Below, one piece after another: positions 1-35,666 of a DNA stretch of 35,666 nucleotides (positions within the stretch are counted from its first letter, which is position 1; each line of letters opens with the position of its first letter). Below the pieces are notes generated by a model. That model did not search any database. It saw only the letters and a list, made by a program, of their open reading frames with translations, and was not told where the DNA came from. Origin of the DNA: Cyanobacteria bacterium K_Offshore_surface_m2_239 (GTDB lineage Bacteria > Cyanobacteriota > Cyanobacteriia > PCC-6307 > Cyanobiaceae); the NCBI GenBank assembly GCA_016882305.1, contig VGQX01000013.1:1-35666 (forward strand), given 5' to 3'. The position numbers were made by a program, and so were the translations under genes.

Positions 1-130
1 GGGGTCATAGTGGATGAACGGAGCTGCGCAGTCAGCTTCCAGGCAGTCATCCCCTGACTGCTCCTGTTCACCCTCCGAAAAGGGTCACAGGACCTCCTGA
101 GTTACACCACTCGGAGGGGCGCTACCGGCG
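1..130. mobile_element. possible end of an IS256-family element (remnant)
   Basis: No gene can be called here. The stretch at about 101-127 (GAGTTACACCACTCGGAGGG and following bases) has the look of the terminal inverted repeat of IS256-family (Mutator-type) insertion sequences, which often carry a TTACACCAC-like core close to the tip. If so, the element body lies to the left of the window and only its right end is visible. This rests on recalled resemblance; no transposase residues are readable in any frame of the 130 bases. Confidence 0.28.
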
Positions 131-397
131 GTGATCTGCAGGCCAAAAACTATGCGTCGCCTGCAAGGTCTTGTGTATATTGTCTTCTGCCCTTTTGCTG
201 CAGGGCGCCCTGGCGCTCCGGCTTCGATTCCCAGCTTTGAGACCTCATTCGGCATCAGGCGCTACTGCCTTGCGGGCCTGCGACTCCAGCCCCATGGGGA
301 TCATGGGCAGGCCAGGATGATTGATCTGCAGCGCCCTGGCCGATGGCGATCACCGCGCTAAGCACAGCCTTGAAGCACTGCTGAATCATCCGCTTGA

Positions 398-592
398 ATA
401 ACCGCGGCAACCTCAGCATTTGGGCCCACTCCATGCCTCAAACGCACCAAAGAGGAACCAGATGCCCTGATGCTCTTCCGCGGCGACATGGCCAGCAATG
501 CAGGCCTCTACGCCTTCCTCTCGCGGATCTTCACTGAGCTGATATCGATCCTGCCGACGGGGTTGCCCCCACCACCCTCAAAGCGTGCGTAA
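398..592 (+). pseudogene. possible remnant of a type I restriction enzyme HsdR C-terminal region
   Basis: An open frame without a convincing start runs from a stop at 395 to TAA at 590-592; the first ATG in frame is at 470. Its readable part contains LFRGDMASN followed by LYAFLSRIF. This resembles the LYxFLSQIFxY signature that I recall from the C-terminal helical part of HsdR (type I restriction translocase) proteins. The frame is short, has no partner hsdM or hsdS here, and runs into the 3' end of hom, so it would be a decayed fragment. The family match is from memory and uncertain. Bases 131-397 hold nothing I can identify. Confidence 0.3.
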
Positions 593-1894
593 ACAGGCCG
601 CCACAGTCTCCACTTCGCTCAGGGCGTCGATCGCCGCCAGGGCACGGCGGAAGTCCGCCTCCACCACGTCGTGGGTGATCACCACGATCTCGGCGTCGCC
701 GCTGTTGGCCTCGTATTGCACGATCGACTGGATCGACACCCCCGCCGCGCCAAAGGCGGTGCCGATCTTGCCGATCACGCCGGCCTCGTCGCGGGTGCGC
801 AGGCGCACGTAGTTGCGGTGGCGGCTGAGGCTGCCATCCACCAGGGAGCAACGGCGCCAGCTGCCGGCGGAGAGGAGCGGATCGAGGCCGGTCCCGTCGC
901 CACCCACCTGGCGGATGCCGGCGATGTTGAGGATGTCGGCCACCACGGCCGACGCTGTGGGACCCGCCCCCGCTCCAGGCCCGAAGAACATCACCTGCCC
1001 CACGGGATCGCCCTCCACCAGGATGGCGTTGTTGACCCCATGCACCCCCGCCAGGGGGTGCTGGCGCGGCAGCAGGGTGGGATGAACGCGCACATCGAGG
1101 GGCAGGCCCTCGCCGGCCTCCGCGCCCTCCAGCCCATCCAGGCGTTCCGCCACGGCGAGCAGCTTCACCACATACCCCAGCTGGGTGGCGTAGGTGACAT
1201 CCCGTGCCTCCAGCCGATCGATGCCCTCCGTAGCGATGGCGGCGCGGGGCACCGGGCAGCCGAAGGCCAGGGAGGCGAGGATCGCGATCTTGTCGGCCGC
1301 GTCATGGCCCTCCACATCGGCGGCGGGGTCGGCCTCGGCATACCCCAGCCGCTGGGCGTCCGCCAGCACGGCGCCGTAGTCGGCCCCCTCGTCCGCCATG
1401 CGGCTGAGGATGTAGTTGGTGGTGCCATTGATGATGCCGCTCACCCGCTGGAGGCGATTGCCGCCGAGCGACTGCTTCAGCGGCTCGATGATCGGAATGC
1501 CGCCCCCCACCGCCGCCTCGATCAGCACGTACACCCCCCGCTCAGCGGCAGCGGCGGCGATCTCCTCCCCATGGCGAGCGATCACCGCTTTGTTGGCGGT
1601 CACCACGGGTTTGCCGGCGGCAATGGCGCGCAAGATCAGGGAGCGGGCGGGCTCCAGGCCGCCCATCACCTCCACCACGATCTCCACAGCGGGGTCGTCC
1701 ACCACCGCTTGCGGATCGGCGCAGATCAGGGCGGGATCCACGGCGACAGGTCGGGGGCGGGCGGGATCGCGCACGGCCACCCGTCGTAGCGCCAGCTCCC
1801 GCACCAGGGGATGGCGCCCCTCCGGGCTGGCCAGGATGGCCGCCACGCCGGCTCCCACCGTGCCCAGCCCCAGCAAGCCCACCCCGATGGCCAT
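578..1894 (-). CDS. hom: homoserine dehydrogenase
   Basis: Predicted 438 aa enzyme that reduces aspartate semialdehyde to homoserine with NAD(P)H, the branch point to threonine and methionine. The N-terminus shows a Rossmann motif (GLLGLGTVGAGV), then the catalytic domain with GIINGTTNYIL and a conserved EADPAADVEGHDAADK segment, and a C-terminal ACT domain (about residues 360-438, NYVRLRTRDEAGVIGKI) that normally binds threonine for feedback control. The frame is open upstream to 1951, but the ATG at 1894 places the Rossmann strand at the usual distance from the start and gives the normal family length. It is the last gene of a minus-strand run after sufE, from which it is separated by about 100 bp containing a short GC-rich repeat. 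Confidence 0.96.
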   Translation of the reverse strand: MAIGVGLLGLGTVGAGVAAILASPEGRHPLVRELALRRVAVRDPARPRPVAVDPALICADPQAVVDDPAVEIVVEVMGGLEPARSLILRAIAAGKPVVTANKAVIARHGEEIAAAAAERGVYVLIEAAVGGGIPIIEPLKQSLGGNRLQRVSGIINGTTNYILSRMADEGADYGAVLADAQRLGYAEADPAADVEGHDAADKIAILASLAFGCPVPRAAIATEGIDRLEARDVTYATQLGYVVKLLAVAERLDGLEGAEAGEGLPLDVRVHPTLLPRQHPLAGVHGVNNAILVEGDPVGQVMFFGPGAGAGPTASAVVADILNIAGIRQVGGDGTGLDPLLSAGSWRRCSLVDGSLSRHRNYVRLRTRDEAGVIGKIGTAFGAAGVSIQSIVQYEANSGDAEIVVITHDVVEADFRRALAAIDALSEVETVAACLRTL

Positions 1895-1953
1895 CAGCCC
1901 CGTCCGCAAACCGCTGATCCTAGAAAGGCGTCCGCGAGGGCAGGCGGCCACAC

Positions 1954-1980
1954 GGCGGCACGCGGGGCGGCACGCGGGGC
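1954..1980. repeat. 12-bp tandem repeat, 2.25 copies
   Basis: GGCGGCACGCGG is present twice exactly and followed by GGC, in the sufE-hom spacer. It is one of several short GC-rich tandem repeats at gene borders in this window. Confidence 0.8.
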
Positions 1981-1997
1981 AGACGAGGCGTTGAGGG

Positions 1998-2447
1998 TCA
2001 GTCGGCTGCGGCGTCCTGAAGTTGGCGGGCCTGGGCCTGCATCATGCGAAAGATGTTCAGAAAGCCGTTGGCTCGGGAGGGGGTGAGGCTGGCCTGCAGC
2101 CCGGTGGCGGTGAGGATCGCGGGATCGAGGGCCACCACCTGCTCAGGGGTGAGACCCTCCATGCCCTGGATCAGAAAAGCGAGCAGCCCCTTGGTGATCG
2201 CCGCGTCGGAATCCCCCTGCCAGTGCAGCTGTCCCTCCCGCAGCTCACCCACCACGTAGACCTGCGACGCGCACCCCTTCACCTTGTAGGTGTCCTGACG
2301 AAAGGTGTCGGGCAGGGGTTGCAGCTTTTTGCCAAGCCAGAGCACGTATTCATACCGTCGCCGAGGGTCGCTGCTGCCGCTGAGGCGCTCCACCATCTGG
2401 TCCAGGGCCGGGCTGCCGCTGCCTCGGGGCGGAGGTGTGGCGCTCAT
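1998..2447 (-). CDS. sufE: SufE family cysteine desulfuration protein
   Basis: 149 aa protein of the SufE family, which accepts persulfide sulfur from the cysteine desulfurase SufS and passes it to the SufBCD scaffold for Fe-S cluster assembly. The visible signature is YEYVLWLGKKL near the start, then VKGCASQVYV, whose Cys (about residue 59) is the sulfur-accepting residue, and the C-terminal SRANGFLNIFRMM. The ATG at 2447 overlaps the stop of the upstream secreted protein as ATGA, which suggests translational coupling. In cyanobacteria the SUF system is the main Fe-S assembly route, needed for photosystem I and ferredoxin. Confidence 0.95.
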   Translation of the reverse strand: MSATPPPRGSGSPALDQMVERLSGSSDPRRRYEYVLWLGKKLQPLPDTFRQDTYKVKGCASQVYVVGELREGQLHWQGDSDAAITKGLLAFLIQGMEGLTPEQVVALDPAILTATGLQASLTPSRANGFLNIFRMMQAQARQLQDAAAD

Positions 2448-2926
2448 CGGCGAGGGCGGTGAAGCATCAAGCCGGCCACGGTGCCGAGCAGGGCCAGGGC
2501 GCTGAGGGGACCAAGACTGCGGGCCAGGGGCCGGGACATCCGCGGGACTTCTCCTTGAAGACCGGAAGGCTGGCTTCCCGGCAGTTCGATGTAGTCGCGA
2601 TGGCCGGGGCCGGCGTCCACCTGCACCTCCCAGTTCGCCTTGGCTTGGGCCGGAACGGAGAAGGTGAGACGTCCTTCGGCGTTGGTTTTGCCCAAATCAA
2701 CCGAGGCGGTGCCGTCGGGGCTCACCATTCGCACCGTCGCCTCCTTGGCGGGCACACCCGTGGAGAAGCGGCTTTCGAGCTGGTAGGGGCTGTTGGACAA
2801 GCGATCGCCCAGCCTCTCCAGGTTGCTCTCGATGCCATGAGCCCGAACTGCTGGAGCGGCAAGGAGGGCCAGAACAAGGCCACCGCTGATCGTTGGCCAG
2901 AAGTGAGGGGCGCGTGGCGCGACCAT
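2444..2926 (-). CDS. secreted or membrane-anchored protein of unknown function, Ig-like
   Basis: About 160 aa from the ATG at 2926 (the frame stays open to a GTG at 3004, but the ATG puts the signal sequence at the N-terminus). A hydrophobic signal-like stretch with LVLALLAAPAVRAHG ends in a plausible AxA cleavage site. The middle (residues 40-120) has alternating short strands with STGVPAKEATVRMVSPDG and KTNAEGRLTFSVP, typical of the carboxypeptidase-regulatory/CopC-like beta-sandwich class of periplasmic proteins. A second hydrophobic segment (LSALALLGTVAGLML) and a basic tail (HRPRR) end the protein, so it is probably anchored in the membrane with its domain outside the cytoplasm. It overlaps sufE by 4 bp. 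Function is unknown; a metal-related role is only suggested by similar folds next to metal transport genes elsewhere. Confidence 0.75.
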   Translation of the reverse strand: MVAPRAPHFWPTISGGLVLALLAAPAVRAHGIESNLERLGDRLSNSPYQLESRFSTGVPAKEATVRMVSPDGTASVDLGKTNAEGRLTFSVPAQAKANWEVQVDAGPGHRDYIELPGSQPSGLQGEVPRMSRPLARSLGPLSALALLGTVAGLMLHRPRR

Positions 2927-2972
2927 CGGCGTTCTCGCGTTTTGAACAGATCCTTTCAGGATGGCAGGGGCG

Positions 2973-3200
2973 TCAACCCGCGTTCCAGCGGCTGTTGGTG
3001 CCACGAGCCGCCTGCACCATGGAGGCGATGGTGCTCACCATCAGCCCAAGGGCTTCACCGGCGTCTTGGCGGGCCTCCATCTCGGCGGCGAGCACCTGGA
3101 CGGCCACCGTGGGTTTGGCGCCACCGTCGGCGGAAGGGGTGGACGGTGTGGCAAACACCAGGCGCTGCGAGGGGGACAAGACCAAGACAGGGAGTCGCAC
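2973..3200 (-). CDS. small conserved-looking protein of unknown function
   Basis: About 75 aa from a GTG at 3200, which has AGGA some 9 bases upstream; a TTG at 3218 is an alternative start. The protein opens with RLPVLVLSPSQRLVFATP and continues with a predicted helix (VAVQVLAAEMEARQDAGEALGLMV), ending in AARGTNSRWNAG. It sits in line with the cyclo-ligase upstream and the secreted protein downstream, with spacers of about 50 bp, and has a normal amino acid mix, unlike the Arg- and Pro-rich antisense frames around it. I do not recognise the family. No signal peptide or membrane segment is evident. Confidence 0.5.
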   Translation of the reverse strand: MRLPVLVLSPSQRLVFATPSTPSADGGAKPTVAVQVLAAEMEARQDAGEALGLMVSTIASMVQAARGTNSRWNAG

Positions 3201-3253
3201 TTGAGAGGATCCTGGCAAATCCGACGCCGAAGGGCGAGGGGCCGGGCAGGGCG

Positions 3254-3979
3254 TTAAGACGTTGCAACACTGGCTGTCGAGCCGCCCTCCGGGACAGCCG
3301 CAGGGACAGGGGCGGGGACAGGGGCGGGGTCGATCCAGTGGAGCCCTGTTTCCGCCAGCCAGCCCGGGAACGGCACATCCCAGGGGTCCGCAGGCAGGCG
3401 TGCCACCACGCAGGCCACCGGCACCACCACCAGGGCGGGCACGGCGCGCCAGTGGGGATCGGTCCGGAGCCGGTCGTACCAGCCGCCGCCCGAACCCAGC
3501 CGCAGGCCCCTGTGATCCACCGCCAGACCGGGCACCAGCAGCAGGGCCAGCTCCTCGGGCGACAGGGGGGTGGCCGCCGTCGGGGCGGGAATGCCCACGG
3601 CATCGGGCTCCAGGGGATCGCCGGGGCTCCAGGGCAGGTAGAGCAGGCGGTCGTCGCGGATGGCGGGCAGGGCGAGGTGGTCCCGCCAGGGGGAGGGGAG
3701 CCCCTCGGCGAGGGGGCGCAGATCAGGTTCGTGGCCCACGGGCCAGTAGAGGCCCAGGCGGCGGGGCGGTGCCAGGTGGGGGGGCAGGGCGGCGAGGGCG
3801 GCGGCGGCCAGGCCCGCCGGGTCGCTCGCCACGGCGGCGCGGCGGCGCTGGCGGAAGTGCTGGCGGAGGGTGGCTTTCGTCGCCGCCGGGAGCGGTGGGG
3901 CGGCTGGGGTGGAGCCCCAGGCGGGGTCGACGTTGGAGGACACCGCGGGTTGCTCCCTGAAGCGCGCGTTGGCCCGCAT
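3254..3979 (-). CDS. 5-formyltetrahydrofolate cyclo-ligase
   Basis: 241 aa protein of the 5-FCL (methenyl-THF synthetase, YgfA) family, which converts 5-formyl-THF and ATP to 5,10-methenyl-THF and so recycles a stored folate. Key signs are a basic N-terminal helix ([11 protein letters not shown]), [13 protein letters not shown] in the middle and the signature [13 protein letters not shown] (family G-x-G-x-G-[YW]-Y-D-R), with the expected [13 protein letters not shown] just before it. The N-terminal 35 residues and a Pro/Ala/Val-rich C-terminal tail extend beyond the family core; the tail is encoded by a 12-bp tandem repeat at 3303-3326. It is the first gene of the minus-strand run towards hom and diverges from ruvC across about 158 bp. 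Confidence 0.9.
3303..3326. repeat. 12-bp tandem repeat inside the cyclo-ligase 3' end
   Basis: GGGACAGGGGCG occurs twice exactly and is followed by GGG. In the gene's frame it encodes a Pro-Ala-Pro-Val repeat in the C-terminal tail, outside the catalytic core. Confidence 0.8.
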
Positions 3980-4002
3980 TGTGGCGACCGTTGGCCAGAC
4001 GG

Positions 4003-4058
4003 CGATCGGCGTGTCGGCGTGTCGGCGGTCAGCGTGCCGGCGTCTCGGCGTGCTGGCG
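4003..4058. repeat. degenerate short repeats in the cyclo-ligase/ruvC spacer
   Basis: The divergent spacer holds CGGCGTGT twice in tandem (from about 4007) followed by related units such as CGGCGTCT and CGGCGTGC. It is low-complexity and shows no clear promoter for ruvC. Confidence 0.5.
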
Positions 4059-4137
4059 GGGGCGCCATCGACAGCGGCAAGACGGTGAGCGACCCTGGAG
4101 CCGCTTCCCGCCAGGGCGCCGCCGCCCGATCCTGCTG

Positions 4138-4626
4138 ATGCGCATCCTTGGCCTTGATCCCGGCCTGGCCCGTGTCGGCTACGGAGTGATCGAGGTGGAG
4201 GCCGACGCCCGCGGGCGAGCGGGTCAGGGGCGTCAGCGGATGCTGGATTGCGGCCTCATCCGCACGGATCCCGACCGGGGGGAGGGGCAACGCCTGGTGG
4301 AGATCGCCGCGGACCTGCGGGTGCTCCTGCGCCGCTGGCAGCCGGAGCTGGCGGCGGTGGAGAAGTTCTTCTTCTACCGCTCCAGCACCACCATCGCCGT
4401 GGTGCAGGCCCGGGGGGTGCTGATCATGACCCTGGCGCGCTTCGGGATCCCGGTGGTGGAGTATCCGCCGATGCAGATCAAGCTGGCCCTGGCGGGCCAT
4501 GGCCACGCCGAGAAAGGGGATGTGCTGGAGGCGGTGATGCGCGAGCTGGATCTGGCCGATCCCCCCCGCCCCGACGACGCGGCCGATGCCCTCGCGGTGG
4601 CCCTCACGGGCTGGTTTCAACGCTGA
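4138..4626 (+). CDS. ruvC: Holliday junction resolvase RuvC
   Basis: 162 aa RuvC endonuclease, which with RuvAB cuts Holliday junctions during recombination repair. The protein starts [19 protein letters not shown], where Asp7 is the first catalytic acid; the second is the Glu of [13 protein letters not shown] (about residue 79), and the C-terminal acids are in [14 protein letters not shown]. The long open frame upstream (to 3979) is Arg-rich and overlaps the divergent spacer, so the ATG at 4138, which puts the first beta strand at the N-terminus, is the natural start. No strong ribosome binding site precedes it. It converges on the GH116 gene across a pyrimidine-rich repeat. Confidence 0.95.
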
Positions 4627-4650
4627 GGGCCCTCTCGTCCCGCCTTCCCC

Positions 4651-4710
4651 GCCCCTGCCTCTTCCGCCCCTGCCTCTTCCGCCTCTGCCACCCCCGCCCC
4701 TGCCACTTGC
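4651..4710. repeat. 15-bp pyrimidine-rich tandem repeat, about 4 copies
   Basis: GCCCCTGCCTCTTCC is repeated exactly at 4651-4665 and 4666-4680, followed by two diverged 15-base copies (4681-4695 and 4696-4710). It fills the 100 bp between the convergent stops of ruvC and the GH116 gene, and nearly all bases on the plus strand are C or T. It may take part in termination or be a slippage-prone spacer; no ordinary stem plus T-run terminator is visible. Confidence 0.85.
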
Positions 4711-4726
4711 CCCCCTGGCCTCCCGC

Positions 4727-7228
4727 TTACACCTGCCGCCCCGCCCCCGGAATCGCCTCCCAGCCGGTGTGCGTCGCCCAAAGAGCCCAGATGGCCATGG
4801 GGCGCAGATAGTGGCAGGCGCGGAAGGTGCGGACAGCGGTGATCGCTTCGGGGGTGCGGAATTGCAGCCCGCCGCTGTACACCTGCTCGACCACGGCACC
4901 GGTGATCGCCAGCGCTGTCTTGGTGTCGCCCATCAGCCGGTAGTAAGCCGCCAGACCGAAGTTGATGCCCGTCCATACCTCCAGCGGGTGGGTGCCGTTT
5001 GGATCCAGCGGGGTGCCATCGCGCCGCAAACCGTTCGCCACCCCCAGGCGCCCTCCCTCAAAACCCTCGAAGCAGGCCTCACGGATGGCTTGCAGCGAAG
5101 AGCGGGCGCGCTCATCGGACACCACCGCTGGCAATCCCAGCAAGCGCGCATAGAAATCGCCACAGAGTTGATCCGCCATCACCACCGGTGTGCCGCTCTC
5201 CGCATCGATCTTGTAATACTCCCCGTTCCAAAGCAGCGGATCAAAATTCGCCCGCGATTGCTCCAGCCATTGGCCGAACTCTCTCTGTTCCTCCGTTGTG
5301 TCCAGCCCCAGCTCCAACTGCAGCCGTTGCCCCATCGCCAGCGCGGCCTCCAACGCGGCGATCCAGAGGGCACCGCAGTAGGCGCTCACCCCCTGCAACG
5401 GCCAATCATCAAAGGTCTGATCCGGGGCGCCGCCATTGTCGGGCAGACCGTCCTGATTGGCATCAAATCCCTTCAAATAGCGCAGCGCCTGCACCGCCGC
5501 CGGCCAGCATTGCGCCAGGAAGGTGATGTCCTCCCCTGTGGGCGCCAGGAGAAAGGTGCGCCACACCTGCAGCACAAAATCGCTGGCCAGATCTTTCCAG
5601 AGGTTGCAATCCTGGTAAGCGGTGTAGTTGGTGGCTTCGAAGGGTCGCTCGTTCGGAGCGCCCAGATCATGGGGGGTGGCGCCGGCCACCTTGCGGGGCG
5701 CCTCCACCCGTCCTTTCCCCTGGGTGAAATACCAACCGATCGGACGCGGCGCGGGATCCGCGGCGGGAATCGCCCGGGCGAAATCGCGCAACACCGCCTT
5801 GTCGAGTTCCGGCCAGAGCTGCAGCAGGGCGAACGAGCCGTACAGCCGCACGTCCAGGCTTTCATACCAGGCGTAGTCCAGGCACTCCAGCACGCCGAAG
5901 CGCCCCGCTGGATCCTCCGGGCTGGCGGCGGTCCACAACGTGCCGCCGCTCACCAGGTCGTAGAGCTCATTGCAGAGGGCCATCCGCAGCGCTTCCGGCA
6001 GATCCTTCCGCCCCACCACCGGCGCCTGCCAGGCCGCGATCGCCTCGCGCCAGGACCGCCAATCGCGCAGCGCCTCCGCCGCGATCGCCTCGGCCTGATC
6101 GCCCGTGGCCCCGAAGAAATCGGTGTAGCGGCGCAGAGCCTGACAGCCGCTGGCAAAGGCCGTCACCGGCAGGTCCCAGGCCACCACCACGGGAATCTCC
6201 ACGCTCTGGCCCGGTTCCAGGCGACAGCGCACGGCCAGGGCCGCGCTGGCGGGATCGTCGCCACCGCTGCGGCGATCGTTGGCGCTCTCCGGCACCGACC
6301 CCTCCCGGGCAAACGGCGCCCAGATCTCCTCGCCGCTCCCGGCGGGGTTCCAGCGGCCGCAACGGAAGATCTCCACCGCCACACCCCCGAAGCCGCCCTC
6401 TTCCGGCACGGCCACGCACCACTGTCCCTCCCCTTCCGCCGGCAGGCTGCCCGCCGGGCGGTCCGCCCCCTCCAGCAGCACCCCCTTGAGGCCGGGCTGG
6501 CTGGTCAGCCGATTCCGTTGGCCCTCCGTCCGGCCGATGGCGGGCACATAGGAATGCTCGGGACTGCCGTCATCGCGGAAATGCACCGTCGCCGAAGGAT
6601 CGGTGTTCGTGAACCAGCCACAGGTGTTGCGCCAGCTGGTGAGCAACGACAGCGTCAGCGGTGCGTTGGTGGGGTTGCGCAGGGTCCACACGAACACCGC
6701 CACCGGATAGCTGCTGCGCTGATAGTCGCCGGGCAGGATCGGGCTGAACGCCTCACCGCTCACCTCCGCCGCGAAGCCGGCGGTGATCGCCGTTCGGCTC
6801 AAGGGGAAGCGGGCCGCATAGGTGCCACTCCCGGCGGGCAACCACTCCCAGGCCGTCAACGGAGGGCCCGCTCCCGGGCGGCTCTCATCCGCCGTCGGCG
6901 CCACGGCCAAAGCCCTGGCCTGGCGTTCACCCCCGTCCCGGGCCTCAAACAGGGCGAACTGGCAATCGGGCACCACCCCGAACCAGTGTTCGCCGCCATC
7001 GAGATGCCACAGATTGAAGGCTCCATCCGGCGCCCGGCCGAGGCAGCCCGCCCCGAGTCCGCCGAGGGGCATGCCGTGGTTGGGGCCATCGTCCAGATTG
7101 CTGGCGTAGCGGACGGTGTAGGGATGCTCCCAACCACCCCCCAGCGGATGCCGCCAACTGCTGGGCCATCCAGCCGCCGCGTTGGCTGAGGCGGAGGGAG
7201 AACTCAGACGAGGCAGGCCGAAGGGCAT
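4727..7228 (-). CDS. GH116 beta-glucosidase (GBA2-like, non-lysosomal glucosylceramidase family)
   Basis: 833 aa protein with the two-domain plan of glycoside hydrolase family 116: an N-terminal beta-sandwich (about residues 30-390, starting after GMPLGGLGAGCLGR) and a C-terminal (alpha/alpha)6 barrel. The catalytic nucleophile region is GVLECLDYAWYESLDVR (Glu near residue 447, matching the human GBA2 motif LEGQEYRMYNTYDV), followed by YGSFALLQLWPELD. The acid/base Asp lies in APDQTFDDW (near 605), followed by GVSAYCGALW. The family cleaves beta-glucosides or beta-xylosides, including glucosylceramide in eukaryotes; the substrate here is unknown. There is no obvious signal peptide, so it is probably cytoplasmic. 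It diverges from the acyltransferase gene across about 97 bp. Confidence 0.9.
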   Translation of the reverse strand: MPFGLPRLSSPSASANAAAGWPSSWRHPLGGGWEHPYTVRYASNLDDGPNHGMPLGGLGAGCLGRAPDGAFNLWHLDGGEHWFGVVPDCQFALFEARDGGERQARALAVAPTADESRPGAGPPLTAWEWLPAGSGTYAARFPLSRTAITAGFAAEVSGEAFSPILPGDYQRSSYPVAVFVWTLRNPTNAPLTLSLLTSWRNTCGWFTNTDPSATVHFRDDGSPEHSYVPAIGRTEGQRNRLTSQPGLKGVLLEGADRPAGSLPAEGEGQWCVAVPEEGGFGGVAVEIFRCGRWNPAGSGEEIWAPFAREGSVPESANDRRSGGDDPASAALAVRCRLEPGQSVEIPVVVAWDLPVTAFASGCQALRRYTDFFGATGDQAEAIAAEALRDWRSWREAIAAWQAPVVGRKDLPEALRMALCNELYDLVSGGTLWTAASPEDPAGRFGVLECLDYAWYESLDVRLYGSFALLQLWPELDKAVLRDFARAIPAADPAPRPIGWYFTQGKGRVEAPRKVAGATPHDLGAPNERPFEATNYTAYQDCNLWKDLASDFVLQVWRTFLLAPTGEDITFLAQCWPAAVQALRYLKGFDANQDGLPDNGGAPDQTFDDWPLQGVSAYCGALWIAALEAALAMGQRLQLELGLDTTEEQREFGQWLEQSRANFDPLLWNGEYYKIDAESGTPVVMADQLCGDFYARLLGLPAVVSDERARSSLQAIREACFEGFEGGRLGVANGLRRDGTPLDPNGTHPLEVWTGINFGLAAYYRLMGDTKTALAITGAVVEQVYSGGLQFRTPEAITAVRTFRACHYLRPMAIWALWATHTGWEAIPGAGRQV

Positions 7229-7325
7229 GGCCAGGGCAGGATGGAAGGGTCAGCATGTCAGATCCAACAACGCCCCAACCGGCGGATCGATGCGTTGACG
7301 CCACGGCTGAACAGGACGCCTCCAG

Positions 7326-9035
7326 ATGCATGCCAGCGATGAAGCGAAAGCGCTCTCACACGCTTCGCCCGCCTACAGGCCCGAAATTGATGGCCTGAGG
7401 GCCGTGGCCGTTCTGGCGGTGCTGATTCATCACTTCGATCCCGCCTGGCTGCCGGGAGGCTTTTTGGGCGTGGATCTGTTCTTCGTGATCTCCGGTTATG
7501 TGGTCACGGCCTCCCTGGCGCGTCGCCAGGAACGCCACTGGCGAGAGATGCTGGCCGGCTTCTACACACGACGCTTTCGACGCCTCATCCCCGCCCTTTT
7601 GGTGATGGTGCTGGTCACGGCGATCGCCTTCACCGCTTTCGTCTCGCGATCCGATGCCACCTATGGCCCCATCATGGGCACGGGGCTGACGTCGCTCATT
7701 GGCGCCTCCAATCTTTATCTCCTGCGCACCGGTACCGATTACTTTAATTTCAGCACCCAATTCAACCCTTTTCTTCACACCTGGTCCCTTGGTGTGGAAG
7801 AGCAGTTTTATCTGCTCTGGCCTGTGCTCGTCCTGCTGACGGGTGTTGGTTTCCGGGGGGCCGGCACGCGCGCGTTGCGGCTCCTGCTTCTGTTGACCCT
7901 GATCCTCAGCCTGCTCTCCTTCGCCTTGTATTGGCGGCTGTCCACATCGTCAGCCACGGCGGCGGCGTTCTACCTGATGCCAGCGCGCTTCTGGGAGTTG
8001 TCCGCCGGAGCCCTCCTGGTCCTGGTTCAGGCCTTGCGCCCCCCCGCTACGCGACCCTCCGCTTCGCTCCTGCGACCCGGTCCGCTGTCCTCTTGGCTCT
8101 GCTGGGGCTCGATCACCCTGGTGCTGGTGGCCTTCGTGGTCAGCAACGAATCAGCCTTTGTCTTCAAGCCCGTCTTTGTGGTGGCCACGGCCGCTCTGAT
8201 GGCGGGCCTCAGCCGTCACAGTCGCCTCGGCCGCGCTTTGAGTCACCCCGCCCTGCTGGCGATCGGCATGGCGTCCTATTCCCTCTACCTCTGGCACTGG
8301 CCGTTCATCGTGCTGCTCCGCTGGACGCTCGGCCTTCGGATGCTCACGCTCCTTCCCCTGACGATCGCCATCGCCTTGGCGACCTGGGCGTCCTACAAAC
8401 TGGAAACCCGTTTTCGATTTGGCGCGATCGGCGCCTCCTGGTTTCAGCAGCCCCTGCTCCTCTACCCCCTGGCCTCCCTCGTCACCGGCGGGGTGGTCGT
8501 CGCGTTGTCCAGAGAAGGGGGCCCGCCGCTGTATCTGGGAGATCCCGCCACCGATCCGCAAACGTTCGCCGTCACCCCCGCGCGGTGCGCGGCACCTCCA
8601 TCAACACCCAGCGCTGCTTCCTGGAGCCCACGGCCCCAGTGGCGGCCAGCCAGTCCTCCGACGCCTGTCTGGTGCGCCGCAACCCGCAACAACCCGCCCT
8701 CTTCCTGGAGGGCGACAGCATCGCCCACTCCATGCTCCCCCTGCTGGAGCGGCTCCACGCCACCAAGGGCTTCAACATCAGCTTTTTCGGCCGGGGTGGG
8801 TGTCCCCTTCCCGGCTTTGAACCCTGGGCCGCCAACCGCCATCTGTTGCCCCGCTACCGGGCCTGCCCGGCCCATGCCCGAATGCGGGAGGCCTTTGTCC
8901 TGTCCAAAATCCGCCCGGGGGATCAGCTGCTCCTGGTCACGAACATGTATGTGTCGGGGCCCCGCTCCGAGGCGAACCTCCAGGCCGCCATCGCGCGCCT
9001 GGCCGAGGCCTTGGAACGCCGACGGGCGGGGCTGA
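7326..9035 (+). pseudogene. acyltransferase-3 (OafA-like) membrane domain, 5' part of a frameshifted gene
   Basis: The protein starts MHASDEAKAL and shows the acyltransferase-3 signature YRPEIDGLRAVAVLAVLIHHF (read in two parts: YRPEIDGLRAVAVLAV and LIHHF), then FLGVDLFFVISGYVVT, TRRFRRLIPALLV and HTWSLGVEEQFYLLWPVL, with about ten hydrophobic segments up to residue 400. Such proteins O-acetylate or otherwise acylate cell-surface glycans, usually together with a fused periplasmic SGNH domain. Here the frame is sensible only to about TFAVTP (near 8579); beyond it the translation to the stop at 9035 is Ser/Pro/Thr-rich nonsense, while the SGNH domain continues in another frame. Adding one base in the C run at 8575-8579 would restore a product of about 700 aa. 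The membrane part may still be made. Confidence 0.8.
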
Positions 9036-9427
9036 TCCTCTTTGCCCCTCTTCCTGTCTTCGCCGAGCGCGCCGCCATTCAGACCCCGTTGAGCCTCTGC
9101 TTCCCCGAGTGGTTCCGCCCCCCAAGCGCCATCCCCGCCGACTGCCAGCCGTTCCACATCAACCGTGACGCCGCGTTGCGCGACACCCGACCGCAGCGAG
9201 AGCTCCAGCGGCGCTTGCTCGCCCGACACCCCAACATTCACGTCTTCGATCCCTTCCCCCTCCTCTGCCCCCCCGGCCAGGCCACCTGCTCCACCCATCG
9301 CCAGGGGGTGATGCTCTTCAACGACGGCATCCACCTCACCACGACCGGCGCGCAAGACCTTGTTCCCGCGTTCGAGGCGTTCTTGCGGACGGTCCTGTCC
9401 CCCCCGAAGGAGGCGCGGACGCGCTAA
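8573..9427 (+). pseudogene. SGNH-type domain, 3' part of the frameshifted acyltransferase gene
   Basis: In the frame that ends at 9427 the sequence reads RAVRGTSINTQRCFLEP and onwards as a complete SGNH domain of the kind fused to OafA-like acyltransferases. The Gly-Asp-Ser motif is FLEGDSIAHSM, the block-III glycine region is GRGGCPL, and the C-terminal Asp-His pair is NDGIHLTTTGA. It lacks its own good start and ribosome binding site; a GTG at 8585 is the nearest candidate. The stop overlaps the convergent stop of pepN. The two parts are collinear with intact family members, so this is one broken gene, or one gene with a sequencing error, rather than two genes. Confidence 0.8.
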
Positions 9428-12132
9428 CTCTCGGCGGCCAGACACTGGGCCACCACCTCCGCCGTGTTGGCGGAGAGCGGCCCCGCGGCCAGGGTCTCCA
9501 GGGCCGCGCGCATCTGGTCGCGTCGCTCGGCGCCAAAGCCGCGCCAGCGGCTGAACACCTTCGCCATCCGGGAGGCGGTGATCGGATTGCGTTGATCCAG
9601 CTCGGCGATCCGCTCCGCCAGGAAGCGATAGCCCGAGCCATCGCTGGCGTGAAACACCGGCGTGTTGCTGGCCAGTCCGCCCAGAACGGCGCGCACGGCG
9701 TTGGGCGCGTTGGGATCAAAGCGGGGATGGCGCAACAGGGCGGCCACCCGCTCCAAACCATCGGCGAAGGGTGCCGCAGCCTCCAGGGAGAACCAGGAGT
9801 CGAGGATCACCGGCTTGTGCTGCCAGCGCCCGTAGAACGCCTCCATCGCCGCCTGGCGCTCCGGCAGGGGGTGGCACTGCAAGGCCCGCAGGCCCGCCCG
9901 CGCCAGGGTCATCGATGACCCCTCCACCGCCGCCCGCGCCGCGGCGATGCTGCCCGGGTCCCCCGCCGCCACGCGCCAGCTCCAGATCGTGGCGGTGAGC
10001 CTTCGGGCGCCGGTGCCCTCGGGCCAGGGGAGGGTCCAGCCGGAGAGGCAGCGCTCCAGCGCCTGCCGCAGCGGCTCCGCCAAGGCCTCGCCAAAGCGGC
10101 GCTCCAAATCCCGCAAGGCGTGGAACAACGCCGGAGGATCCGGTTCTGGAATCTCCTCTTCCAGCTCCGGCAGTCCGGGCAGCGTCAACAACAGGGACTG
10201 GCTCGCCTCCGAGAGGGAGGGATCGCGCAGCAGACGCGCGAAGGCATCCGCCAAGGCCTCCTCCAGATCCCCGTCCGGCTGGCCGGCGGCCCGGCGGATC
10301 ACCGCTCGGCGCAGCAACTGCTGACCCGCGTCCCAGCGGGCGAAGGGATCGCCATCGCAGGCCAGCAGGTGCACGCGCTCGCGATTCGGGCGTCCCAGCT
10401 TCACCCGCACCGGCGCCGAAAAATGGCGCAGCACCGACAGGGCTGGCGGCGGGTCCTGAACGGGCAGGCCCTCCAGCCGCAGCCGCCGCACCGGCTGGTC
10501 GATCACCAGCAGCCGGGTGCCGCTCCCGGGCCTCGCCTCGGCATCGACCGGGAGCGCGTCATCGGGATCGCCAGCCAGCCGCACGGGCAACGCTTGGCCC
10601 GCCTGGTCCAGCAGGCCGATGGCCAGGGGGATCAGCAGGGGAGCCTTCTCCGGCTGGCCGGGCGTGGGGGGAGTCGACTGACGGATCTCCAGCTCCAGCG
10701 TGCCGCTGGATCGTCGCCACCGCCTGCGGATGGAGAGGATGGGGGTGCCCGCCTGGTGATACCAGCGCCGGAACTGCTGGAAGTCGAACAGGGGGGCTTG
10801 ACCCGCCGCGTCCCAGCTCCGCCGAGCCGCGTCCTCCATCGCCTGTGCAAAGTCCTCACAGGTGGCCGCGGTGCCATCGTGGCGCTCCACATAGAGCGCG
10901 ATGCCCTGCATGAACACCTCTTCCCCGAGAAGGGTGTGCAGGATGCGAATCACCTCCGCCCCTTTTTCGTAAATGGTTGTGGTGTAGAAATTGTCAATGG
11001 CTTCGTATTGATCTGGCTGCACGGGATGGGCTGTAGGGCCTGCATCCTCGCGAAATTGGGTGTTACGCAGCAACGAGGCGGTTTCGATGCGCACTTGCGC
11101 ATGGCCATGGAGATCCGCACTGAAGCACTGGTCGCGAAATACGGTCAATCCCTCCTTCAGGGAGAGTTGAAACCAGTCGCGACAGGTGATGCGATTTCCG
11201 GTCCAGTTGTGAAAATATTCATGGGCAATCACGCTTTCAACCCGCTCCAACTCACCGTCTGTTGCCGTCTCCGCGTCGGCCAGGACCAGCTTGGAATTGA
11301 ATAAATTCAAGCTCTTATTTTCCATGGCGCCCATGTTGAAGTGGCGCACTGCAACAATATTGTATTCATCCAAATCATATTCCAATCCATAGACGGTCTC
11401 GTCCCATGTCATCGCGCGCTTCAGGCTGTGCAGCGCATGGGCCGTGTAGGGCTCATCGCCTGATTCCACGTGCAGGCGCAGGCGCACAGGCCGTCCGGAC
11501 GCCGTGGTGAACAGACCCTCCACCTCCTTCAACCGCCCGGCCACCAGGGCAAAGAGGTAGGAGGGCTTGGGAAAGGGATCCTCCCAGAGGGCGTAATGGC
11601 GTCCGGAGGACCCGCTCCCCTCCGACAGAATCCCCCGTGACACGCAATTGCCATTGGACAGCAGCACCGGCTCCCGCTCCTGATCGGCCTCGATCCGAAC
11701 CCGCCAGCGGCTCAGCACATCGGGACGATCCGGATGGAAGGTGATCCGTCGGAATCCCTCGGCTTCGCATTGGCTGGTGACCATCCCCTCGCTCACGTAA
11801 AGCCCTTCCAGGCTCGTGTTCCGGTGGGGCTCGATCCGCACCAGGCTTTTGAGCTGAAACGGGCGCTGCGGCGGCTGGAACACGGTGAGGGTCTCAGCAT
11901 CCAAGCCGTAGGCCTCGCTCGGCAGCTCCTGGCCATCCAGGTGGAGGCTGAGCAGTTGCAGGTCCACCCCCTTCAGGGACAACGGGGACGGCTCGGCGCT
12001 GGCGAGGGGATGGGGAGCCAGCTCCAACGTGCACTCCACCAAGGCGTGATCCTGGAAGAGCTGAACGGTCAGATCGGTGCTTGGCACCAGATAGGAAGCC
12101 GGAAGGTAGTCGGCGCGTCGCACGACGGGCAT
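9424..12132 (-). CDS. pepN: aminopeptidase N (M1 family)
   Basis: 902 aa zinc metallo-aminopeptidase that removes N-terminal residues from peptides in the cytoplasm. The exopeptidase motif GAMEN lies near residue 267 and the zinc site HEYFHNWTGNR (HExxH, near 304) is followed by SLKEGLTVFRDQ, which supplies the third zinc ligand, Glu. An N-terminal beta domain (ADYLPASYLVPSTDLTVQL) and the long helical C-terminal domain match the bacterial PepN subfamily; 902 aa is slightly above the usual 870-890. The ATG at 12132 begins MPVVRRADYLPA, a good family start. The catalytic core is encoded by a visibly lower-GC patch (about 10960-11410). Confidence 0.96.
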   Translation of the reverse strand: MPVVRRADYLPASYLVPSTDLTVQLFQDHALVECTLELAPHPLASAEPSPLSLKGVDLQLLSLHLDGQELPSEAYGLDAETLTVFQPPQRPFQLKSLVRIEPHRNTSLEGLYVSEGMVTSQCEAEGFRRITFHPDRPDVLSRWRVRIEADQEREPVLLSNGNCVSRGILSEGSGSSGRHYALWEDPFPKPSYLFALVAGRLKEVEGLFTTASGRPVRLRLHVESGDEPYTAHALHSLKRAMTWDETVYGLEYDLDEYNIVAVRHFNMGAMENKSLNLFNSKLVLADAETATDGELERVESVIAHEYFHNWTGNRITCRDWFQLSLKEGLTVFRDQCFSADLHGHAQVRIETASLLRNTQFREDAGPTAHPVQPDQYEAIDNFYTTTIYEKGAEVIRILHTLLGEEVFMQGIALYVERHDGTAATCEDFAQAMEDAARRSWDAAGQAPLFDFQQFRRWYHQAGTPILSIRRRWRRSSGTLELEIRQSTPPTPGQPEKAPLLIPLAIGLLDQAGQALPVRLAGDPDDALPVDAEARPGSGTRLLVIDQPVRRLRLEGLPVQDPPPALSVLRHFSAPVRVKLGRPNRERVHLLACDGDPFARWDAGQQLLRRAVIRRAAGQPDGDLEEALADAFARLLRDPSLSEASQSLLLTLPGLPELEEEIPEPDPPALFHALRDLERRFGEALAEPLRQALERCLSGWTLPWPEGTGARRLTATIWSWRVAAGDPGSIAAARAAVEGSSMTLARAGLRALQCHPLPERQAAMEAFYGRWQHKPVILDSWFSLEAAAPFADGLERVAALLRHPRFDPNAPNAVRAVLGGLASNTPVFHASDGSGYRFLAERIAELDQRNPITASRMAKVFSRWRGFGAERRDQMRAALETLAAGPLSANTAEVVAQCLAAES

Positions 12133-12229
12133 CGGGAGCCGAGAGCACAGAACCAGGGAGAGGCGAACCCTTCCCGGCCCTGATCATCTCGCAGCTCCAG
12201 AGACCGCCAGGATCACCGGCCCGCGGGGA

Positions 12230-12685
12230 TCACTTTTTGGGGGGTTGTCCTGCGGATTGCAGGGCCTGCTTCACCTGGGCGAGGAGGGGGTCAAAGTCCT
12301 TTTTCCAGTCAGCGGGAAGGGTTTTGCCGCAGAGGCTATCCACCCGCAACACAAGCTGGGCCACCGAACCATTGGCCAGCTGCTCCCGGGTCAGCGCCGT
12401 CTGGGCCCCGGGAACCCGACCGCCATGCTTGCTGGACAGCACCGTCACAAGCATGTTGAGGTTGCTCTGCATGGCGGGGTTGAAGGGCACCTTGGTCTGC
12501 GACAGGGTGCACATGTTGATGGCCGCCATGCCGAGGTAGGTGTTCAATTCCTCAGGGGTGGCGGCTTTCTGGTTCTGGTTGACGGCGGGAGGTTGCTGAG
12601 GCTGAGCCAGGACTCGCTCAGGAACCCCTAGGGAAGCGCCCACCAGGGCCAGGGCCAGTGCCAGGGCGGAACGCTTGGCAAGCAT
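12230..12685 (-). CDS. secreted protein of unknown function
   Basis: About 151 aa from the ATG at 12685 (the frame is open to 12721, but the extra 12 residues would precede the signal peptide). MLAKRSALALALALVG and a likely cleavage after RVLAQ form a Sec signal peptide. The mature part is a Gln/Pro-rich linker, then a helical segment EELNTYLGMAAINMCTLSQ and a C-terminal half with VLRVDSLCGKTLP. The two cysteines in the mature protein could form a disulfide in the periplasm or thylakoid lumen. Members I recall occur only in cyanobacteria and have no assigned role. It follows the CpeS-like gene on the same strand at about 58 bp. Confidence 0.75.
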   Translation of the reverse strand: MLAKRSALALALALVGASLGVPERVLAQPQQPPAVNQNQKAATPEELNTYLGMAAINMCTLSQTKVPFNPAMQSNLNMLVTVLSSKHGGRVPGAQTALTREQLANGSVAQLVLRVDSLCGKTLPADWKKDFDPLLAQVKQALQSAGQPPKK

Positions 12686-12743
12686 GGGGGGAGAAGCTGG
12701 GACTGCCCCATGGTGATCCATCGCCCGTCAGCCGCCAGAGCCC

Positions 12744-13412
12744 TCAGGACGGCTCAAGAAGGGGCGCACCCGGCGCCTCCACCCGTTCCTCATGGTGAAT
12801 CTCGGACAGCTCCAGCTCGCCGTTGCGCCAGGAATAGATCGAGCGCGCGCGGTAACGATCCTGGTCCACCAGACGGATGTGCTCCAGGATGTCCCATTCC
12901 TGATAATGCGACTCAAAGATCAGCTCGTGTTCATCCACCTGGCGGATCTGGCTCTTGCTGGGAGACCCGCAAAGGTAGGCCTGGCTGCGGCGGAGCTGGT
13001 GACCGCAGAGATAGGCCTCCATCGTGCCGGTGCGCACGTAGCGGGGCTTGCGATCAAAGAAGTCGTACTCCTTTTCCGGCCACCAGGTGAAGCGATAGGC
13101 CGCCTCTCCTTCGATGGGTTCGCTGAATCCCTCCACCCGCAGCATCATATCCACGCGCAGAACATCGCCATCGGCGAAGAAGTAGAGGCGTCGGGATCGC
13201 CACAGGCCGAGATTGCGTGAAAACCAGCGCTTCAACGTGTTGTCCAGCTGAATGCGGCTGCGCGGTGGATCCAAGCGAGGGGCTGGCAGCACCACCGGGG
13301 ACACCTTGGCGGCGGCCAGGAGGCGATCCAGCGACGTGGCATGGTCTGCCCCCGGAAGCTCAGGCACGGAGGTCATGGCGCGAAGCACGCCGGCTGGGAA
13401 CCTCTCATTCAT
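12744..13412 (-). CDS. CpeS/CpcS-like (phycobiliprotein lyase family) protein
   Basis: About 222 aa from the ATG at 13412; a later ATG at 13376 is equally possible, and neither has a clear ribosome binding site. WFSRNLGLWRSRRLYFF resembles the FFxxSxGxWxSxR motif of the CpeS/CpcS lipocalin-fold lyases, which attach bilins to phycobiliprotein cysteines. Strands with FTWWPEKEYDFF and SIYSWRNGELELSEIHHEE end the protein, as expected for a beta barrel. It is longer than typical CpcS (about 180 aa) and the lyase residues cannot be confirmed by eye, so a related but non-lyase role is possible. It is divergent from sasA with only about 67 bp between starts. Confidence 0.6.
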   Translation of the reverse strand: MNERFPAGVLRAMTSVPELPGADHATSLDRLLAAAKVSPVVLPAPRLDPPRSRIQLDNTLKRWFSRNLGLWRSRRLYFFADGDVLRVDMMLRVEGFSEPIEGEAAYRFTWWPEKEYDFFDRKPRYVRTGTMEAYLCGHQLRRSQAYLCGSPSKSQIRQVDEHELIFESHYQEWDILEHIRLVDQDRYRARSIYSWRNGELELSEIHHEERVEAPGAPLLEPS

Positions 13413-13479
13413 AGCAAGCAAACTGGAAACGCGTTGAAAACTCCATAAGGTGGGCAGGAGAACCTTGCGGGAGGGTGGC

Positions 13480-14685
13480 GTGAGCGGGGGGGCGGACCCA
13501 GCGCCGGATCAGCCGGCTGACCTGCCGAATGGCGCCGGTCCGAACGGGGGATCCTCCGGTGGACCCCAAAGCCTGAAGTTGCTGCTGCTGGCCAATCCCC
13601 ACCATCTGGCCAGCCCCAACCTGCGCTCGTTGGTGGCCTTCCTGCGGGGCGATGACTCGGGGTTCGACGTGACGCTGGAGGTGGTTGATCCCGCCAGGCA
13701 GCCGGAATTGCTGGAACTGCATCGCCTCGTGGCCACGCCGGCCCTGGTGAAGCTGGCTCCTCTCCCCAAGCAGGTCTTCGCTGGCAGCACCCTCCCCTCC
13801 CAGGTGCGCAGCTGGCTGCCGCGCTGGCAGCAAATGGAGGTGGTGAGCACCCTCGGCCTCAGCCTGCGGCCCGCCGAAATGGATGGCAGCCGCACCCAGC
13901 GGGAGGTGCAGCTGGAAGACCAACTGCTGGTGTTGCGTCAGGAGAACGAGACGTTGATCGAGCGCCTGGGGGTGCAGGAGCGGCTCCTGCGCATGGTGGC
14001 CCATGAACTGCGCACCCCCCTCACGGCCGCCAAGCTGGCTCTCCAGAGCCACGGCCTCGGGCAGATTGACGACCATCGCTTCCAGGACGTCCTCCACCGC
14101 CGCCTGGACGACATCGAGGCCCTCTCCCGCGATCTGCTGGAGGTGGGCACCACCCGTTGGGAGGCCCTGTTCAACCCCCAGCGGCTCGCTCTCGGGCAGG
14201 TGGTGGCCGATGCGATCCTGGAGCTGGAAAAGCTGTGGGTGGGCCGGCGGCTGGAACTCGTCACCGACATCCCCGCCGATCTGCCCGACCTCTATGCCGA
14301 TCAGCGGCGGATGCGCCAGGTGTTGCTCAACCTTCTGGAAAACGCCTTCAAGTTCACCCCGGATGGGGGCCGCGTCAGCCTCACCCTCCTGCACCGCACC
14401 AGTCAGTGGGTGCAGGTGAGTGTCTGCGACAGCGGTCCGGGCATCCCACGGGAGGAGCAGGAACGCATCTTTCAGGATCGCGTTCGCCTTCCTCAGACCT
14501 CCGGCACCACCTCGGGCTACGGCGTGGGACTCTCCGTGTGCCGCCGCATCGCCGAGGTGCACGGCGGTCGGATTTGGGTGGTGTCCGAGCCCGGCGAGGG
14601 CGCCTGCTTCCACTTCACCGTGCCGGTCTGGAACGGCCAGAGCGGCCCCGCGGAGATGCAGGCGGCCAAACCCCCATGGCCTTGA
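13480..14685 (+). CDS. sasA: circadian clock-associated histidine kinase SasA
   Basis: About 401 aa. An N-terminal KaiB-like thioredoxin-fold domain (about residues 28-115, [18 protein letters not shown] to VRSWLPRW) is joined by a coiled-coil stretch to a HisKA domain ([14 protein letters not shown], phospho-His near residue 175) and an HATPase domain with the N box [15 protein letters not shown]1 box CDSGPGIP and G2 box GYGVGLSV. This architecture is specific to SasA, which reads KaiC and phosphorylates RpaA to drive circadian gene expression. The GTG at 13480 is preferred over one at 13450 because GGGAGGG lies 5-10 bases upstream. Confidence 0.93.
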
Positions 14686-14963
14686 GGCGCCCCCGCGCGT
14701 CCCTCCCGCTCCCTCCGCTGGCGCCACGGGGCCGGCGGCTTGGAAGACCGATCCTTGACGAAGGGCGCTCCCAGCCCCTAGGTTCCAAAACGTCAGCGAT
14801 CGATCTCTCCACGATTTCTCCTTCACCACGTCGAGCGTCTTCAATGGCGCTGGGCCAAGGTTGAGGAAGAATCAAGAGATCTTGCCCCATGGTTCATAAA
14901 CCTCTTTTGAGGGTATGGATTTAGGTGCATCATCGATGTCTCCTTTTGGAGCGCTGTGGCCTC
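14686..14963. other. spacer between sasA and tRNA-Glu
   Basis: 278 bases without a credible gene. It becomes AT-richer from about 14800, which is consistent with a tRNA promoter just upstream of 14964, but no clear -35/-10 pair can be assigned by eye. Confidence 0.4.
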
Positions 14964-15036
14964 GCCCCCATCGTCTAGAGGCCTAGGACACCTCCCTTTC
15001 ACGGAGGCGACAGGGGTTCGAATCCCCTTGGGGGTA
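14964..15036 (+). tRNA. tRNA-Glu (anticodon UUC)
   Basis: A full cloverleaf can be drawn over 73 bases. The acceptor stem GCCCCCA pairs with TGGGGGT (first pair G-T) and is followed by discriminator A. The anticodon arm is CCTCC-CTTTCAC-GGAGG, giving anticodon TTC, and the T arm is AGGGG-TTCGAAT-CCCCT. CCA is not encoded. In cyanobacteria this tRNA also supplies glutamyl-tRNA for tetrapyrrole (heme, chlorophyll, bilin) synthesis. Confidence 0.97.
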
Positions 15037-15360
15037 TTGATTTCCGTCTGGATGCTTTTCTTCCAAGGCGTTTTGTACGTGCCGAATCTCAAATTCTTTG
15101 ATTGAAGGTGTTTAGAGATTGCGTTGGCTCGATTTCTTTGACTTTTGCTCCAGGCCGCCGGCGGTGGTTGCAGGGCTGGGAGGCGAGCCTTGGCAAGATC
15201 AACAGACGTGACGGATCCAGTTCACGAGTCCGTGACCATGCGGTCGTCGCCCCCGCAGTCGTTGCAGGAATGCGGATCTCGGATTCCCTCAAGCCGGAGA
15301 GGGGTCGAGGATGGCTGAGAGGCCTTCGGGGTGATGGAAGGGCTGCGGGGACAGCGACAC
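15037..15360. other. spacer downstream of tRNA-Glu
   Basis: 324 bases with no gene, repeat or strong terminator that I can support. The first 80 bases are AT-richer than the surroundings. Confidence 0.4.
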
Positions 15361-17266
<1,906 letters not shown>

Positions 17267-17359
17267 TCAGAGCTTCCACACACAATTGTTGAGGATTCCA
17301 CTTGCTGGCGGCGCTTGGGGCCTGAGCCTCGTTAAACCGGAGGTAACGGCCTTTTCGCC

Positions 17360-18883
17360 ATGACCGCGATTTTGACCAATCCCCTCCGGGTGGGGCTGCG
17401 CCAAGAGAGGGTCATTCCCCCTCAGTGCCTGGTCATCTTCGGCGCCAGCGGCGATTTGACCCACCGCAAGCTGGTACCGGCGCTGTTCGAGCTCCATCGG
17501 CAGCGCCGCCTTCCCAGTGAATTCGCTGTCCTGGGCTGCGCTCGCCGACCCTGGAGCGATGACGACTTCCGCCAGCGCATGGGGGAGGCTCTCGCCGCCG
17601 AAATCGCTGAGCACCCCACCGCTTGGGAGCACTTCAGCCAAGGCCTTTTCTACGAGCCGGTGGATCTGCAGCAAAGCGACCATCTGGTGCGCCTGGCTGG
17701 ACGTTTGGATGCGTTGGATCGTCTGCGGGCGACCCGAGGCAATCGCACGTTCTATCTTTCGGTCTCGCCCGAGTTTTATGGCAGTGGCTGTCGCGCTCTG
17801 GCGGGCGCCGGCCTGCTGGCAGACCCGGAGCGAAGTCGGGTCGTGATCGAAAAACCGTTCGGCCGCGACTACGGCAGCGCCCAAGCCTTGAACAAGGTGG
17901 TTCAGGCCTGTGCCAAGGAAAGCCAGGTGTTTCGCATCGATCATTATCTGGGCAAGGAAACCGTTCAAAACATCCTTGTGCTGCGCTTTGCCAACACCAT
18001 TTTTGAACCCCTATGGAATCGAAATTATATTTCTAGTATTCAGATTACGGCGGCTGAAACAGTTGGTGTCGAGGAGCGCGCCGGCTACTACGAAACTGCG
18101 GGCGCTCTCCGGGACATGGTGCAAAATCACCTCACCCAGATTCTCGCCCTGACCGCCATGGAGCCGCCCGGTCGCTTCGATCCGGAGGCCATTCGCAACG
18201 AAAAGGCGAAGGTGCTGCAGGCGGCCCATCTCGCCAACGAGGAGGAGGCCTGGAAGTGTTGCGTCAGGGGTCAGTACAGCGCCGGGGGAACGAAGGAACA
18301 TCCCCTGCCGGGCTATCGCGGCGAGCCGGGTGTGAATCCCAACAGCACCACGGAAACCTATGTGGCGATGAAGTTGTTCATCAACAACTGGCGCTGGCAG
18401 GGGGTGCCCTTCTATCTGCGCACCGGCAAACGCCTGCCCAAACGCCTCAGCGAGGTGGTGCTGACCTTCCGCGAGGCGCCGGTGCACCTGTTTGACGCCG
18501 CAGGAGGGGCTCCCACAGCCAATCAATTGATCCTGCGCATCCAGCCGGATGAGGGAGCCGAGATCAAGTTCGAGGTGAAGGCGCCAGGTTCAGGCATGCG
18601 CAGTCGCCCGGTGGACATGGGCTTCAGTTATGACGAATCCTTTGGAGAACCCTCGGATGAGGGGTATGTGCGCCTTCTGGCGGACGCCATGCTCGGCGAC
18701 ACCACACTGTTCACCCGCAGCGATGAGGTGGAGGCGGCCTGGCGGCTCTACACCCCGCTGCTGAAATTGATTGAAGACTCCCCCTGGCAGATCCCGGTGC
18801 ATCCCTATGAGGCGCGCACCTGGGGTCCTGGAGCCTCCGACAACCTCCTGGCCGAAGACGGTCTGATCTGGCGTCGACCCTGA
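17360..18883 (+). CDS. zwf: glucose-6-phosphate 1-dehydrogenase
   Basis: 507 aa enzyme that oxidises glucose-6-phosphate to 6-phosphogluconolactone and makes NADPH, the entry to the oxidative pentose phosphate pathway used at night. The N-terminal nucleotide site is FGASGDLTHRKL, the substrate signature RIDHYLGKETVQNI (near residues 192-205) carries the catalytic His partner and Lys, and YLRTGKRLPKR follows. Two features stand out: GGAGGT lies 15 bases from the ATG, unusually far, and codons 17990-18060 are AT-rich. It is followed 37 bp later by opcA, its usual partner, and lies about 93 bp after petH. Confidence 0.97.
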   Translation: MTAILTNPLRVGLRQERVIPPQCLVIFGASGDLTHRKLVPALFELHRQRRLPSEFAVLGCARRPWSDDDFRQRMGEALAAEIAEHPTAWEHFSQGLFYEPVDLQQSDHLVRLAGRLDALDRLRATRGNRTFYLSVSPEFYGSGCRALAGAGLLADPERSRVVIEKPFGRDYGSAQALNKVVQACAKESQVFRIDHYLGKETVQNILVLRFANTIFEPLWNRNYISSIQITAAETVGVEERAGYYETAGALRDMVQNHLTQILALTAMEPPGRFDPEAIRNEKAKVLQAAHLANEEEAWKCCVRGQYSAGGTKEHPLPGYRGEPGVNPNSTTETYVAMKLFINNWRWQGVPFYLRTGKRLPKRLSEVVLTFREAPVHLFDAAGGAPTANQLILRIQPDEGAEIKFEVKAPGSGMRSRPVDMGFSYDESFGEPSDEGYVRLLADAMLGDTTLFTRSDEVEAAWRLYTPLLKLIEDSPWQIPVHPYEARTWGPGASDNLLAEDGLIWRRP

Positions 18884-18920
18884 CGTTTGCCCCATCCCAC
18901 GCCCCTTCTGTCTCTGAGCC

Positions 18921-20249
18921 ATGTCTGCCCAACTCACCCTTCTGGCCCCCCTGCAGATTCCTCCCCCGGAGGTGGTCCCCTACCTGGGGCAGCTTTGGCA
19001 TGACGGCCTGGACGGAGCTTCCGGTGCCGCTACCTTCACCCTTCTGGTCTGGGAGCCCTCCTGGCTGGAACAGCAGCTGGTCCGTGTCGGCCAGGTGGAT
19101 GGTCCCATCACCGGCCTCGACAGGCCCGACGTGCTCTCCTCCGCCCGGGATCTGGTGGGCAGCCTCGGGCTTCCCCCCAGCACGGCACCCATGGACCCCG
19201 GGCTTTCGTGGATCCTGGGCCAACAGCCCGGCCACCACGAAGCCCAGGATCTCCGCGGTCAGTTCGTCGACAGCGCCATCAGCGCCCACATGCCTCGCCG
19301 ACTGATCACCCTGGCCCCCACCCTGGATGACGCCAAACCTCTGGAAACCCTTGTGGCGGCCTACTGTCCCCTGCCGGATGAAGGGGGGGCGGGCGCGGCT
19401 TGCGGGGATGTGGTGGTGTTGCGGGGCAGCCTGGGCGCCCTGCGGGAGGCCATCCCCATGGTCCAGCCCCTTGTGCGGGACGACCTGCCCTGCTGGGTGT
19501 GGTGGAATAGCAGCCTGGATGAGCCGATCGAGGTGCTGGAGGCCTTGGCCACCGGTCCCCGCCGCCTGGTGATCGACACCTCCCGCGGCCAGCCGGCTCG
19601 CTGCCTGGAGGTCCTCGTGAACCGGATCAACACCGGCCAGGCGGTGAATGATTTCAACTGGTTGCGGCTGCGCAGCTGGCGGGAATCCCTGGCCATGGTC
19701 TTCGATCCGCCCTCCAGGCGCGATGCGCTCCAACATGTGGTTCAGCTCGACATCGACGTGGAGGGAGACCATCCGGTCAAGGGGCTGCTGCTGGCGGCCT
19801 GGATGGCCGACCGTCTCGGCTGGCACCTGGAGAGTTCGCGCCCGGTGATCCAGGATGGCGTCATCGCCGGCATCGCCGCCGAGTTTCAGCGGACAGATGG
19901 CGAGACCGTCCGCTTCCGCCTGATGCCGGTGCCCGTGGGTGTGCCCAAGGCCCATCCGGGAGCGATCGTGGGCTTGCGCTTGATCTGCCAGCCCCAGCAA
20001 CGCCCGCCGCTCTGCGTGATTCTCTGCTCGGAAAGCGGCGGTTGCATGCGTCTGGAAGCGGGCGGCATGGCGGCGATGGAGTTGGCGGAGGAGGTGGTGC
20101 CTCTGCCTGAGGAGAGCGAGGAGAAGGAGATGGCCCGATTGTTGGGGGGAGGCCACGATTCCACCAACCCCCTTCTGGCCTCGGCCGCGCCCCTGGCCGC
20201 CAGCCTGTTGCCGGAGGCCGTGGCCGCGCAAGGGTTCGCCCGCTCTTGA
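18921..20249 (+). CDS. opcA: glucose-6-phosphate dehydrogenase assembly protein OpcA
   Basis: 442 aa protein of the OpcA family. OpcA binds G6PDH, promotes its active oligomer and takes part in its redox control by thioredoxin. Recognition rests on position directly after zwf and on segments such as VWWNSSLDEPIEVLEAL, FNWLRLRSWRESLAMVFD and the Arg/His-rich central half, plus the length near 440 aa. No signal peptide or membrane segment is present. The TGA at 20247-20249 overlaps the TTG start of cbiA (TTGA), indicating translational coupling of cbiA to opcA. Confidence 0.92.
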   Translation: MSAQLTLLAPLQIPPPEVVPYLGQLWHDGLDGASGAATFTLLVWEPSWLEQQLVRVGQVDGPITGLDRPDVLSSARDLVGSLGLPPSTAPMDPGLSWILGQQPGHHEAQDLRGQFVDSAISAHMPRRLITLAPTLDDAKPLETLVAAYCPLPDEGGAGAACGDVVVLRGSLGALREAIPMVQPLVRDDLPCWVWWNSSLDEPIEVLEALATGPRRLVIDTSRGQPARCLEVLVNRINTGQAVNDFNWLRLRSWRESLAMVFDPPSRRDALQHVVQLDIDVEGDHPVKGLLLAAWMADRLGWHLESSRPVIQDGVIAGIAAEFQRTDGETVRFRLMPVPVGVPKAHPGAIVGLRLICQPQQRPPLCVILCSESGGCMRLEAGGMAAMELAEEVVPLPEESEEKEMARLLGGGHDSTNPLLASAAPLAASLLPEAVAAQGFARS

Positions 20250-21865
20250 GCTGTCTGATCGCCGCTCCCAGCAGTGGCAGCGGCAAGACCCTGGTGAGCC
20301 TCTCCCTGGTCGCCTTGGCGCGTCAGCGGGGCGCCCGGGTGCAGACCTTCAAGGTGGGCCCCGACTACCTGGATCCCCAGCTTCTCTCCGCGGTCGCCGG
20401 CCGGGACTGCCGCAATCTCGATCCCCTGCTCTGCGGGGACGACTGGGTCCGGCGCGCCTTCCACTGGCATGCGAGCCAGGCCGATGCCGTGCTGGTCGAG
20501 GGGGTGATGGGGCTGTTTGATGGCCGGGGCCCCACGGCGGAGGGAAGTTCAGCCCAGGTGGCCGATCTGTTGGGACTGCCCGTCGTGCTCGTCGTGGAGG
20601 CGTCCCGGCAGGCGGGATCGGTGGCGGCCCTGGTGCGGGGCTTCCGGGACCATGGCCCTCCGAAGGTCATCCTGGCCGGAGTGGTGCTGAACCGGGTGGG
20701 CAGCCCCCGTCATCGCGCCCTGCTGGAGGCGTCGCTGGCCTCCCTCGGCGTCCCGGTGCTGGGTGTGCTCCCGCCGCACCCGGCCCTGGAGCTCCCCTCC
20801 CGCCACCTGGGGCTCCTGCCGCCCCATGAACTCGCGGATCTGCGCGCGCGGACCGAGCAATGGGCGCATTTGGCCCAGACCCACCTGGCCATCGATCGCC
20901 TCTGGCCCCTGCTGGCCGCAGCTCCCGCCCCGGCGGGGCAGACCGATCCCATTCGCGCCGTCCTCACCCGGGCTCGCCTGGAGTGGACGAACGCGGCGAG
21001 CGTGAACGGCGCCGGCGCGATGGTCGGCTCCGCGGAACCTTTCGGCTCCACGGAACCTTTCGCCTCCGCGGAACCTTTCGCATCCGCGGAACCTGTCGAC
21101 TGTGCGGAACCTGTCGCCTCAAGAGAAACGGAGGACGGGACGGGTGGAGAGCCCCCCCGAGCGCGCGCCGTTGTGATCGCCCGGGACGCCGCCTTCCATT
21201 TCCTCTACCCGGAGGTGCGCGAGTGTCTGGAGGCCTTGGGCCTGCCCGTGCGGTTCTGGAGTCCCCTGGCGGATGACCCCTTGCCGGAAGACTGCGCCGC
21301 CGTCGTGCTTCCCGGGGGGTATCCCGAACTCCATGCGGCGGCCCTGGCCGATGCCGCTCGCAGCCGTGTCTCCCTGGCGCGGGCCAGCCGGCGCGGGGTA
21401 CCGATCGTGGCGGAATGCGGCGGGCTCCTGCTGCTCGGGCAGCGGCTGGTGGATCCCGCTGGCGTGGCTTGGCCCATGGCCGGGGTGCTGCCCTTCGAGG
21501 CCCGCCCCGGCAGCCTCAGGCTGGGCTATCGCCTGGCCCAAGGCCAGCGGGACGGCCTGCTGGTGCGGGCCGGTGAGCCGTGGCGGGGCCATGAATTTCA
21601 TCGCTGGCAACTCCACCCGGGATCCCCTGACGCCCCCGGCCCTTCGCTGTGGCAACTTGAAGGGTGGGGCGTTGAGAGGACCTTGGAGGGATGGACCACA
21701 CCGAGCCTGCACGCCAGTTGGCTGCACATTCACTGGGCTGGTTTCCCGAAGATTCCCTTGCGCCTGGCCGCCGCCATCGAGGCCGTCGCGAAGCCGCCGC
21801 GGAACGGCGCTTCCTGGCGCCTCACGAGCCCGCTCCAACTCCCCACCCCGAGCGTTGGCGCCTGA
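20246..21865 (+). CDS. cbiA: cobyrinic acid a,c-diamide synthase
   Basis: 539 aa enzyme that amidates the a and c side chains of (hydrogeno)cobyrinic acid with glutamine and ATP in corrinoid synthesis. The N-terminal dethiobiotin-synthetase-like domain shows the P-loop APSSGSGKTLVSLSL, KVGPDYLDPQ and VEGVMGLFDG; the C-terminal class I amidotransferase has the Cys in VAECGGLLLLGQ and the His in SLHASWLHIHW. Between them, near residues 260-290, lies a five-copy hexapeptide repeat encoded by 18-bp units. The product continues about 24 residues past the usual family end, overlapping the acylphosphatase gene. The TTG start overlaps the opcA stop. In picocyanobacteria the pathway leads to a pseudo-B12 type corrinoid. 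Confidence 0.93.
   Translation: MSCLIAAPSSGSGKTLVSLSLVALARQRGARVQTFKVGPDYLDPQLLSAVAGRDCRNLDPLLCGDDWVRRAFHWHASQADAVLVEGVMGLFDGRGPTAEGSSAQVADLLGLPVVLVVEASRQAGSVAALVRGFRDHGPPKVILAGVVLNRVGSPRHRALLEASLASLGVPVLGVLPPHPALELPSRHLGLLPPHELADLRARTEQWAHLAQTHLAIDRLWPLLAAAPAPAGQTDPIRAVLTRARLEWTNAASVNGAGAMVGSAEPFGSTEPFASAEPFASAEPVDCAEPVASRETEDGTGGEPPRARAVVIARDAAFHFLYPEVRECLEALGLPVRFWSPLADDPLPEDCAAVVLPGGYPELHAAALADAARSRVSLARASRRGVPIVAECGGLLLLGQRLVDPAGVAWPMAGVLPFEARPGSLRLGYRLAQGQRDGLLVRAGEPWRGHEFHRWQLHPGSPDAPGPSLWQLEGWGVERTLEGWTTPSLHASWLHIHWAGFPKIPLRLAAAIEAVAKPPRNGASWRLTSPLQLPTPSVGA
21026..21115. repeat. 18-bp in-frame tandem repeat, 5 copies, in cbiA
   Basis: Units based on GGCTCCGCGGAACCTTTC follow one another at 21026, 21044, 21062, 21080 and 21098; a decayed sixth follows. 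Each encodes a six-residue Glu-Pro unit (S-A-E-P-F-G/A). Copies 1-3 are nearly identical and 4-5 drift, as expected for an expanding minisatellite. Confidence 0.95.
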
Positions 21866-22116
21866 TCGTGCGGGGGAAGGTGCAGGGGGTGGGCTACAGG
21901 GAAGGGTGCCGGCAGTGCGCGCAGGATCTCCGCCTCAGCGGCTGGGTGCGCAATCTTCCGGACGGCACCGTGGAGGTGGAGGCGGAGGGACGGGCGCGGG
22001 ATCTGGCCACGCTGGTGTTGTGGTGCGAGCGGGGGCCCCTGCCGGCGACGGTGTTCAGCGTGCATGCCAGGAGGATTGCTCCGGTGGGAGGGGATTGGTT
22101 TGAAATCCGACGCTGA
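21691..22116 (+). CDS. acylphosphatase
   Basis: The acylphosphatase domain covers about residues 55-141: RLIVRGKVQGVGYREGCRQ with the phosphate-binding loop GKVQGVGYR (catalytic Arg), GWVRNLPDGTVEVEAEG with the catalytic Asn, and the C-terminal strand DWFEIRR. It hydrolyses acyl phosphates such as acetyl phosphate or 1,3-bisphosphoglycerate. The ATG at 21691 adds a 54-residue Arg- and Pro-rich leader that overlaps cbiA by 175 bp. No closer ATG or GTG preserves the first strand; a CTG at 21814 is the only other option. The leader is therefore probably either non-coding or a recent extension. Confidence 0.85.
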   Translation: MDHTEPARQLAAHSLGWFPEDSLAPGRRHRGRREAAAERRFLAPHEPAPTPHPERWRLIVRGKVQGVGYREGCRQCAQDLRLSGWVRNLPDGTVEVEAEGRARDLATLVLWCERGPLPATVFSVHARRIAPVGGDWFEIRR

Positions 22117-22127
22117 ACAGACCTGCA

Positions 22128-22139
22128 TGGTCCGGACCA
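22128..22139. promoter_or_regulatory. perfect 12-bp palindrome upstream of the first GAP-like gene
   Basis: TGGTCCGGACCA is a perfect dyad ending 16 bases before the ATG at 22156. It could be an operator or an RNA hairpin close to the ribosome binding site GGGAG (22143-22147). A chance palindrome is also possible. Confidence 0.3.
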
Positions 22140-22155
22140 GCTGGGAGCCCCCTCC

Positions 22156-22863
22156 ATGGAGATGAGCCACTGGGGAGAGTTGCTGGGCTACGCCCTGGCC
22201 ATTGGGTTCAGTCCACTCCATCTCGCACTGTTGCTTCTTCTGCTGCTCGGCCCGCGACCCCTGCGTCGCGGGGCCTTTCTGGTGTTGAGCTGGCTGCTGA
22301 TGAACGCTGTGGTGATCGGGCTGCTTCTGGGCGTCGGCCATGAGTTCCTGCTCACCATGGAGAAGGGCACCAGCCATCGCACAGGACTGGATCTGCTCGC
22401 CGCCGGGGCCTTTTTCGCCCTGGGCCTCAAAGCCCTCAGCGGCGGCCTTGCCGCTGGCGAAGGCCAGCCGGAATGGAGTCGACAGCTCGACCGGCTGCTG
22501 GCCCTCCCCCTGCCCCTCTTGCTGCTGTTGAGCGCCGCGCTGCAGGTGGCGGGACCGGATGATCTGTTTCTCTATGCCAAAGCCGCCGGCGCCCTGTTGC
22601 GACCCGGTTGGGACGGGCTGCAGGACACGGCTCTCACCCTGGGGTTCAGCGGCATGACCAGCCTGCTGCTGCTTGTGCCGCTCCTGGCCTGCGCCGTGGC
22701 CGGACAGGAGCGGTTGCGGCCGTTCCTCTCTCGGCTGAAGGAAGGGTTGGATCGCTACGGGCAGGGGCTGGTGGGGGTGATCTGCATCGCCCTGGCCCTG
22801 CTGGCGGGGTGGCAGGGGGTGGAAGGGCTGCGCCTTGGCGGAGCGATGGCGATGGCGGGATGA
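22156..22863 (+). CDS. GAP/LysE-like integral membrane protein (paralogue 1)
   Basis: 235 aa with about six hydrophobic segments. The opening GYALAIGFSPLHLALLLLLLLG, followed by PLRRGAFLVLSWLLMNAV, has the FSPLH-x-LLLLG-x-PLRR layout of the GAP (Sap, sulfolipid-addressing) branch of the LysE transporter superfamily. GAP-type proteins export or traffic lipids in actinobacteria; a cyanobacterial substrate is not known. The 34968-35666 protein in this window is a clear paralogue with the same motifs. GGGAG sits 8 bases before the ATG. The gene ends 13 bp before the convergent helicase stop. Confidence 0.75.
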   Translation: MEMSHWGELLGYALAIGFSPLHLALLLLLLLGPRPLRRGAFLVLSWLLMNAVVIGLLLGVGHEFLLTMEKGTSHRTGLDLLAAGAFFALGLKALSGGLAAGEGQPEWSRQLDRLLALPLPLLLLLSAALQVAGPDDLFLYAKAAGALLRPGWDGLQDTALTLGFSGMTSLLLLVPLLACAVAGQERLRPFLSRLKEGLDRYGQGLVGVICIALALLAGWQGVEGLRLGGAMAMAG

Positions 22864-22876
22864 ACCAGCGGCGCGG

Positions 22877-24361
22877 CTAACCGCTGAGCCAGTCGCGCCA
22901 GAGGGTCTGATCGGCGGCTGAGGCTGGCCCCGCTTCCATCGTCACCCCCTGGCTGGCCCGGCTCACAGCCACATAGGCCAGCTGGCGGCAGAGTTGTTCC
23001 TCCCGCGGCCAGAAGACATCCCCCGCGACGAACACCTCGCCGAAGGTGCTGCCCTGGCTGCGATGCACGGTGAGCACGGCGGCGGGGCCGAGGGAGGCGA
23101 AGGCGTCGCGGAGGAGAAAGAACTGTCGCCAGATCCGCCGCGCCTCGGTCGCTTCGGCTGCGCGAGCCGCCGCGCGCAGGCGCTGCAGGGTTCGCTCCAG
23201 GGCCAGCCGCGACGGGCTGCCGATGGGGGGCAGAAGTCTCAGGGTGAGACGCGTGTCCCCGGCATCGACGCTCACCATCAAGGTGTCGATCACGGCGGGC
23301 GTCGGGTCATCGTCCTCGCCGGCCAGCCAGCCGCTCTCACCCGCTCCCCCGGGCGTCAGGACATACTGCCCGGCCTCCACCTCTCGCACCACCACCTCCC
23401 GGTTGGAGCTCAAGCAGAGCTCCGGATCCTCCGGGGCCTTCGCCTCCTCCACGCACGCCGGGGCCAGCACCGGGGAGCGGGTGATCAGGACCTCCCCCGG
23501 CAGCACCGGCAGAGTGTCGGCGCGATCGCCATGGAGCGCCTTGCGGGCGATGGGCGCGAGCGTCTCCAGGGTGCGATTGGTGTAGCAGAGGATGCGCGCC
23601 AGATCGGGATTGTCGGTCTCGGTGCAGCGCCGCAGGGCGCGCTGGGCCGCTTGCAGCCACTCCTGGCGGTCCAGGAGCGCCACCATGCCCTGGTCGGTGC
23701 GACAGGGGGGCAGCAGGGGGGGGCGACGGCACGGCAGGGCACCCTCCCGCAGGCCTGAGGCCAGGCGCAGGACGGGGCCCTGATGGCGCACCACCCGGGT
23801 GAGGCTCGCCTGGCAGACCCGCGCCAGGGAAAAGACCGGGCTTTCCCTCTCCCCGACCGGCGGCAACTGGGCGGGATCGCCGATGAACACCAGCCGGCAG
23901 GCGAAGGGCTGGGCGCAGCGCAGGGTGATCTCCAGCAGCTGGCCATCCACCATGGAGGCCTCGTCCACCAGTACCAGGCCGAGAGGCTCCAGGGCTGTCG
24001 CCGTTTGAGCGGTTTCCGAGCAGCGCTCCCGATCGCCCTCGCGCCGCAGCTTCAGGCGCAGCAGGCGGTGGAGGGTGGAGGGGAACCAGGTGGGCTGAAG
24101 CCCCACCCGCTCGAGGTGATCGCGCAGGACACCCACCGCCTTGTGGGTGGGGGCGACCACCGTCCAGCAGAGCCCCTGCGCTTCGGCGTGGGCCAGGAAG
24201 CGCATGGAGAGAAACGTCTTGCCGGTGCCGGCGTAGCCGCGCAACAGAAACGGCGTGCCATCGGCGGGGGCGGACAACCAGGCCGCGAAGGCCTCCGCGG
24301 CGGCCTGTTGGTCACCGCTGAGCTCCGCCGCGTCGCGCAGTCGAGGTGGAGGGCGTTTCAC
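22877..24361 (-). CDS. RecD-like SF1 DNA helicase
   Basis: About 494 aa from a GTG at 24361 that overlaps the stop of the upstream PAP2-like gene (GTGA). The frame is open to an ATG at 24412, but the coupled GTG fits better. Helicase motifs in order are Walker A GYAGTGKTFL, Walker B VLVDEASMVDG, motif III FIGDPAQLPPVGE, motif V LTVHRSQGSTFGEVFV and motif VI AVSRASQGV near the C-terminus, as in the RecD/Pif1-related UvrD_C_2 group. It is a stand-alone helicase without the RecB/C partners here, so RecBCD membership is not implied. Confidence 0.88.
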   Translation of the reverse strand: MKRPPPRLRDAAELSGDQQAAAEAFAAWLSAPADGTPFLLRGYAGTGKTFLSMRFLAHAEAQGLCWTVVAPTHKAVGVLRDHLERVGLQPTWFPSTLHRLLRLKLRREGDRERCSETAQTATALEPLGLVLVDEASMVDGQLLEITLRCAQPFACRLVFIGDPAQLPPVGERESPVFSLARVCQASLTRVVRHQGPVLRLASGLREGALPCRRPPLLPPCRTDQGMVALLDRQEWLQAAQRALRRCTETDNPDLARILCYTNRTLETLAPIARKALHGDRADTLPVLPGEVLITRSPVLAPACVEEAKAPEDPELCLSSNREVVVREVEAGQYVLTPGGAGESGWLAGEDDDPTPAVIDTLMVSVDAGDTRLTLRLLPPIGSPSRLALERTLQRLRAAARAAEATEARRIWRQFFLLRDAFASLGPAAVLTVHRSQGSTFGEVFVAGDVFWPREEQLCRQLAYVAVSRASQGVTMEAGPASAADQTLWRDWLSG

Positions 24362-24882
24362 CCGATGCCGTGCAGCAGTCCGCGGGCCAGATGCAGGGGA
24401 GAGCCCACCCACACGAGGCCGGGAAGGGCCACGGCAGGGCCGATGAGACTGCCCGCCAACACCTCCAGCCGCGTGTGTCCGAGGTTTTCTTTCAGGGGAT
24501 GGAGCACCGGGTCCTGATCCACCAGCCCCGGGGTGGGATGGGTGTCCCAGAGGCCATCCGGGAGGCCGTTGACCCGCGCGGCCGTCAATCCCGCCGCGCG
24601 ACGAACGCCGCTGGCGTCATAGAGGATCACGAACGTCACCGTCGCCGCGAGGGCGAAGAGGGGATCGCCATAGCCATGCAACCAACCGATGCCGGCACTG
24701 GTGCCGGTCATCAGGGCCGAGTGGCTGGATGGCATGCCGCCGGTCTCCACCAACACCCCTGGACGCCAGCGCCGATGCACCACGAGCTCGATGAGCAGCT
24801 TGGAGAGCTGCGCCACGCCACAGGCCGCCAACCCCCACGCCAGCACGGTGTTGTCCAGGACATCGATCAGGGGGTGATTCAT
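24358..24882 (-). CDS. divergent PAP2 family membrane protein (DUF212)
   Basis: 174 aa integral membrane protein starting MNHPLIDVLDNTVLAWGL. The signature GGMPSSHSALMTG (phosphatase-type motif PSSHS) and DASGVRRAAG, plus LGHTRLEVLAG near the end, match the divergent PAP2 family found throughout cyanobacteria and plants. Catalytic phosphatase activity is inferred from the His of PSSHS and H of LGHTRLEV; the substrate is unknown. The real start is the ATG at 24882; frames that run further upstream are shadows of crtE. It starts 19 bp after the crtE stop and overlaps the helicase GTG, so the three genes look co-transcribed. Confidence 0.9.
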   Translation of the reverse strand: MNHPLIDVLDNTVLAWGLAACGVAQLSKLLIELVVHRRWRPGVLVETGGMPSSHSALMTGTSAGIGWLHGYGDPLFALAATVTFVILYDASGVRRAAGLTAARVNGLPDGLWDTHPTPGLVDQDPVLHPLKENLGHTRLEVLAGSLIGPAVALPGLVWVGSPLHLARGLLHGIG

Positions 24883-24901
24883 GAAACGCGCAGGCGGTGG
24901 G

Positions 24902-25804
24902 TCAGCGATCGCGGCTGGTGATGTAGTCGGCGAGGGCCAGCAGGGGCTGGGCTCGCTCGCTCCAGGGGGCCAGGGCGCCCTTGGCTTCGCCCACCAGCGC
25001 GTCCGCCCGCTGGCGCGACTCCTCCAGGCCCAGCAGCTTGGGATAGGTGGTTTTGTCGGCGGTGAGGTCCTTGCCGGCGGTCTTGCCGAGCACCTCGCTG
25101 CTGGCGGTGACATCCAGGATGTCATCAATGATCTGAAAAGCGAGGCCGATCCCGCGGGCATAGACCCGCAGGGCCTCGAGCAGCTCCGCGCTGGCGCCCC
25201 CCACCAGGGCGCCGCAGACCACACAGGCCCGCAGGAGGGCGCCGGTCTTGTGGAGATGGATGTATTCGAGGGTGGTGAGGTCCACGTCCTTGCCTTCCGA
25301 CTCCAGATCCACCACCTGGCCGCCCACCAGTCCTGGAGCGCCCGAGGCGAGGGAGAGCTCGCCGACGACCGCCAGCAACCGCTCCGGACTGACATCCGGG
25401 CTGCGGCGGGCGACCATCTCGAAGGCGCGGGTGAGGAGAGCGTCGCCCGCGAGGATGGCCATGGCCTCGCCAAACATCTTGTGGCTGGTGGGCCGTCCGC
25501 GACGGAGGTCGTCGTTGTCCATGGCGGGCAGGTCGTCATGGATCAGCGACATGGTGTGAACCATTTCCAGGGCCACGGCGGTCGGCAGGGCCTCTTCGGC
25601 GGCCCCCCCCGCCAGCTCACACGCCGCCAGGCAGAGGATGGGACGCAAGCGCTTGCCCCCCGCCAGCAGGGAATAGCGCATGGCCTCCCGGAGGGTTTCG
25701 GGCTCTTCCGGACCCAGAGAGGCCTCCAGGGCCGTCTCGATCCGTTCGCGGGACGCCCGCAGATAGGCGCCGAAATCAAAGGAGGTGTGAACCGCCGTGG
25801 TCAT
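24902..25804 (-). CDS. crtE: geranylgeranyl diphosphate synthase
   Basis: 300 aa isoprenyl synthase that extends allylic diphosphates with IPP to C20 GGPP, the precursor of carotenoids, phytol and plastoquinone side chains. Motifs are [16 protein letters not shown], the first Asp-rich motif [19 protein letters not shown] and the second, [11 protein letters not shown]. The ATG at 25804 ([15 protein letters not shown]) gives the usual length of cyanobacterial CrtE. It lies 70 bp downstream of the folD start codon side, in the same direction as folD, and is followed by the PAP2-like gene. Confidence 0.95.
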
Positions 25805-25874
25805 GGCGGATGGCGGGGGATGGGCGGATTCTCTCATCTGTCCGGCTCACGCCCCGGATCTCTGGTCGGCGCCC

Positions 25875-26783
25875 TCAAAAGAGCCAAGCGTCGAGGTCGT
25901 GGGGTTGATCGTGGGCGCGGCACCACCCCACCACCGTGTTGAGCAGAAGCATGGCGACCGTCATCGGTCCCACGCCGCCGGGCACCGGTGAGAGCGCCGC
26001 CGCCAGGGGCTCCACCTCTTCCGCTTTCACATCGCCGCAGAGCTTGGCTTTTCCTCCGGGGGCGGCGTCGGGGGCGGGGGGGAGCTGATGGATGCCCACA
26101 TCCACCACCACGGCCCCGGGCGTCACATGTTCGGCGCCGATCATCCGGGGCCTCCCGGCGGCCACCACCAGCACCTCCGCCTGGCGCGTGAGGGCCGCCA
26201 GATCGCGGGTGTGGGAATGGGCCACGCTCACGGTGGCGTTGGCGGCCTGGAGCATCAGGGCCATGGGTTTGCCCACCAGGATGCTGCGCCCCACCACCAC
26301 CGCCCGTCGTCCCTCCAAGGGAACCTCGGCCTGACGCAGCAGCGCCATCACGCCGGCCGGCGTGCAGCTGCGCGGGCCGGCCTCCCCTTTGAGGAGTCGC
26401 CCCAGATTCAGCGTATGCAGGCCATCGGCATCTTTCGCGGGATCAATGGCCGCCAGGAGGGGCCCCTCGCGCAAGCCGGGGGGGAGGGGAAGCTGCAACA
26501 AAATGCCATCCACCTCGGGATCGGCGTTGAGCCGCTGAATGCGGTCGAGGACGTCCGCCGGCGAGGCGCTCGCGCTGAGGTGGGCGCCCAGATTGCGGAT
26601 GCCCACCCGCGCGCAGGCCTTTTCCTTGTTGGCCACATACACGCCGCTGGCCGGGTCATCGCCCACGCGCAACACGGCCAGGCCCGGCGGGCGTCCCACC
26701 GTGGTCTGGTGTGCGCCGATCACGGCGCTCAGACGGTTCTCAATCTCCGCGGCCAAGCGGCGCCCATCCAGAACAGTGGCCAC
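25875..26783 (-). CDS. folD: bifunctional methylene-THF dehydrogenase / methenyl-THF cyclohydrolase
   Basis: 302 aa cytoplasmic enzyme that interconverts 5,10-methylene-THF and 10-formyl-THF. Visible family motifs are [14 protein letters not shown] (catalytic Lys), [29 protein letters not shown] (NADP site) and the C-terminal [15 protein letters not shown]. The ATG at 26783 begins [15 protein letters not shown] as expected. It diverges from the HD phosphohydrolase gene across 96 bp and precedes crtE on the same strand, an arrangement common in picocyanobacteria. Confidence 0.96.
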
Positions 26784-26879
26784 GATCAGGGAAGGCAGAC
26801 ATCACAAAACCAGCATGCAATCCCGCGCCGGTCAGCGCCAAGGAAAGCATCGCTAAGTTGTGCTGGAATCTGGCCAGTC

Positions 26880-29000
26880 ATGGCTCGGGCCTTGCCTTTC
26901 CCTTTCGGGGCCTTTTCCGTGTCGCGACGCTTGGCCTCCAGGCTGTGGCGGTGGCTCTCGCGCCTGGAGCGTCCCCGGCAGGCCGTCGTGCCCTGGACCG
27001 CCGCGGGGATCACCGCGGTGGTGCTGGCCTCCGTGGTTGTGGCGCTGGTGACGAGCTGGCCCTGGCTGCTGCGAGCGAATCTGAGCCCCGGCCTGCCGGC
27101 GCCCTTCTCCGTGCGGGCGCCCCGAGCGGCGCTGGTGATCGACAGCGTCGCCCTGGAGCAGCGCCGCAGCGTCATTGGGGCCCGGTCGCAGGTGCAGGTG
27201 GTGGACGACGCCGCCAGCCGCGCCCTCCAGGACGAGCTGGACCTGCTCCTGAAGCAACTGCAACAACAGATCAGCAGCCGTCAGGCCCGCCTGGATCCCT
27301 TCAATCTCTCCGCTGCGGAACGGGCCTGGCTTCTGGGGCGGAGTCCCCAGGAGCTGCTCACCTGGCAGCAGGCGGTGCAGAAGGCCCAGCTGCGGATGCT
27401 CAGCCAGGGGGTGGTGGCCTCCGTGGCGGACGAACCGCTGCTGCTCGCGGCCCGGCTGCAGTTGGAGGGCCAACCGCCTCCGGGCCAGAGCCTCGGCAGT
27501 CGCCTGGTGGTGCGCAGCCTGCAGGGCCGCACCAACCTGCGCGGCGATCGCTTCTTGAGGCAGCAGCGCATCGAGGAGCTCGTCACCCAGGCGGGACTGC
27601 CCACGATCACCGTGCGCCGCGGCGATCTGATCAGCCGCCAGGGGGAGCCGATCACGCCCCAGGCGTTTGATGTGCTCGATTATTTCGGCCTGATCAACCG
27701 CCGTCCCCAACCCCTCGCCTGGATGGGCCACTTCGGCGAGGCCTTGATCGCCTGTGGCGTGATGGTGCTGGTGATGCGGCGCTGGAAGGCCAGCCTGGAG
27801 CCCCGCCAGGTGTTGCTGGCCTTGGCCATGCTCCTGGTGGTGCAGGGCATCAAGCTCTGGTTGGGTCCGCAGGCCTCCCCCCTGGCGCTGTTGGTGCCCC
27901 CCACCTTGCTGCTGGCGCAAGGGTTGGGAACGGCTCCGGGACTGGCCTGGCTGGCGGTGTCCAGCCTGCTCTGGCCCCACCCTCTCGACCCGGTGTTTCA
28001 GTGGCGGCTCCTGTTGGCCGCCCTGGTGGCCGCCCTGGCCGCGATCCTGGCGGGTCGGCAACGCAACCGGGCCCAGCTGCTCCAGCTCGCCCTGCTGCTG
28101 CCTGCCGCGGCAGCCCTGTCGCAGGCGCTGATCGCCCAGCTGGTCGGCCTGGTGTGGAACGGCGAACCGCGCCTGCCGAGGGCGCCGGAGCTGATGAATG
28201 AGGCGGTGATGGTTGGGGCCCTGCTGATGGCGGGCCTGCTCCTGGCTCCCCTGATGGAGAGCTTCTTCGGACTGCTCACCCGAGCGCGGCTGATGGAGCT
28301 GGCGGATCTGGAGCGTCCACTGCTGCGGCGGCTGTCCCTGGAAGCGCCTGGCACCTTTGAGCACACCTTGATGATTCTCGGCCTTGCCGAAGAGGGGGCG
28401 CGGGCGATTCAGGCGGATGTGGACCTGATCCGCACCGGCGCGCTTTATCACGATGTCGGCAAACTCCATGGTCCTCAGTGGTTCATCGAGAACCAGGACG
28501 GAGGGGCCAATCCCCATGATGCGCTGGATGACCCCCTGGAGAGCGCCCGGATCCTGCAGGCCCATGTGGATGAGGGCCTGAAGCTCGCCCGACGCCATCA
28601 CCTTCCCCGTCCCTTGGCCGACTTCATTCCGGAGCACCAGGGCACGTTGAAAATGGGGTATTTCCTCCATCAGGCCCGAGAGCGTCTGCCCGGGGTGAGT
28701 GAAGAGCGCTTCCGCTATCGCGGGCCCAACCCCCGCAGTCGGGAAACCGCCATCCTGATGCTGGCGGATGGCTGCGAGGCGGCCCTGCGTGCCCTGCCCC
28801 CGGACACGAGCGAAGCGCGGGCCACCACGACGGTGCGCCGCATCGTGGAGGCGCGGCGGGAGGACGGCCAACTGGCGGCCAGCGGCATCAGCCGGGCGGA
28901 GCTGGAGCTGGTCATCCGCGCGTTCGTGCGGGTGTGGCGGCGAATGCGGCATCGCCGCATCGCCTATCCCTTGCCGGGGGGGAAAGGGTTCAGCGCCTAA
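26880..29000 (+). CDS. 7TM-HD phosphohydrolase (PgpH-like)
   Basis: 706 aa membrane protein. A cytoplasmic N-terminal stretch and one membrane segment (WTAAGITAVVLASVVVALV) lead to an extracytoplasmic 7TMR-HDED domain (about residues 60-275), then a group of membrane segments (about 280-450) and a cytoplasmic HD domain with TFEHTLMILG, LYHDVGKLHG (HD near 522) and FIPEHQGTLKMGYF. In Listeria PgpH this architecture degrades c-di-AMP; the same role is likely but not proven here. The ATG at 26880 starts MARALPFPFGAFSVS; frames running further upstream are shadows of folD. Its TAA is only 2 bp from the convergent crcB stop. Confidence 0.9.
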   Translation: MARALPFPFGAFSVSRRLASRLWRWLSRLERPRQAVVPWTAAGITAVVLASVVVALVTSWPWLLRANLSPGLPAPFSVRAPRAALVIDSVALEQRRSVIGARSQVQVVDDAASRALQDELDLLLKQLQQQISSRQARLDPFNLSAAERAWLLGRSPQELLTWQQAVQKAQLRMLSQGVVASVADEPLLLAARLQLEGQPPPGQSLGSRLVVRSLQGRTNLRGDRFLRQQRIEELVTQAGLPTITVRRGDLISRQGEPITPQAFDVLDYFGLINRRPQPLAWMGHFGEALIACGVMVLVMRRWKASLEPRQVLLALAMLLVVQGIKLWLGPQASPLALLVPPTLLLAQGLGTAPGLAWLAVSSLLWPHPLDPVFQWRLLLAALVAALAAILAGRQRNRAQLLQLALLLPAAAALSQALIAQLVGLVWNGEPRLPRAPELMNEAVMVGALLMAGLLLAPLMESFFGLLTRARLMELADLERPLLRRLSLEAPGTFEHTLMILGLAEEGARAIQADVDLIRTGALYHDVGKLHGPQWFIENQDGGANPHDALDDPLESARILQAHVDEGLKLARRHHLPRPLADFIPEHQGTLKMGYFLHQARERLPGVSEERFRYRGPNPRSRETAILMLADGCEAALRALPPDTSEARATTTVRRIVEARREDGQLAASGISRAELELVIRAFVRVWRRMRHRRIAYPLPGGKGFSA

Positions 29001-29026
29001 GGTCAGCGCCGGAGGTCAGCGCCGGA
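29001..29026. repeat. 13-bp tandem repeat between the HD and crcB stops
   Basis: GGTCAGCGCCGGA occurs twice exactly, preceded by a related copy at about 28987. It spans the junction of two convergent genes and supplies the last codons of crcB. Confidence 0.75.
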
Positions 29027-29404
29027 GGGCGAGGAGGGCCCGCGACTCCAGCGGCGATGGACGGCGGCACCGAGGAGGAGGGCGGCCACCCCCAGGAGCC
29101 CATCCCGCGGGAGTTGGCTCAGAAGCTGGCTCCACTGGCCCTGTTCCAGGAGGGTGAGCAGGGCATGGATCCAGGAGCTGAAGGTGGTGAGCGAGCCGGC
29201 GAATCCCACGCCCACCAGCAGCTTCCGGCGCGGGGAGGGCGTGCCCAGGAGACCGGCGGCGCCGACCACGAAGCAGCCCAGCGTGTTGGCCAGCGGGGTG
29301 TTGGCGAGCCACCAGCGCAGCAGGGCGCCCGGGATGGCTCCGAGCGCCACCCAGGCCAGGGGGGCCAGCCAGCCGAGGCTGGAGCGGGGGGCGGCGCGGG
29401 TCAT
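29003..29404 (-). CDS. crcB: CrcB fluoride exporter, subunit 1
   Basis: 133 aa CrcB/Fluc channel subunit with four membrane segments. Typical features are ALGAIPGALLRWWLAN, NTLGCFVVGAAGLL (conserved Asn) and FAGSLTTFSSW, the Phe/Thr-rich stretch that lines the fluoride pore. Fluc proteins form antiparallel dimers that export fluoride. The ATG at 29404 overlaps the stop of the second crcB gene as ATGA, so the two are made together and could form a heterodimer of opposite topologies. Confidence 0.93.
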   Translation of the reverse strand: MTRAAPRSSLGWLAPLAWVALGAIPGALLRWWLANTPLANTLGCFVVGAAGLLGTPSPRRKLLVGVGFAGSLTTFSSWIHALLTLLEQGQWSQLLSQLPRDGLLGVAALLLGAAVHRRWSRGPSSPSGADLRR

Positions 29405-29796
29405 TGCCAGACCCGCGCCAGGGCCAGGCCCGAGAAGCAAGCGAGGAGCCCTCCGAGCAGGGAGGCCAACCCCAGAAGAAGAGCCTCCAGGCGCCCGTGG
29501 CGCCGCCAGGCGGTCACCAGCTCCGCGATGAAGGCGGAGTAGGTGCTCAAGCCCCCGAGAAAACCGATCGCCAGGGCCCGCTCCAGAGCATCTTGGGTGG
29601 GCTTCTCCCAAAGGGGCTGGAGTCCCATCAGGAGGCCCAGGAGGAGGCAGGCGAGCATGTTGACGCCCCAGGTGGCCCAGTGGGGCCGGCGCAGGCGGCG
29701 GGCGCCGCCGCTCACCAGGCAGAAGCGGAGCCAGGCGCCGGGGACCGCCCCCAGAACAACCAGCAACCCGGGGGACACCGGGTCGAGAGGCCTCAT
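29401..29796 (-). CDS. crcB: CrcB fluoride exporter, subunit 2
   Basis: 131 aa second CrcB-type protein with GAVPGAWLRFCLVS, WGVNMLACLLLGLL and FLGGLSTYSAFIAE, that is, the same motifs as its neighbour but diverged. The real start is the ATG at 29796; the open frame extends upstream to 30198 only as a shadow of the divergent gene. Tandem crcB pairs in bacteria such as Bacillus form dual-topology heterodimers. I looked for a fluoride riboswitch in the 120 bp before the start and saw no convincing match. Confidence 0.92.
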   Translation of the reverse strand: MRPLDPVSPGLLVVLGAVPGAWLRFCLVSGGARRLRRPHWATWGVNMLACLLLGLLMGLQPLWEKPTQDALERALAIGFLGGLSTYSAFIAELVTAWRRHGRLEALLLGLASLLGGLLACFSGLALARVWQ

Positions 29797-29919
29797 CGCG
29801 CGGGTCCGTACATGGGGCAACCTTATGGCCGGCGCGGTCGCGCCAGGGTTTGCCAACAGCGCCGCCTCCAGGGTGTAAAGATTGCGAAGCCTTGACGGCT
29901 GGGAAGCGAGGTGTTGACC

Positions 29920-30306
29920 ATGCGTGATCCACTGGAGGACTACGGTCCCCAGGAGGGGAGAGTTTTCTCTCCCGGCCCCCCGGGTCCGGATGGCTTCCGC
30001 TGGCTGCAATGGCTGCAGTTGGCTCTCTCCTCCGCCCTGCTGGTTGTTTTCGTGAATCAGGTGATGAGCCTGCGCGAAGTGAATCGACAGATCGCCCGTC
30101 TTCATGAACGAATTGATCTTCTCGAAAGCTCTCGCATGCTGGAGTCGCGCCCGTTGATGGACGAGAAGCAGCGAACGCTGGAACAACGGTTGCGCCAACT
30201 GGAGGAAACGCTGCGCGAGCTGTCCGCAGAGAGCAGAGGGACTCCTCCTGGCGAGGTGGAGATTCCCGCTTTCCAGATGCCCCCTCCGCCTCGCACCTTG
30301 CGTTGA
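29920..30306 (+). CDS. small membrane-anchored coiled-coil protein of unknown function
   Basis: 128 aa from the ATG at 29920; a GTG at 29911 with GGGAAG upstream is an alternative. The N-terminal 30 residues are acidic and Gly/Pro-rich, then LQLALSSALLVVFVNQVM forms one membrane helix, followed by a long heptad-rich helix from REVNRQIARLHERIDLLES to QRLRQLEETLRELSAES and a Pro-rich tail (MPPPPRTLR). I do not recognise the family. It diverges from the crcB pair across 123 bp. Confidence 0.7.
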   Translation: MRDPLEDYGPQEGRVFSPGPPGPDGFRWLQWLQLALSSALLVVFVNQVMSLREVNRQIARLHERIDLLESSRMLESRPLMDEKQRTLEQRLRQLEETLRELSAESRGTPPGEVEIPAFQMPPPPRTLR

Positions 30307-30459
30307 TGGCTCGTCGCTCTCAAGGACTCTCTAGGCGCAAGACTTGCTGAATGGCGCAGTGATGAAGCGAGCAGCAATGAATGGAATTAAAGGGGGGTAA
30401 CGCTGTCGGGGAATAGGCCTGCTGGTGGATCGCGCCAAAATGAATTCGACGCGCAGCGA

Positions 30460-31305
30460 TCAGCCCTTGACTGAATCGGCTGTCGCTGTGGGGATGATGG
30501 TGCGTTGCAAAACAATGAACAAGGCAAGAACAGGCAGGATGGAGACAACAGAACCGGCGGCGACGAGGCGCCAATCCAGGGAAAAACTGGAAGAAAGTTG
30601 TTGCAAACCCAGAGGTAATGTGTAAATTCTTGGCTCATCGATGATGATCAATGGCCAGAGAAAATCGCTCCAAGTTCCGATGAAGGTGAGCATGCCGAGG
30701 GTGATCAGGTCGGGTCGGGCCGCCGGGATGAGCACATTCCACCATTCGCCAACAGGGGTGCAGCCATCGATTCGGGCCGCCTCCTCCAGCTCCCGCGGAA
30801 CGGAGAGAAAGCTCTGACGCAAGAGAAAGATGCCGAAGGCGGTGGTGGCTTGTGGCAGAACGAGCGCGAGGAGGGAGTTGCGCAGGCCGACCTTCACCAT
30901 CAGCACATACAAGGGGATCATCACCACCTGAAAAGGGATCAGGACGGTGGCGACGATCAGAGCCAGCACGGTCCCCCGGCCGCGGAAGGACATGCGTGCC
31001 AGGGGATAGGCGGCCAGGGAGGAAAAGAGGAGATTGGCCACCACCGCCAGACCGCTGACCAGGGTGCTGTTGAGCAGATAGGTGCCCATCGGATGGTCGC
31101 GAAACAGGCGGCCGTAGGCCTCCAGGCTCGGCTGACTGGGCAGGAGGGAGGGAGGGCTGGTGAAGATGTTTTCGCTGGGTCCTTTCAACGAGGTGCTCAC
31201 CAACCAGAGGAGGGGGAGCAAGGTCAGCAGAGCGAGCATGAGCAGCAGCACCAATTGCGCGGCGACAGCACGCACCGGCTGGCCGGCAGCGGACGCGCGC
31301 CTCAC
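30460..31305 (-). CDS. sugar ABC transporter permease (MalG/GgtD-like)
   Basis: 281 aa inner-membrane permease with six membrane segments. The EAA loop, EEAARIDGCTPVGEWWNVLIP, is the contact site for the ATPase and, with FGIFLLRQSFLSVPREL, marks the MalG class of carbohydrate permeases. In cyanobacteria the closest relative by type is GgtD of the glucosylglycerol/sucrose/trehalose uptake system. No partner permease, binding protein or ATPase is adjacent: the downstream gene on this strand is far and the upstream gene is leuA, so other subunits must lie elsewhere. Confidence 0.85.
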   Translation of the reverse strand: MRRASAAGQPVRAVAAQLVLLLMLALLTLLPLLWLVSTSLKGPSENIFTSPPSLLPSQPSLEAYGRLFRDHPMGTYLLNSTLVSGLAVVANLLFSSLAAYPLARMSFRGRGTVLALIVATVLIPFQVVMIPLYVLMVKVGLRNSLLALVLPQATTAFGIFLLRQSFLSVPRELEEAARIDGCTPVGEWWNVLIPAARPDLITLGMLTFIGTWSDFLWPLIIIDEPRIYTLPLGLQQLSSSFSLDWRLVAAGSVVSILPVLALFIVLQRTIIPTATADSVKG

Positions 31306-31482
31306 GACCGCGGCCTCGGGGCGCGGAAACGCGGTTCGCGCCGGACGGGGTGGGCGGGGATGGACGCGGCGCTGGCCTCCACGGGAGGGAGAAACAAGGG
31401 GTTCGAGGTCAAGTTAAGCGGCGGCCCTGGCCCCGGGGGGGGACCACAGGGCCGCAGCGGGGAGCAGCCGGGCGGGGCCCGC

Positions 31483-33108
31483 TCAGACCGCGCGTGTTTC
31501 CGCCAGGGGCAGGGGCGCCTTTTGCGGGTGGAGCGGTTGGCGCCGCTCGCCGACCACCAGGCGGTTGAGGGCATTGACAAACGCCTGGGCGGCCGCCACG
31601 ACGATGTCCGTGTTGGCGGCGTGGCCGGAGTAGAGCACGCCTTCCGAGCGCAGGCGAATCGTCACCTCCCCCATGGCATCGATGCCCTCGGTGACGGATT
31701 TGACGCTGAATTCCACCAGCTCGTTGGGCACGTCCATCAGGGCGTTGAGGGCCTGGCAGACGGCATCCACGGGGCCGGTGCCGATGCTGGCGGTGCTGGC
31801 CTCGCCGTCCGCCGTTTCGACGGTGACGGTGGCGGTGGGGAGGAGCCCCGTGCCGCAGCTGACCTGCACCCGCTTGAGGACAAAGGGAACCTCGTCCTGC
31901 AACTGCTGCACCTGCTCGCTGACGATGGCCTCCAGATCCCGATCGCTCACCTCGCGCTTGCGATCCGCCAGCTCCTTGAAGCGGGCGAAGGACTCATCGA
32001 GGTCGTTCCGTTCCAGGCGGTAGCCGAGCTCCTCGAGCCGGGCGCGGAAGGCGCTGCGGCCGGAGAGCTTGCCCAGGGAGATGCGGTTGTCCGCCAGGCC
32101 GACGGTGCGGGCGTCGATGATCTCGTAGGTGAGGCGGTTTTTGAGCACGCCGTCCTGGTGGATGCCGGATTCATGGGCGAAGGCGTTGGCGCCGACGATG
32201 GCCTTGTTGGGTTGCACGGCCATGCCGGTGAGGTTGGAGACCAGACGGGAGGTTTTGGTGATCTCCTCGGTGCGCACCGCCGTGAGCGGCTCGGCGCTGT
32301 CCGCCGGGCGGCCCAGGAAGGGATTGAAGTAGGAGCGGCGCACGTGCAGCGCCATCACCAATTCCTCCAGGGAGGCGTTACCCGCCCGCTCGCCGATGCC
32401 GTTGATGGTGCATTCCAGTTGGCGGGCGCCGTGCTTGACGGCTTCCAGGAAGTTGGCCACAGCCAGGCCGAGGTCGTTGTGGCCGTGAACGGAGATGACG
32501 GCCTGGTCGATGTTGGGCACCGCGCGGTTGATGCCGGCGATGAGTTCACCGAATTCCGCGGGGGTGGCATACCCCACGGTGTCGGGGATGTTGATCGTGG
32601 TGGCGCCGGCTTCGATGGCCGCCGCGATCACCTCATGCATGTAGGCGGGATCACTGCGCCCGGCGTCCTCACAGGAGAATTCCACATCGTCCACGAACGA
32701 GCGGGCATAGGCCACCATGTCGCGGGTGATGGCGAGCACGTCGGCGCGGGTCTTGCGCAGCTTGTGTTCGAGGTGGATGTCGCTGGTGGCGATGAAGGTG
32801 TGGATGCGGCGGTGGGCAGCCGGGGCGACGGCATCGGCGCAGGCCTTGATGTCGCCGGGGGCGGCCCGGGCGAGGCCGCAGATCGTGGGGCCGTGCTCTG
32901 TGCCGACAATGGAGGCGATGCGTTGCACAGCGTTGAAATCCCCCGTGCTGGCGAAGGGGAAACCGGCCTCGATGATGTCCACCCCCAGGCGAGCCAGCTG
33001 CTGGGCGATGGCGAGCTTTTCATCGAGGTTGAGGCTGGCGCCGGGGGACTGCTCCCCATCGCGGAGGGTGGTGTCGAAGATGAGAACGCGGCCGGGATCG
33101 CGGGCCAT
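31483..33108 (-). CDS. leuA: 2-isopropylmalate synthase
   Basis: 541 aa enzyme that condenses acetyl-CoA with 2-ketoisovalerate, the first committed step to leucine. The TIM barrel shows [17 protein letters not shown] (catalytic Arg-Asp), [13 protein letters not shown] (metal His residues) and [13 protein letters not shown]; the C-terminal LeuA allosteric domain includes [17 protein letters not shown] and ends near residue 510. The ATG at 33108 begins [17 protein letters not shown]; the 43 codons upstream are translated tandem repeat and not credible. It diverges from the GH57 gene. Confidence 0.96.
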
Positions 33109-33160
33109 GGGCGGCAACAGGGGGTGTAAGGCGGACTGACTATGAGTTGACCCATTGTAA

Positions 33161-33217
33161 GGGCCGGGTCGCGAGGGGCCAGGGCCGGGTCGCGAGGGGC
33201 CAGGGCCGGGTCGCGAG
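33161..33217. repeat. 21-bp tandem repeat, 2.7 copies, in the leuA/GH57 spacer
   Basis: Units beginning GGGCCGGGTCGCGAG start at 33161, 33182 and 33203; the first two are identical over 21 bases and the third is cut at base 15. A further GGGCCGGG follows at 33225. The repeat fills the divergent spacer where promoters of both genes would be expected. Confidence 0.92.
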
Positions 33218-33271
33218 CGATGGCAGGGCCGGGCCACCGGGGCCGTAAAGTTGATTCACCGCAGGATCTCC

Positions 33272-34837
33272 ATGGCCGCAGGAGCTTTGGCCCTGGTGCT
33301 CCACGCCCATCTCCCCTACGTCCGCTCGGGAGAGGCGGGCTCCTTGGAAGAGGACTGGTATTTTCAGGCGCTCCAGGAGTGTTATCTGCCCCTGTTGCGG
33401 GCCCTGGAGGCGGCATGCTCTGATCCCGAGCAGCGCCCCCGCCTCACCGTTGGCCTCTCCCCCACCCTGCTGTCGCTGCTGAGCGACGCCACGTTGAATC
33501 AGGGCTTCCTGGCCTGGCTGCGGGTGCGCCGCGAGCTGCTGGCGGAGGCCCCGCCGGAGCAGGCGGCGGCGGCGGAGGCGTTGGCGGAGGAGCTGGACAC
33601 CGTGGCCCGCGAGTGGCGGGCGTGCGAGGGGCGGCTGCTGGAGCGCTTCCGGCGCCTCCGGGATGAGGGGGTGCTCGATCTGATCACCTGCGCCGCGACG
33701 CACGGCTATCTGCCCCTGCTGCGCGATTCCCCCGAGGCCGTGCGCGCCCAGCTGTTGACGGCGGTGCGCGAGCACCAGCGCCTGCTGGGGGAACGGCCGT
33801 TGGGGATCTGGCTGCCGGAGTGCGCCTACTACGAGGGGCTGGACCAGCTGCTGCTCTCCTGCGGCCTGCGCTACAGCCTGCTGGATGGCCATGGCCTGCT
33901 CCATGCCCAGCCCCGGCCGCGCTACGGCGTCTACGCCCCGATTTGCTCCCCCGCCGGGGTGGCCTTTTTCGGTCGCGACAGCGCCTCCACCCTGCCGGTG
34001 TGGAGCGCGAGCCAGGGCTATCCCGGCGATGGGGTGTATCGCGAGTTCCATCGCGATCTGGGCTGGGATCTGCCGGAGGAGCACCTGCGGTCCCTGGGCA
34101 TCGGCAGCCGCCGCCCGCTGGGGCTCAAGCTCCATCGCGTCACCGCCCAGGGGTGTCCCCTGGAGCACAAGCAGCCCTATGGCCCCGCCTTGGCCGAGGC
34201 CAAGGTGGCGGACCATGCCGCCGCCTATCTCCAGAGCCGGCTGGAGCAGCTCCATGGGTTGACGAACACGATCGAGCGCCCGCCGCTGCTGGTGGCGCCG
34301 TTTGACGCGGAGCTGTTCGGGCACTGGTGGTTCGAGGGGCCGCGTTTTCTGGGGGAGCTGTTCCGCCAGGGGCCGGAGCGGGAGCTGCGCTTCACCCATC
34401 TGCGGGAGGTGTTGGCGGAGGGGCTGCCGCTGCAGGTGTGCCAGCCCTCCCCGTCGAGCTGGGGGCAGGGGGGCTACCACGACTACTGGCTGAATGACAG
34501 CAATGCCTGGGTGGTGCCGGAGTGGCAGCGGGCGTCGCGGGCGATGGTGCGGCGGGTGAACCGGGGCGTGGGCAGCGCGGAGCAGCGCCGCTGGCTGAAC
34601 CAGGCGGGCCGGGAGCTGCTGCTGGCCCAAAGCTCGGATTGGAGCTTCATCCTGCGGGCGGGCACAACCACGGAGCTGGCCCGGGAGCGGATCCATCGCC
34701 ATCTCGACCGCTTCTGGCGCCTGATGGATGCCATCGAGCACCACACCCCCCTGAACCCCCGCTGGGTGCAGGCGGTGGAGCGGGAGGACGGGCTGTTTCC
34801 GCTGCTGAACGCAGCGGACTGGATGACCCGGCCCTGA
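33272..34837 (+). CDS. GH57 family protein, probable 1,4-alpha-glucan branching enzyme
   Basis: 521 aa. The family opening LVLHAHLPYVRSGE, the catalytic Glu in WLPECAYYEGLDQL (near residue 183) and the Asp in APFDAELFGHWWFEGP (near 343) define GH57 with the DUF1957 C-terminal helical part (about 420-521), the layout of GH57 branching enzymes. It would introduce alpha-1,6 branches in glycogen, in the cytoplasm. ATG 33272 with AGGA about 7 bases upstream is better than the TTG at 33251. In some organisms this subfamily has weak or no branching activity, so the exact reaction is less certain than the family. Confidence 0.88.
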   Translation: MAAGALALVLHAHLPYVRSGEAGSLEEDWYFQALQECYLPLLRALEAACSDPEQRPRLTVGLSPTLLSLLSDATLNQGFLAWLRVRRELLAEAPPEQAAAAEALAEELDTVAREWRACEGRLLERFRRLRDEGVLDLITCAATHGYLPLLRDSPEAVRAQLLTAVREHQRLLGERPLGIWLPECAYYEGLDQLLLSCGLRYSLLDGHGLLHAQPRPRYGVYAPICSPAGVAFFGRDSASTLPVWSASQGYPGDGVYREFHRDLGWDLPEEHLRSLGIGSRRPLGLKLHRVTAQGCPLEHKQPYGPALAEAKVADHAAAYLQSRLEQLHGLTNTIERPPLLVAPFDAELFGHWWFEGPRFLGELFRQGPERELRFTHLREVLAEGLPLQVCQPSPSSWGQGGYHDYWLNDSNAWVVPEWQRASRAMVRRVNRGVGSAEQRRWLNQAGRELLLAQSSDWSFILRAGTTTELARERIHRHLDRFWRLMDAIEHHTPLNPRWVQAVEREDGLFPLLNAADWMTRP

Positions 34838-34934
34838 GGGGGCTGGCAGGGGCGTCTGGGAGGAGAGGAAATGGCGGTGATGGTGAGGGGTGGTGACGAA
34901 AGGGCGGTAACGGTCAGCACCAGAAGCTGTGTAG

Positions 34935-34949
34935 CTTGCGACACGCAAG
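34935..34949. promoter_or_regulatory. inverted repeat upstream of the second GAP-like gene
   Basis: CTTGCG-ACA-CGCAAG is a perfect 6-bp stem with a 3-base loop, ending 18 bases before the ATG at 34968, where no clear ribosome binding site is seen. It may be an operator or an mRNA hairpin. Confidence 0.35.
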
Positions 34950-34967
34950 TCGCTTTGACCCAGCCCC

Positions 34968-35666
34968 ATGAGTCCAGGCCTGTTCACCCAGTCGTCGCTG
35001 TTCGGCATCGGCATCGCCTTCAGTCCGCTGCACATCGGCGTGGTGACCTTGCTGCTGCTGGGCCGCGCCCCCCTGCGGCGCTCCTTCGCCTATGTGCTCG
35101 GCTGGACCCTGGCGAATGTGCTGGCGGTGGTGGCCCTGCTGCTGGTGGGCAGCCACTTCGCCTTGAGCCTCACCCATGGCGAGCGGGAGCAGGTGTTGAT
35201 CGACCTGGTGGGGGCGGGTGGCCTGCTGGCGTTGGGGCTCTATCAGCTCACGCCCCAGGCCACCATCGGCGAGGAGGGGATGGCGCTGCGGCTGATGGGG
35301 CGCCTGCCGGACTTCAGCGATGGTGTGCTGGTGGCGATCGGCGCCGCCGGCGCCCTGCTGACGCCGGAAAACCTGGTGTTTTATCTCAAGGAGGCCGGGC
35401 TGATGCTGATCAACCACCCGGGCCTCTCCGCCGATCTGGAGCTCACCAGCCTTTACGCCTTAATGGCCAGCTCCCTGCTGCTGCTGCCCCCCCTGGCCTG
35501 GATCGGCAGCCGGGGCGGCATCCGCGCGGCGATCGAACGCCTCGAGGATTGGCTGCAACATCGGGCCGAACCCCTGGTGGGCGTGTTGGCGCTGCTCTTT
35601 TCCGCCTATCTCTTTTATGAGGGGATCCACGGGCTGGAGGTGATGGCGCGGGGGGTGGCTGGGTGA
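34968..35666 (+). CDS. GAP/LysE-like integral membrane protein (paralogue 2)
   Basis: 232 aa with about six membrane segments. LFGIGIAFSPLHIGVVTLLLLGR followed by PLRRSFAYVLGWTLANVLAV (read as IGIAFSPLHIGVVTLLLLG and PLRRSFAYVLGWTLANV) aligns with paralogue 1 at 22156, including FSPLH, LLLLG and PLRR; the middle carries LTPENLVFYLKEAG, corresponding to AGPDDLFLYAKAAG in paralogue 1. Lipid or small-molecule export is the family's general role. The window ends exactly at its TGA. It is 130 bp downstream of the GH57 gene on the same strand. Confidence 0.78.
   Translation: MSPGLFTQSSLFGIGIAFSPLHIGVVTLLLLGRAPLRRSFAYVLGWTLANVLAVVALLLVGSHFALSLTHGEREQVLIDLVGAGGLLALGLYQLTPQATIGEEGMALRLMGRLPDFSDGVLVAIGAAGALLTPENLVFYLKEAGLMLINHPGLSADLELTSLYALMASSLLLLPPLAWIGSRGGIRAAIERLEDWLQHRAEPLVGVLALLFSAYLFYEGIHGLEVMARGVAG

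What the first reader, a model, noticed from the sequence alone, without database searches (positions are those of the whole stretch)
8565..8595. Frameshift splits an OafA-like acyltransferase from its SGNH domain
The plus-strand frame from 7326 reads as a good acyltransferase-3 domain until about 8579, then turns to nonsense; the SGNH domain (GDSIAH, DGIHLT) continues in the frame ending at 9427. Adding one base in the C run at 8575-8579 joins them as ...VTPRAVRGTS.... Either the gene is a recent pseudogene, or phase-variable slippage occurs in the C run, or the base is a sequencing error. Surface-glycan acylation is a common target of on/off switching, so a real slip would be of biological interest.
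Basis: partly seen in the sequence, partly recalled or inferred. Interest (0 to 1): 0.6.

Follow-up and report, generated by a model that had tools for sequence, protein, structure and literature searches.

The report
Broken surface-sugar acyltransferase gene, picocyanobacterium
A picocyanobacterium's gene for an enzyme that probably decorates surface sugars is cut in two by a change of reading frame; it looks like ordinary recent gene loss (or possibly an assembly error) rather than an on/off switch, although the three genes of this type found in this genome are all broken.

Summary
An AT3 acyltransferase frame (from 7326) and an SGNH frame (to 9427) are parts of one gene whose frame changes, by codon composition, within 8556-8594. 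Of 19 orthologous loci of the genus that hold both domains, all 19 have them in one frame; 18 are uninterrupted and one (G038) has an in-frame TGA. In 20 of 20 loci of this group a GH116 glycosidase gene lies divergently beside it.

The C run is a weak cause: five long, one of 14 such runs in the gene, while three C7 runs are undisturbed. In 13 of 19 relatives the linker is exactly 2 nt shorter than here, so a gain of two fits at least as well as a loss of one.

New here: the genome's two other AT3-SGNH genes (contigs C18, C168) each carry one frame change too, at other places and not at their longest homopolymers. The same locus is a nonsense allele in G038, a multi-frame relic in G009, and empty of AT3 in 13 of 29 loci read. 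Best reading: recent loss of an accessory surface-glycan acyltransferase that is lost repeatedly. Without reads, assembly error stays possible.

The parts
7326..8577 (+). AT3 (acyltransferase-3) domain and the stretch after it, first frame
   Evidence: PF01757 match, residues 19-357; coding model; 44-61% identity to the 20 loci L005-L024 over stretches of 217-408 residues
8556..8594 (+). 95% interval of the frame change by composition (best 8578); contains C5 at 8575-8579
   Evidence: linker 2 nt longer than in 13 of 19 relatives
8578..9427 (+). SGNH domain, second frame (GDS at 8711-8719, DGIH at 9323-9334)
   Evidence: PF19040 E 6.5e-29; 39-42% identity to the same part of 19 fused relatives; motif places
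8580..9035 (+). out-of-frame tail of the first frame, about 150 codons without a Pfam match, to its stop
4727..7228 (-). GH116 glycoside hydrolase gene, divergent conserved neighbour
   Evidence: PF04685 and PF12215; beside AT3-SGNH in 20 of 20 orthologous loci; present in 40 of 42 genus genomes, own included

Best explanation
The locus carries a recently inactivated (pseudogenised) AT3-SGNH fused acyltransferase. Inferred function of the intact enzyme: the AT3 membrane domain passes an acyl group across the inner membrane to a periplasmic SGNH domain, which puts it on a surface glycan. The frame change lies in the link after the membrane part, so translation would give the membrane domain with a wrong tail and no SGNH domain. 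Shown by sequence: the split. Inferred: loss of activity. The gene is an accessory gene that is lost repeatedly in this genus, perhaps because surface-glycan acylation is under fluctuating selection (phages, grazers); the selective cause is inference.
For: One lesion only: the best full-length alignments show 1 frame change and 0 stops in each of the three AT3-SGNH genes of the genome (SGNH domain PF19040 confirmed in the second frames of C18 and C168). Both halves of the window gene keep coding composition. Eighteen of 19 orthologues with both domains are uninterrupted. Same locus broken by other lesions in other genomes: in-frame TGA in G038, multi-frame relic in G009 beside the same GH116 gene. 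AT3 absent beside GH116 in 13 of 29 loci read. No second copy of either half in the assembly. Few frame splits in other families of G000: by coordinates 0 in 18 GT1 rows and 0 in 49 ABC rows, one gene in 28 GT2 rows, one apparent in 27 epimerase rows. Literature: in OafA, changing the SGNH Ser or His almost abolishes and the Asp reduces activity (PMC7448272, passages); the AT3 gene of H. influenzae Rd had a frameshift in the original genome sequence while strain Eagan's is intact (PMC9558356, passages).
Against: No reads and no close strain: the best-scoring DNA match in 41 other genomes of the genus is 70% over 452 bases, so a base error in a 343-contig draft cannot be excluded. The homology screen for background lesions flagged only 1 of the 3 known AT3 lesions, so its low background is soft. 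Control families were checked over single domains, AT3-SGNH genes over full length; in the domain search only C18 shows stops. Three epimerase rows with short open frames (C42, C151, C238) were not followed and may be further lesions or contig ends. Excess change at otherwise invariant columns (29 of 144) fits decay but also the outgroup position of this sequence.
Confidence: 0.6

Rival explanations
1. Sequencing or assembly error: the gene is intact in the organism and the draft assembly (343 contigs) holds a wrong base count, possibly a consensus of co-existing strains.
For: Draft with 343 contigs, 3.3% contamination; lesion of one or two bases, rest of the gene intact; C-rich sequence. Surface-structure genes are microdiverse in lake bacteria, and metagenome assembly masks microdiversity by a consensus (PMC9426551, abstract and passages).
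Against: The change is the strongest frame switch called in 436 kb, and no cross-frame split was seen in the 18 GT1 and 49 ABC rows. Three lesions fall in the three AT3-SGNH genes found, not at long runs.
Confidence: 0.3
2. Phase variation by slippage in the C run switches the enzyme on and off.
For: The 95% interval contains C5; AT3 genes are phase variable elsewhere (PMC6479036, PMC9558356, passages).
Against: C5 is one of 14 runs of five or more in the gene, 39% of 74-nt intervals hold such a run, and three C7 runs are undisturbed. The sister lesions in C18 and C168 are not at their longest runs, T9 and A7. The frame is the same for both domains in 19 of 19 relatives. No repeat tract of the kind used by H. 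influenzae oafA in the three genes.
Confidence: 0.05
3. Programmed ribosomal or transcriptional frameshifting yields some fused protein.
For: The shift is to the -1 frame. A heptamer of the X XXY YYZ pattern (GGGCCCG) lies in frame at 8519-8525, and a CCC codon inside the C run could re-pair one base back.
Against: No X XXY YYZ heptamer inside 8556-8594; five such pattern matches occur along the first frame, so the one at 8519 is not special. RNA structure after the C run (8580-8660) is no stronger than shuffles (z 0.46); that after 8525 was not folded. Relatives have both domains in one frame.
Confidence: 0.04
4. Two functional genes: a standalone AT3 and a separate SGNH protein.
For: Standalone AT3 proteins are the commonest kind (PMC9833829, passages); a GTG lies at 8585.
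Against: From that GTG the SGNH frame has no evident membrane anchor or signal sequence (by inspection, no predictor run), the AT3 frame runs on for about 150 codons without a Pfam match, and 0 of 19 relatives are encoded so.
Confidence: 0.01

Closest known systems
Salmonella OafA/OafB, AT3-SGNH O-antigen acetyltransferases
   Same: AT3 domain (PF01757), linker, C-terminal SGNH domain (PF19040); GDS and DxxH motifs; a PGGFLGVD stretch that fits the XGG-F/Y-XGV-D motif given for fused proteins (PMC7448272, passage)
   Different: Here the two domains lie in different frames; substrate unknown; host is a picocyanobacterium. No alignment to OafA or OafB themselves was made
Phase-variable oafA of non-typeable Haemophilus influenzae
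   Same: AT3-family O-acetyltransferase gene in an out-of-frame state
   Different: There a GCAA tract switches it (9 and 10 units off, 11 on; PMC6479036); here no such tract, only C5
Frameshifted AT3 gene in the H. influenzae Rd genome sequence, intact in strain Eagan
   Same: Broken allele of an AT3 gene with intact alleles in relatives (PMC9558356, passage)
   Different: Here three of three AT3-SGNH genes found in one genome are broken, each by its own lesion

Membership tests
AT3-SGNH fused acyltransferase (OafA/OafB type) | AT3 domain PF01757 | tested here: met
   E 2.1e-27, 96.5 bits, cut-off 31
AT3-SGNH fused acyltransferase (OafA/OafB type) | SGNH domain of the AT3-fused type, PF19040 | tested here: met
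   E 6.5e-29, 101.8 bits, cut-off 27
AT3-SGNH fused acyltransferase (OafA/OafB type) | both domains in one reading frame | tested here: not met
   frames differ here; 19 of 19 orthologous loci with both domains have them in one frame, one of these with an in-frame TGA
AT3-SGNH fused acyltransferase (OafA/OafB type) | catalytic Ser (GDS) and Asp/His (DxxH) motifs of the SGNH domain | tested here: met
   GDS and DGIH in the second frame; roles from PMC7448272 passages
AT3-SGNH fused acyltransferase (OafA/OafB type) | essential AT3 residues corresponding to OafA R14 and H25 | not tested
   no alignment to OafA was made
AT3-SGNH fused acyltransferase (OafA/OafB type) | acylates a surface glycan | not testable with these tools
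   needs glycan analysis
Phase-variable gene switched by repeat slippage | long simple repeat or homopolymer at the frame change | tested here: not met
   C5 only; the longest runs (three C7) lie elsewhere in the gene
Phase-variable gene switched by repeat slippage | both states seen within a population | not testable with these tools
   no reads, no close strain
Programmed -1 frameshift site | slippery heptamer at the frame change | tested here: inconclusive
   none in 8556-8594; one pattern match at 8519-8525, within the wider interval allowed by homology; five along the frame
Programmed -1 frameshift site | stimulatory structure, conservation in relatives | tested here: not met
   fold of 8580-8660 z 0.46; 19 of 19 relatives in one frame
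Pseudogene | disabling lesion where relatives have an open frame | tested here: met
Pseudogene | relaxed constraint after the lesion | tested here: inconclusive
   29 of 144 leave-one-out invariant columns changed, but the sequence is also the outgroup

The most novel reading that the evidence does not exclude
This lineage has just lost every AT3-SGNH surface acyltransferase found in it: three single-lesion frame breaks at unrelated places in three genes (contigs C13, C18, C168), while other gene families checked are nearly clean. That would mark a recent selective sweep for a non-acylated surface, for instance under phage attack, and a locus (GH116 / AT3-SGNH) where the genus repeatedly gains and loses this decoration.
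Probability: 0.3. Interest if true: 0.45.

Novelty: new member of a known kind. Interest (0 to 1): 0.25.

Why it matters
Taken alone it is an ordinary broken accessory gene. If reads confirm the three lesions, it is a natural case of parallel loss of surface-glycan acylation in a picocyanobacterium, which can be tied to phage host range. The conserved GH116 / AT3-SGNH pair also gives a fixed chromosomal place at which gain, decay and loss can be scored across strains.

Tried and rejected
Slippage in the C run: rejected as the leading cause (run lengths, sister lesions). Programmed frameshift: thought unlikely, not excluded. Natural two-gene encoding: rejected. A second copy of either half in the assembly: none among the matches at E 0.001.

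Named relatives through the SGNH part: 49 stretches matched a pattern, none confirmed. Through the M1 peptidase 80 loci came, a capped list. I looked for AT3 in 19 of the 80 in a script that failed, then in 12 of the 80 (L034-L045): none of the 12 shows AT3, SGNH or GH116 in the DNA held. In G023 the M1 and AT3 genes lie far apart, so that side of the locus is not syntenic there.

Frame-switch model: in the control genome G023 it called 74 events in 400 kb against 11 in G000 at the same cost, so its counts are no clean error rate; I use it only for the rank and place of the window event. It did not mark the low-GC C18 gene. First homology screen: 17 places in G000 and 12 in G023, many on antisense frames; I did not check each. 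Second screen: four places in G000, three of them in L150 on the strand opposite to the coding one and one in the C18 AT3 gene; it missed the window and C168 lesions. In the other direction it gave three places in G023, one of them the AT3 gene of L212; the other two (L201, L176) were not followed.

Relaxed-constraint test: not decisive. It used 17 relatives; L021 and L022 (intact) and L023 (cut) were not kept by my script's filter, and rows were trimmed to their first methionine, so part of the N-terminus is uncounted. Solved structures by sequence for the SGNH half: none at E 0.01. Papers: Cyanobium with acyltransferase and SGNH, 0 papers; three searches on phage resistance gave context only. 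Of the papers cited I saw the start of the abstract in listings and passages, not whole texts.

Full report
What the window is. The window is contig C13 of a draft genome G000 of 3.52 Mb in 343 contigs, 95.6% complete and 3.3% contaminated by the tool's estimate. Among named loci its M1 aminopeptidase is nearest to Synechococcus sp. BO 8801 (73%) and Cyanobium usitatum (70%), so I take it as a Cyanobium/Synechococcus-type picocyanobacterium.

Frame 7326-9035 matches the AT3 domain in its first part, and the SGNH domain of the kind fused to AT3 is found in the frame ending at 9427. Both frames are open past each other, so the break is placed by homology and composition, not by stops. A composition model trained on long frames in 435,666 bases of the same genome puts the change at 8578 with a 95% set of 8556-8594. 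At a shift cost of 12 it ranks first among 11 calls in that sequence, 34 nats net against 11.5 for the next. A caution: the same method called 74 changes in 400 kb of a one-contig relative, G023, so I use rank and place only.

Relatives are one gene. Of 99 genomes searched (own included), 47 match the AT3 part and 43 the SGNH part. I examined the 20 loci L005-L024, the best AT3 matches. In 19 both domains are present and in the same frame; 18 of these are uninterrupted, and the locus of genome G038 has one in-frame TGA in the AT3 part. L023 is cut by its contig end. All 20 have a GH116 gene, the orthologue of window 4727-7228, divergently beside the AT3 gene. The locus is therefore orthologous, and a natural two-gene encoding is not seen.

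How it is broken. From the last AT3 residue aligned to the SGNH start this gene is 2 nt longer than its relative in 13 of 19 loci, 5 nt longer in five whose AT3 alignment ends early, and 14 nt longer in one. The net offset fits one base lost or two gained; the linker is too variable to choose. The C run at 8575-8579 is inside the composition interval but is one of 14 runs of five or more in the gene, 39% of 74-nt intervals of the gene hold such a run, and three C7 runs are in frame.

Sister genes. The genome has three AT3 genes by Pfam. All three carry an SGNH domain (PF19040), and the best full-length alignment of each shows one frame change and no stop (frames): C13 (window), C18 near 7790 on the minus strand, C168 near 5334. 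Some weaker reference alignments add a second frame change (C18 with L027) or a stop (C168 with L018). The places differ, and the longest homopolymers (C7, T9, A7) are not at the breaks. The C18 and C168 copies have GC 0.51 and 0.49 against 0.66 for the window copy, so they look recently acquired.

Background of lesions. Searches of G000 with whole families gave, judged by coordinates, 28 rows for GT2 with one gene split over two frames (C17, 19414-19828), 18 rows for GT1 with none, 49 rows for ABC ATPases with none across frames, and 27 rows for epimerases with one apparent split (C195) and three short open frames not followed (C42, C151, C238). These check single domains, while the AT3-SGNH genes were read at full length; by the domain search alone only C18 shows stops. 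The excess in AT3-SGNH genes is therefore suggestive, not a tested statistic. The homology screen against 800 kb of G023 (91 coding frames with a homologue of 310, 118,820 bases) added no other credible lesion but flagged only one of the three known ones.

The locus across the genus. GH116 is present in 40 of 42 genomes, own included. I read the upstream side of 29 of these loci, the window's not counted: 14 carry an AT3 gene, 13 none, one (G009) a relic spread over several frames, and one (G022) is cut after 105 bases. Adding the loci, the gene is uninterrupted in 18 genomes, cut by contig ends in 2 (G036, G005), and broken in 3 (G000 frame change, G038 nonsense, G009 relic). Other AT3 genes of the genus are broken too, for example G022:C206 with two frame changes and one copy of a tandem array in G023. 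Repeated gain and decay of this family is the plain pattern.

Mechanism. In OafB the AT3 domain has ten membrane helices and an eleventh leads to the periplasmic SGNH domain (PMC9833829, passages); in OafA the SGNH Ser and His are needed and the Asp contributes (PMC7448272, passages). The break here lies after the AT3 domain and before the GDS block, so the product would be a membrane domain without its transfer domain. Loss of function is inferred. Recent age is inferred from one lesion per gene, retained coding composition and retained GDS and DGIH motifs. The constraint test (29 of 144 leave-one-out invariant columns changed, next highest 11 of 127; 18 rows) would fit decay, but the sequence is also the most distant by its GH116 neighbour (77-80% against 80-97% among 14 others), so it decides nothing.

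Verdict. A real frame break in the assembly of a well-known kind of gene; most likely a recent pseudogene (0.6), possibly an assembly error (0.3), hardly a slippage switch (0.05). The unusual part is that all three AT3-SGNH genes found in the genome are broken, which deserves a look at the reads.

Noticed in passing
L160 6447-8341 (G000:C18) and L002 1491-3454 (G000:C168): Two further AT3-SGNH genes of the same genome, low GC, each with one frame change in the best alignment.
   Followed up: yes
L228 (G000:C17, 19414-19828): A family 2 glycosyltransferase gene split over two frames, GC 0.51.
   Followed up: partly
G000:C195 4093-4814: Epimerase domain apparently split over two frames (coordinates).
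   Followed up: no
window 4727-7228 and L235-L263: GH116 beta-glucosidase-like gene in 40 of 42 genus genomes, with AT3-SGNH divergently beside it in 14 of 29 loci read; function of the pair unknown.
   Followed up: partly
L218/L247 (G009:C46): Multi-frame relic of the same AT3-SGNH gene beside GH116.
   Followed up: yes
L212 (G023:C1 about 2094900-2100200): Tandem array of AT3-SGNH genes with one copy broken over two frames in a one-contig genome.
   Followed up: partly
window 7229-7325: Two GATC sites (7261, 7285) in the 97-nt divergent spacer; rhamnose acetylation by an OafB homologue in S. Typhi is under epigenetic phase variation (PMC9558356 passage), but nothing here tests that.
   Followed up: no
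window 13450-14685: Histidine kinase with a KaiB domain; SasA-like clock output kinase, name recalled.
   Followed up: no
window 14964-15036: tRNA-Glu (ttc); 99-100% identical stretch in G023, G020 and G002.
   Followed up: no
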